DNA of 64,000 nucleotides, from the NCBI GenBank assembly GCA_037043015.1, contig CM073323.1:19806758-19870757 (forward strand). The letters are read 5' to 3'. Numbering within the stretch: the first letter of the stretch is position 1; every line of letters starts with the position of its first letter. Shown piece by piece: positions 1 to 64,000 of the stretch. Under the pieces are notes generated by a model. The model did no database searches. It was not told the DNA's origin and saw nothing but the letters and a program-made list of their open reading frames with translations. The position numbers and the translations under genes are program-made. The stretch is from Bryum argenteum (lineage: Eukaryota; Streptophyta; Bryopsida; Bryales; Bryaceae).

Positions 1-237
1 CATCAGGACTACGGGAGCGCATTTTGGGAAGTAGTCGGGAGCCCTGGGTGTGTATGTGGAAGCACCCACTGTCGCGGTCGCAGCACAGTTGCATCAACGA
101 GACCTCGCGAGAGAGTTACCCCAATGAAGACTAGGCACAGCGGCGCTCAGTATATAGATACTTAATCACCTCTGCGGTGATAGTTGATAGGATATGTACA
201 ACATGTATAAAGCTGATTTGCTTAGCGTTCTTTGAAC

Positions 238-306
238 ACCATTGTAGATAAGAATATGAGACCATTGTAGATAAGAATATGAGACCATTGTAGATAAGAA
301 TATGAG
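238..306. repeat. 23-bp tandem repeat, three copies
   Basis: Three head-to-tail copies of a 23-bp unit (ACCATTGTAGATAAGAATAT plus GAG) start at 238, 261 and 284. They look identical, so the array is recent. The rest of 1-782 downstream of the transposase-like gene shows no convincing coding sequence. Confidence 0.9.
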
Positions 307-1689
307 ACGAACTGGGTGGGAAAGTAGGGCAGCGCAGACAATATGTATAAGACAAGACAGTTCCGTAAGCTCTCAGCAGAGCACATAGACTCTTTTCAGT
401 GGAACATGTACAAATGTATAGTGGTACTCCAATTTTGGAGTGTATTGACACTTTTGGCTTTCAAATCTCAATATAAAGTACCCTCGAGGCTTTGAAGCAG
501 TAAAGTGGTCTGATTTAGGTGGAACTGAATCTGGTTATTACTTTGTTAAGTAAACATGTGTGTTAAAGTGAGATTGAGACACTTAAGCTCCGGACTTTCA
601 AAGCCTCAAATACAAATTTCAGATCGACTATCCCGAGCCTTACACCATTAACATTACACCAACCAAAGCCCCAACTCATGGGATGACAAATTTTAGAGTA
701 TGGGAGTAAAACTGCCTTTGATTATGACATTTACTATTACAGGGCTAGAGTAGTATGGAAGCAAATGAACCCATATATGTGGTCATGCCCACCATTGGCT
801 GAGTGCTTCCTTTATCATATTTTCAGTCTCAATCCCTAACTTATAGACTGCAGTGTTACCACTAACCTGATGAGGAGCCAATACCATAGGAAATTTACAA
901 GCTCTTACCAAATGAGCTTCTACATATGCTAGCTTAGACTTGTCTAGCAACACATACGTATTATGCCCCGCACCCCACTTTTGGTAGTAAGTACCACAAA
1001 TCACATATTCACCCCTTCTGAAATCTCCACTCCATGGGCAGTGAAAATCCTCCTGCACTTCAAACTTGGCCTTCACACACTGGAGGATATAGAATTTTAC
1101 ATTTTCCTCGTTCCCTTCCTCAGCAGGGATCATGAAGTTATCCCCAAGCTGTGTTAGATCACCGTGTCCAGCACCAACCCCTCCATATGACCAATTTGCC
1201 GGGTCGTCATGAGCTTCTATCTGTTGTTGAACAGCCCCAGCATCATATAGCCTTAAACGAACCGCCCGCCACTGTTGTACATGAGACTGCTGCTCGCAGT
1301 TACTCCAATCCTGCCCTATACATGCTGCACAAAAGCACGATAAATCTCGAACTAGTAGAAGGGTTGGGTCACTCTCAGATGCTCCTAATATGGAGTGAAG
1401 TTGCTGTGAGCCAGTAATTGTTCTGCAACCCCAATCAATAGACCTGTCTACATCACCATTTGCAATATGCCAAAACTCACGAGAAACTGGCACCACTTTG
1501 GACCCTTTATATGAACTGAAGGCACGGTGTGATAATTTAGTTTTTAAGAAATTAACACAATTCTGGGCATTTGAAAGCTCATCCTCAGGGTGCTGAATCT
1601 GGTGCGTCCTCAACGCCCTCTTGACAACTGCACCCGCGCCATCCCATTCACCTGCCAATGGAGTAAAAATAAGCCAAAAATCAGTTAAA

Positions 1690-2260
1690 TGATTTCTATT
1701 GAAGTACATACATCTAGGTGAAATAGGTACAAAATAGGGTAAACAAGTGCACAATTTCTACCAAATGTTGTACTCATTTCGTCTGAAGAGTACAAAACCT
1801 GTACCATTTCTCATTCAGGTACCACTGTGTACTCATGGTGGGCTAGCGCAATTTTAACGTAGCACTTATACTTTTCCGGCCATACTTTGTACCTGCAATG
1901 TGCATTATAGTACAAAGCACTACCATTTTCACTCTAGATGGTCAACTGAGCACTCATACCCTACATTTCCGTACAAAGCGTACCACTCTTACTTCGATTC
2001 GTTGAAAGTACACCACAAGCTACATTACAGATCACTCACCTACTCTTTTTACTTTTAGTAACAAGAGTAGTACGGAATCTCTGCCACGCTACTATTACAT
2101 TGGCACCTACTTTACTTTGGAAAGCACACTTTGTACTCAGATTGTGCCACACCACACTATGACTTATATCACCTTTACCCCAACACCAAAATAAAAATCC
2201 CATGCAATAAAACAAGTACTAAACGGGAAAATATGCAAATGGTACAACTTCATTCGATTT
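1690..2260. other. GTAC-rich intron
   Basis: The intron between the last two exons of the transposase-like gene contains about 16 GTAC tetranucleotides in some 570 bp, against roughly two expected from base composition. They sit in varied contexts (TTGTACTC, AGGTACC, AGTACAAAG), so this is not one simple tandem repeat. GTAC is the core bound by SBP/SPL transcription factors and by the copper regulator CRR1; any such role here is speculation. Confidence 0.5.
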
Positions 2261-3880
2261 AGAAACTCACCTTTACCGTGCCCGCTGCCAAAGAAGTTCC
2301 AGCGCATGGAGCATCCGGTTAGCCCGGGATAACGCGCCACAAAATACATGGCTTTAGCCCCTTTAAACTGGGCAGCACAACCATCGGAATAAACCCAATG
2401 TTCTGTAGGTTTAACACCTGAGGCAAGCATCCAATCCCAATGCAACAGCAGACAATGTTGAACAAACAAGCTATCATGCTTTTTGTCATCAGATATGTAG
2501 TAATGTGTGTGTTTCACAATTTCACCTTCCTCACCATCTACCACAGGGGGTATTCTATAAAAGGTTATATGAACCAGTATAGTAATACTAGTGCCAAACC
2601 AATGCATGGACTGGACCTCATTCTGGATTGCAAAGGAGTAGTTCTCAACAAAATCTATGTGTGAGATCAACACACCAACCGGAAGGTTCTCCATCATCTT
2701 TCTACACTCCCCATCCTGCCAATTAGCCACAAAGTTATGGGTTACAAAAGCACGTACCTTCGATCTTAAATAGGTCACTAACTCACCTGGCGCGGTCTCT
2801 TTAAAGACCTCTTGAATCCTTTTTTTTTCGCCCAAATTCCTCATCAACTCCAAAACTTACTTTAAAAAACATTTCCATTTTACCTTCTGGTCGCAGAAAG
2901 GGACAGAAACTCATGAGGACAAGTCGAATTTGCTCACTCCGCAGCCTGGCAGAACCCATCAAACACTCCAAACGATGCCACTTATCCAGTTCCCCTTTTG
3001 GGCACACACATGCCACCCACATGCTAGTTAGACTGATCATAAACATGTGAATGAGCTTTACAATCATTGGAATCAATACCACATACATCACATGTACACG
3101 TACATTGTATAGAAGTATGCATACCAGACTTTGAGTCCCTCATTGCAAACAAGGCTTGTTTCATCATATCCATCTCCACATGATAGATACAACAACAAGT
3201 ATTCTGGTCTTTTAAGATTTTAACATACCATGGTTTTAAACACTCAAAAGCCCTTTGCTTGATTCTGCACTCAGGGTGGGCATCTCTGAACCCCAGAAAA
3301 AGTTCAGTCTGCCCAAAACAAACAAAAGAGAGTTAGAACAGAGTTAGTACCTCCAAGTGAGCGTACAACAAATAAATATTCCACAACTGTACGTCATGCA
3401 TACTAGTAAGGTTTACATATTGTACAAAAGAGAAGCCCACGACTACAATAAACACCGACCTGTGATACTATATTACGTATCAAAAGAGCCCAGTTCACTT
3501 TTCAGAATTGGAAATGCTCATAAAAAGAGAGATTTTAGTACAAATCACACTATCTATAAACCCCTAAACCAGAAACTCTTACCTGAGTGTGTGTGAGGTA
3601 GTGCGTTGCATGAACGACGTATTCGTTTGCACGAATACGTTTTCTTGTAACGTCCTTCTTGTTCGGTGAGACTCTGGTATGTTGAGTCCACCAGAGCATT
3701 ACCTTGTCCTTCACGTAAGGAGACACACCTACTCTCTTCGCTCTCTCCAACAACTGAAACTGATTTGCCGGGTCCAAGCCAATCCTCCTACTAACAGCAG
3801 CATAAATATTCCTCGGATGAACTCCGAGCAGCCTCCCTAGGGCCCTTGATCCATCGCACCCTTCGCTCACGGCAGCATCA

Positions 3881-3885
3881 AGCAG
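3881..3885. repeat. Target-site duplication AGCAG (left)
   Basis: AGCAG immediately precedes the 5' LTR and is repeated at 11791-11795 immediately after the 3' LTR. Five bp is the expected target duplication for a Ty3/gypsy element, and it proves a single insertion event into the transposase-like exon. Confidence 0.95.
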
Positions 3886-5176
3886 TGTCGCGCACCTCTC
3901 CTTGAGGAGTGCCCGCAACACCAAGGGCCCAAGGGGGACACCGGAGTGACGCCCGGGCCTTGGAGTGCTAAGGTGAAGGGAACCTAAGTGGGCCTAGTGT
4001 GGGAGAGGACCCCGGGCGTTGGAGACGCCTCTCACCCACGGAGACTAGGAGCCACGAGGGAATGGACATGAGATTATAGAAGCTCATGTTGCCACGATTC
4101 CGGGATGCTAAGGAGCACCTCATTTGGAGGTGTGAGCTAAAAGTTATGGGAGTTGGAAGATTGTGGGACTAAAGGGAGTGCTGTCCAGGGACAGTGCTGG
4201 ACTGGGAAGCTGGCCCGGGACTCCCGAATCTTCAGAGGGGCATAACTCCCTCAATACTTGTCGGAATGAGGCAAGTAAGGTGTCTATCGGCATCTACTTG
4301 ACGAGTAGATGTCGATAGAGTGGTCGCTCGTCGCGGTTGGATGCGGGACAAGGTAGATACGAGCCCTGGAAGGTTCGGGAAGTCTCCCGGGGCCTTCCAG
4401 CGGCTAAGGCATTGGGAGATTGGGTGGTCTTCCAAAACTAAGAGGTGTGAGGGTCCAGCCCTTCACCTAGGACCAGGGGCTGCCGAATCCCACAGAGTAT
4501 ACTATGGGGAGGGCTGGTCTCCTCCCCACTCCCATGGTGCCTTGGTGGTGACCAAGGTGGGAGTCCCGAGTGGTGTGGCTAGTGTTGGGGCCTCACCATG
4601 GGGACTCCCAAGCCAAGGTGAGTCCCAATGGGTGGAGCTAGTGTTGGGGCTCCACCATGGGGACTCAAAGTGCAAAATGAGGCACGGTGGGTGGAGCTAG
4701 TGTTGGGGCTTCACCACGGTGGCTCATAAGGACAAGGTGAGTCCCGGTGGGGAGCTAGTGTTGGGGCTTCACCACGGGGACTCATATAGGCAAAATGAGG
4801 ACCATGAGTGCTACCGATGTGGGGTGGTGTCTCACCGCCGGCGTTGTGATTACTTGGTGGCCTTGGGGTCACCATGGTAGTCATGGGCGGTGGTGAGGAG
4901 ACACCACCAAGTGCGGTTAGGCCGCGTGGTATGGGAGTGCCACCAAGTTGGGCCTTGGACATAAGTGGAAGTCCGCACCTAACCATTGGCTACCTACGAT
5001 GGGGTTGAGTCCCGGTTGCATGAGTAGGAGGGATTGATAACCAAGCGGTGAGCTTGGTGGTTGGTATGGGGAGCTAACTTTGTGCATGTGGGGATGTGCG
5101 AGTTAGCGCTCGTGACACTTGCTACAGCTGGGAAAAAGTTGGTGTAAGCTAAGGTGAGCTAGCAAGGGTTGCGACA
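3886..5176 (+). repeat. Chromovirus 5' LTR
   Basis: 1,291 bp, beginning TGTCGC and ending GCGACA, an inverted terminal hexamer. It is GC-rich and contains diverged internal repeats around 4560-4800 built on GAGCTAGTGTTGGGGCTTCACC. ORFs of 60-126 codons inside it also occur in the other LTR and are not genes. Confidence 0.95.
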
Positions 5177-5178
5177 CT

Positions 5179-5189
5179 TGGTATCGAGC
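5179..5189 (+). other. Primer-binding site, initiator-Met tRNA type
   Basis: TGGTATCGAGC lies two bases after the 5' LTR. The usual plant site complementary to the 3' end of tRNA-iMet is TGGTATCAGAGC; this copy lacks one A. Confidence 0.75.
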
Positions 5190-5226
5190 AGGCTTTTAGT
5201 ACCCAAGTGCAAAGTTGTGAGGAGCA

Positions 5227-6388
5227 ATGGGCAAGAAGAAGACCATTGAGGGTGATGAGCCCGGAGCTTCCAAGCGGCCACGCACGAGGGGGGGAACAAA
5301 GACCCCGATCCTACAAGTGAGGCTCATTCTCATGACTCCAATGAGCAAGTCGCCACTAGTGAGGGCAATGAGCAAATGGAATTGTCACTTCAAGAGGAGC
5401 CCTTGGGTGAAGAGGAGCGCTCTAGGTCGAGACGCCTAGAGTCTTCCCAAGGGGTGGAAAAACAAGATCCTCAATTAGCTTTCCAAATGAGAATGCTTGA
5501 GTTCATGGACTCAAATGAATCAAGAGCTCAAGCGTGGGAAGGAAGAAAGGGATCGCCAAGAGAGGTTGATTGAACACCTCATGATGCAAGGGTCCCGACC
5601 TTCATCTTCCACCAAAAAGTTGGCTAAGGTAAACATGCCAAGCACCTTCTCGGGACTTGGTAAGGCAAGGAAGGTGAAGGAATTCCTTCTTGAGATGGAT
5701 AACTACTATGATGTCCAAAAGCCGGATGAGGAGGACAAGGTTTCCATTGCGGTGACATTTCTCAAGGATCATGCTCTTCAATGGTGGACAAGCAAAAAGG
5801 AGCAAGAGCCGGAGTTGGTGGCAAACTTGACTTGGGGTGGCTTCAAAGACTTGTTGAGTGAACGCTTCACACCGAGTATCGGGAGTTGAGGGAAGGCATG
5901 AACTTGGTGCAAATGAGGCACACCGGGTCTCTCAAGGCCTATGTGCGTGACTTCAATGCCCAAATGAATGCGACACCCAAGATGGATGAGTTCTCTAAGA
6001 AGTGCATCTTTTTGGGTGGGCTTCAAAGTGGGTGGTGGATGCCTTGTTCAAGTTCCCAAAACTTCCCGAGGATGTGGCGGGCATCATCAAGATTGTTGAA
6101 AGGATTGAGGTGATGGACCCGAGAGGAAGTCAAGGCCCCTCTCAACAAAGTGGATCAAATAGGAATGCGGCTCGAGGCAAAGAGCGCAAGAAGTTTGGCT
6201 TTGGCAACAAACACAAGGGACAAGTGGATGGTGGAGCCTCTAACAAAAAGGAACACCAAGGGGGAAAGCCATCTAAAGGGGGAGACAAAGGTGATGACAC
6301 CAAGGCCAAGAGGTGCCATGGTTGTGGCAAGATTGGCCACTTCATTGCGGAGTGCCCCGACAAGAAGGGGCAACGCACTCCTTCATGA
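5227..6388 (+). pseudogene. Chromovirus gag (capsid and zinc knuckle), frame-disrupted
   Basis: Gag begins at the ATG at 5227. The capsid-type region includes a segment starting MPSTFSGLGKARKVKEFLLE at about 5635 and the WW-containing ALQWWTSKK near 5775. A CCHC nucleic-acid-binding knuckle, CHGCGKIGHFIAEC, lies at 6316-6357. The reading frame changes at least three times (about 5480, 5880 and 6040), so no continuous Gag can be translated. Gag forms the cytoplasmic virus-like particle and the knuckle packages RNA. The knuckle runs within a few residues into the protease remnant, showing a deletion at the junction. Confidence 0.85.
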
Positions 6389-6640
6389 GTCCCAAACTAG
6401 CAAGGGAGTTGGGCTTGCCACTGCAAAAGGCAAGCAAGCCCATCAATGTGCGTTTTGCAAAGGGCGAACCGCACAAGACGGAGGAAGTGGCGTTGCAAGT
6501 GACCTTGAAGTGTGGGACATTGGAGTTTGTTGAGAATTTCACATTATGTGAGATGGATGAGGTAGACCTCATCTTAGGGATACCTTCTTTGAGGCGCACA
6601 CAAAAGGGATGTGAGGCGCAAGCCAAAGACGGTTAGTGGT
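6370..6640 (+). pseudogene. Chromovirus aspartic protease remnant
   Basis: The segment GATHSFMSPKLARELGLPL followed later by MDEVDLILGIPSL is the typical retropepsin-like domain between Gag and reverse transcriptase. The catalytic D-S/T-G triad should precede ATHSF, but here the zinc-knuckle tail (CPDKKGQ) abuts it directly and the catalytic Asp is missing. A stop follows near 6634. This copy should be protease-dead. Confidence 0.8.
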
Positions 6641-6887
6641 GCGCCGTGATGGCAAGGAGTTAGTGTTGAAGTTAACTCGTGGCCCTTCAATAGCGGGGGC
6701 AAATTAAACTTGGTCTCTTTAGACCAAATGTTGGAACATCAATTTGTGGTGATGGCTCGTGAAGAGCAACTTGGGCATGAGGGGAAGGGGTGCAACAACC
6801 ACTTCCCAAAGAAATTCAAGAGGTGTTGGCCAAGTACAAGGATGTGCTTACCAATGAGTTACCCAAAGAGCTACCCCAAGAAGAGAA

Positions 6888-8160
6888 GTGGATCACAAGA
6901 TCGAGGTGCTACCCGGAGCCGAGCCACCTTCTAAGACACCTTATCGGTTAAACCAAAAAGAGTTGATGGAGCTAAAGAAGCAACTAAACGACTTGTTGGA
7001 AAGGGGTTATGTGAGACCAAGCAAGTCACCATATGGTGCACCGGTCCTCTTTGTGGACAAGAAGGATGGCAAGCTTAGGATGTGCATTGATTATAGGGCC
7101 TTGAATAAGGTGACCATCAAGAACAACTACCCTTTGCCTCGAATTGATGATCTCTTTGATAGATTGGCGGGAGCTAAGTACTTTAGTCGCATAGACTTGA
7201 AGTCGGGTTACTACCAAATCCGCATTGCGGATGCGGATGTGGAAAAGACCGCGTGCCGCACAAGGTATGGGTCTTATGAGTTCCTTGTGATGCCCTTTGG
7301 GTTGTGCAATGCACCCTCAACATTCACAACCCTTATGAACACCATCTTTCGAGAGGAAATGGATGACTTTGTGATTGTCTACATCGATGACATCTTGGTG
7401 TTTTCCAAGACGGCCGAGGAACATGCAAGGCACCTTGAGGCAGTACTCATGAAGCTTAGAGACAACAAGCTTTATGCTAATGGGGAAAAGAGTGAGTTTG
7501 CACAACTTGAGATGGAGTTCTTGGGCCATGTGGTTACCGGAGATGGAATCAAGCCGGACATGAAGAAGGTGAAGGCAATTCAAGAGTGGAAGCGGCCTTC
7601 TACACAAAAAAGGACTTAGGTCATTCCTTGGCCTAGCAAACTACTATCGCCGCTTCATACGCAACTTTTCTAAGATTGCCAAGCCTTTGTCCGACTTGTT
7701 GAAAAAGGGGTGAACCCAAGTATGGGATGAATTTTGCTACCAAGCCTTTGAGAACTCAAGAACAAGTTGTCATCTCCACCAAAGTGTTGAAGTTCCCCGA
7801 GTTTGATAAGCCCTTTGAGGTCCACACAGATGCAAGTGACTTTGCCATTGGAGCGTCTTGATGCAAGATGGTAGGCCAATTGCCTATGAGAGCAAGAAGT
7901 TGGATGGGTGTCAAAGGAGATGGCCAACTCACGAGAAGGAGCTCTTTGCGGTGGTGCATTGTTTGAAGACATGGCAACATTACTTGGGGTTGCACAAGAC
8001 TAAGGTCTACACCGATAATGTGTCTTTGAAGTATTTTGAGACACAAGCACAAATGAGTGCCAAACAATTGAGGTGGCATGATACCTTGGCGCTCATGAAT
8101 GTGGACTTGATCCACAAACCGGGCCGTGACAATGTGGTGCCGGATGCGCTAAGTAGAAAG
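6888..8160 (+). pseudogene. Chromovirus reverse transcriptase and RNase H
   Basis: The RT domain is open from 6888 to 7619: [20 protein letters not shown], then [31 protein letters not shown] and the catalytic YIDD box at about 7378-7392. After a frame change at about 7605-7620 the thumb continues ([20 protein letters not shown]). RNase H starts near 7800 (FEVHTDASDFAIGAS), shifts frame near 7858, and continues through YESKKLDG, THEKELFAVVHCLKTWQHYL and YTDN to PDALSRK at about 8160. These enzymes copy element RNA to DNA in the particle. Catalytic residues are present but frame changes near 7615, 7710 and 7858 break the polyprotein. Confidence 0.9.
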
Positions 8161-8329
8161 GAAGAGTTTCATGCCATGAGCACCACCCAAGTCTTGCGGC
8201 TTATGTATAAGGGTGAAGGCAATTGGGAACGGCGGATAAGAGAGGGGTACATGAAGGACCCCGAGGCACAACAAATGCTTGGTGATCTTAGGAAGGGCAA
8301 GAAGCTCAAGGAGATCAAGTTGGTGAATG

Positions 8330-9130
8330 GATTGCTCAAGTATAAGCAAAGTAGGGTGTATGTTCCTCAAGGCAAGCTTAGATTGTTGGTTTTGAAGGAG
8401 GAACATGATAGTCCCATAGCCGGCCATAGGGGAGAAAAGGCTACCATTGCAACGGTGTCAAGGAGGTACTATTGGCGGGGATGAAAGATGACATAACCCA
8501 CTTTGTGAAGACTTGTGTGAAGTGCCAACTTAACCGGGCTTCATATCAAAAGCAAGCGGGCTTGTTGCAACCATTGCCAATTCCGCCGGGTCCTTGGCAT
8601 AGTGTGTCTATGGACTTCATCACAAGCCTTCCCGAGTCGCAAGGGTATGATGCCATCTTAGTGATGGTGGATCGGTTTAGCAAGTTGGCTCATATGGTGC
8701 CAACTAGAGGAATACTGGCTATCGCGCTTGAGACCGCCAAGATCTTTCTCGATGCATGGTGGAAGCATCACGGGTTGCCAAGAGTGATTGTGTCGGATCG
8801 AGACCCAAAGTTCACAAGTGCATTTTGGAGACACTTCTTTAGGAAGGTGGGAACCAAGTTGACATTTAGCACTCGCCTTTCATCCCCAAACAGATGGGCA
8901 AACCGAAAGGGTGAATGGGGTCTTGAACCAATACTTGAGGAACTTTGTGAGTGCGGACCAACGTGATTGGGTAGACTATGTGGGGTTGGCGGAGTTCGAT
9001 TACAATGCGGCCACACACTCGGCGACTAAGGAGTCACCTTTCAAAGTGGCCTATGGAGTGGAGCCACTCCAACCTCGCGACTTAGCTCTCGAGGGGCACA
9101 TTCAACACCGAGTTCAACCAAGATGGTGAA
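8330..9130 (+). pseudogene. Chromovirus integrase core, frame-disrupted
   Basis: The zinc-binding N-terminus shows HDSPIAGHRG followed by CVKCQLNR (HHCC pattern), then the catalytic core: SMDFITSLP with the first Asp, VIVSDRDPKF with the second, and the Glu region near 8900. Frames change near 8484, 8890 and 9110. Integrase joins element DNA to the chromosome in the nucleus. Confidence 0.85.
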
Positions 9131-9255
9131 GACTTGGCCAAGAAGCGGGAACATATGTGGGAAAAAACCAAGTTGTTGTTGGAGAAGGCAAGAAGGCGCT
9201 ATGAGAAGCAAGTCAATGCCGGAAGACGTGAAGTGGAGTATGAGGTGGGACAAAG

Positions 9256-9695
9256 GTGTTGTTGAAGGTGAAGAACTTCACCATGCCCGAAGGCCTCACT
9301 CCAAAGTTCATGTCCAAGTTTGCGGGTCCGTTTCCCATTGTGGAACGGGTGTTCAAAGATGTGTATAAGTTGGAGCTACCACCCGAGATCAAAGTGCATC
9401 CAACATTCCATGTTTCATTGTTAAAGCCATTCAAGGAGGATACCTTGTGGCGGATCGCAAGCAAGTGATTCGGCCACCACCGAGTTTGGTTGGACAACAT
9501 TTGGAATATGAGGTAGAGGCCATCCTCAAGAGTAGGAACCTCAAAAACAAGAGCAAGGAATACCTTGTGAAGTGGCGAGGATACCACGAGAAAGAAGCAA
9601 CGTGGGTGGCGGCAAAGGACATGGTGAATGCTAAGGAGGTGGTGGAGAACTTTGAGAAGAATAGGAGCTCCAACAAGAAGCAACGTAGGCATTGA
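9256..9695 (+). pseudogene. Chromovirus integrase C-terminus with chromodomain
   Basis: After the GPF motif region (FAGPFPIVERV, about 9318) and the HPTFHVSLLKPF motif, the frame shifts near 9455. The final ORF contains a chromodomain: YEVEAILKSRN, then YLVKWRGYHEKEATW (about 9560-9605), ending at TGA 9693-9695. The aromatic residues of the methyl-lysine cage are largely kept. Chromodomains of this clade guide integration to modified histone tails. About 800 bp of non-coding DNA (9696-10482) follows before the polypurine tract. Confidence 0.9.
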
Positions 9696-10481
9696 TGAGG
9701 ACATCAATCTCCATAGTGGGGGAGGATGACTTGTAGCTTGGCGTAGATCCACAACACTTGTACTTGTTCTTTGGATTTGGCAATAAAGTTTGGCTTTGGT
9801 GTGTGCAAAGAGAAGAGTATGAGATGGAGTCCTAGTCTTGTACTTGTGCTAAGTTGGTGGAAGAGGGGGAATAGAGATGTGAAACCGAGTTGGGAAGGCC
9901 GAGTAATGGGGACCAAGGCTAAGAGAAAGAGTGGATAAAACCATGAAGTCCCTTGGCCTTGGGCTTGTCCGGGCGGGGACAAGGTAATGGCGCGTGCTCA
10001 TAAAAAAGCGCCACTCCCACAAACTAGTGCAAGCTAGTGCATGGGAGTCATGAACCCATGCCTCGAAAGAGATAGTGGGATCCGAGTTGGGCGGAACTTG
10101 GCATTACCCCGTGCGATCGAGTCGTGGTGTAAAAGCCATCTTGGGTTTGCAACCAAGACAACTTGGTGGAAGCATTGAGGTCCACCCTAGTAGTCAAGGA
10201 AGAAGTGTTAGGCTAGTGGAGCCTAACTTGGAGAGCCAAGGTAAGGGCAATCCAAGAGGGTCTCAAAGTAGGTGGGTCTAGAGTAGTTTAGTTGCCTTGG
10301 AAGAAGTCCGGGGTTCTAAACGGACCACCTAGTGACGACACCTTTGAGACTTTGCCAAAGTTTGAGAGTGCATTGTGGGGTCGCGCCCTGGTGAAACACA
10401 ATGCTTTGCACCAATGGGGATGGCAACCCAAGAGTTGGTGTGACCGACTACAAGTATAGTCGATGAGGGCATCGACTCCAT

Positions 10482-10495
10482 TAGGTGGGGGTGAG
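10482..10495 (+). other. Polypurine tract
   Basis: TAGGTGGGGGTGAG lies directly before the 3' LTR and is almost all purine, as needed for plus-strand priming. Confidence 0.75.
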
Positions 10496-11790
10496 TGTCG
10501 CGCACCTCTCCTTGAGGAGTGCCCGCAACACCAAGGGCCCAAGGGGGACACCGGAGTGACGCCTGGGCCTTGGAGTGCCAAGGTGAAGGGAACCTAAGTG
10601 GGCCTAGTGTGGGAGAGGACCCCGGGCGTTGGAGACGCCTCTCACCCACGGAGACTAGGAGCCACGAGGGAATGGACATGAGATTATAGAAGCTCATGTT
10701 GCCACGATTCCGGATGCTAAGGAGCACCTCATTTGGAGGTGTGAGCTAAAAGTTATGGGAGTTGGAAGATTGTGGGACTAAAGGGAGTGCTGTCCAGGGA
10801 CAGTGCTGGACTGGGAAGCTGGCCCGGGACTCCCGAATCTTCAGAGGGGCATAACTCCCTCAATACTTGTCGGAATGAGGCAAGTAAGGTGTCTATCGGC
10901 ATCTACTTGACGAGTAGATGTCGATAGAGTGGTCGCTCGTCGCGGTTGGATGCGGGACAAGGTAGATACGAGCCCTGGAAGGTTCGGGAAGTCTCCCGGG
11001 GCCTTCCAGCGGCTAAGGCATTGGGAGATTGGGTGGTCTTCCAAAACTAAGAGGTGTGAGGGTCCAGCCCTTCACCTAGGACCAGGGGGCTGCCGAATCC
11101 CACAGAGTATACTATGGGGAGGGCTGGTCTCCCTCCCCACTCCCATGGTGCCTTGGTGGTGACCAAGGTGGGAGTCCCGAGTGGTGTGGCTAGTGTTGGG
11201 GCCTCACCATGGGGACTCCCAAGCCAAGGTGAGTCCCAATGGGTGGAGCTAGTGTTGGGGCTCCACCATGGGGACTCAAAGTGCAAAATGAGGCACGGTG
11301 GGTGGAGCTAGTGTTGGGGCTTCACCACGGTGGCTCATAAGGACAAGGTGAGTCCCGGTGGGGGAGCTAGTGTTGGGGCTTCACCACGGGGACTCATATA
11401 GGCAAAATGAGGACCATGAGTGCTACCGATGTGGGGTGGTGTCTCACCGCCGGCGTTGTGATTACTTGGTGGCCTTGGGGTCACCATGGTAGTCATGGGC
11501 GGTGGTGAGGAGACACCACCAAGTGCGGTTAGGCCGCGTGGTATGGGAGTGCCACCAAGTTGGGCCTTGGACATAAGTGGAAGTCCGCACCTAACCATTG
11601 GCTACCTACGATGGGGTTGAGTCCCGGTTGCATGAGTAGGAGGGATTGATAACCAAGCGGTGAGCTTGGTGGTTGGTATGGGGAGCTAACTTTGTGCATG
11701 TGGGGGATGTGCAGAGTTAGCGCTCGTGACACTTGCTACAGTTGGGAAAAAGTTGGTGTAAGCTAAGGTGAGCTAGCAAGGGTTGCGACA
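10496..11790 (+). repeat. Chromovirus 3' LTR
   Basis: 1,295 bp, TGTCGC to GCGACA, followed by the AGCAG duplication at 11791-11795. The four-base length difference from the 5' LTR is fully explained by six one-base indels (one loss, five gains). Confidence 0.95.
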
Positions 11791-12276
11791 AGCAGGGCCC
11801 CCTTCCTAGCCAAAAATACCCTCGAGTTGGCATTCTTCACTGACTGGAGCTCAGTCCGATAACTCTCCAAAAACACAAACGTCGACTTCGCTTCTTGAGG
11901 GTTGCTGTAGTACTTGGGGAATAGAGGCCACAAGCTGTTGTGGTTGAGGAGCTTCTCCATTACAGCACGCTTACAATCTAGCGTCTGGCACTTCCTCAAC
12001 TCGTCGTTGATTGCACGGGCAAGCTTGTTCGACATTCGAGAGGCTGTTCTCTCTGGTATCCTAGCCGCTTCGAAAGCAACATCACTTTCTTCTACGACGT
12101 CAACTTCTTCTACCGCCCTCGCACGCCTCTTCCTCTGGCAAATACGGGCTTGCTCGTTTCGGGCGAGCCACTTTTCTTCTGCTACAGCTGCTGCTCCGGC
12201 TGCCGCTACAGCCCTAACTTGGGGTCCAGGACGAGAAATACCTAAACGGCGATCTCTCAATTTAGCGTTTCCCATC
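11791..12276 (-). pseudogene. Transposase-like gene, 5' part
   Basis: The likely start is the ATG at 12274-12276 (MGNAKLRDRRLG). The protein has a basic, Ala-rich stretch (AVAAAGAAAVAEE), a nuclear-localisation-like RKRRAR, and a helical segment up to FLARKGA. Removing the retrotransposon and one AGCAG copy puts this exon in frame with LDAAVSEGCDG at 3880 on the minus strand, so both pieces were one exon. An alternative upstream ATG lies at 12324-12326. The N-terminal part resembles no domain I can name with confidence. Confidence 0.7.
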
Positions 12277-13150
12277 TCATCCAGTACATCAAAGCAAATA
12301 CTTGCCAAAACATAACTCAATAACACAGATCAAAAGCAACAGGAAGTCAGAAATCACTACAACACAGAAGCACTCACACAAGGAGCAACAAATCCATCGC
12401 AAACTTGGATTTCGATCATCGCGCCACAAACGGGAAGACACGCCGCCGAATCCTCAGGAAGATGGGCCAAATTGACAGAGTAGAAGAACGGCGGCCGGAA
12501 AGCGACGGGACTTAACTAGTTAACTGCAGCCGACTGCAGCCCATACCAGCTCTGCATGTCAGTCAATTCAATGCAGCGAGCGATTATTGTAAGGTCCGAA
12601 ATGGTACTCGTAGTACTACATTGTACCAGTTAGGGGATTGGAGAGATGTGCTCGAAAGCTCAAAGTCACTATGATTTCTAAAGAATTACCTCTCTACCAC
12701 CCTTTTGTACTCCAGTTAGAGAGGATGTGAAAAAAAAAAAAACAAGTTTGGATCATTTATCACTAAATTCCGCTCAAAACCAATTTTAGCCTATTGACCG
12801 TAAAAATTACCATGAGCGAAGAAGATCTACTCACATGCTTAGTGTGCTTTTGAAGGCTATATGCATGTATTTATATTATTCATGTGTGAATTTGTACTAT
12901 CTTCCTTAATTCAAGGCAAACTTTGTACTTTTGTAATTTTTTGGCAGGTGCGAGTGTACTCTGAAAAAGGTGTAAAAGTACAAATTTGTAAGTGTTCCCA
13001 TTGAATTTTGAAGAGGAGTACAATGAAATCGTAATATTCATAAGTATTGACATCATCGCCTCAAATAAAATTAGTACTTAAAGATTGGGATATAGCCTAA
13101 ACTAGCCCTTGAAATTGGCTACCCCTGCAGAAGTCAATTTGAAACGTACT
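12277..13150. other. GTAC-rich non-coding stretch upstream of the split gene
   Basis: No coding sequence is seen. About ten GTAC sites occur between 12604 and 13150, matching the enrichment in the introns of the neighbouring split gene, which suggests that this DNA belonged to the same original element. A short A tract lies at 12731-12742. Confidence 0.45.
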
Positions 13151-13189
13151 AAGTGTTCCACCTTAGTGTGCTTTCACCCAATAGCTGGT

Positions 13190-14261
13190 TGTTGTAGCAT
13201 GAGAAATTTGCAAAATCATAAACTCATTGCAAGTCTTGGGCAAGAAGATAGTCTTCTCATGTCAAAACCTAGCCGAGTCTAGTTGCCTCCATAAGTCTGT
13301 TGGGTCATCAACTCATAAGTACTAATGCTAAAGTGAATCATCAATATGCTTTCGCGTAAAAACAAATCGTCGAGCTCTTATGTGCGGCCGTAAGTTTTAC
13401 TGGTACCGGATAAGTAACTAAGAAGTCCTTCTAATTTGTATGATAGGTAATATGCTTCGAAATGAATACATCACCTTAAGTAATTTCTTCCATCCGCCTC
13501 CAACTCATGAAGAGTTAGAGGTTGTAATGCACTTGGCTATCTTATTCTCCAACAAAGATTTGGAGTGAAGCAACCATCCTAATTTGATGACAAAGTCAAA
13601 AACATGATGATATACTATCAATAAAAGTAAATTTATGACCGAAGAAATATGACAACACAAAATTTAAAAAATCCTCATAGAAATTTCTATTGACCAACCT
13701 CTATTGACTAGTAAATTAGACAACTTCCCACTGAAAAATCCTCTGTGAAGGGTATTAATGAGCATGGCTAGTTACATAGAGAGTGTGCTATCAGAATGCA
13801 TCGATATAGCCTATGACTGAGTGTGTAATTACCTATACTAAATTGGAATTATTGATAGAACTCTTATCAAAACTGGAATTAATAATAATAAATTGATGGA
13901 CAAAAAATTAAAATCCCTGATAAACAATTAAAATTGAAAGACAATGAACTTCATAAGGAGAGTCATCTTATCGATAACGTGTTGTCAAGAAGAAGGAAGA
14001 GAGAACTCAAATAATGAGCAAGAAGGAACTAGAAGGAGTTCCATGTTATCAAGATTATATAGGAGGTGGAACAAATAGTTAGATTGAAAATTACCCACGA
14101 GTTTACTTATAGACCAACTCACCTTTCAATCTTCCTAACTAACTAAATGATGTAACATTTCCTTGATAAGTAGATAGTTACATGCAATAACTTCTCGTCC
14201 ATTATAGATGATTCTAAGAGCATGTAGGAACTTCTAGAAATTCGACCGTGTTTACACAACA
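13190..14261 (-). mobile_element. Truncated Ty1/copia element (5' LTR and gag start)
   Basis: On the minus strand an LTR (14261 to 13983) is followed by AACACGTTATC, the primer-binding-like junction also found in the copia element at 25.9 kb, and by gag-region sequence to about 13190. The gag part aligns by eye with 25150-25560 (shared phrases: AATCATAAACTC, GTTGCCTCCA, GTCTGTTGGGT, AGTGAATCAT). The body is AT-rich and decayed. No protease, integrase or RT follows, so it is truncated. Confidence 0.65.
13983..14261 (-). repeat. copia LTR
   Basis: About 279 bp, TG...CA at the edges, sharing TTATATAGG and CATGCAATAACT-type segments with the LTRs near 21.4 and 26.0 kb. Confidence 0.6.
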
Positions 14262-14318
14262 CACAAAATGGCTCAATGGACCGTTGTGTTTACTCAACAC
14301 ACAAAATGGCTCAATGGG
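14248..14318. repeat. 38-bp tandem duplication
   Basis: Two near-identical copies of a 38-bp unit containing CACACAAAATGGCTCAATGG start at 14248 and 14286, at the outer edge of the copia LTR. Confidence 0.8.
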
Positions 14319-15920
14319 CGGCTTGTAGAGCACAGTACGTAATTGATGTTGTCAGAGTCAATTTGTAGACCCATGGGGTCATTTCCAACAATGCTGTAAA
14401 ACCAATTTGTAATAGTTACATCCTTTATTTTGGATTTTTCAATAATTTGGTGACATCAAGGAACATCCCCAAGATCATGCATTGGCCTTCCATCCTTGTA
14501 GCGCCCTATTTCTTAAAGCACATACACTGTCATAACTTGTCCTACACTCATTAAAATATAATTTGAGAAAATTCGGCTTGACTCCACATGTAAGACCTTT
14601 CACGCCCATTTTAAGATATGAGCAATCTTATAATAGGAATTTGACTTCCGGTGTAAAACAACCCTTATACAACACAAAAGTGTCCACTAACGAGCATGAA
14701 AAACATCTGCGCATGAAGGCGGAGCACATAGTACACCTCCTTGTACTAACTGCATGGGCAGGTGTACTCGGGAGTAAGCAAAAAAATTGCTGCAATGCAA
14801 CAACTTGTCACCGCAGAGTCAGGTTCACGGATGCTTCCTCAAGTCACGTTTGCCAATTTAGCTAACCACCAAACTCTTGCCACCGTAGAGTAACCTCCAT
14901 GTATGCTAGTATAGTTGAAGTATCATCAAGATTCGAACCTCACGCGGCATGGGTCCATATTACTTCCAGCCATGACTGATACAATCTTACCTGGACTGAT
15001 CATCGGAAAAGCTGATTAAACCGACAAAGTGATTGCACTCGTCCACCTTGTGTGTCTATACAGGAGCTTCCGTGGCGACTCATCATTCCACGAATTTTCA
15101 CCAGGCTAACAATTGGACTCGGTAAAAGTTCTCCTCTCTTTCCGGCTTCGAAACTGGGCTACCGATGACTACAAAAACAACCACGCTAAGAGCTTCAGAA
15201 GCACCCTCCCCCTCCACAATCAAGTACATCCGTAATCTACATTGGCACTGAATCCAAGGATACCCTAGATCCACAGTCTTCAACCCCAATGGATGGGATC
15301 AGTTGTTAGCTTGTAGTCTTTCTTTTTCTTAATTTAACCATTCCATTTGTGTTGCGAACAATTCACAAAGCCGGTGGCTGGCTCTGAATCCAGCAAAGAA
15401 GGACATACTGTAGGAGTGCAAGGGCCCTCGCCCTCGAATTAGGGGGGGCTGTGTGAATGCCAGGCTAGACTCCCAGTCCTCGTCGACTCCTCCATGAAGA
15501 GGCTTCTATATTTGCATGGCATTTGGTTCATGTGAGTGATATAAAAATTGCCGCACCTGCTATTTTGGGGCCGTGCGGAACCTAGCTAGCATGGGGGCTT
15601 TGAAAATGTCCTCCTGGGTTCCCAGTCACTAAATTCCTGCCAGCCTAACATTCTGTTTGTCCAGAATGTGAGGATGGTTTAGTTAGAATATCTCTTGCCC
15701 CTACTGTTCCTTTCTCTCTCGCTCCCCCCGTTCCTGCCAATGGGGCTCCGCTGTTCCACATGGTGGCAGCCGAGGCTGTATGGAGGACGAGCTTATCTGA
15801 TACCTCGTCTTCTTCAAATGACTACAGTGGCCCTTTCTTTCTGTAAGAAAACAATAAACAATATTGTGAATATGCGAGAGTGCTCTAAAATGGACACTGG
15901 AGCTCTAGAAATCTTCACTT
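14319..15920. other. Intergenic, nothing recognised
   Basis: Mixed-composition DNA with short ORFs only (for example 100 codons at 14563-14865). I see no motif, splice pattern or repeat that supports a gene. Confidence 0.5.
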
Positions 15921-15921
15921 A

Positions 15922-16952
15922 GGGTCCCTTTACACTATGGACCACGAGCCATGACTAAGGAAATTAAAGTCATTTCCATGATCATGGCTCTTGACCAAGA
16001 GCAGTGACCATGATAAATTTTTGAGTGGCTTGGTCGCTCTTGTAGTGTAAAGTGGATTCGGACCAAGACAAGTTTAAGCTCGAATTTCTAATATGAATCC
16101 TCATTATTCTCTGTCTTACCCTCCTAGTTTTCCTCCTTTCTTTTTAAGTAATTGAACACTAGCCAATCAAAGATTTTTGAGCCTCATGGTCTCCTTGATT
16201 GTAGTTGAATTGAGGTATTTCGCTTCGACTCAACTATGGGGCGGTTTACACTACGAACCATGGAGATATCCCAAGAGAATTAAAATGATTTCATGGTCAC
16301 GGCTCTTGGTCACTTGAAAAAGAAAAAATCATTTTTTAAATGTCTTGGTCACTTGTCATGGTGTAAAGTGGATGTGAACCGGGACGACTTTGGGCTGAAT
16401 TTTTTAATATATAGTCCAGCAATAATGGGAAAAAAATGAGAAAACAAAAAAAAAGAACTGAAAAGTTGCATTAAACAATTCAGATTTTGACCAATCACTG
16501 ATTTTGTGCCCAACGGTCCCCTTGTTTTCCGTCGAGTCGACCTCTTTGCCTCGACCCAACGAAAAACCCGTTGGACCATGTAACATTATCCAATAGGCAG
16601 AAAATAGCACATTTCGGTAACCTCAAACTTCCTGGTCAATCTCCTTTTCTCAAGCTAGTGTAAAGCGAAGTCGGACTGGGACAACTTCCTAGGCCAATCA
16701 CATATTTTAGAGGGCCATGGTCAATGTCCACGGTCCATAGTGTAAACCGCCCCTATAATCAAGGAGACCATAAAAACATTATACACAATGCAAAATTTAG
16801 CATCCTTTGGGGACCTCAAAGTTAGTGGTCATTCCGATTTTTTCAAGGTAGTGTGAAGCCAGATGGGACCAAGAGCACTTTACACTCCAATCACAAATTT
16901 TAGAAGGCCATGGTCAATCTTCATGGTTCATAGTGTAAAGCAATCCTTAGGG
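15922..16952. mobile_element. MITE-like element with CTTTACACTATG termini (outer)
   Basis: The left end reads GGGTCCCTTTACACTATGGA and the right end, read in reverse complement, CCCTAAGGATTGCTTTACAC followed by TATGAACCATG. Arms just inside (GGTCTCCTTGATT near 16190 and AATCAAGGAGACC near 16757) are also inverted, so the element folds back. It has no coding capacity and is interrupted by the inner element at 16238-16753. Confidence 0.65.
16238..16753. mobile_element. MITE with GGGGCGGTTTACACTA terminal repeats (inner)
   Basis: The 16-bp terminal inverted repeat GGGGCGGTTTACACTA is perfect at both ends (16238-16253 and 16738-16753) and imperfect similarity extends inward. TAT flanks both sides as a possible target duplication. 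GGGGC-type ends with a 3-bp duplication resemble PIF/Harbinger MITEs, though TAT is not the usual TWA. Size is 516 bp, non-coding. Its termini match the outer element, so both belong to one family. Confidence 0.8.
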
Positions 16953-17072
16953 ATACATAATGCCTTCCCAATTCAACTTTTATTACCATGTTATGTAAGC
17001 AGATATGGGAGGGGGCATACATGCGATTGGTTTGGGTTGGTTTTAGGTTAAGTATTTAAGTAGTTTGAGTTT

Positions 17073-18296
17073 TAACCCCTAAACGTCCCTAGTGTCGAAA
17101 AACGACATTTTGGATGAAGGGCAGAAACTTTGAAGAGCCATAACTTCTTCATCCGGACTCCGTTTTTGACGAAATCACTTGGGTTGGGTCCCAAATTAAC
17201 CCTTAAACGTCAGACCCAGCCCGAGGGGTTGGGGTTTTTTTTGAGAGAATCTTGCTCATAACTTACACTCCATTATACCAAATGGAATTTTTAAAATTCC
17301 AAACTAAGCACCTTAAAGAGATCTATACTTTCTTAGAATAGAGCTCACGCAAATTAAAAATAGAATAATGCTAAAAGTGGAGTTTTGAAAGAGATTTTGG
17401 GTGTGGTATCAGGACATCATATGACGTTTAAGGGTTAAGTCTAGTTTGTGTAGTACAAATTGCAGACCCATACAATGAAGTAGGAATTAATGGCATGCAT
17501 TTTAGTGACAGCAGCTTTTGGTTTTGAGATTTCAAACACTGGGCATGTTTCACCATTGCAAGCCAATTATGCAAAACCAAAAATAGTTTTTCATGAATTT
17601 TTTTTACATAAGTATGTTCTTTAGATGTATTCTAACAACTTTCTAGTTGCAAGTTTTTCGATCCAAATAACTTTGCTAGTGGATTTGCAATGATGTTTCT
17701 ACAATGAAAAAAGTGAAAAATGGATGATTTTTGAGGATCTAGATCTCCTTCATCCATTGTTAGATTTTGACTTTATTCTTTGGGATAGATTTCAATCATA
17801 GTCTACTTTAAGTGGTAGAAACCTTAACCTAATTGAAGATTGAAGATGTATTGAAGATAGGGCATGGATTTGAGTGCAAAGGGTCTAGTTTTGGACTATT
17901 TTTCCTTTGTAAATTTTGAGGCAGTTTTCACCATTGGAAGGCTACTATTTGAGCCAAGATATTTTTATGATGAATTTTTTTGGTACAAAAGTGTTTTTGA
18001 GATGAAGATGAACAACTTTCTAGTTGGTGATTTTTTGATTGCAAATTTCGTGTTGGTAGTATTTTCATTTCAAAGTGGAAATGATGGTATTTTGTAGCCT
18101 GTTTTGCGCACTAATACGTTACGATCTCCCAATCTATGAGGTCCCATGAGTCAAGTTTTGGCCCGCATGATATACTACAAGTCTATTACAAATTTGTACG
18201 GTTAAGATCTGAATAGCTTATCTTTATTTTCATCTATATCACTTTTTTTGAAAATGAGTTTTTGGCTAAAAATACCCCAAGAACGTTTAGGGGTTA
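17073..18296 (+). mobile_element. 1.2-kb repeat with TAACCCCTAAACGT ends, copy 1
   Basis: Terminal inverted repeats TAACCCCTAAACGT (17073) and ACGTTTAGGGGTTA (ending 18296) bound the copy. It shares nearly its whole length with 42785-43762 and, inverted, with 41735-42344. A 77-codon ORF at 17864-18097 (MDLSAKGLVLDYFSF...) is also readable in the inverted copy. The element contains a diverged internal duplication: the ORF region resembles sequence about 350 bp upstream. No transposase domain was recognised, so it is probably a non-autonomous DNA element. Confidence 0.7.
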
Positions 18297-18299
18297 TAC

Positions 18300-21200
18300 C
18301 CTAATTTTGTAGGCTTCTAAGTGTTTACATTTGACTTTGGTTGAGTTCAGATTGAATGTGGTGAGATTTGAATTCGATATACTCAACCTTGAGTTGCACA
18401 TTGATAGCCATCGGTTGAGTATATAGAAAAAAAGTGTATTTTGGATTAACCATACATTTGAAAACAAAGGGTTGAGTTTTGAATTATCAATCATTTGTGG
18501 AAAGTTTTGCAATCATTGAATTGGGAATCCATTCAACCGTTAAATTACTAAGTATTACATCCTAAATTTCCTTGTCTTTTTGGGAGCTTGAATTTGAAAA
18601 ACTGTGATATTCAACCACTATGCCCTCTTGCGGGTATGACTTAAATTTATTTAGTTTCTTGAGCTTCTAACCGTAAGATCATGTACCTAACCCTACTTGG
18701 AAGAACTATTTCAAATTTGGACCGTTGGATGTTTGTCATTTGTGAGATCGTAATGTTCAAAGTTTGAACAATATATATTTTTTGGCATTGCATGGGAAGC
18801 ATGGTGCAAATGGGCCAAACGTGAAGTTGATAATTACTACCCCAAAAATTTTGATCATTTTTTTTTCCATGTAGGGAACTAAGTTGTCTACGCGTGTGCA
18901 AATAATTACATTTTGATTCTTCTTTTAGAACCTTCATAAAAAATGTTCTACATGAAGGTTAGAAATGTCATTCTGTAGTTGAAATAGGATAAACTCATGT
19001 GTAAGCATGGAAGTTTAGACTTTTGAAAATGCGAATGGTGAAAGTAGACCTTTGTAGTTTTGTGACTTTTTGGCACAATCTGTGAGTAAAAATTGTAAAA
19101 TCTGACTTACTTATGAAATTTTAATGCCAAACTAGTTAAAAATGAGAAATAACTTCGAAAGGGAGCTCAAGAAAGTCGGGCCCTCCTTTTACCCCTTCAA
19201 TCCCCTTGCAATAAATGGCCAAACATGGCAAATGGGAAAATGTAGTCATAACTACATGCCATATATGGCGGTAAACTGCCACATACATTGATACATGTTT
19301 GAATTTCATATTGTTGAGAGTTTGAAATTAAATCACTCTTTGGTGATAAATCTTAGAGTCCCATAATCATATTTTTAGTAAGTTAATATCTGGACAAAGG
19401 CGTTTTAGTTAATAAATGGGAATGTGGTTTTTGCAAACTACCTCCTAGACAGTTGGGGTCCAAATCTCGGGTGGAAAAGTGGGTGTCAAGTTTTTTTTTG
19501 GAAGAGAGTGGTGTGAATGTATTGTTAATGATGGAAAACGTATATGTAGATCTAAGGTGTGTGATTTAATGATTTGATTCTTTGACTTTGAATTATGGTG
19601 GGGTAGAAGACTAAATTCAAACTTGAAGACCAATAATAACATTGTATGAACATTGCTATTGAATACGATGTATGTTGTATATGTCATATCTTCTCAGTTT
19701 AAAAGCTTTATGTGAAATTCTATGGAGTGAAATAAGATTCTAAGCTATTCCATTGTTTTGTGGGAGACCGAAGTGTAAATTTGAGCAAATTTCTAGTCAA
19801 AATTAAGTTACAGTGGAATATTCTAAAACGCAATTTAGAGGTTGAGCTAATACAATAGTATCATGCACTCACTGCAAGCATTGTAGGATGTCACTTTACG
19901 GCACCATCTTAGTAACACTTATAAGCCCAACTTCAAAAATTCATAACGCAGTGTGAAAGAATCCAAAAATAATGATTCCACTTCCTCCATCTTTTTACTA
20001 ATTTTCTTTATGCTCAAAAATTGCTTGCACTTCCGAGTAGACTTTCCATGCTGAAAATTGAGCCATTGTTGAACACCTTACTATAGCATATCTCAAGTTC
20101 AAAGTATCAAGGTCTTTGTATTAGTATTAACATAGTTGTTCCTTTGTGGAGCCATACCTAAGCCATACTTCACCATTCACAAGGGCGACTGATGGTGTGA
20201 GGATCCAAAGCTTACACGGTCACTTCACTTGTTGGAAAAGAAGTTATAAATTTGAACATCTTTTATAAAGACCTTGTCCTAAGTTCAATATAATTGGTCA
20301 AGGGGTCAGGGGTAGCAAATTTTTTTAACACCTCAATGTCCAATCATTTTTTGACCTTCGACACCAAAAACTGCAATTTTCTACCATCTTATTCAAAGTG
20401 ATGTATGGTCAGTGTTTTTTTTGTGTTTTGGTATTGTCAAGTGTAGGATCTCATACGTTCCTCCTATCGGTACTACTATGACGATTTCAACTATTGGATC
20501 TTTACTGTTTGTGAGATCAATATGTTCAAAGTTGATGTAATATTTGTTTTGAGCATTGTTTGAGAAATACAGTTTACTTTGTGCAATGCAAGAGTTGATT
20601 ATTCTTACCCCAATCATACTCCGTACATTTATTTCCATGTAAATAACTAGGTTGAGTGGGCCTATGCAAAAATTTTAAGACTCATTATGCTTTTTTGGCC
20701 TTCATGCAAATTATTTTTGAGGAAAAGCTACAAGAACAATGTTAAAACTAGGAACAATTGAAAATTATTAAAAATTTAAAGTTGATGCTGTAAATTTTGA
20801 AGCTCGCCGTTGTAAAATTTCCAGAATTTTCAGCTTGGAACTTGGAATTTTATCAGCTTCGTCATGGACATATTTCCATTATTTTGTTTTTTCTGAGCAA
20901 CACTATAAATATATTTCTATTTGTTGCCATGCTTGAGCTTGGAAATCAAATTTGTATAATGATGCACTCTAATTTTGGAATCTAGCTTTGCAACTTATCC
21001 TATACATATATTTTCACATGCACAACAAATTATAGCTCAAAGACTAAAATTAGATCCTTCATCTCATCGGCCCAAAACAACACAAACCCATTTGGCTTTC
21101 TTTGGCACTCAGAGGTAAACTTTCACTAGAAACAAGAAGTAAGTCAAGAAACAAATTTCCAAGATTTTTTCAGTGGATAATCTAAGAATTTATAACCGTG

Positions 21201-21350
21201 GGATCTTGTAGAGTATTAATATTATTATTTTTTTGAAAATTGAAAATATTATTTTTTCTTTTCCTTTTTTTTTCCACCAAATTTGCTGGACCCAGACCAA
21301 AAGTCGTAGTGAGGGCTAATTTTTAGGAGGTTAGAAGAAAGAAATAAAAA
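18300..21350. other. AT-rich intergenic with a diverged repeat pair
   Basis: No gene recognised. About 250 bp at 18700-18930 and 20440-20660 are diverged copies of each other (shared TTTGTGAGATC, ATGTTCAAAGTT, TTTCCATGTA). The remainder shows only short ORFs. Confidence 0.5.
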
Positions 21351-21866
21351 GTAATGTGAACGAGAGTGTAAATAAAAAAATGAGTTGGAAGTGAATTAGG
21401 AAGAGACTCATCTCCTCTAGATTATATAGGAAGTAGAACTACAAGTTAACTTAGGATTTACCAACTTTTTATCCTCTTAAGTAATAGATATAAGATTTCC
21501 TAGTTAGTAACTCCCAGTACTGCAAGAGCATGCACTAACTATGAGTTTTGGATGGTTCTAGTGGCATGCCGTAACTTGCAGTATAGCAACTTGCAATATG
21601 AGTTTCTATTTACACAACACTCATCCTCGAATATTGAAGTTACTGCTCTAGTGTTTGGTTCTATATAACTTCTGCTCAAACACAAGATACCTCGTTAAAA
21701 CTACCTCTGAGTAAAAACTTATCTCATAAAAAAAACTCAAAGTTTTCAAAAGAGTGTATCTAGCTTATGTAGGAGCGACATTCCAGCTGCTTGTACAAGT
21801 TAACGGCGAGTGTAGGCTGAGAGCAACATTGTGAGAGTCTGGGCTCGCAACAACATTGTAAGTGAA

Positions 21867-22560
21867 TTAAATTTTCTGGACTTGAATTTGACTACTAGTG
21901 ACCAATTCTTGTGAGTAGCTGAAGGTATGAGGATCAATGTGCTTCACACGATCGCTATCCATAAATCTAGTACCTACTTGCGATACACATGCAGCGTTAT
22001 CCTCATATAAGATAGTTGAATTGATAGATGTGTCGAGGCCCAAGTTGGTTATCAATAACCTGTGGAGAGCCAGACAACTTCTCGAGTGGCCTCATGAAAA
22101 ATAAGCAGCTCCGAGTAGTTGGTGGAGGTTGCTGTCACCGTCCGTTTCACACTTTTCTAAGAAATATGTGCATTACTATAAAGAAAAATATACCCAATTT
22201 CGGACTTGCCTGTAGTGACATTGGACTTGTATCCAGCATCTTTATAACCAATGATGTCAAATGATTCACATTTGGTATATTGAAGTCCTAAGTCTTAAGT
22301 GTCACGCAAATATCTGAAGATATGCTTGATAGCACGCCAATGCTTGTTAAAGGCTTTTGACTATGTCTTGCCAAGACACTCACAGTGAAAGAAATGTTAG
22401 GTCTTGTAAAAATTGCTAGATATAATAGGGCGCCAATAGCTAGAAGGTAGTGCTTCCCATCTAGGAACTCCTCCTGCTTGTCTTGGTATGGATGATAGGG
22501 ATCATCCTTGGTGCTACTTGTGCGAATCATTGGAGCTGAGAGAGAGCTCGCGTTTTCCAT
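21867..22560 (-). pseudogene. copia RT C-terminus and RNase H fragments
   Basis: At 22288-22560 the translation contains YLLAIGALLYLAIFTRPNIS, the usual copia post-catalytic segment (Y-x-x-x-I-G-x-L-x-Y-L-x-x-x-T-R-P-D). At 21867-22055 it contains ILYEDNAACVSQVG and RVKHIDP, the RNase H signature. Frames are interrupted and the YVDD box is not readable. Confidence 0.8.
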
Positions 22561-23345
22561 GTTAAATCTCTATAAGATCTTCTAAGTCTAACTCGTTTGA
22601 TGAAGAAAGATGCTTCCATTAAAAATATAAACAATCTGTAAGCCAAGGCAATGTGAAGTCTTTCCCAACAACTTCATCTCGAAGCGGGTGTTTAGTAAGC
22701 TAACAACGTTCTTGCATGCTTTTCTATATAGAAATCAAATTGTAGCCAAGTGGCTTGGTGTCCAAGTTGGTCACAAGCGCTCTAAAGACCTGATGTTTGT
22801 GTAATAAGGATACTCATGCTGGAGAGCTTCAATCAGACAGGGCCAGTAGCTTCCTCTAAGCTAGACACAAAAGAAGCAGAGACTAGGGCCTGACTATTGG
22901 ACAGAGTGAACCTAGGTTTCTTGGCTTTGGGCGGTAAAAACTGAGCAGTATCTCAGTTGGGTAAGATTTTGATGGTAGACATACCAGTATCTGGAAGTAG
23001 GTTTCGAGTGATTTGAGAAGAATTATTGAAACCATCTTGAAGCTTTTCAACGAAGGCTTAAAGATCTGATAGTCTCCTCAATTCTGAGTTTGCAAGGTTG
23101 GTAATAGGGTCTGGGTTCATGGTGAAGATTTGAGGAGAACAGAAAACAAGAGATTGAGAAGTACTGGAGGAGATGAAAGAAGGGAAGACCTTTTCCTCAA
23201 ATTGACAATTCTGGAAACGAGCCTTATATAGGACTGTTGTCTAGAGGGAAACATATCGGATTATACTTGGGAAGTCAAATCCTACATAGATGTCTTTTTG
23301 GTGCTAAGATCCTATGGTCCTACGCTGGGACTTTAGGACAGAGAT

Positions 23346-24314
23346 CTAGAGACAACATCTAAAGAGTCTGAAATGGACGACGCTAGGAGGTTGATCGGTT
23401 AAAGTCTCAAGGGGAGAATGTTTAAAAGTAGAGTAGGTCCATATCTTAGCACCAAAAAGTAGAGTAGGTCCATATCTTATCTTATGATTTTTTTTTATGA
23501 AAGCCTTAGCCAACTCAAATTGAGAATGAGCATTTGAGACATTATAAATTAGAGAAATGCCAGTGATTTTACAATAGTCTTCAGAAGCATGTAACTTAAA
23601 ATCCTGTGTATTATCTGTATGTAAGAATTTAACTTGATGCTCTAGGTAGTAGATTTTGGATTTTATCAAGGATGCTAGGATTTTAGAGAAGACAATATTT
23701 TGGGTGGTTAATAAAGAGACTTCAAAATGGACTCCAGCAACATCAACAAGTACAAGGAAGTACGTGAAAGGTCTGGATGGAAGATTGATGGGACGATAAA
23801 TATTCTCTTAAAGCATGTAAAGTGGTAGAAGAAGCTCTTGCGGCAGTTTTCACTATGAAGGCTTAAGGATAAGTTTTCATTGATCATACGCCTCACACAC
23901 TTCAAGCTTGTTGGCATCACTTAGATACGTCTCGTGACCTGTTAAAACACGTATCATCCGTCTGAACATGGTCATTCCTGGATGACTCATCCTCGAGTGC
24001 CAAAATTAAACCTTATCAGACATGACAATTGATTATGTTGAATGGTCTTATTGACGTGTATTGAGATAAGAGATTGGAATCTCATAGAGGCTGTTAGCTC
24101 CGTAGTGTGCAGTAGCTAGGCACTTGTCTCCTTGCATCAGGTTTAGATTCTTCTCAATGTTTCTTATTGCAGTTAAGACGTAAATTCTATGTGCTCGGAG
24201 GTCGCATAAGCTGATTAGACTTCGGTGTGCCTCCGGGGCAAACATGACATTGAAGTAGATAAGGGTGGCGTCTCCGAAGAGCTTGACTCTCGCCCGGCCG
24301 TCACGGATGATCAT
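23346..24314 (-). pseudogene. copia integrase fragments
   Basis: At 24048-24314 a pre-integrase segment reads HRSLISLCDLRAH and the end of this ORF (LATAHYGANSLYEI) fits the GAG-pre-integrase region. At 23346-23669 the core shows VKFLHTDNTQDF (catalytic Asp) and AHSQFELAKAF. Several frames are needed, so it is non-functional. Confidence 0.7.
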
Positions 24315-24353
24315 CTCCTGTTTTCCGGCGAGTGTGCCGAGCTCACAAGTGCG

Positions 24354-24620
24354 CTATGCTTTGCAATCACGTCTCGAAGCGATGGGGTCATAACTCCATG
24401 TGTCAGAATTATGTCTTGAGAACTCAAAGTAGTATGCGTTATACAAGATTGTGTCGGTGGATCCATTATCTAGCAAAGCCACGTTTCCATCGGATGTCTC
24501 TGATTGGATATGAGTGGTCAAAGACTCGACTATAGTTGTATAGTTTTCAGGGCCAATACGATCAAGAAATGAGGCATCTAAGGAGTATGACTTCAGAAAC
24601 TTTTGAAGTTCTTTATACAA
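24354..24620 (-). pseudogene. copia protease fragment
   Basis: The translation includes ALLDNGSTDTILYNAYYF, where D-N-G-S-T matches the copia-type protease active site D-S/T-G (usually DSGAS or DNGCT). The reading is partial and flanked by stops. Confidence 0.65.
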
Positions 24621-25629
24621 CTTTTTCGTGTATACTTTGGTCTGGAAGTCAGAAGTCTTATGTCCAATTTTGCCACATATTGGATTTACAGTCCCGAGTT
24701 AGATGTCTCGAGCAACCACACTTTTTACACTAGCATGTTTGGCAATCCTTCTGTAAGTGCCGTCTCTTCAAATACTTTTGCAAGAAACAGACTTACTAGA
24801 AGAGCGAGAGTTAAAGTAAGAAGACTAATTGTTTAGCTTGGTGTAAGGGCTTTGATTCTGCTTCTATTGATTCAAATTTCAGCCTTGTTTGGGCTTCATT
24901 GTTGGTATCTCCATTGCGTTGGTCCCACGTAGCGGTTTGGCTTTATTATTCTTGAGCAGCAATTGTTGTTGTTGTTGTTCGAAGAGAAGCGAGAATTGTG
25001 TGAGATTGCTGTAGGTCTTGCGCTACATAGTGCGGTACATCTGAGCGAGCAATGCAGAGGCAGTTGGGAAGGTTGACAAAGACTTGTCAATTATCTCTCC
25101 ATTGCCCTTAGATTCTCCATACATATACAGCTGATATAGAATTGTGAATAGTTAGTTGTTGTATGATATAAAAGGTGGAAAATCATAAACTCTTAGATTT
25201 GCTCAGTCATTGCGGCCCTTGGGCAAAAAGATTGTCTTCTCGTATCGAAACTTCGCTTTCAGTTGCCTCCAAAGGTCTGTTGGGTGATCATCTTGTAAAT
25301 ACTGCTGTTGAAGTGAATCATTAATATGTTTTCGCACAAAGACAATTGTTCGGATTTTCTGTATTGCCGTGAAGTTAACTAGTAACGAGTAACTTAAAAT
25401 TTCTTCTCATTCGTTAGGCACAAGATATGCCTTGAAATCAACAGACCCCTCAAGTAATTCATACGATCAGCTTCTAACTAAGTTGTAAATTCTTGGCTAT
25501 TTTGTTCTCTACTATGGGTTTAAAAGTAGAACGAGCCATGCTAATCAAAACTAGGAAGACAAGATACTATTCTATTTTATCAAGTATGTGTAAAACGTAG
25601 AAAGTAAATAGGAAAACGTAAAAATGAGA

Positions 25630-25860
25630 GAGTAAAAATGAGTTCAGCAAGGGGAGTCAGGTCGGAGCGGCAGCGGCCAGCTGGAAGCAGTGGAATGGGT
25701 GGCGACTGTAGCCTGCGAGGTAGTTGTGGCCCACTCTGGCCATGGATGCAACCTGTTGTGGCCTGCGACCTGCAGTAGCGGGAGCTGAGCTGCTCGGCGA
25801 CTAGGCTGCCGCCGTTGCTGGCTGGGGGCCGGTTGGGCTCCTGTATTGGCTCTAAATCAA
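25630..25860. other. GC-rich island in copia leader
   Basis: A stretch of about 230 bp rich in GCGGCAGCGGCC-like words sits between the copia 5' LTR junction and its gag region, in an otherwise AT-rich element. It may be untranslated leader or inserted foreign DNA. The overlapping minus ORF has no recognisable domain. Confidence 0.4.
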
Positions 25861-26157
25861 ATGGAAAATAACTTGAAGCACAAATGAGAACAAATTTGTA
25901 TTGATAACGTGTTCCAAAACCAGATTGCAAGAAAGAAATGAGGGAGTCTTGGCTCTACTATGACTTATATAGATAGGTAGAACTACAAGTTAGCTTGGGA
26001 TTTACCCATGCAACTTTCTATCTTCCTAGTTACTAACTCCTCATTATTGGATGGTTCTAATTACATGCACTAACTCCCAGTTATTGGATGGTTCCAATCA
26101 ATGCACTAAATGTGAGTATGATAACCTTCATTAAGAGTAGTTTCGATTTACATAACA

Positions 26158-29100
26158 ATAATGAATAGGTAATGCGCCACAACACCACACGAAAAGCTTA
26201 TCCTACCGCTCCATTAAAATTCAACTTAAACCATAACTTGTCTAGGGAATCCAAGGGCTCTCATAATCTGAAGTGTACACACTCATTCAACTATATCTTA
26301 AGCCATAAAAAAGTGAAGCTTAAAAAGAAATACAAGGGTTGGGTTGATGCATGGGTCCAAACCATAGCCTCATGTGTGAGGAAGAGATTGTCTAATATGA
26401 ATCTAAGAGATGGAAAGGAGGATTGCTCAAAGTTAATAAAATCTATGAGGATAAGTTGCTACCTCAGTCATTGTAGGGTTTTTGCACAAATTTTAAAATT
26501 AAAGCTAAGAAGCAAAATTAGTTTCTATTAATGTGTGTTTTTCTCTCCGGTCCTTTGTACAAAAGGACAAGCATTCCTTTTGTGACGTCCGCGGAAGCTT
26601 GATAATGAATATGCTTTGTAAACTCATGGAAGTATGATTGTAGCCAATCTAGTTCCAAACAGTCTTGTAGAGCTCACAAATAATTCCATCAAGTTGGAGA
26701 ATTTCTTCATGTCTTCTTCACAAACAAAGTTTTTTCAATTATCATTTTTAACACTATGGTAGTGAGACTTTTGCACATAGATGGAGTAAGTCTATTAGAA
26801 AGGCAGGGGAGAGTACCCCGTCTTTTGCTTCTTTTTCCATACTAGCTTCTCCGACCTTATAAAGTTTGTGAGAGAAGTTTTTGCTTAATCTTTTGAGGTC
26901 TTTTTAAATTATGCAACGAGCACCACTCCCAACAAGTAATGTTGTAATATACAAGGCTAGTGAGCTACTCTTCTTTTAACGCAAGAGAAAGTTTAGCGAG
27001 TGCATCCTCTATCCTCATCTGTTTGATCATACTTGAACATTATTGCTCTTGACTTTATTCTTCACAATGAACGAAATTTGTCATTTGTCATAGAGATACT
27101 ATGGCAATTTAGTATCGTAATTTACTACCACAATTTACTACCTATATGCTAGGAACCAACAACCATAATATTTGTATGTCTCAGTATTTATACTATTCTT
27201 CTTAAGTTAGCATTTATACTCATGGACCAATTTGGATTATAATCAAGTTATTTTAATCAATAATAAGTTATTGATATGAGTGATTTAGTTCTGCATTTCT
27301 TAAGTGCATTAGATTTTTTAAATCATAAAAAAACAATGCTTCCAAGAAAAAGAAAGATATTGCATTAAAATACACTCAAAATAAAACATGCCAGAGGTTA
27401 TGTAAATTTGCATAAATTGCAATTATGTGGTCAACATGATTCAAAATGCCAAGAGACTAGTTACTTTTAAGGTAAGTATAAATAGATAAAGAGGGTCAAG
27501 TGGAAAAGATTACCTTTAGTTACATTCAACTTCTTTTCTATCACTTTTTTACAAGCAACATCATTAAATAGAAATTGATTTATAATCATGAACCAAAAAG
27601 CTAAACTTATAGTTAAAACAAATTCACACATTTTGTATAAGACACTAGGTCAAGTTTGTATGTTCAAAATTTTATATTTTACATTAATAACAAAAAAAAA
27701 AAAAACACACAAATATGATTATACTTATTGTTTTCCTCTGATTGATTGATACTATCTTTCCATGTCATTTTTGTTATTTCTTCAAGCTGGTTATTCAAAC
27801 TTTTATCATTTGATGTTTAATTAATCATTGATATACCTACTTTACAAACATCTAACGATAGAGGTTTTGCTTCAAATTCATAAAATATTGTACATATGGG
27901 TTACTTCATACTATACTTCTGCACTTTTATTTGTCTCAAATTAAACACAATTAAAACAAACCAGGATATCTCCATGAGAATTTCCTTTCATGAACAATGA
28001 GACAAATGATGCTTGCATATTATATATTTTACACGTTATATATGTATCTTTACAAAAACTATCAAGTGTGAGATCTTGTTTTAAGGACTATTTTTAGTTA
28101 TGGTTCAAAATATAGGATGTTAGAAGTTCACTATTTAAGAGGTTGTAACATCTAAAGTTTATCTCTTAAGTTCTTTTGGGCATAGTGAGGATTGTTTTTG
28201 AAATTCTTGAAGACTACATTTATAAAATTGGTGAAATTTTTTGCTTTGATTATTTTGAGACTTAAGTAGCAATTTGGTTATACACAGATCTTCAAGAATA
28301 ATTTTTTTTTAAAAGTAAGTTTAAACTTGGCCAAATTGTTTTGTTTGGGCTTCAAACTATAATTTCTAGATGAAGTTTTTTAAATTATCAAACACATATG
28401 CAGATTTCACATTTTGTTTTAGATGTATTCAAAGCTAAAGTATTGATAAAACAAAAGCCAAATTTATTATACTCGATAAAAGTTTCTAAGATTTGACCAC
28501 AAATTCTTAAGATAAAGTAAGATTAAATATTTACTTTGTATATATATTTCAATGTTACTTTTATATAACATTATATATGGAGCCTTTGGGAAATTTTAGA
28601 TCTAAACAACTATAATAAACCTTGTGACATGAATGAGTGCAAGATATTGTTACTTCATTTTTTTTTCTTCTAATAAATTTTATGGCCACCAGGAAATTGG
28701 AACATTGACTTTAATAAAATTCTCTTCTATTATCTTTTGATTTTTTTTAAAAATTTAATTTTCAATTTTCTTTTTTCTGGTAAACTTAACCTTAAACTCA
28801 AATTATCAATAAAATTGATTATGTAGGATTATAAATTTAAATAAACTTGTAGGATTATAAATTTAAATAAAAAATAAAACTAATTATATTTTTAAAAAAT
28901 GAACATAAATATAAAATTTAAAAGAAAGAATTAATATGTAAAATAAAATGAAAGGTATATAAAATAAAAGATGCAAGATAAAATATTGTCACCCTTATGG
29001 AATCCAAACTATTTTATTATCACGCTATTGGTTTTAAAAAATAAGAATAGTATATACAAGGTGTGGTATCCTTATTTATATCACAAATTACAATTACACA

Positions 29101-29964
29101 TACCATCATTGGTTAATAATGCTGATCATTAAATATCAATTATAAAGTGTGGGAATATTTTGAGAATCTTTCAAATTACTTAAGTATTCTTGGTATATTT
29201 AGATTCATTCCAATTTCATCAGCTCAAGCTATTTACATTCTAGTTGTAATTTGATTTTAATATATGAGAACATTTTAGAAGCTCGGAAAATTATGAAGAT
29301 AATTTATCACTCATTTTATTCTTTCTAATTTACTTAATTTTTTCTTCTCTATTTTGATCTCACCCTTCTTTTACTATTAACAATTAGATAATACTTCATA
29401 AAGAATTTTTAACTCCGGTAATCTTCCCTAATTTGATATTTTGATCTTTTTGATTACATTAACGTTATCTTTAATCACCCACCTGATCTATTAACTTTCA
29501 ATTTCTCCAACAATTTTTATCAACTCAGCATCAACCTTATATTGGGCTCTTCGTCGTTACAAACGTCCAATCCGTTTACTTTTTTTTTCTTTTATTTTCC
29601 GTTACAATTTCTTTCATTCTTCATATAACTTTTCTTTCACTTCTTCTCAATTTCATTTGCTAACAGTTTTTCTTTTTTCTGATTTGACTTCACTTTGCAC
29701 ATATTCTCTCTCTACTAATCGACAATTTTGCTTGCAAATTTATTTTGCTTGCAAATTTATTTTGCATGATGCTCATTATGACAAAACTTAGAATTTGTTT
29801 TCATTTTCTTCATGTCTGTCAAAATACGTTTCAATAGAAATATTTTGAAAAGATTACTGATACAAACAACATACAATTCATAAACGAATTGTATATACAT
29901 GATAATATTCTAGTTTTTATTCATACAATTCAATATTACTCACAGCAATAATTCACAAACGCTG
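26158..29964. other. AT-rich intergenic, nothing recognised
   Basis: Very AT-rich. A 119-codon ORF at 26172-26531 has no motif. Short duplications occur at about 28825-28868 (GTAGGATTATAAATTTAAAT twice) and 29733-29770 (TTGCAAATTTATTTTGC twice). No gene is supported. Confidence 0.6.
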
Positions 29965-29997
29965 CTCGCTGTCACGGCCACGTGCTAGTTTGGCAAC

Positions 29998-30183
29998 TTA
30001 GGAAGGTTCTAGGAAGTTCTAGCAGCTTGTGGAAAATTCTAGAAGTCTCTGGAAGTTTTTGAAAGCTTCCGGAAGCCTCTGGAACATCATGGACGTCTTC
30101 GGAAATTCCTAGAAGTTTCTGAAAGTTCCTGGAAGTCTCTGGAAGCTCTTGGAAGTTTCTGGAAGGTCCTAGGAAGTTTATGG
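29998..30183 (+). promoter_or_regulatory. Heat-shock-element-like array in LTR U3
   Basis: Roughly 17 decamers of the form GGAAGTTTCT in near-constant register. GGAAGTTTCTGGAAG at 30151-30165 is a perfect three-unit nGAAnnTTCnnGAAn site. Other partial sites include ATTCTAGAAG at about 30035 and CTTCCGGAAG at about 30066. Plant heat-shock factors bind such sites, and the heat-activated Arabidopsis element ONSEN carries them in its LTR. Heat response here is inference. Confidence 0.6.
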
Positions 30184-30203
30184 AGAACCTTCTTTTAAGC
30201 TAG

Positions 30204-30213
30204 TATATATATA
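30204..30213 (+). promoter_or_regulatory. TATA box of solo LTR
   Basis: TATATATATA lies about 20 bp after the pentamer array and is followed by GC-richer sequence, in the position expected for an LTR promoter. Confidence 0.6.
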
Positions 30214-30393
30214 GGAGACGAGTCTGTGAGCAACCTCACTCTCGACAACGCATCTCTTGGAGCTCTAGCTCACACCTCTTGGTATTGTTGTGTACTCTTC
30301 TTATTAATATGAGTTCCATTTGAGTTATATCTATAATCTTCTTTTCGTTCTAGCTTCTCTCGTCTCTTGTATTCTCGTGTCCTTGACACTCGC

Positions 30394-31433
30394 TACACAA
30401 TTAATACATCAGTTTGGACCACCATTGACACCATGCACTAAGTAAGGAGTCTATCGACATTTCTTCCTTTGTACACTATGCCTACTTGATAACTCTCTAC
30501 TAATGTGCATCTCGATTTTGATCTAGTTCAACAATTTCTTTCTAATCTATTTCTAATATGAAAAAAAAATCTCATTAAACAAAATATTTACACTTATACT
30601 ATTACAACCAAAATCAATATTTTACTGGTTGGAATTTTTTAGTTTCGACTTTGTATTAATGCAAATAGTCTATATGAATGTGTTCAATAAACAAGTGTGA
30701 CATTAAATTTTACATATGCTATATATTCAAACCAACATTTTTGATTCCAAGGACAAAGTTTGAAAAGCCATAAGATCTATATCTAAAGATAGAGTTGAAC
30801 AAAATCACTTGAGTAAACTCTTAGGCAATAAAAATTCTAAATTCGTACAAGAAGGTATTAATTCTTAACATGCATTTCAGCACTAACAATTTTTTTGGTC
30901 TTCTTATAAAGGACATATATTACCACTGTAATTCAATAATGTGTAATCTAATTTATTTTGTATTGAAATTTTTTTGACAATTATATGAACTTCAAATAAA
31001 ACCCTACAACTTTGCAAGTAAATTTTTTTATTGAACTTTTTTGTATATTGCATATCGAAATATCGATTGACCTTTTTATAGATAAAATGGTAATAGTAAA
31101 TGGTTATAGAGAAGATGTTTTTCCTAGATTTAAAATTGAGTTTTTGTTTTGTCAATTCAATTTTATTTTAATCCAAATCTATTATTTAAGTTAAAATTAT
31201 TAGTTTTACCCAAGATAGAAGAATAAGTTACTCAACTAAACTATTAACATTTACAGTGAAATGCAAACATTTCCTCGTTAACAACATGCAATCTTAACAA
31301 AAAATGACTCTTAAATGTTCGTGGAATTGCCAGACTATAAGTCGTATAATTTTTTTGAATTCTTACAATAAGTTTAATATAATGGAAATCAATGATTTGT
31401 AAAGTCTTTATTTTTTACATTTAAATCATATAT

Positions 31434-31477
<44 letters not shown>

Positions 31478-34050
31478 CTTTTAAAAGTTAAAGAAGTAGA
31501 AGCCTCTAACCTTTTTTCAAAATATGTAGTTTATTATATGATTTTTACAAAATTTTATAAGATAATCCGAGAAATTCTAATCATATATTCTTATAGATTA
31601 ATAAGCAAAGAAAGTTTTACAAGTTTTTTCAAAAAAAATTCATCGCGGGGAACCAGAGATCGATACAATCGAGGAAAAAAAAGTATTTAAAAATTGGTTG
31701 GACTATTGAATTTGAATAAGCATTGAAAGTGCATATCAAGTTAAAAATGCAATTTCATTTTAAAATACGTTACAGATTAGAGTTACTTACACTTTTTATA
31801 TTCATTATGCGATAATTTGACGTGCACACAATTAACTAGTAGGCTGACAACGAGAATTTACACACAAAATCTTATAATAATACAAAATAAATTCAACAAC
31901 TTCAAAAACTTGGAGTACAGTAAAAAGAAAGCAGAGCATGTAGGGCTCTTTATTTTTATTGTAAGTAAAAAAATAATACGACGGAAAACATCTTTAATCT
32001 CACAAAAATTATGGTGTGTGCGGTGGCACATGCACGGTAGAATATGTTATATGCCGAAAAGAAAAATGTAGATTCCTCTGAACTTTGTGTCAAGGAAGTG
32101 ACTATAAGAAGTAGAGAAAGGAGAATTGAGAGATGTGCTGTAGTTGAGTTGTAAGAAGTGTGCGAGAAATAAAGTTCGTGAAATTGTTCTTTGTGCAGTT
32201 TACTTTGTGTAGACATTTTTCATAGATGATTTGGATTTGTAAGCAAGATGTTATGAAAGTTTAAAGTTTTGAGAATCTAAGAAATTAGTCACTAATGAAT
32301 TGAAGAGTCGACTTTGCGATGTTCTTATTTCTCAACTGGTAATTTTTTTTTTTGTTAAATATCTAAAGGTATTGTAGTTCTTTGGTTGATCTGTTAGATT
32401 TTGTTCCGAACTAGTTCAATATCTAATTTCCACCTTTTGTTTGTAGCATTACCTTGACGTCCGCTATGACAAGCGCCTTACTCTCAGAATTTTAAATAAA
32501 AGAAGCTTTGCAGTGGGAGAATATTCTTCATTGTAAAATATTTAATGAGGTTCAAAAAATTTGTGAACTTTGTATTCGTGCGTATGAAAAGATGTGAGAA
32601 GAGCAACACGAAATATTAGAAAATGTAATTAACCTTTACATTTCTCATGAGAAACGTAAATGTAAGATTATATTTAATATGTAAATCGATCTCTATTTAA
32701 TTTGAAAAATGTGTTTAGATTTAGCAAGCCTTACACCTTTGAAGAGGAAATCCTTGAATTAATATCTTTCTTTTGTAGTTGTTCTTTCTATGTTTGAATC
32801 GAAACGGAACATGCTTGCGAGAGTTGCTTTCTATATAAGATTTAACTTCGTTTATTGCTATTCTAATTCTCTAATTAGGACATTTAGGCCAAATCTTTGG
32901 ATTTCCGGGAAATCCATGACCTTAAATGGAGTTTTGGTTAAATGTTTCGGCGTTGATAAATTTTATTCTAATTTGGGAATTTTGATTGGTGTCAATGTAG
33001 TTATGGCATGTTTCAGGTATTTTTTATGCATCTACTATGATTCATAGTCGAGCACATTTGCATTGTGATTACTTAGATTTCTGCTATCTAAATAATCAAG
33101 AAATTTAGTTAACCATGCGAATGAATTAGTGGGATGGACGTAGTTTCATCCGTTCAAGTAGATAACATTTTTGTTCCAATTAATTCGAATCGGATGAGGG
33201 ATGAGAAGTTAGTTAGTTTTTTTATTTTTTTGTGAGTTTGAAGGGCGAAGAAAGAGAGAATGTGTCTGTTTTGTAGGTTAAATCTAAGTTTACGGGCATG
33301 ATTCAAGAGTTAGAAAGTCTCTTGTAAAGAAGGACTAGATTTAGGTTTAGGTTGAGATTGACCATAGTTTTCGAACCTTGTTGTTGAAATTTGAGGAGAA
33401 TTGGCTGCAGCCGCGTCAAATTCTGGAGTACAACAACAAAAGTTGACTTTAAGGCGCGATATTTCGCGACTTAAGAGGACGCAAAAAACGAGGTTTAGAT
33501 ATTTGGAAAGGTATTCAAGTCACATTTCCAACAATTCTAGATTTTTCCCTAAAAAGAGGAGTCTTATTTAAAAGCCTAAAGAAGACAAAATTAATATTGT
33601 AAGAAAATGTGTCGGCATTTTGCACGATATCAAGCGTTGAGGATACTCTCACGATGTAGCCGATGAAGTCGGACTGGGTTGCTAACTCAATCTCTCAATC
33701 TTTTATTTAATTTTCTCTCACTCTCGTCCGTGCTCTCAAGGTGCGTTTAGTTTGATATTTTGTTCCGGTGTGTGTGTTCAAGATTGCGAGTTTGTGTAGA
33801 TGGAGTTTGAGTTGGTGCTGACTGCGTCCGATGTAGTTCTTCATTTGGGGGTTTCAGTATTGTAGAAGAGACGCATGATGTCTTACTTTGATTATGTTTC
33901 AAGCTATAACAATTGTTCGTCATGTATTTTATTTTGTATGTTATTTTGAGTTTTTTCATGTTATTCTATTCAATGGAGTTATTATATTATTTCACCAAAT
34001 TGTAATGAATTTTTTTTATTAATTTGTTAATGTTGATTGTTTTATAGAAT
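30394..34050. other. AT-rich intergenic with AT microsatellite
   Basis: A pure (AT)19-type microsatellite lies at 31437-31474. ORFs of 60-86 codons show no motif. No gene is supported, although 32.8-33.0 kb holds an 85-codon ORF without recognisable features. Confidence 0.6.
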
Positions 34051-35400
34051 GGAGAATACTGGAGGCATAAGTGCGAAACGAAAAGAAATTGTTAATTGAA
34101 AATGATGATGATCAAGTTGAAAAAGTTATGAAAGAGTTGAAGAAGGTATTATCTTTATGTGGGTTTTTTAATTTAGTTTTAATTTGATTTAAATTATAAG
34201 AATTTGAATTTATTTGTTGTTGAAATATTTGTTTGTATTTATTTTGATTGTAGGAAGATGTGAATTCAAAGCAAGGGTTTAAGTATGTTTGCATACTTTG
34301 CTCTGTTTTTTTGAATTCATACAAACAGAGAGAGAACCACATTTCATCTAAACCACACAAGCGGAAGCTTCAAGCACGTGGTATTGTTGATGAAAACTCT
34401 ATGTCTTATGTAGAGAAGTGTAATTTGAAAGTGGATTCTGATTCTATTGAATTCATTTTTGGAAAGGAAGCATCTATTATATGAGATGTTCACCGTGGTA
34501 AGGAAATAGATATTCCAGAGTCTGTGAAAATAGTTGTTAAGGTTTCTCAAATCCTTGACTATAAAACTATTGAGGCTCAGTTTGATTTTGAGAAGTGTTT
34601 AGTAAATAGTAAAGAATTAGTTGGATCTGTTGCCATAGTTGATGGGGATCAGGTTATTGGAGTTATAGTTCATGATTGTGTTCCTTTTATGAAAGAATCT
34701 ACATTTGGAGCTAGAGCTATTAAACTTTGGAGTTGAGGCGGTTATGTTCAGAGGGCGTCTAACAAAGTTTAAGAACCAATGGCAATGTTTGGATATAGAT
34801 ATGCTCAAACATTTGGAAGGTATTATTATATACACTCAGTTTATTTTATGCTCTCATATTTTTATATGTTTATTATTTAGATATGTATTGAAGTTTCTAA
34901 CTTATAAATTACATTTTTTATAGGTATGCTCATCCAGTTTCCAAAAGACAAAAGGGGAATAATATTTCATCACCTGGAGGGGAGGAATTGGAACGAAGAC
35001 ATTTTTGCAGAAGACCTTTCAAATTATCTTTCTAAGGATTTTCCCAATGCATACTTGGAATTAAATAATTCATATGAATCTTCCAAAATACTTGGAAGAA
35101 TGCGAAATACATCATTTTCCAGTATGGGTATTACACATGATTATTCTAGCTTACCTCATATTGATGTCCAAGATTGTTCTCTTAGTTTTATTTCTTGGTT
35201 CCTTAGCCGTACGGAGTATAGGAAATTTGGATTATGTGCCGGTGGTGAGTTTATGCTACCTGAATATGGGTTTATTTTCAACCTCGACATGGTAGTGTTA
35301 TGGCTCTTAAAGGTAATACGGTTTACCACGGAACTAGGAAAAATATTGGTTTTACTTAAGTTGCTGTAGTTTTGTTTACCAAAAAGAAATTGGTAAATGG
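34051..35400 (+). pseudogene. U1-type zinc finger plus 2OG-Fe(II) dioxygenase-like gene, copy 1
   Basis: Exons 34051-34147, 34255-34819 and 34924 to about 35370 have GT/AG introns. Exon 2 encodes a U1/matrin-type finger, YVCILCSVFLNSYKQ followed by HISSKPHKR. Exon 3 encodes a double-stranded beta-helix core: SLPHIDVQD (HxD metal ligand pair), GGEFMLPEYGF and, after a frame change near 35280, VYHGTR (distal His and the Arg that would bind 2-oxoglutarate). GGEF-x-LPEYG next to HxD recalls TET/JBP-like and transposon-linked dioxygenases that oxidise methylated bases; this is inference. Breaks: a frame change after the start (about 34078), TGA at 34482-34484, and shifts near 34730, 34980 and 35280. 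It parallels copy 2 in exon layout. Confidence 0.6.
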
Positions 35401-37200
35401 TGGAAAGAAAAGAAAGAGCATTATAGGAATAGAGTAGATTGGAATAGGGTTGGAAACAAAATTGGATTCGAGATTTTATATTTATATAATATTACAGTTT
35501 TCTAATATTATATACTATTCATATGATATGCTAATGTTTTTTAGTATTGTAGTATTCAAATAAAACTTTAGAGGATTTGTCTCTCAATTTTTTGATCATA
35601 ACAAATTTTAGTACTTGTAATTATAAATGTGAATTATTTGTATAGTTGTTCTTACAAATTTATATTGTATTAAAACAAAGTAGATATCTAAGTACCACTA
35701 GTTAAGATGATGCGTTTTAATTTAATAGGTACTACTAGTTATGATAAAGTGTTTTTCAATTTGTTTGTCTCTTCATGCAAGAGGAAAGAGTGAGCTTGAA
35801 GCCGATGAAACTGAAGACAAAACTTTATCTTATTATTGCCCCCTTTATCTATTTATTTAGTGCTGCTTTGTGGGCGTACTGATGAAATATTTTTTTTGTA
35901 AAGGCTCTAAAACAAAGGCAACTATCCTCAGATATTGTGCTCCCTATAGGCGATACTTCAAAAATACCAACAACAGGCACCGACAAGAGCGTTCCGGCGA
36001 AGACTCAGCAACCAAAAGAGACAATTGTGATGTAAGAGGTATGTCCCAAAATATGACTATGGTCCAGGAAGTGTTTTTGTTCATGATGCCAATTCTTCTA
36101 TGAAAAGTAAAGCTCAGATGTGCGGCGTTGTTTCTTTGAAGCAGGGTTGAATTCAACGATTATTCTGATTTATATGAATTTCACAGTTGATATTCATGTG
36201 CCAGGAATCTAGAGCATTTGTAATTTTTGTGATTGTCTTGTTCCATTTATAGTAGAGTGCAGCATGATCAAGTATTTTGAGTCTAGCTGATTAGAGGCAA
36301 TCAGCAGTTGCCATGTAAATGCAGAATTCGTTTTCAAGGCTAGCCTCGTTGAAATTACAAAGAATGGAGAGATTTGAACAATCAATGACACTTGAGCAGT
36401 TTGAATGAGTTATTACGGCAGCGCTCATCTTCATTTTGCTTAATTCCATTGAGTACTAAACTCCATGCTTGCTTTTGGTAATCACACTAGATTCCAATCC
36501 AATCATGTTCGATTATTCATTGAAAGCAACCTTTTTTATCAAAAGTAGCCTACCCTAAACCTCAATGTCAAAATCTTTGTTGTTTCTGTAATTGTCCTTA
36601 TCCGAAAGAGTTTAAAGCGGCCATTCTCTACCTTTCTTAAGCTTCAGTATAAGAATGATAGTTTCATGGTTACGTTGCATGGACCATACACATCTCCAGG
36701 AGAACATGCGGACAATATCACTAAGATGGAGAAAAAACATGGGATAGTTGTGAAGAGCTCAAAAAAATTGCATGAAAACACAAGTGGCACCCACATACAC
36801 CCTTAAGAATCGCGATGAATTAGAGAAGGAGCCAAACCCCCAAAACCTTCACGAATTGCACCCTAAACACACTGAAATCGGCAAATTGGACAAAAATCAA
36901 AAGGATCGCCCAAAAATCGAACATTTGATTTGGGATATAGCCATATACCAATGGAAAGAGCACAGAAAACCGCACGCAATGGAGCCAGGAAATTTGAGAA
37001 TTAGGCAAGAATTGCATAAGATATGGGTCGCAGAAGTTGGCCGCAGCGCTCGAAACAGCGTCCAAACAGTGGGCTGTAGAAAACAATTGGTGAGGAACTA
37101 GAGTACGGCGATTACATATTTGGGATCACCACGAAAAATCAGTCAAGAACTCAAGATAGGCTCAAGAAAATTGGAAATCCGAAAAGATTTAAAAAATTAA
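35401..37200. other. Intergenic, nothing recognised
   Basis: Short ORFs only (for example 109 codons at 36772-37101). No domain, splice pattern or repeat supports a gene. Confidence 0.5.
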
Positions 37201-37207
37201 CGTCCAT

Positions 37208-37246
37208 TTACAAAGGCGGGTTACACCGGTGTATCACGCCTTGTAA
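37208..37246. repeat. Nested palindrome
   Basis: TTACAAAGGCG at 37208 pairs with CGCCTTGTAA ending at 37246, and the centre TACACCGGTGTA (37222-37233) is a perfect 12-bp palindrome. It may be the core of a small foldback element. Confidence 0.6.
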
Positions 37247-37309
37247 AAGGTGTAACGGTGTAAGGGCGAATGCACTGCATTCCGGTACCTTCTACCTATA
37301 GATGCAATT

Positions 37310-37800
37310 TTCCTATGGTTTTTTTTATAATTCCATCATTCTCATAGAGTCATAATTAGCAAGTCCAAGTATTAAGATCATATTATTCCACCCTTTATCT
37401 ATTTTTTCTCTATTTTTCAAAGTTTTGATGGTTCCAAATACTTGCAACCAAAATCCATCGTATGGATCCGTTACTCCTTTGATTTTTTTTATTACTTTAT
37501 CATGTTCATAAGGTACTTATTAGCTAATCCAAGATTTAAAATTACTTTCCTCCCCTCTTTACTATTTTCCCTCTATTTTTCAAAGTTCTAGTCTAAACTA
37601 ATTCGGGAAAAATAGCATTGAGCTCTGGGCGTCGATGAAGGAGGTTTCTACGACCTACCTGACCTCTTGTCAACCGTTATTGTTCATTGATTCAACCAAA
37701 CACAAATTGTGATGAACTATCAAACCGTTGTTCATTGATTCAACAAAACACAAACCGTAATGAACCGTCAAACCGTGACATCACTGATTCAACAAAATAG
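37310..37800. repeat. Diverged tandem duplications
   Basis: About 150 bp at 37320-37440 repeats at 37480-37590 (shared CTCTATTTTTCAAAGTT). About 50-bp units around TTCATTGATTCAAC then recur three times at 37680-37800. Confidence 0.6.
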
Positions 37801-38063
37801 ATCACTGGTGCTTTGAGTATTATCGTAAGTTTTTATGGTGTAATTTTATTAGGCATATTGTTTGATTGTTGTCCTTTCAATTTGAGATCTCATTGATGGG
37901 ACAGAACGCACGAAGTTTTGTTGGCAGTAACATAAGTTGGATCGGTCAAGGAAGTAGAAGATAGGAAATGTTGATTTGAAGTTCTCTGGAAATAAGAACA
38001 TTGAAATGTTGTAGACTTAGCATAAATGACTAAAAGTGCATCATTTTGGTATGTTTTGGGCAG

Positions 38064-38219
38064 GTTGTGTATGATGTCTCGGATGCGGAAAGCTTCAATA
38101 ACGTGAAGTAGTGGTCGAACAAAACTGATCGTTAGGCTAGTGTGAATGTTAGAAAGTTGCCTGTTGGCAACTAGTGGGATCTTGCATCTAAGGAGGTGGT
38201 CGACTATGTGACTGCAAAG
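38064..38219 (+). pseudogene. Rab1/RabD-type small GTPase pseudo-exon
   Basis: A 156-bp exon between a good acceptor (GGGCAG) and donor (AAGGTAATG) encodes VVYDVSDAESFNNVK, then, after stops, LPVGN and VVDYVTAK. This matches the Rab1/RabD segment containing VYDVTDxESFNNV and the G4 box NKxD. Three codons are TAG at positions where family members have Gln, Tyr and Lys; the last destroys the G4 Lys. Only this exon is convincing; a weak trace of the preceding exon (GGACAGAACGCACGAAG, about 37900) may exist. It is a dead gene fragment, possibly unprocessed since it keeps splice sites. Confidence 0.8.
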
Positions 38220-38666
38220 GTAATGAAGAGAAAGTTAAATATTTTCTATTAGTGGTCAACAATGATTTATATAATAAGTCATGATTAATCTTAAATGATG
38301 TTGGGGTAGTTATGGGTCCTTTGAGAATATTGTGGATATATAATCTGTATTCTTACTATTCTTTTGAGATTCTTTTCCAAGTAAATAAATATGTCCACAC
38401 TCTGTGTGGTTATCTTTATTTCTTGAGAGAGACCATGATGAGACAATTATCTTTTAAGGTGAATTAATAAAATCATTTAAAACATGTATCTATGTAATCC
38501 TGAAAGATAGGATATAATTTTTTTATGTTGTTATTTTTAGAACAGTGAATTTTTTTTATGATGTCATACATGCATCTTCTTATTGTACATTGATAAATTG
38601 TTCAAAAATGTTTCACTAATATTTATTGTTTTCTATTTGATGTAGTAAAGTGAAAAGAAAATAGCA

Positions 38667-40587
38667 ATGGCAAGTGATGTTAAGACATCGACAAGGTATA
38701 TTTTTTAAAATTTGGAAGTGTAAGGCTTTTGCAACACTTTGAATTGCAGAATGTCTATCAAAGTGTTATCCATTGAATTTTTTTATTTTTTTTTTCATTT
38801 TATGTTTCAGGATTCCGAATACAGTGCAATTATGGTGTGGTATTTGTGACATTCCATGTCCAACAATTTCTAAATTACATGATCATAATAACTTTAAGAG
38901 ACATGAAAACAACCTGCGAAAGTATAATATGTTTCCCCCAAAGGAAGCAGAAGAATTTGCCATTTATTATGTATCACAGCCAAAGTCTTAGGTGGTGCAG
39001 GAAGGTCATATTTTGAACTATCTTTTTTGTTTTACACCTTATTGTTTTAAATTCTTATATATTTCTCAAATTCCTTTATTAACAATTGTATAAAGTTGAA
39101 ATTAAGTTCACTTTTTTGTGTCATTGTGCATTTGATAGATTGGTGCAGGTACTGGCCAGACACTAGGCTTTGGTGCAAATTGTGCTGCTCTCCATCAAAC
39201 GACATCAGAAGTTTTCAAGATCACAATAATGGTGTGAAGCATAGGACGAAACTGTTGGAATTTCATTTGCCTGATAATCATGATGATTATGAGTTTCAAG
39301 AAGACTATATTATGACTCTATTCTACTCTTCTGAATACAATGGTATGTTTTTATCATCACTATTGTATTTTAAGGTGTCTATAAATTATTAGACACTAAC
39401 GAACATCTTTAAATATGTTCTAATATTTTTGTTTATTATTTTTGTAGCTTAAAAACGAGTTCATTATGAGCTGCCACTAGTTGGAATTGAGATTATTGCC
39501 TCTTTTAAGGCTTTAGAAATTTCAATTCCTTCTAGCGTGCGAAACGTTCTCAAGGTTGAGAAATTATGTTTATTGAGAAAAGAGGAGCAGCTGGCATATG
39601 ACAAGGATAAAGCTGTGCGAGATTTGAGTGAGATTCATCACTCGGTGGTACTGGTAGACAGTAACATTATTGTTGGAATATTTGTGTTTGATGAAATCTC
39701 TACCGACGAGTGTGCACAAATTGAAGAAATTAACAGAGGCATCTATGATGCTGGTGGAAAAGTGAAGCGTGGCAATGCTAAGGAGTCTGACAAAATTGTG
39801 ATGTGTGGTTGGAGACGTAATATGCGAAAGAAAAGAGATGATGTTGATGCATTTGGAAGGTGAGTTTTTTTGTTATGGTCTTTTGCAAAGTTTTTTCAAA
39901 ACTTTTAAATTTTTGAGCATTCTGTATATCATATTAATTTTAAATTTACTTTTTTTTTATGGTAGGTACTCACATGGTATAAGAGAAGATTCAAAGAAAA
40001 GAAGAATAAGAGGGTATGAGATTGAAGACATTGGGGATCATCTAACTGGTGATTTTTTGGCACCGCATTTGGAGTGCCTTTTTCCTACGTTTATGAAGGA
40101 TTTGAATGTATTATTGACTTAAAGTGCATATCCGATGTTTTTGGGTACGATTGGAGGGCGGAGCTTGACAACATTGGCAATTACATCAAATTATTTTGCC
40201 AACCCGCATCTTGATTTACAAGATTTGGACTTTGCTTTTCTTACTTGGTTTGTGAAAGGTGTAGTATGTAAAATATTCTTCTCATTTGTATTGATTGTTT
40301 TCAACTACGTTTGAACCAAAAACTTAAAAGTGTTGAGATTAATGTTAAATGAAAAATGTATTGTGATTTCAGATCGGCAAGGAGCTGGACATGTTAAGAG
40401 TGGGGGAGAATTTATCTTACCCGAGTATAAACTATTCGTTACTCCGAAGGATGGTTTAATCTTTGCATTTTCTACAAGCACTGTACTTCACCGTACAAGA
40501 GTTGCACAAGGCTATGATGTTATTGACATGTCATGCTCTGCAAAAAAAATGTCTTGGATAGAGCAACTTCAAGAACCCAAGATATAG
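38667..40587 (+). pseudogene. U1-type zinc finger plus 2OG-Fe(II) dioxygenase-like gene, copy 2
   Basis: Exons: 38667-38695 (MASDVKTSTR), 38811-38991, 39149-39342, about 39450-39859, 39966-40258 and 40373-40587. Two separate exons each encode one U1-type finger (LWCGICDIPCPTI...HENN and LWCKLCCSPSNDI...KHRTK) and both begin one base before a codon boundary, so they are interchangeable modules. The later exons encode the core: NPHLDLQD (HxD) in exon 5, then GGEFILPEY and VLHRTR (His, Arg) in exon 6. Exon 2 ends in TAG (38989-38991) and exon 5 has an in-frame TAA at 40120-40122, after which homology with copy 1 continues. Intron position at GR|Y is identical to copy 1. Tandem duplicate; probable mobile-element origin is unproven. 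Confidence 0.65.
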
Positions 40588-41183
40588 TTCAATATTTTGG
40601 TGATCGTAAGTATATGTTTCTTATCATTCTGTTTCATTTTAGAATTTACTTTTTCTTATCCATTCAAGTTCTTGGTTTTATTTGCTTTATAAACTTATTT
40701 AGGTGAGAAATCTTAATTACATACTGATTAGTGTTGGTTTTCAAATTGGACAACAGGAGAAAAATTGCGGCAGGAACAACTTCAAAATGAAGTACTAAGG
40801 ATAGAGAGATCTTCATTTTCTACTGCAGGGAATGTGAAGACCTATGTAAGGAAGTCAAGAACCAATGTGTAGAATCCATTTCATTTGAGTTCAGTTTGTA
40901 GAGGCCAGAAGAAAATCTGTGAGAATCACATTTAGAAGATTCATTTGGTGAAGAAGGCTTCCTAGTTTCATAGGAGATCAAATTGTACATCTTGCTTATG
41001 TTGATACCATTAAGATTTTTTAACATAGAATGAAAAAAGCGCAATTACATGCCCATATGTTAACTTCATGAAAACTTGTTTCAAATTTTAGATGTTTGTA
41101 TGATAAGGACTAAATCTGACTGATAATTAAGATTTCATTAAACCATGTTTTATTCCTTATGTTTTCAAAAAAAATTCAAAATA

Positions 41184-41222
<39 letters not shown>

Positions 41223-41730
41223 AATTTTTTTGTTGTTGTTGTTTGTGGTTGCATACTTATAAACCTCCAGTAAATCATCAATACAATTGCATTCGGGGCA
41301 ACCATAATCTGGTTTTCTTTGGATCTTGACGGCGACTTTCCTGCCACACTGCAGAAACAATTCCAAGCAAATGAAATGAGGACACATAGATGGTAGTAGA
41401 CATGACGCAAATGAAAATCTTGTCATGCGCACATCAAGGCACTTGCCAGTCTCACATTTCTAAGATTTTAGAGAGTCAGAGTACCAAAGTGGAATTATGT
41501 TGGATATGAACCGTATATAGAAAATTAATCGTGGATTGTGCACATATTCATGTAGGAAAATTTGTAAGGATTCGAACTTAAAGGTATGGGTAAATTTTAT
41601 TACTGCATACAAAAATTAGTAATAGTCAAATTCTTTTTTTTTTTTGAAATTCCCGTGAATGAGGCAAGTTTATATTTAGGGCTTAGGTCTCACATACTAT
41701 TGTAGTAGAAACCAAAATAGGTGCGCTACC
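40588..41730. other. Intergenic with TA/T-rich microsatellite
   Basis: A (TA)n stretch followed by a long T run lies at about 41180-41230. A minus-strand Cys-rich segment at 41270-41460 (CPHFICLELF, GCPECNCIDDLLE) could be an exon of a zinc-binding protein, but nothing around it supports a gene. Confidence 0.4.
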
Positions 41731-41734
41731 AAAT

Positions 41735-42344
41735 TAGGTACCTCTACTATCATTTCCTCTTTGAAGTGAAAATACTACCAACATGAAATTTGCAATCAGA
41801 AAATCAGCAACTAGAAAGTTGTTCATCTTCATCTGAAAGACACTCTTGTACCAAAAAAATTCATCAAAAAAAAATCTTGGCTCAAATAGTAGCCTTGTAG
41901 TCGTGAAAGCTGCCAAAAATTTTACAAATGAAAGATAATCCAAAACTAGACCCCTCGCACTCAAATCCATCTTCAATACATCATCGATTGGGTCAAGCTT
42001 TCCACCACTAAAAATAGACTATAATTGGAATCCATCCCATGAAAATAGATTTTCATGAAAAAGTATTTTAGATTTCACATAATTGGCTTCCAAAGTTCCA
42101 ATGCTAAAACATGCCAAATGTTTGAAAACCCAAAAACAAAAGCTGCCTTTACTAAAATCCATGCCACTTATTAATACTTTATTTTATGAGTTTGCAATTT
42201 TTACCACACAAACTAGACTTGATTTGTGACATAACCCAAGTGATTTTGTCAAAAACGGAGGTTGGATGAAAAAGTAATGGCTATTCAAAGTTTGTGCCCT
42301 TCATCCAAAATGTTGTTTTTCGACACTAGGGACGTTTACGGGTT
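41735..42344 (-). mobile_element. 1.2-kb repeat family, inverted partial copy
   Basis: Reverse-strand match to 17073-18100. The outer end GACGTTTACGGGTT (42331-42344) corresponds to the family terminus, while the inner end is truncated after the ORF. The 80-codon ORF at 41734-41976 (MKMDLSARGLVLDYLSFVKF...) aligns with the ORF of copy 1. Confidence 0.7.
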
Positions 42345-42784
42345 CAGAATCAGTTCCAAATTTGTACCACTGTCTACTCTCAATTTAATTCTAGATTTTG
42401 TAGTATATATTGATCACTTTATTAGTTCTAAGTTGTAAATGACTTTCAGGCTATTCATGGTAAAATTAATCTTGACTTAAGAATAGATTGAAAAATATAA
42501 GTAAAAATAAAGTATAGCTATCATGATTGGCAAAAAGTTTCAAAAGTTTGAATTAGAATTGAAGTCACAAATTTGACCATTTCAATTAAAGACATGAAGG
42601 GCTTATTTGTTTCTCAACGAAGAACCTTAACAAGCATCGATAGTTGAAGTACAAGGCTTGCAAGCCTCGATAGTTGAATCAGTAGGAACTATAAAGACAT
42701 AGCTTTGCGAAGAGAAAAATCATTCATGCACTGTGTACGATCATGTTTTGAAGTTTATTGCTCTGCTTTTTGATGATTTGGTAT

Positions 42785-43762
42785 TAACCCCTAGACGTCC
42801 CTAGTGTCGAAAAACGACAATTTGGATGAAAGGCAGAAACTTTGAAGAGCCACAACTTCTTCATCCAAACTCCGTTTTTGACGAAATCACTTGGGTTATG
42901 TCACAAATCAAGTCTAGTTTATGTGGTAGGAATTTGCAAACTCATTAAATAAAGTATTAATAAGTGGCATGGATTTTAGTATAGGCAGCTTTTGTTTTTG
43001 GGTTTTCAAACATTTGGCATGTTTTACCATTGCAAGCCAATTATGTGAAATCTAAAATACTTTTTCATGAATTTTTTTTCATAGGTTTCACATTTAGATG
43101 CATCTCAACAACTTTGTAGTTGGAAAGTTTTTGATCTAGATAACTTTGGTATTGGCTTTGCAAACATGTTTCTACGATGAAAAAAGTGAAAAAATGGATG
43201 ATTTTCGAAGAGGTAGATCTCCTTCATCCACCGTTTGATTTTGACTTTATTTTTTGGGATGGATTCCAATTATAGCCTTTTTTTAGTGGTAGAAACCTTG
43301 ACCCAACCGAGGATATATTGAAGAAAAGGCATGGATTTGAGTGCGAGGGGTCTAGTTTTGGATTATTTTTCCTTTGTAAAATTCTTGGCAGTTTTTACGA
43401 CTACAAGGCTACTATTTGAGCCAAGATTTTTTTTTTTGAATTCTTTTGGTACGAAAGTGTCTTTGAGACGAAGATGAACAACTTTCTAGTTGCTGATTTT
43501 TTTATTGCAAATTTCATGTTGGTAGTATTTTCACTTCAAAGTCAAAATGATGGTATTTTGTAGCCTGTTTTGCGCACTAATATGTTATGATCTCGCAATC
43601 TATGAGGTCTCATGAGTCAAGTTTTGGTCCACATGATCTACTACAAGTCTATTACAAGTTTGTACGGTTGAGATCTGAATAGCTTATCTTTAATTTCATC
43701 TATATCACTTTTTTAGAAAATGAGTTTTTGGCTAAAAATACCCCAATGACGTTTAGGGATTA
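42785..43762 (+). mobile_element. 1.2-kb repeat family, copy 2
   Basis: TAACCCCTAGACGT to ACGTTTAGGGATTA. It matches copy 1 through its length, including the ORF region (about 43332), where T-run and indel differences break the frame. With the inverted copy 440 bp away it forms a large hairpin. Confidence 0.75.
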
Positions 43763-43929
43763 ACTACAATTAGGTTCTTTGATTCTATACCCTTAGAAAA
43801 TTGTGTAACTTCACTAAAACTAAACTAGGACTTTTAAGGTCAAAGAACCAACTTGGCATTGACACAGAAGAATCCCAAGGATTAAGATAGCAATCTCAAA
43901 TTAACCTAACCTTCGGAGCCTAATCAACC

Positions 43930-44222
43930 ATTCTATTGAGGCTCATTATTATTTTGAGGCTTATTATTATTTTGTAGGCTCATTGAGGTTCATTATTATT
44001 TTGAGGCTCATTAATATTTTGTAGCTCAATTTCGTGGCTCATTTTCTAGGCGGCCGCTTAGAAAAACCTAGAGGGGCAAACCATCAGACGAACTGCGTAA
44101 TATAAATGTCATTGTGTATTAAGACAGTAGCTCTGTAATATCACTTAAACTCCATGATATCACATAAATTCCGTAATAGCACATATACTCTGTAATATCA
44201 CACAAATTCTATAATATCACAC
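43930..44222. repeat. Short tandem repeats at composition boundary
   Basis: Units of GAGGCTCATTATTATTTT recur at 43940-44040, and a 22-24-bp unit around TCTGTAATATCACA recurs about six times at 44090-44222. They mark the change from AT-rich to GC-rich DNA. Confidence 0.7.
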
Positions 44223-44749
44223 CGATTTATAGATGGCAAAAAACAAATACATTTGGTAAGAAATGGTGATGAGTGGTAATAAGTGGGAAATGAAGTCGGT
44301 GTAATCATGGAAAAATCAGATCTTGTGTGAAGGAATGACCGGTCACGATGCAACATGATGAAAAATCATCATGACCAATTAGTTAATGTCTTGCGGGCAC
44401 GTGGCCGCCGTCAAAGGCCTTTTTTTTTTTTTTCGCCGGGCAAGCGAATGACTTCAGCCGACTCTGCCGACTGCTCACGTCATTCTCTGCTTTTGTTCTT
44501 CCTCCTTCTCTCTCCGCTGCCGCCGTCCTCGTGCACGGAGCTCTCACTCTCCCTTTTCGAGCTTGCTTTTCGAGGCTTATTTCTGCTTTTGTGCATAGGC
44601 TACGTGTGTGAAGTTTCTACGTTTCTGCTGTTTCGGCGTAGTGTGGGTTTCTTCTGCTGTTTCTACGTAGTGTGTAGATTTTTGTGGACCTCAGTTCGAT
44701 AGTTTTGTAGTTTTTTTTTCCGCGTAGTGTGTAGTTTTTTTCGACCTCA

Positions 44750-44930
44750 TTTGGACAGCGCCGCGGACCGAGGAAGTAGGCGCGGCGGACCACACCTTCA
44801 CAGCGCGGCGGAGCTCACTGCGAGAGGTCGGCGGACCTCACCTTCAAGGCGCGGCGGACCTCCGAACCAGAGCGCGGCGGACTTCACCTTCACAGCTCGC
44901 GGACCTCACTTCTAGAGCGCGGCGGACGTG
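44750..44930. repeat. GC-rich 30-bp repeats, possible promoter or 5' leader
   Basis: About six diverged units built on GCGCGGCGGACCTCACCTTC. They follow a T-rich, CT-rich stretch (44420-44580) and precede the first splice-like sites of the GC-rich block. A promoter or 5' leader role is a guess. Confidence 0.5.
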
Positions 44931-45149
44931 AGCAGGAGGTTTCGGAGCTTTTTTTGGCGATCGAGGTTTCGGGGTTTTTTTCTCGGCAGCACGTCTATCG
45001 GAGTGACTGCTTTTTCGCGGACCGATCGACTGTGCTGCCGCTTTTCATCGTGTCCATCGACCTCCAATTCCAGGTACATGTTCTCAGCGCATTAGGTGAG
45101 GTGTTTTTGTGTGTGAGTGTGTGTTTGATTACTTAGTTTGATTATTCTT

Positions 45150-45300
45150 GAATTGTTTCGATTTGCCTTTGGTGCATTGTTTCGATTTGCTCTGCTGCAT
45201 TGTTTCGATTAGCCTCTACAGCTGCGATTTTTCCATTAGCCTCTGCAGTTGCGTTTTTTCGGTTAGCCTCAGTCTGCAGCTGCGTTTTTTCAATTAGTTC
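45150..45300. repeat. About 28-bp diverged tandem repeats
   Basis: Units of GCATTGTTTCGATTTGCTCT type, later GCAGCTGCGTTTTTTC, recur five or six times. The rest of 44223-46329 shows no clear coding sequence; palindrome copies at 45694, 45896 and 46103 suggest 5' introns. Confidence 0.6.
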
Positions 45301-46329
45301 GATTATTTGGAAGCATTCAATCTTTGCATGTAATTATGCGTTGGTAGACTTCCGTAAAGAATTTTCTATCGTTGAGAGTCATTGAGACTTGTTTCATTTT
45401 CTCATGAGGCACTGCAGTGTAGGAATGGGATTGGAATTGCGGATGATCTGAGAGTGTGTACACTGATAAGCTTGGCAATGAATTCCGTGTAAGTGGTTTA
45501 GTTGCTGCTCATGCTCATTCTTTTAAATCATCAATCAAATGTACCGTATGGCCACCGTATGTGGAACCGTAAAACGAAATAAATTAAAATTGATAGATAT
45601 AAGGATGACTAACGCAGTTCTGAACGGGCGTTGAGAAAACTCTAAGTAATCGAACCATAGATGACAAATGTGTAACCCAGACATTTGTGAGATTTCTGGG
45701 CGGCCGCGCAAAAGCCACCAATGGAAGAACAAAACAGAAGAATCGAATCACTTTATAAGAAACCAAGGTATGGTTTCTAAGCGACTGCTCAGATTCGAGG
45801 GCACGATGATGACATCTAGAAAACGGTAGACCGAGAACGAAAACAGTATTCAGAGGTCGTGAATTGAGATTACTTAACGTCAATATTGGAGCGGATTTCT
45901 GAGCGACCCCTCAGAAATGTTTGTATGCTTAAAGGTCCAAAATCGAGTAGGCAGCGATGTCAACGCTGGTAAGATAGAAGAGGTCGGACTCTATTAGGTC
46001 ATCAATGTATTCCTGTCTCTTAATCCAATATTCTCCGTAAAAGATGAATGCAGCATCGAGAGCTCGTGACGTGGGGTCCGAAGTCGTCTATGTCCATTTC
46101 GATTTCTGAGCGACCGTTCAGATTTATTAACAGAATCTAAGCAGTTGAATCCAGTAGCCTGCGCTGATAGCACCGATTGCTTAGAATCTGTCTGTCTCAG
46201 GTACGTCTGCTGAGTAGTGCCGATCAACCAGATTTGTCGATGCTAAGAGGTAGATAAGAATTTGCACAGTCGCTTAGAAAAATTACCTTGTAGATCACAA
46301 TCTAAGTCACGTCCCAATTCGGTACGTAG

Positions 46330-46992
46330 ATGGAGTTCAATGAATCACTCCCACCACTCGTGGGATATCTCGAACGAGATGATACAGCGATGGAAATGTG
46401 GTATCAGATAATAGATCAAACGATTCCTTTGCGGCTCAAATCCAAGAATGCAAGCTGGTCACTTCGTATTCGTAGTGAGGAAGATGGGGCAGACCCGACC
46501 TTCAGTCTCGTTCTAGGCTTTCGATCGCAGAAAACGACATCGTATAAACCTCTGGACATGATCAAGGTCATCGATATTCATGTCAAGGGAGACCATGTCT
46601 TCTTGGACGTCGTAAACACCGAAGCAGACTATGCCTGGGGGTGCGTCGTAATGCGCCCAGAGGACGGCACTGTGTTTGACGCAACCTGGATGACGACGAC
46701 CGGGAAGGATCTCGAGTGGCCATCCTCTCTTGTAACTGAATCCTTTGTTGAATCCAAGCTCAAATTATTTCGAGGCAACAACCTCGACATGTGTCGTGAC
46801 CTTGCAGATTTTGTGAGGAAAGGATACTCGGTTCGTGCAAGAGGATTGGACGAGACTCACGACAGGATCGAGAAGGAAAGGCAGATCTATCCATGGCGAC
46901 GGATCAAGCTGAGGGGAGCACGGATCAGAGTTCCAAGTTGCAGAAAGGTTCAGTTCCAAATTACAGTCGGGTTTGCATTGTTGCATGTTTGA
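46330..46992 (+). CDS. Hypothetical protein ORF, 220 codons
   Basis: Begins ATG at 46330 (MEFNESLPPLVGYLERDD) and runs to TGA at 46990-46992. Composition and codon use look coding: mixed charged and hydrophobic residues, few low-complexity runs, with beta-rich patterns (VKGDHVFLDVV, WGCVVMRPEDG). No domain is recognised. Its last 100 bases overlap, in another frame, the first exon of the ParB/methylase gene (ATG at 46893), so either two transcripts overlap or a one-base shift near 46880 has separated the N-terminus of a single protein. A palindrome copy lies just past the stop. Confidence 0.5.
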   Translation: MEFNESLPPLVGYLERDDTAMEMWYQIIDQTIPLRLKSKNASWSLRIRSEEDGADPTFSLVLGFRSQKTTSYKPLDMIKVIDIHVKGDHVFLDVVNTEADYAWGCVVMRPEDGTVFDATWMTTTGKDLEWPSSLVTESFVESKLKLFRGNNLDMCRDLADFVRKGYSVRARGLDETHDRIEKERQIYPWRRIKLRGARIRVPSCRKVQFQITVGFALLHV

Positions 46993-49900
46993 ATTTTCTT
47001 GGGCGGTCGCTCAGGAACGATAGGCGAGCAAGAGCCGACGCAATCAATGTCAGTAGATTAGTTGTAAATCCTCTTTCACATATGTATTTGGGCGGCCGTT
47101 TAGATTCTAATGCAATTTTGTGTCGACTTTATCGTTCGTGCAGGTAAGGCGCACAAGGAGCTCGACGTATCTGGGACGACAGTGCGAGGCACGGTGCCTG
47201 GATCGATGAAACCTAATGGTGAGGGAACGATTTCCACTTATATTGGGCTATATCAATATAATAACGTATTAAGTGTTTTTTGGGCTGCCGTCGAGAAACT
47301 AATACTACCTGCAGGTCCCGATCCTGACCAGCATCATTCCACCAAGCCAGCCAGTGCGCCGGGTGCAAGGCAAGGTAAAGGTGCGTGTTTCAGATTGCAG
47401 TGATTAGGTTCCAAACTACTCTGTATTTTGCGCGGTCGTTCAGAATCTGATGTACACTCATTTTAACTTCATGTTGTGTACAGGGAAAGCGACGAAGCCA
47501 TCTGCCGAGGACGATCGGTCCCCGGCATCCAAAGCGACGATGACGATCGCAGAGAAATGTAATTCAGTTCCCTTCATCTTGTACGTCACCAGTATATCGC
47601 CTTGCTCTTGTAATGAGGACTTCTGGGCGGCCGCTGAGAAAGTATTGCATTGTATTGTGAAGCTTCTCGACCTCTAGCCAGGGACAAAGCACGATCAGCG
47701 ACTGAACAGAGTCGTGATTCAGGCAAGGCAAAATCAAGTCGTTCCGACGGGATGAGTGCGAAGGTGGCGTCGACGCAAGGATTGGAAACCGAAGGCAGGC
47801 GTGCAAGCGGCAGATCCATTCTCCCAGGCGGGACCGCAATCGATCCTTCAACATCCGGGTTCGAGCGATCGACTGCGGTGCAGGAATTCGTCAACGCCGA
47901 ACCAGAGGAGGAAGAGGAGGACGAAATGGAGCTAATTAGCCGAGGTCCTCCAGGGCAGAGCGCTTCGCCAACCGCGAACACGTCTACCGAGTTGCGGAGG
48001 ACAAGACCAAAAGAGCGCGCGATCAAGTCCAAGCTGGCCGCGCAGAAGAAGAAGAGAAAGGCAACCTAGCAAGATGTTGGGCAATCTAGTCCCGAGATGC
48101 ATCAGTCGGAAGGGGGGACGGGTGCTCCAAGTAGTCGTGAGGCATCATCCGAGACTGAAGGGGCTACGAGCCCTGACAAGAATACTGCCTCGAATGGAGC
48201 TGGTGGAATTCCAGTAGGGCTGACAGCAAGTGTCGATGAAGCCACGGCCTTCGAGAATGCTGTTAAGAAGGTAACCCTGAAGGCTTACCTTCGGGGGGGG
48301 GGGGACATGGAGCGAGTACCCGGAGACGTTGCCTTTCGATCCTGAGTCGGTCCCACAGAAGCTTGCTGTAAAGCCAAAGACAAGCAAGCAAGCGAAGAAG
48401 GGGACCATAGAGCAAATGTACGAGGACCTCAAGGCTCATGTGGAGGCAAACCTGGCGTTCAAGAAGAACGCCGAGTATATGTACATCTTCGGACAGCAGC
48501 GGTACTTCCAGCTCGGCGTAGAGGACATGACGAGTTCCGATCCATCGACGGGTACAATCTACAGGGCGTTGGAAGAAGCAGGCGTGGCGAAAGTCCTGAA
48601 GCATATGACGGATTATGGCTTCATCAAGCAGATCCTGACGGTGATGCCGAACACAAAGACGAGGCCGAAGAACTGGATGGAATGTGTGAGAGCGGGAGAG
48701 TTCTTGATCATCAACGGCCAGCATACCTGGGCTGCCGCGAAGAGGATCGTCGATGGGAAGGTGCCGAACATCCCCTCAGATATCAAGGCATGCGTGTCGT
48801 TGTGGACGTGCCAGATTGTGTGGTCGGATATACCCGCCCACTTGCACTCGCTGTCGTACAAATGAAACGACGGCAACGACGAGCAGCCGTATCTTACGTC
48901 TGCACCAGCGACTGTGGCTCACCTCCGCGAGATATGGTCCTTTCACGGCCGCCCAAAGGCATGCCGGAAGAATGGTCGTCTCAAAGAAGGATCGGAGGAG
49001 GAGAAGATTGCAAAGCAGTACAAGGTAAGAATTCGAAACCGATTTCTTGTCGTACGCTGTCGACTTTCTGGGCGGTTGCTCAGAAACTTCAGAAAGTTCT
49101 TGGGCGGCCGCTCAGAATTAGAGTCCAGGAGCGCTTTGTGACGTCGCGATACGGTGGATATGGGGCTGCTGTACATTCTGACCACGACATTGTGGTTCTG
49201 CGCAGCTCTTCAAGGAACAGGCAATCGAGACTCTGCAGTCGACTGCAGTCGCAAAGAGCAAGAGTGGGGAGAAGGTGAATTTTAGCAGAATCAACAGCCT
49301 CGGCGATATCAGACTCGTCATGTTGAACGAAGGGGCGTACACGAAGTGGGCACAGATCTTCAAGAAGTATCAAAATCTGGAGCTCATCGACCCCGACAGC
49401 AAGAGGATGCTGAAGCACATGGTGGACGAGAAGGATAGGCCATACAAGTTCCCGTACCTTGTGATCTCGTCCTCTTTCTTGAGATCGCTCGTTGGTCTCC
49501 ACGATTCCGAGTTGGAACTTCTCGCGGATCACATACTAGCTGCGGATCCGAAGGTGTACCTCGGAATAAAGAAGCCGCAGTACCCAAAGAAGTGGACGCG
49601 CGCCCAGAAAATGGCGACCTGGGTGACGAGGAAGAAGTACAAGGTGAAGATCATCAGGATCATCATGGCCACCGTGATGAAGAACAAGAAGTCGAAGGTG
49701 TCGCAGGAGATCAAGAAGGGCGACTACCCCCCGAGTTACTGGAAGTTGGCGAAGAAGTGCCTGAGGATCAGCACGTTTCACGTCGACCATGCCATGTTCG
49801 TCGCGGGACTGCCTTGGCTGAAATCTCAAGTGACGCACGGGAAGGCGAATCTGCCACTGTCCCCCGATGCGAAGGCGGTGCTACAGAGGATGGTGGACAA

Positions 49901-51277
49901 CCGCACGCGCCACAAAACGTGCATGTCCGTTGCGGACCACAGGTTCCGAGTGTACAGGCCGACAACGGCCGAACTGACGGGGCACTTCATATGGCGGAAG
50001 AACAAGATGTTCATGTACAAGAAAGGGCCGGCGTTGTGTGAGTGGGCAGAGGTTGGAATAATTGACTTCCGAACCTTCCTTCCGTTGGCGGACGATGCAA
50101 CGCCAGTCCTAACGGCGGAGACATATATGTATCTCCTCGGCCTAGTACTGGATGGGAATATCAGCAGCGTCGCGACGTTCATGATCACTTATTCGCATCG
50201 TATGGAGAGTGTGGTGCTGGAGAGTCTAAAGAATAACTTCCAGGGACACTCGTTGTCGACCACGGTGGTCTACACGCCCGGCAAAGGCGAGCCCGAGAAC
50301 GTTCTGAAGGACGACATCCGCATCCTTTACATCCAGACTAAAAGCAGGATCGTCAGTTCCTGCAAGGACGTAATGGATGTAGAGAACATTGTGCGTCCGC
50401 CGGAGTTGAATGAGGAGGGTGAATTGACACCCTCAGATGCTTCGGCGGAGACTGTCAAGACGTATCGCCTGGATCAACGCCATCACATCGCGAAGTGCGA
50501 ACTGAGAATGGAGCTATACATGAGGTTCATCGACAGGTACTGCAGACAGAGCGGGACGGTACTGCTTTTCTTCTGCGGCATGAAGGCGTTGTTGGCATGC
50601 GTTGTAAGTACTGGATTCCATCGATTTTATGTAGGTCATACGTTGCGCTAATTTATTTCATCAATGTTTCTGGGCGGTCGCTCAGAAACTCTCTGGCATC
50701 TCCGACCTCGAAGTGGTCAGATCGATTTTCGGGTGTGGTCATTTGTCATGTGGTGCCTCTCGTTCTTTTTGGGCGGCCGCTGAGAAACAAATTATTGAAG
50801 GCGAATGCTTGCTCGTTTGTGATGCAGATGCTTTGCAGGAGTAGCGTCTCGTGCATAGATGGGTCTCAGAAGTTCATGCAGTACCACCAAACAGTCTCTA
50901 CGAAGGCGTGCAGTTACTGGCCGGATGTTGTCATCCCCCAGGGCTTGAACTTCTCATGGCAGGAGATATTGAATTCAAAGGCTATGACTCGAGAGCAGAC
51001 CGATCATGACCGGTACATGAAAAGCTCCTGGGCCATGCATGACTTCTACAAGGGGGAGCTATTGGAGGACAGCGACGACGAGGCGCCTCCTGGCGGATAT
51101 GTGGTCGTCGGCGCGGGGTCAATCGTCGAGGAGCCCGTAAACAGTGCTGTGGAATGTGCCGAATCAGACTCGGACTTCACAGTACCAGAGCGAGGAGCTT
51201 CGTCTTCCCGGTCTAGGAAGCGCATAAAGTCCGCCATCTCGGTCCCGACTTCGTGCGACGACGACTTCCACATTTAG
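46893..51277 (+). CDS. Spliced gene with ParB-like segment and DNA-methylase-like motif
   Basis: Exons 46893-46934, 47144-47218, 47315-47374, 47484-47558, 47678-48270, 48359-49024, 49206-50603 and 50828-51277 join with consistent phases. The N-terminus is basic and acidic low complexity (AEPEEEEEDEMEL; KSKLAAQKKKRKAT). The segment EFLIINGQHTWAAAKRI (about 48700-48750) resembles the ParB/sulfiredoxin-type GxHR box with Thr for Arg. Near the C-terminus GTVLLFFCGMKALLACV then MLCRSSVSCIDGSQKF recalls methylase motif I (VLDPFxGxGTT, then E/D after a strand). ParB-like plus methylase fusions are known in phages and mobile elements; function here is inference. TAG at 48067-48069 and TGA at 48863-48865 interrupt the frame, so the gene is broken or split. 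If intron 48271-48358 is not real, a 12-G run (48293) shifts the frame. Confidence 0.55.
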
Positions 51278-51415
51278 GGTGTCGGCAACAGATGGAACGG
51301 TGTTTTCTCTCCAAGATCATGTCGGGAGTCAGACGCTTGTCCGTCCGCACGAAGCGAAGGGATTTCGGAAGTGGATCGCGGCAATGAAGGTGACGACGAT
51401 GACGATCTTTAAGTT

Positions 51416-53149
51416 ATGGAGGTGGACGCCGGTCAGTCCCAGGCACCTCTGGAGGACATCTCACCTGCGACCGATGCGGTAATGGACGACATCGCCGACA
51501 TCTCGACCGCTCCGGATGACCACTGCGCCGGGACGTTTCTGAGCGGCCGCTCACAAAGGTCCATCTCCCCAGTAGCTTCGGCACGTCCATCCGGTGGATC
51601 GGGACCTCCTGCTTCTGTGCGTCCGGTTCATCCAGTAGTCCTCGGCTGTAGTACACCATCCAGTTCGTCTGCTTCGAGGGCACCCACCGCAAGCGCGTTC
51701 CAGCCGGCGGAATCGCCCACTTCAATGGCACCCTCTTCGCAGTCGGTCGACCTCCAGGGAGCCCCTGAGACTCTTCCTCCGTTGAATGGGCTTGCCCCAG
51801 AATTGAGAGAATTAGTCGAGTCGCTGACTCAACGACTCAAGACTGCCGAAGCCATGGCCGCGCACAACGCACAGGAAGCGGAGAGGGCAAATAAGATGTA
51901 CATGTCGGGGAGCGGTATCTCAACGTCGTCTCAAGTGATCAATCTCGATGACGAAGACGACGAGGAGGTGGAGTCCAGATACAATATGATGGTGAAGTTC
52001 AATGAGGAGAACGACCGAAAAGTGCGGGAGGATCTGGCTAATATTCTCCCCGACAGGGCTGCGCCGAAGGATGTGCGGACTGGTGGGGATAGCAAGGATG
52101 AGAAGCCCGACATAAAGCCGACAATAGACTTGATTGCGGCGCAAGTTAAGTCACTTCGCAAGGGTGACATGATGAAGCTCAGGGACATGGCCACCAGCAT
52201 GAACATGATGAAGAAGAATCAGCAGGAGATGCAGTCAATGATGCAGTCGCTTGTGGAGATGCAGATGCTTCGGGGGCAGGCCCCATACGCCTACCACCCA
52301 GGCCCTTACCCCCAGTACGCTTATCATCCGGGGGCGTATCCGGGTGCCTTGGGCTTGCAGCCCCCGCATCCGACGTACTCAAGTCAGTCAGGCATGCACC
52401 TCCGCCTCCGGTGTTTCCTGGGTAATCGGCCATGCACCCTCTGCCCCCGCTGTTCCAGAATTTGACGGCCATGCACCCTCCCGCCCCGGTGCTTCCAGAT
52501 GCGACAGCCATGTACCCTCCGCACCATCCCTATCAGCAACCTGCGGCCATGCACCCTCCGGCGTCGGTGCTCCCAGAGGCGTCGGCCTTGTACTCTCCGC
52601 GACCTCCCTATCAGCTACCTGTGGCCTTGTACCCCCCGCCCCCCTGGATACCAGACTGTATGCCTCCACCGCCCCCCTTTGCAGCCAGATTCCGCGGGAG
52701 CGCAGGCGATGGTCGGCCCCATCTCAAACGTCGCCGCACCTGAGGAACCGCAGATCGCTGCTCCCTCAGATATCCCGACGTCCGACCAATTGACGGCCCA
52801 TCATGCCTGCAGCACTCCTATACCTTCTCCGCCGGTTCTGCCCGCCGACTCGAGCACACCCGTGGGTCCAGAATCTGAGCGGCCGCCCAAAACCGAGCCC
52901 GTGACGGCATCCGTCCCGACAGCAGAGCCGGATGTTCATACGGTCGACCAAGCCGTGGCGGATCCCGGTGCCGACACAGTCGCCCTCGAGTCTACAGCTC
53001 CCGCCACAGTGAGTCTTCCGCCAGACTCGAACCCAGATGATCTCCAGCTCAACCAATATGATCTACTGCTCGATGATGAGAAGGTGACCATTCCCCGTCC
53101 TGATGAGGAAAAGCCTTTCCGTTTAGAAGTCATATTGCGAATCGGTTGA
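51416..53149 (+). pseudogene. Coiled-coil, proline-rich ORF with SUMO-interacting-like motif
   Basis: The first ORF (51416-52465) follows the previous gene in the same frame after TAG (51275) and TAA (51411). It holds a Ser/Pro-rich region, a coiled-coil segment (ELRELVESLTQRLKTAEAMA), VINLDDEDDEE, which fits the hydrophobic-acidic pattern of SUMO-interacting motifs, and Met/Lys-rich helices (MKLRDMATSMNMMKKNQQEM). From about 52400 the frame changes into Pro-rich repeats (AMHPPAPVLP, AMYPPHHPY, AMHPPASVLP), then changes again near 52690 to end at TGA 53147-53149. It may have been the C-terminal part of the ParB/methylase protein. Two palindrome copies sit inside it. Confidence 0.4.
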
Positions 53150-54255
53150 CCATGGTTTTCTGATGTGGGGGCTCTTCTTGTGTCACTTGCAGGCGAACAC
53201 TACGACAGAGCCCGTGGAGTTAGTCGTAGTCAACAGGAATGATTTGGTGGGTTCCCAACCACATTAGTGTGGCACCCTGTCCGGAGAAAATGGGAGTACA
53301 TCCGAAGGATGGACACGCCCCTCTTTACCTTGGGCTTGTCGGATCCATTTTGTAAATTTTTGATCGAGGTATATAAAATAATTTCAAAATCTGCCTTCGT
53401 CTGGTCTGTCGTCGTCCTTGCTTTCTGCAACTCAGTTTCCAATTTCACTTTGGTGGGGTTTCCTTCCTTCAGGGCGTGGATGTGAATAAGGGGATAGCGT
53501 CTTGTAATGCACAACGGCTAGGCACCGAGGTCCGCCAGGTAGCACCGGCAACTACGTTAGAATTTCTGTGGAAAGGTATACCGGGAGTCTCACTTGTAAA
53601 CAATTCGCCGGTCGAGGACCCGCCTGCGCTTTTCCCGTCTGCGCATCAGTGCCCGAAGGTGAGGCCTCTATTTGAGCATTGAATTTTATTTTTCAATTAC
53701 GGTGTCTAGTCTTCTATATGATGGAGTGTAGTCACTCCGAATGCATGCCCCTCCAGCCTCTACCTCCGTCATTTCTAGTCGGCCGATCAGATCAGTCCAA
53801 GGGCTGTAGGCATCTAAGCGATCGTCCAGATGCTAGCGATGCCTCCCCGCATCGGCTCTGTGGCCATCCATGCGGATGACCACTGCGCCGGGACCATTCT
53901 GAGCGGCCGCGCAGAAACGTCCATCTCCCTCACTGGCTTCGGTACGTTGTCCTAATGCATCCGTTGAGGCTCGATAGATTAGGTTGGTCGATCAGGAATA
54001 TGATGATCGCATTTCAACTTAACCCTCCTGATATTCTGGAGCCCTCACGTTGCAGGACTCACACTCATGAAATATTGACCTCCACATATATTTCACGATG
54101 GTCATTGTGCCTTCCTATTTCCGGACTGCCGTGTCGGATTCATAAGTCACACCTGCTGGCTTTGTCCGACATGTCTGATTTGTCATTACAATCATTCATT
54201 GTGTTTCGCATTCGAACATGTTGTTCCTCTGTTCACACGACGAGAGTATTGGCAG
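53150..54255. other. Non-coding or intronic stretch with duplicated palindrome segment
   Basis: No confident exon. About 65 bp at 53873-53940 duplicate 51512-51580 of the preceding ORF, including a palindrome copy (shared GATGACCACTGCGCCGGGAC). A second palindrome copy lies at 53772. Confidence 0.6.
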
Positions 54256-55225
54256 GTCTTGTACTCGCCTTACCCAGTACTCGGGGCCCAGGCCATGAAG
54301 TACTGCGTCATTCTGGAGCTGGACGGTGTCCTGGGCCGGATCGAACATGACAAAAGCTGCATCCGGCAACCGCCCAAGGACTGCGTTCAGCCATCCGGCT
54401 GCGACTCTGGCAGTTACAGTCCCCAGACTCGGACGTTCTTCCAGGACTACGTCCTGAGCTGTCGACCGGGCGTGCGAGAATTTCTTAAGTTCGTCACTAG
54501 CGTGTGTCATGTCACGGTCTGGACTAGGTTACCAAAGTCTGTCACGACGGAAATGGTTCAGTTCATGTTTCGGGGACTGCCCCAGCCGAGGGAGATCTTG
54601 TCTATAGAGGACTGCATTGTGATCATCGAGTCGTGGCCGCAGTCAGAGCGACCCTGTCCGGTTCTCAACTGCCACCTCCTGTCCCATCCTTGCCCCGGTC
54701 ACCCCGTTAGCACCCGACCGAACTTAACCGCAGATCGAACTTTCGTCCGTCGCCGACCACCCGGAAGGTAAGCTCCGCCTGAAGGTGCTCCACAAGACGG
54801 TGTGGGGGCAGCCCAGGTTCTCCACCCGTTTCATAACTCTCAACGCGTCCAACACACTGCTCGTGGATTCCAGCCCTAAGTCCGCCATATTGAATCCCCG
54901 TTAAAGCGCAATATTTCCAACCTTCTATGACGGCAATCACACCGACATAGTGCTCCGGATGTCGGTAGCACCATTGATCAAACACATCGTGAAGATGAAT
55001 CTCAGTGTTTCGAAGTATGTGAAGGCGGTCGATTTCGCGGGGCAACGGCCTCACCGTTTGCCTCGAGCCATCGGCCTTGAATCCAGGGTCAAGATTTGTG
55101 CCAGATACATGGACCCGTCTCTTCTCATTCCCGACCCGTTATACGTTCCGTCGAAGCACTATCAGACAGGGGACGACTATTTTACTCGCCGTAGGGTTGC
55201 AAGTAAGTTGATGCCACGTATCTAA
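54256..55225 (+). pseudogene. FCP1/NIF-type CTD phosphatase-like gene, broken
   Basis: The first exon starts at 54256 after TTGGCAG and encodes KYCVILELDGVLG (HAD motif I), YVLSCRPGVREFLKFV and CHVTVWTRL, the order seen in FCP1/SCP phosphatases. The second exon starts at 54734 after CCGCAG and encodes KLRLKVLHKTVWGQPRF, NTLLVDSSPKSAILNP (motif III with DSSP) and, after an in-frame TAA at 54901-54903, AIFPTFYDG and further sequence to TAA 55223. Family members dephosphorylate Ser in the RNA polymerase II tail or related targets in the nucleus. Motif I should be DxDx[T/V]; here the nucleophile Asp is Glu, so even without the stop it should be inactive. The donor of exon 1 is uncertain. Confidence 0.7.
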
Positions 55226-56022
55226 TGCAGCCTGCAGCACGTGGTGGTTGTTATATTCGCTATCGAAAGTTCCGAGGCTCGCCCGTGCGGGACACGTCAA
55301 AGGGAGTCGGGTCCTGTGACTATGACGGGTCGGCTTTGGATGCACATGGAGACGTGACGTCGAAACCATTGGATGGCCCTCGCTGACAGTGAGTTTCCTA
55401 ACCCTCCCACACCTCCCCCCCCCCACTCTCCAGATTTGGTGGCCATAACTGCGGCATTGTTCTCTCTTCTGTGAATCTGACTTTTGTCTTGACCTCGTTT
55501 CTCCAGGAGATATTGGTGCGGTCGACTGCCATGGTTTCAGACGGCCGTGCAGAAGTTCGTGGGACGGGATCTTACATGAGCGAGGGAGGCCACAGAAACA
55601 CTCTGGCGTGGTGGCTGCTCGATATGGCCTGGAACTTTGTGTGGCGGCGCGCCACCCACAAGTAATCAATCGTGTACGCACGAGGTCGACCGGGCTTCTC
55701 TAGTTGCGGCCTCCGTCGTCTTCGGCGGCGACATTACTCTTCACCGTACTCGTCAGCAATAATCACTTAGAGAAAGCGATTGCTCAAACTTTTCCGAGTC
55801 ACTGGGCAGTTTACTTCTATTCATGTTGGTCAATAATGAACAGCTATGTTTGTCTAGTCCCAAACGCATTACACTGAAGTTGGACTTGATCATTTCTAAT
55901 AAATTTGGTCTCCCATCCCGTACACGAGGAGTGGATTTCTTCGCTTATTGGTCTCAATTCTGCTCGTTTTTGCTTGTATATCGCTTCTTTGCCGCCCAAT
56001 ACCCGAGTCTCGACGGTAAAAT
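55226..56022. other. Unassigned sequence downstream of the phosphatase-like gene
   Basis: A 64-codon ORF at 55471-55665 ending LAWWLLDMAWNFVWRRATHK could be a terminal exon, but no partner is identified. A C run lies at about 55416-55425. Confidence 0.35.
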
Positions 56023-56228
56023 GTTTTGAGCGGCCGCTCAGATCATGAGTCGCGTGCTCTTGCGTCAACCCTGAACTCAGACGCCGGCATTAGTCATAGT
56101 TTATGATCAACTTGGTTCAACACCGTCGTTCAGGACTTCCGTGACTTGGTTCGGGACGACCCTAAACTAACAAGGCCTCGTCGATTCAACCTTACTGACT
56201 TTCATGATTCTCGACGGTTGTTCAGATC
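56023..56228. repeat. About 205-bp direct repeat, copy 1
   Basis: Matches 56656-56860 with roughly 80 percent identity by eye. Both begin with a palindrome copy (GAGCGGCCGCTCAGATC) and end with a degenerate one (GACGGTTGTTCAGATC). Shared core words are GCGTCAACCCTGAACT and TTCCGTGACTTGGT. Confidence 0.8.
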
Positions 56229-56340
56229 CTTGGGTGCAATGGTCGATGACGTCCCTAAGCTTTAGTTGATCCAAAGCAGTCATCGTAATGCTAAACTTGG
56301 AGACCATTTCGCGCACTTAATGGTTTTGAGGATCTTTTTA

Positions 56341-56641
56341 AGGTAATGAGAGACTTTGAAGTGGAGAGTAGACTTGGGATTGTGCTTCTTCGTGCTCTTG
56401 TACTTACACCCAAAGAATTGCTGACTTCTCTATCGCGAATTTCCTCGGTCTTGAGCACTTGGATTACAGAATCAGTAGCACTGAAACATTATTCAATTCT
56501 ACTGACATTGTAATCCAAGTGCTTGGCATTGAGGGAATCCCTATAGGAAACACTGCAATTTTGTTGGGTATAGGTACTGAGCAAGAATAGGAAGAAGCAC
56601 AATCCCAAGTCTACTATCCACTTCATAATCTCTCGTTACCT
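56341..56641. mobile_element. 301-bp foldback MITE
   Basis: Long inverted arms: AGGTAATGAGAGACTTTGAA onward at the left, and reverse-complement AGGTAACGAGAGATTATGAA onward at the right. The arms share AGTAGACTTGGGATTGTGCT and inner pairs (CACTTGGATTACA / TGTAATCCAAGTG). TA flanks both sides. It sits between the two 205-bp direct repeats and has no coding capacity. Confidence 0.85.
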
Positions 56642-56655
56642 TAGACAGTCAAATG

Positions 56656-56860
56656 TTTTGAGCGGCCGATCAGATCGTGGGTCGCATGCTTCTGCGTCAA
56701 CCCTGAACTAAGACGCCGTCATGAGTACTCGTTTATGAGCAACATGGTTCTCCACCGTCGATAAGGAGTTCCGTGACTTGGTCCGGGACGATCCTAAACT
56801 ACCACGGCCTCGTAGATTCAACCTTGCTGACTTTCATGACTCTTGACGGTCGTACAGAAG
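56656..56860. repeat. About 205-bp direct repeat, copy 2
   Basis: Second copy of the 56023-56228 segment, again bounded by palindrome-family sequence at both ends. A partial third echo (CCGGGACGACCCTAAACTA) occurs at about 56876. Confidence 0.8.
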
Positions 56861-57096
56861 CTGGGGTGTTGTGGTCCGGGACGACCCTAAACTAGGGCGT
56901 GTACAGGATATCCCCCAAGCTGGGACTTACCACGCCGCTTGCGTGGATGAATGCCGTCGAAGTTCACATCCAACGGCGAAGTGTCGCTCATGTTGCAATA
57001 CCTGCCGCACAATATTTGCCGCGACCAATAGAATTTATTTTTTTGGCTGCCCAAAGTTTGAACTAGGTTAGGGTTTGAAGGAGGTGCGAGTGTAGG

Positions 57097-57429
57097 ATTT
57101 ACGCGTCCCCAAACCACTCTTTCCTTTATGAAATGGATGGATGTGGAATGTGGGTCCTAGGATGCGAAACTACGGAACAAACTATATAACATGTTTGTAC
57201 TGATTTAGGGTTCCTTTCTTCACTTGTAACTTGGAGCATGAAACGAGATCCAAGGCACATTTATTTTGCGGCAGGTATTGCATTATCTTCCGTGTCCTCC
57301 ATTTAAGCAAGCATGGAAGGTGTCCAAAGACTGTATAGCATATTATGTTGTGCCAGGTATTGCATAGTTGATGTGATTACTTTTCATAATGTGTTTGTGG
57401 AAGTAATTTACGCGTCCCCAAACCACTAA
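57097..57429. repeat. 22-bp direct repeat
   Basis: ATTTACGCGTCCCCAAACCA plus CT occurs at about 57099 and again at about 57406, bounding roughly 310 bp of otherwise unassigned DNA. Confidence 0.7.
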
Positions 57430-57592
57430 AAGAACATATTTTAAACAATAAAACCTAATATAATTAAACAATAAAACACATTTGTGTAGGTCAATTATAA
57501 CACTATAGCTCACATATAAAATGTTTTTTCTTTGTATGATTTAGCTGAATTTCTTAAAGTTTATGTTTTATTGTTTAAAATATGTTCTTTTT
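57428..57592. repeat. Small foldback with 27-bp arms
   Basis: AAAGAACATATTTTAAACAA at 57429 is inverted at about 57572-57591, separated by about 110 bp. It may be an independent small insertion. Confidence 0.7.
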
Positions 57593-57761
57593 TTTGTTTC
57601 ACAATTGATTTCCTTATGTTTTCCATAAATGTGAATGTTTGAAGCCTATTGTATGGATTGATTGAATGTAATGTAGAATTCATGGCCATGTTAGTTTCCG
57701 AGTGTGTTGAAGTTTCAATTAACATTATTTTTTGTTGGTTTTGTAAGGTAAGATAAGTACC

Positions 57762-58027
57762 ATGGGCAAAAAAAAAGAGATACCATGTATTCAATATCCA
57801 AGTGAAGGTCCTATTCATTACGAAGATTTGGTATGGACTCAAGGGACGAGACGCGGTACAAAAGACTCGTCTATTTGTACAGTGAAGATCAAATGCGGTT
57901 GGTTCACTTCACCCTAATGTACGTTTTGAAGAAAGGACGGATATTACTTCAAAATCTATCAAGCGGACCAGAGACCATATGGAGATTTACATATGGAGAG
58001 AACACCGGAGAGCAAGAAAGAATAGGG
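57762..58027 (+). pseudogene. Hypothetical ORF MGKKKEIPCIQYPSEG, frame-disrupted
   Basis: Starts ATG at 57762 and encodes a basic protein for 51 codons (ending KIKCGWFTSP), then meets TAA. The next frame continues with charged sequence (FEERTDITSKSIKRTRDHME) to a good donor (GGGGTGAGT) at 58027. One extra C near 57915 would explain the break. Family unknown. Confidence 0.4.
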
Positions 58028-58363
58028 GTGAGTAGAATAGTACAGGTATAAGATACTTATTATATACTATGTTTTCAATGTGTTTTTATAAGTATTATTC
58101 TTATTGATTTCCATGCAAGTTTAATTTTTATAAGTATTTTCAAACAAGCTACACATCAGATTCTATCGTAAAATTTTAATTTCATTTATTTTGTATGTTA
58201 TTTATCTATGTTCATTGAATACAAATTATATGAATATAATTTGTTGATGTCGTTTCTCATATCATTGCTTTAGAGACTTGCATTTCTACAAATACAAAGA
58301 AAATGAAATACCGCCACATATATCTTGCCACACTTTGTGAGAAAATACTCGAATGCGAGCGGT

Positions 58364-58520
58364 GGGAAAGCAATACCTGCCGCGCATATTATGCCACATT
58401 GTGTGAGTAATTCCGAGAAAGAACAGTGGGAAAGCAATACCTGCCGCGCATATTATGCCACATTGTGTGAGTAATTCCGAGAAAGAACAGTGGGAAAGCA
58501 ATACCTGCCGAGCATATCTT
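58364..58520. repeat. 64-bp tandem repeat
   Basis: Units start at exactly 58364, 58428 and 58492 (GGGAAAGCAATACCTGCCG); the third is partial. A diverged unit precedes them at about 58300. Confidence 0.9.
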
Positions 58521-58797
58521 GCCGCACTTTGTTAACAAAGCATCTGTTTAAGTGCCGAGAGAGTGATGTTTGCCTTGTATTATTTGGTGCATTGTTTTCA
58601 AGGTATTGTATACGTTTAAAAACATAAGAGTATAAGTAGTCATCGTGTGTAGTCTTTGAATTGCAATCTTTATGGATCATGTTTCACATAGGTAAGGATT
58701 GTTCAAAAGACACAACATTCATAGTCTTTACAAAAGGGTCTTTATTGAATTATTTGAATTCAACATCATAAGCTAAAAAAAAAACTACGCTACGCCT

Positions 58798-59956
58798 TTA
58801 CTCATGGAAGTAATGAGGATATCGACCGCGATAATCCTCTACTTTCTCCTCAACCTTAACCCTAGTTGATGTGGATTTCATATTCCACAAACTCTCTTCC
58901 ACATTGAGCATCTCTTGCTCATACTTCTCCCATCCAAGATTGTACCTTTCACCAAGAAAAACATTTTAAATGTTAAGTATAAATTAAACAATAAGATGCC
59001 CACATACAAAGATATAAGAAATCATTCAAACGCATATAGATTAAAAAGAACATACCAATAAAATACTTCTTGGTCTTTGTGAAACGCAAGCAATTCCTCC
59101 TTCAATAATTCGCGCCCTTGAGGAATGTGATTCTTCGAAAAGTGTTTGACCACATGCGCATATTTTGATGCTCTCGAAGTTGCGAGCTTTCGAAGGAATA
59201 CATCATTTGACTCCAATGAAGTCCATAGTTGGGAATTAATCAAACCAACCCCCCATTCACTAATTCCAAGAATTTCTATCTTCTTTGAATCAAGAAAGCT
59301 ACAAAGGAGAGGTTTAGGCAACGGCTCACGATCTTGGGCATGTTTTTCAATCTCACTCCAAGAAGACAATGCTTTTTGCCTCCATACCTCCATTTGTTGA
59401 TGGTGAATTTTTCGTAGCCGTTTCTCCACATCACCCATGATTTTGGAATTCATTTTTTTGTGGTCTTGAACTCGAATGCGATGACTTTTTCGTGGCCGCC
59501 CCGGTTCTGCTTTCTCTATGAAGAGATTGTGTTTCTTCTTCATATGACCCCGAAGATTTTTCAAATTTTTGTATTTGCAAGTGCATTCTTCATAACGACA
59601 TTCAAAGGCTTGAGAAATGCCTTCTCGGTCCTTTCGATCTTCAGGAAACCAATAATGAGTTTCAAAATCCGCAATGGGCAAACCATCCTCTACACCATAG
59701 AAGAAATAAATTACCATTTTAGAATCAAAAGGTGATAAAATCACTAATCTAAGAAATATGCATCACTACATACTTACAATATAAAAGGACATTTAAAATA
59801 ACCAAGTATTATACATTTGTAACTATGAATTGAAAGTTTTGTACCATTTGTCCTTATATTTGGAGGAAGATGCATCTGTAATCGCTCGGTATCAGATGTC
59901 TCACTCTCGGACCGTAAACTCGCATCTTCATTCTCCAAAATGATTGGCTCCAACAT
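58798..59956 (-). CDS. C2H2 zinc-finger protein with AT-hook-like motif, three exons
   Basis: Exons 59956-59845, 59689-59056 and 58945-58798 join in phase to an uninterrupted 297-residue protein (894 nt including stop TAA at 58798-58800). The start is MLEPIILENEDASLRSESE. One C2H2 finger is visible, FECRYEECTCKYKNLKNLRG followed by HMKKKH, and an AT-hook-like PGRPRK follows at once; together they suggest DNA binding in the nucleus. The rest is helical and charged (MEVWRQKALSSWSEIEKHAQ) with a C-terminal tail YRGRYPHYFHE. All splice sites are GT/AG. It lies inside a DNA transposon, so it may encode an accessory or unrecognised transposition protein, but no catalytic domain is seen. One of the two intact models in this window. 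Confidence 0.7.
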
Positions 59957-60005
59957 AGTGATTGATCAAGATCTTCTAAGCAAGCTTGTTGATCTCGAGA
60001 TCAAA

Positions 60006-60251
60006 TTAAGTTAACCTAGCAAGGACACAAGCAAGAGGATTAGAGTTCATATCAAAAGCATTGGAGAAATATTCAATAATGTCAACACATGACTGGCATT
60101 TACTGCTTGCATCGACACAAGCTTCACGTGCCTTCGCCCACGGCTTGCAATTTCCAATGCTTGTGTCCTGGAAGCGCTCCGGTTTGAATTCGCGTTGGTC
60201 ATAGACAAGGTTCAGAATGGTATCAAAGTTGATATGGTATTGTGAGTCCAT
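60006..60251 (-). CDS. Hypothetical 81-residue ORF
   Basis: MDSQYHINFDTILNLVYDQR to LACVLARLT, ending TAA at 60014-60016 or nearby. Contains a CxxC (SKCQSCVDII) but no recognised family. It lies between the PYL exon and the zinc-finger gene on the same strand, so could be a further transposon exon. Confidence 0.35.
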   Translation of the reverse strand: MDSQYHINFDTILNLVYDQREFKPERFQDTSIGNCKPWAKAREACVDASSKCQSCVDIIEYFSNAFDMNSNPLACVLARLT

Positions 60252-60315
60252 GCATACATATCACCAGTCATATGTAGTTTCAAGTGTAAGAGAGAAAATA
60301 AGGGGCGTTACAAAC

Positions 60316-60462
60316 CTGTGGTTTGTCGAATCGGCGAAGGACGGACCACACGGTTTCCACGGGGGCCTTGATCTGCTGCAACAAGATGGAGCCGCACTGG
60401 TGCGGTTGGAGCTCGTGTTTGTGGAAGCGGCAAATCAGGTCTTGTTGCCCTTCGAGCAGCGC
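60316..60462 (-). pseudogene. Captured exon of a PYR/PYL/RCAR abscisic-acid receptor
   Basis: A 147-bp exon, phase 0 at both ends, with acceptor ATTTTCAG and donor CAGGTTTGT. It encodes ALLEGQQDLICRFHKHELQP and HQCGSILLQQIKAPVETVWS, then VLRRFDKPQ, the conserved N-terminal part of the START-like PYL receptors (xHxxxxxQCSSxLVQxIxAPxxxVWSxVRRFDxPQ). Ending an exon after RRFDxPQ agrees with the intron position I recall for PYL genes. No in-frame ATG precedes it (a TAA is met upstream) and no later PYL exon (gate SGLPA, latch HRL) was found. Being about 250 bp inside the transposon terminus, it looks like a host exon captured by the element. Confidence 0.8.
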
Positions 60463-60475
60463 CTGAAAATTCGAA

Positions 60476-60497
60476 CATTTAGGGTTTAGGGTTTATG
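60476..60497 (-). promoter_or_regulatory. Telo-box (AAACCCTAA repeats)
   Basis: Reverse strand reads TAAACCCTAAACCCTAAATG just before the PYL exon. Teloboxes are common near plant transcription starts; here it may have come with the captured exon. Confidence 0.5.
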
Positions 60498-60720
60498 AAC
60501 CTAGTGCGCGGAGGGGATTTGCTCAGGGGAGCCGGAGCAGGAGAGAAGCCGCCGCAGGAGCGGAGCCGGAGCAGGAGCGGGTGCGGAGGCGCGAGGAAAG
60601 CAAACTGGCCGGGCACGAGCTGGGGCGGGCAGCGAGGGCGGGCACACAAGCAATGAGGGATGAGTTGGGGGGCACACCGGCGCGGATGATGGATGTACCC
60701 CACGCGTGGGGGATATCCTG

Positions 60721-62624
60721 CCAAAGCGCTCACAGTGAGTGGTTGGTGCTTATTACATGCACTAACTAACTAATAGTATAGTAACTTATAGTAGGAGTAG
60801 AACAATCTATTTACAACATATCGCAACAAATTGGTAGCGAAAGTGAGGACGAGAATGCACCTGGCTGGCCAAGACTGGTGGAAAAGAAAGCCAAGGAACA
60901 GTAGCATGATATGTTATTAGAGGCATGGTTATCCGGAGTACATGGAATGTTCCGTATTTGTTCCTGGAATCTTTCACACACACACATATTTCGTATTACG
61001 AAAGTATCTAGGATCATCTGATGATGGATGTGGACAAGTGAACAAATTCAAATTCAGCCAGAAGTACATACAAATTCAGTCCGAAGTACGTAGCTGAGAT
61101 TCGAAAATACAGGAATATTCTAGTACTCCGGTGACCTTGACTAGAGGGGGCGGACCGGAAGACCCTCGAAAAACCGTTTGAGAGTGGCATCTAGCCAGCT
61201 CTTATGTGTGTGGCGTTCTGCTTTTGCTTTGCGGCCGACACTTGGCACGCCATAGCCGATCGTGTGATTGATCCCATTTTATAGGAGTGACATGGACGCC
61301 TCCTTCCAGTGGGACTAGGGTCGCTGTCGCCGCTACGGTTCAAATTACCCGCCCTGTCCGGTCCTTGAATCCCTCCACGGTATCCCATTTCGCAGATTCA
61401 GCACGCCACTCATAATTAGACTAGCTCTTTGTACTAATTCACATGGACAGTCAGAGCATTCATTGCACGATGAGAATGCTGCTTTAGCGTGATCGGTGAG
61501 AATTATCGACGGAAGAGAAAGAGGTTATGGAGTAGCGAGTTCGCCAATTTTGTCATGGCAAGTACGTGGCGGGACTGAGATGCTGGTGCGCTTTTTGGAA
61601 ACTTCGTCTTTGATGGTGCGCCTTTTGGTGAGTTCAGCTCGTTTCTTGGAGGTGATTTTGATTCGGACGTTGGTGTACGAGCGAATTTGAGTTTGATGTT
61701 AGAATCTGGAGCTGTAGCACTTTTGTATCGTAGCAATTTCTAGTGAATGGCGGTAGGAGAGTTCGGGATTTGGTGTAGTATCTTGATGAAGACGGGCGTC
61801 GCTTGGAAGGCGAAGTGTGTAACGGATTTAGTTTTGAGCGGCGATCTGCGGTGTATGTGCACTGAGATATGAAAATTTGTGGCAGATTTTTCTGGATCTT
61901 TTGTGAGTCGCAACACCGGCATGAGATAGCAACTAAGCTTCAAGATCATCTAGAGTTTGGACAGTCTAATCGTCCAAGATGATGCTCCAGCGAATGTACG
62001 TTATTCTAAGCATAACATTTGATTACTTTTTTTTTTCAGCTTCTTGTATTTAGTTCGAGTCTCGACAAGATTCTTCTTTCTCCTTCAAAGAGGAGTGCAG
62101 CTAGTTGTAATTTATAGAGCTTGAACATTAGCTTTTATTATCGACTTCCATATGCAGAGTGGAGACAATATTGAAAGAAGGAATATGGTGGTATCTTCGA
62201 GGGAGTAATGAATCTGTCTGTAAAATTGTAATTGAATCAATAACAATGGTACAGTATGTAGAATGATTCAACCGACTGAGAAGATTAAGTGTTAGTAAGG
62301 ATTAAGTAGGAATATCGAAGTCTCGTTCTAACATAATAATCAACTTCAAACCTTTGAGTGCCTCTAGGTGATTTAAAAGAGTTGTCATTTCAAGAAACAG
62401 CTCTGTAACGTTGTTTCTTAATGACAATTTACAGGTAGTGTGGCTCTTCTCTTTTACACTTCCATCAATTATGAATGTGGGATGTCTTGTGCCATACATC
62501 ATCTGTGAGTACTTAAACGCGAACCTATTGATACTGAGTAAAGCATCACTGTATACTAGATGTGTAGAAGCCTTGGAAATTATTTCAACAAACTCATGAG
62601 ATTGAGGAATTTGAAAAATTGCAG
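60721..62624. other. Unassigned sequence before the channel gene
   Basis: The first 100 bp (to about 60822) resemble the outer part of the copia LTRs (TTACATGCACTAACT, TTTACAACA). An uninterrupted reading at 61580-61740 (DGAPFGEFSSFLGGDFDSDV) may be an exon but has no start. Upstream exons of the channel gene may lie here. Confidence 0.4.
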
Positions 62625-64000
62625 ACAATCTGAGCAAGAAGACGAAGGAGAAAGCGACCAACCGAGAGCACAGAACCGGAAAGATGCAGATAAGGGTAAA
62701 GATATGGTAGGGGGAGATTACAATAATATTCCCACGAACTCAATATCGGACGAGGTCAAATCTAAAGCATCTGTCTTGAAGCGGTACGGTAATCGACTGT
62801 CGGTCCTACTCAACAGTCAGTATCGAGTGAAGAACGTAGGAGCTAGCAAGCATGTTTTGGATACTTACCATGACTCATTTTTATATGGTAAAGTGCCTCC
62901 ATCTGTGAAAGTCCGTGCAGCTCTTCGGGCCGGCTGGATAGGAAACTTCTGGCACTTTGTAAGTACTTCCTATCACCAATCTTGCAATACATGATGCTCC
63001 GGCGATCTTTGCCAGTTACAATCTTGAATGTTGAAAGCTATGATGTTTCAACTTGAAAACTTCACACAGTAACTAAGGTTTGTCTTATGGTAAATGATGC
63101 AGCTGGAATTCATCTTAGCTCTCACTTCGGGCGTCCTGTACGTTTACTCCACGTAAGTAATAACAAGCAGTGCTCTTCCGTTCACATCAAGAAGCATGCA
63201 GTAACTGTTAAGAAGTAAACAATAAGTTATTCTGGGATTTCATTTATTACTTTTGGTGCAGAGGAAGAAGTAGAATGAAATACTCACGATGACCGCCTAT
63301 TTGACTGATTCTAACGTTTTCACTCTGCACTTCATTCTGTTCACAAGAGAAGTTATATACCATTGTCCTCTCTATTGTGGAACCATCGTGCTGTATTACT
63401 TGTCATTTGATGTAGAATATTTTTGAGCTTAGTATCATTTGATGTGGGATCACTCAGGTATTACGAATACACGAAATTCAATTGGGTTAGTCGAGCTCAA
63501 AACTATATTAGCGTGGCTTTTCTTGTCGACTATGTCTTGCGAGTATACAGGTAAAAGGCTGCTGTGTTCTTGTACTGGGTGCTTCTTTCGCTCTACATTG
63601 CTCGTTGTGACCATGATTTCTCATTAGTAGTTACCTACATGTTAGATGTTCTGATATACCTTTCAAAGAAACGTTCGACTTAGTCGAGAGCAGATGCTGG
63701 AAGAATTGATTAGGGCAACGCACTAAACGTGGCCACGATTGAGCTTCTGGTGGTAGTATGTACAAGTCAAGCACTGATATTCTTGATTTGTGAGTCTTTG
63801 CAGTGAGTCTGTGCGCGTGTACTACATCTTTTCATGGTGGGGTTTGATTGACATACTCAGTGCACTACCCATAATATTTCTTTTCAGGTTCGGATCACTT
63901 TTTGAGCTGGTACTGACATGGTCTTTAAGATTGATAGAGGAGCAGGGTTTGAGCCACATTTTGCACCAGATTGTCTCTTGTTCTGCTCCTCAACTTGCTT
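62625..64000 (+). CDS. Voltage-gated / slo-like K+ channel gene, N-terminal part (runs off window)
   Basis: Exons 62625-62958, 63103-63152, 63458-63550 and 63804 onward join in phase with no stops. After a charged cytoplasmic N-terminus (SEQEDEGESDQPRAQNRKDA) come FWHFLEFILALTSGVLYVYS (S1), YISVAFLVDYVLRVY (S2, with the conserved Asp) and YYIFSWWGLIDILSALPII (S3, with D-I), the pattern of six-transmembrane cation channels; the spacing and WLE-like start recall Ca2+-activated slo/RCK channels. S4, pore and gating ring would lie beyond 64000. A membrane K+ channel is likely; the subfamily is inferred. The start codon lies upstream or is MVGGDYNN at 62705; an acceptor (TTGCAG) at 62624 favours an upstream exon. 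Confidence 0.65.

Follow-up and report, generated by a model that had tools for sequence, protein, structure and literature searches.

Why should the introns of a single gene share a short palindrome? In a 64-kb stretch of the Bryum argenteum genome (here termed the window), a first-pass annotation had noticed copies of one 20-bp palindrome in the introns of a gene that we call gene 1, and had proposed introner-like elements, a mobile palindrome tolerated only in introns, or an RNA hairpin that could aid splicing. Motif scans compared with shuffles and expectation confirmed that the palindromes are real. At up to three mismatches, TTCTGGGCGGCCGCTCAGAA matched 19 times over both strands of the window; these matches reduce to 12 distinct sites, confined to 44044-56043, and 100 shuffles gave zero matches at this threshold. 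With up to five mismatches to the symmetric consensus, the region 44000-56900 contains 21 sites versus 0.05 expected. The scan also reproduced the reported counts of 2, 1, 1, 1, 2 and 2 palindromes per intron; those of introns 1-3, four in all, are weak matches with 4-5 mismatches. The palindromes outside gene 1, and two within its open frame, had been overlooked. The features are as follows.

44044..46123, +, upstream non-coding region with six palindromes, starting at 44044, 45618, 45694, 45775, 45897 and 46104 (motif scan)
44082..44222, no strand assigned, repeats of the CTCTGTAATATCACA type, which also occur immediately inside the left ends of elements bounded by inverted repeats (TIRs)
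46330..46947, +, gene 1 exon 1, one base fewer than in two other copies (open frame; alignment with copies C1b and C5a; translated family-2 match)
46948..47143, +, intron 1, palindromes 46997-47016 and 47086-47105 (GT..AG; frame in C1b and C5a; motif scan)
47144..47218, +, exon 2 (in-frame, open in three copies)
47219..47314, +, intron 2, palindrome 47278-47297 (motif scan)
47315..47374, +, exon 3 (in-frame open frame, copy comparison)
47375..47483, +, intron 3, palindrome 47426-47445 (motif scan)
47484..47558, +, exon 4 (in-frame open frame, copy comparison)
47559..47677, +, intron 4, palindrome 47621-47640 (motif scan)
47678..49024, +, exon 5, with stops in the window copy and a G-run frameshift at 48271-48358 (family-2 read-through; G-run varies among copies)
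49025..49205, +, intron 6, palindromes 49066-49085 and 49098-49117 (splice position same in family 2)
49206..50603, +, exon 7, conserved domain of unknown function (alignment; without Pfam match)
50604..50827, +, intron 7, palindromes 50668-50687 and 50767-50786 (splice position same in family 2)
50828..53149, +, final segment of gene 1, interrupted by stops in the window copy, palindromes 51537-51556 and 52873-52892 in the open frame
53773..53916, +, palindromes starting at 53773 and 53897, between gene 1 and the NIF gene (motif scan)
54175..55300, +, NIF-type (CTD phosphatase-like) gene, limits approximate (PF03031)
56024..56675, +, palindromes starting at 56024 and 56656, downstream of the NIF gene, among direct and inverted repeats

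This gene model departs from the initial one at two points. Intron 1 had been placed from 46935, where there is no GT; its predicted extent in the window, 46948-47143 with the donor AAAG|GTTCAG, is derived from copies C1b and C5a, which carry one extra exon-1 base and in which this donor joins exons 1-5 in one frame, with one stop per copy further downstream. In this frame introns 1-4 are all phase 1, in agreement with the earlier statement that they split codons after the first base. The interval 48271-48358, proposed as a seventh intron lacking the palindrome, is rejected as such and represents a frameshifting G-run in exon 5: in family 2 a single frame runs through it (KGGRWSEYPNTLPF), and the G-run differs between copies. 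Because this interval is not an intron, the palindrome is present in all six introns (6/6) that the sequence supports, their splicing being predicted from signals and frame. Pieces of gene 1 gave no Pfam match above the curated cut-off, and two AlphaFold structure predictions were of low confidence (mean pLDDT 37 and 44). ParB-like and methyltransferase-like parts, which sequence motifs had led us to suspect, were dropped given the lack of Pfam matches above cut-off and the poor models. A pattern search of a viral collection yielded 82 matches, with no relative among them.

The genomic context of gene 1 points to mobility. It has 34 genomic matches, 24 at 87-100% identity (window copy included) and 10 at 67-71%, indicating that it belongs to a multi-copy mobile element. 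Relatives bounded by the 17-bp inverted repeats AACCTCAATTCCGTTAA are 28.6-52.3 kb long and are giant DNA transposons. Exact 17-bp TIRs lie at both ends of five long elements, which were chosen as oriented TIR pairs around gene-1 matches and cover 5/8 of those on contig C1; flanks of 4 bp match as target-site duplications in four of the five, C1:28588170-28619895 being the one that fails. Small copies of 423-435 bp also carry the TIRs, with one palindrome (L051) or two (L052, L053 and L055) at up to five mismatches, and their 4-bp flanks agree in 4/4 cases, two of which are one duplicated locus. Among nine small TIR pairs on C1, four hold a listed palindrome. The window's own copy gave no TIR match at up to three mismatches within the window, its ends lying outside or having been lost. 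L057 contains DUF7869 matches (E 1.4e-23 and 5e-10), and this protein may be a transposase. The NIF-type gene is identified by a PF03031 match at 54079-54771 (E 3.7e-5; 1.4e-10 in a family-2 copy). Literature searches on DUF7869 and on binding sites in introns found nothing; among the papers listed, none from searches on giant transposons concerned such an element by title, and the one listed for the exact motif and TIR strings was, by its title, about a duck gene.

Within these elements the palindrome avoids coding sequence. At up to five mismatches, coding sites number 2/21 in the window and 0/36, 0/30 and 0/13 in relatives, against coding fractions of 0.54, 0.48, 0.54 and 0.37 with limits set by us; since sites within arrays are not independent, binomial p values for this bias overstate its significance. 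Site density at the same threshold is 8.6-9.7 per kb in introns and 1.9-5.2 in other non-coding DNA. The bias runs against coding sequence and not toward introns alone, although introns are densest. The notion of a palindrome tolerated only in introns was too narrow, as sites also lie upstream of, between and downstream of genes. A freely mobile palindrome finds no support either: on C1, 50 of 76 distinct sites belong to TIR-bounded elements or small copies or have a gene-1 match no more than 15 kb away, a class holding 0.7% of random positions, and a further 16 are found inward of a lone TIR at distances of up to 30 kb, a zone with 4.6% of random positions. In total 66/76 sites are in or near such features, and 10/76 in none of these classes.

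Comparison between families reveals what is retained. The family-2 protein is ~50% identical to that of family 1. With the motif masked, introns 6 and 7 of families 1 and 2 gave p values of 0.34-0.85 in four comparisons, whereas 150 nt of neighboring exon scored 126 versus a shuffle maximum of 35; by sequence comparison, the palindrome is all that these introns detectably have in common. Family-2 introns carry a symmetric variant (GGGC..GCCC). Their intron 6 holds 2 to 9 palindromes across six loci, spaced 63-68 bp, and intron 7 holds two in 5/6 loci, as in the window; long upstream arrays are spaced mostly 69-79 bp. The family-2 equivalent of 50828..53149 is spanned by open frames without the palindrome. 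A third-family motif was also considered, as the end of database protein P0003 can be read as a compensated palindrome variant, but a genome search with the back-translated 20-mer (up to one mismatch) gave 0 matches and left this reading unsupported.

The explanation that we favor, to which we give nearly an even chance, is that the palindrome is a cis-acting site of this giant transposon family, bound by an element-encoded protein. Such a protein, presumably the product of one of the element's own genes, would bind the palindrome, probably as a dimer, and sites would have spread and been amplified over the element's non-coding DNA, introns included, because there they do no damage to proteins. 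Introns would carry sites into the gene; its exons alone would make a long site-free stretch. The likeliest use would be defense against silencing by the host, the role that VANC proteins play at the motif arrays of VANDAL transposons; family-specific motif arrays in non-coding DNA including introns, a VANC-type feature, occur here as well. The palindromes at 51537 and 52873, inside the open frame, speak against this explanation, as does the presence of a listed palindrome in no more than four of the nine small TIR pairs. Among gene-1 pieces, neither Pfam nor structure offered a candidate binder, which also weighs against it. A stronger proposal, which we think unlikely, is that the introns owe their presence or retention to the DNA-binding sites that they bring into the coding region. 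Family 1 would then have acquired four introns, each with the palindrome, in a linker that two other families encode in a single uninterrupted exon. If so, introns in a selfish element would be under selection for the DNA they contain. If an element protein does bind the palindrome, this would be a case, apart from VANDAL, of a transposon writing its own recognition code over its non-coding DNA, and one could test whether introns are gained or kept for their DNA sites. Two families with differing half-site variants and intron sets make protein-site coevolution directly testable.

The same sites might instead serve a transposase or accessory protein in excision and integration, which we regard as plausible but somewhat unlikely. 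CACTA and hAT elements have subterminal transposase-binding sites, and the small copies combine TIRs with palindromes. Related palindromes with CTGCAG or CTGCGG cores occur in 3/10 element-end stretches of 0.5-1.5 kb (5 matches versus 0.03-0.08 expected in those stretches), an observation that favors a role in transposition over anti-silencing. In family-2 copy A, moreover, the weaker half-site faces left upstream and right in the between-gene array, an inverted arrangement. Yet sites also occupy introns and intergenic stretches many kilobases away from the element ends, and those between gene 1 and the NIF gene form an internal array. One family-2 left end lacks the main-form site over its initial 3 kb with four mismatches allowed, and 7/10 end stretches lack the related palindrome. 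A motif that merely accumulates where selection permits, whether as a site for a host protein or as a passive tandem repeat, seems very unlikely. The variable copy number of family-2 intron 6 shows arrays growing and shrinking; however, a passive repeat would hardly be the sole thing retained in introns 6 and 7 at such protein divergence, and most C1 sites are in or near the element.

Both remaining possibilities concern the introns themselves. A function as an intronic RNA hairpin that aids or regulates splicing, suggested by the first-pass annotation, is decidedly unlikely. Imperfect transition-type pairs in the window introns, read on the sense strand, are 18 G-U to 1 A-C, a count that shared ancestry of the sites inflates; but the ratio reverses to 1:39 in the family-2 upstream array, is just 3:2 and 4:1 in family-2 introns (two copies) and is 3:2 and 3:3 at other window sites. 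Many palindromes also lie upstream, between genes and in small copies, and Rfam gave no match at gathering score in 43500-57000. Creation of each intron by insertion of an introner-like element bearing the palindrome is scarcely credible. In its favor, introns 1-4 each carry the palindrome and share one phase; family-2 copy B lacks them, and so do the database proteins P0004 and P0005, both uninterrupted. Loss could explain this too: exon-7 proteins are 57-58% identical between families 2 and 3 and 47-56%, by pair, between either and family 1, which makes families 2 and 3 the more similar pair, so introns 1-4 may have been lost. With the 20-mers masked, none of 15 intron pairs was clearly above shuffles (lowest p 0.06); similarity stops at the palindrome, and since the introns are unrelated outside it, an introner origin is not supported.

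Several known systems resemble this one in part. Maverick/Polinton and Starship are further giant eukaryotic transposons, large and with several genes. The subterminal repeats of CACTA and hAT elements are likewise short repeated sites in non-coding DNA, inverted between the two sides, whereas the palindrome here extends to introns and to intergenic positions remote from the ends. VANDAL elements, described in Arabidopsis, are Mutator-like. Introners are recognized by similarity reaching near both splice boundaries, and some families have TIRs and 4-bp duplications (PMC9860276); several introns with common sequence are a shared trait, but similarity here ends short of the splice sites, and the introns lie in a transposon's own gene. 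Teratorn (41-182 kb, 18-bp TIRs) and enlarged CACTA elements (16-20 kb) are likewise large and have several genes (PMC6431247), but the moss element differs in its DUF7869 and NIF-phosphatase genes and 4-bp duplications. A close parallel is VANC/VANDAL: VANC21 localizes to introns and to intergenic and terminal non-coding regions, at motif arrays that evolve as tandem repeats and vary from one family to another (PMC5735166, PMC10398659). As in the moss, a short motif clusters in a single element family and occupies introns, upstream regions and intergenic DNA as tandem repeats, with motifs that vary between related families; the VANDAL motif has 9 bases (YAGTATTAY), whereas the moss site is a palindrome of 20 bp, and the elements bearing it measure 28.6-52.3 kb, with 17-bp TIRs, 4-bp target-site duplications and no known binder among the proteins seen.

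Searching the window for the palindrome TTCTGGGCGGCCGCTCAGAA with up to three mismatches returned 19 matches on both strands, representing 12 distinct sites that all lie within 44044-56043; none of 100 shuffles gave a match. The gene carrying the palindromes, here gene 1, and other features of the window are as follows:

46330-53149, forward strand: gene 1 (exon 7, 49206-50603; six supported intron predictions, 1-4, 6 and 7)
54175-55300 (approximate limits), forward strand: CTD phosphatase-like (NIF) gene
41745-43555, left of gene 1: large inverted repeats in two pairs, with arms of ~300 bp at 89-91% identity; another gene 1 copy, C1b, has a similar foldback at the corresponding position
56012-56258 and 56644-56890: direct repeat flanking a large imperfect hairpin (56339-56643); two family-2 copies also contain, downstream of their NIF genes, stretches (298 and 566 bp) that are self-inverted
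6888-8484: LTR-type retrotransposon polyprotein fragment (RVT_1, E 2.8e-38; RT_RNaseH, 3.4e-22; Integrase_H2C2, 7.6e-9)
59022-59744: open frame with below-threshold zinc-finger matches (E 0.03-0.1)

A motif scan reproduced the first-pass annotation's counts of 2, 1, 1, 1, 2 and 2 palindromes in the six introns, the copies in introns 1-3 being weak (4-5 mismatches). The probability that all six introns hold at least one palindrome is 0.0027 at the window's overall non-coding density, a figure calculated post hoc with the data already seen and from array copies that are not independent. Exon 1 is one base longer in two other gene 1 copies than in the window; there, the donor AAAG/GTTCAG (slash, splice site) places exons 1-5 in one frame, with one stop per copy further downstream, and this frame bears out the annotated phase 1 of introns 1-4. 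The start of intron 1 had been misplaced (corrected interval, 46948-47143), and the seventh interval proposed as an intron is instead a G-run frameshift within an exon: family 2, introduced below, reads in one frame across it, and the run varies among copies.

Across 258.8 Mb in 25 contigs of the same genome, the exon 7 query gave 34 matches. Family 1, to which the window belongs, accounts for 24 (87-100% identity; 20 near full query length, the window's own included), and family 2 for 10 (67-71%), with exon 7 protein 50-51% identical to that of the window's copy. At up to five mismatches, intron 6, intron 7 or both carry the palindrome in 19 of the 20 family-1 loci near full length, the exception being L023, where neither does. 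The six family-2 loci that were read hold 2, 5, 5, 5, 6 and 9 palindromes in intron 6 and two in intron 7, except for one locus with a single copy. By eye, introns of some family-1 copies (L019, L024) differ by clusters of small changes, such as CTCAGAA to CTCGTAA or CCGTAA, rather than scattered substitutions.

Gene 1 belongs to a mobile element. Among six stretches taken around isolated palindrome sites, four are repeats of 423-435 bp (two of them a single duplicated locus) with 17-bp terminal inverted repeats (TIRs; AACCTCAATTCCGTTAA) and matching 4-bp flanks; three contain two palindromes and one, L051, contains one (up to five mismatches). Of the remaining two, one is a family-2 end and the other, L054, matches none of the elements compared; this stretch (C1:32957600-32960500) holds three palindromes and possibly represents another family. 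At up to one mismatch, the TIR occurs 1151 + 1160 times genome-wide versus 2 + 4 for a reversed control. On contig C1, oriented exact TIR pairs enclose five of eight gene 1 matches, delimiting family-2 elements of 28.6, 28.7 and 31.7 kb and family-1 elements of 51.3 and 52.3 kb; identical 4-bp flanks (TTAG, TAGG, CACT, AAGG) border four of the five, while those of the 31.7-kb element disagree. Gene order was taken from ~20 kb of the 28.7-kb element: first, at one side, a gene with DUF7869 matches (E 1.4e-23 and 5e-10) and a palindrome in the gap that separates its open frames, next gene 1, and last a NIF-type phosphatase gene resembling the window's. The window contains no TIR at up to three mismatches for its own gene 1 copy, so this element copy is partial or extends past the window.

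The palindromes concentrate in non-coding DNA of these elements. At up to five mismatches and with coding limits set by us, the window has 21 sites, two of them coding (51537, 52873), at a coding fraction of 0.54; no coding sites occur among 36 in family-2 copy A (coding fraction 0.48), 30 in family-2 copy B (0.54) or 13 in part of L058 (0.37), with a chance expectation of at most 0.2 sites per stretch. Density is 8.6-9.7 sites per kb in introns versus 1.9-5.2 in other non-coding DNA. A 75-bp palindrome-bearing segment occurs twice (51513-51586 and 53873-53947, 88% identity), the first time inside the gene 1 open frame. Among the genome matches listed, which run through C1, that contig has 76 distinct sites. 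TIR-bounded elements account for 33, small copies for 4 and positions up to 15 kb from a gene 1 match for 13, classes covering 0.7% of random positions; another 16 are inward of a single TIR by up to 30 kb (4.6% of random positions), and 10 fall in no class. Two of these ten were read: sequence identifies 42742802 as a family-2 end, and 32959001 (L054) matches nothing. Four of nine small exact TIR pairs on C1 contain a listed palindrome and five do not.

Introns 6 and 7 have the same splice positions in families 1 and 2. Once palindromes and splice signals are masked, these introns are alike between families only at shuffle level (p 0.34-0.85), whereas 150 nt of adjoining exon reach a score of 126 (highest among shuffles, 35) and the same masked introns are clearly similar within family 2; the palindrome thus outlasted the rest of the intron sequence. 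Family-2 introns use their own symmetric form (GGGC..GCCC), spaced 63-68 bp in intron 6; spacing is mostly 69-79 bp in upstream arrays and irregular between genes. In L045 (family-2 copy A), the weaker half-site is the left one in the upstream array and the right one in the array between genes, so the stronger halves point to gene 1 from both sides. A guessed motif variant for the third family, represented here by database protein, is absent from this genome at up to one mismatch.

In family-2 copy B, the stretch equivalent to the introns 1-4 region is a low-complexity linker that lies, free of palindromes, within a single long open frame; P0004 (675 aa, family-2-like) and P0005 (718 aa, third family), both database proteins, are likewise uninterrupted there. 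Introns 1-4 may reflect gain in family 1 or loss in the ancestor of families 2 and 3. An introner-like origin had been proposed, yet pairwise comparison revealed no resemblance among gene 1 introns outside the palindrome, which argues against recent introner copies.

The main rival for the palindrome's function is that it serves transposition, a reading favoured by related palindromes with a CTGCAG or CTGCGG core in three of ten element-end stretches read. Palindromes with these cores (TTCTGAGCTGCAGTTCAGAA, TTCAGGACTGCAGTTCGGAA) lie near element ends in L058, L059 and L060 and possibly form a second site type. By analogy, we consider a VANC-like role the likeliest, in which an element protein would bind the palindromes and bring about methylation loss. 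According to two reports (PMC5735166, PMC10398659), the VANC protein of VANDAL transposons binds its target motif, which occurs in introns as well as in upstream and intergenic DNA, and induces methylation loss. We do not claim membership in the VANDAL/VANC family; the likeness is one of motif pattern: as described there for VANC targets, palindrome sites occur throughout the element's non-coding DNA in family-specific arrays.
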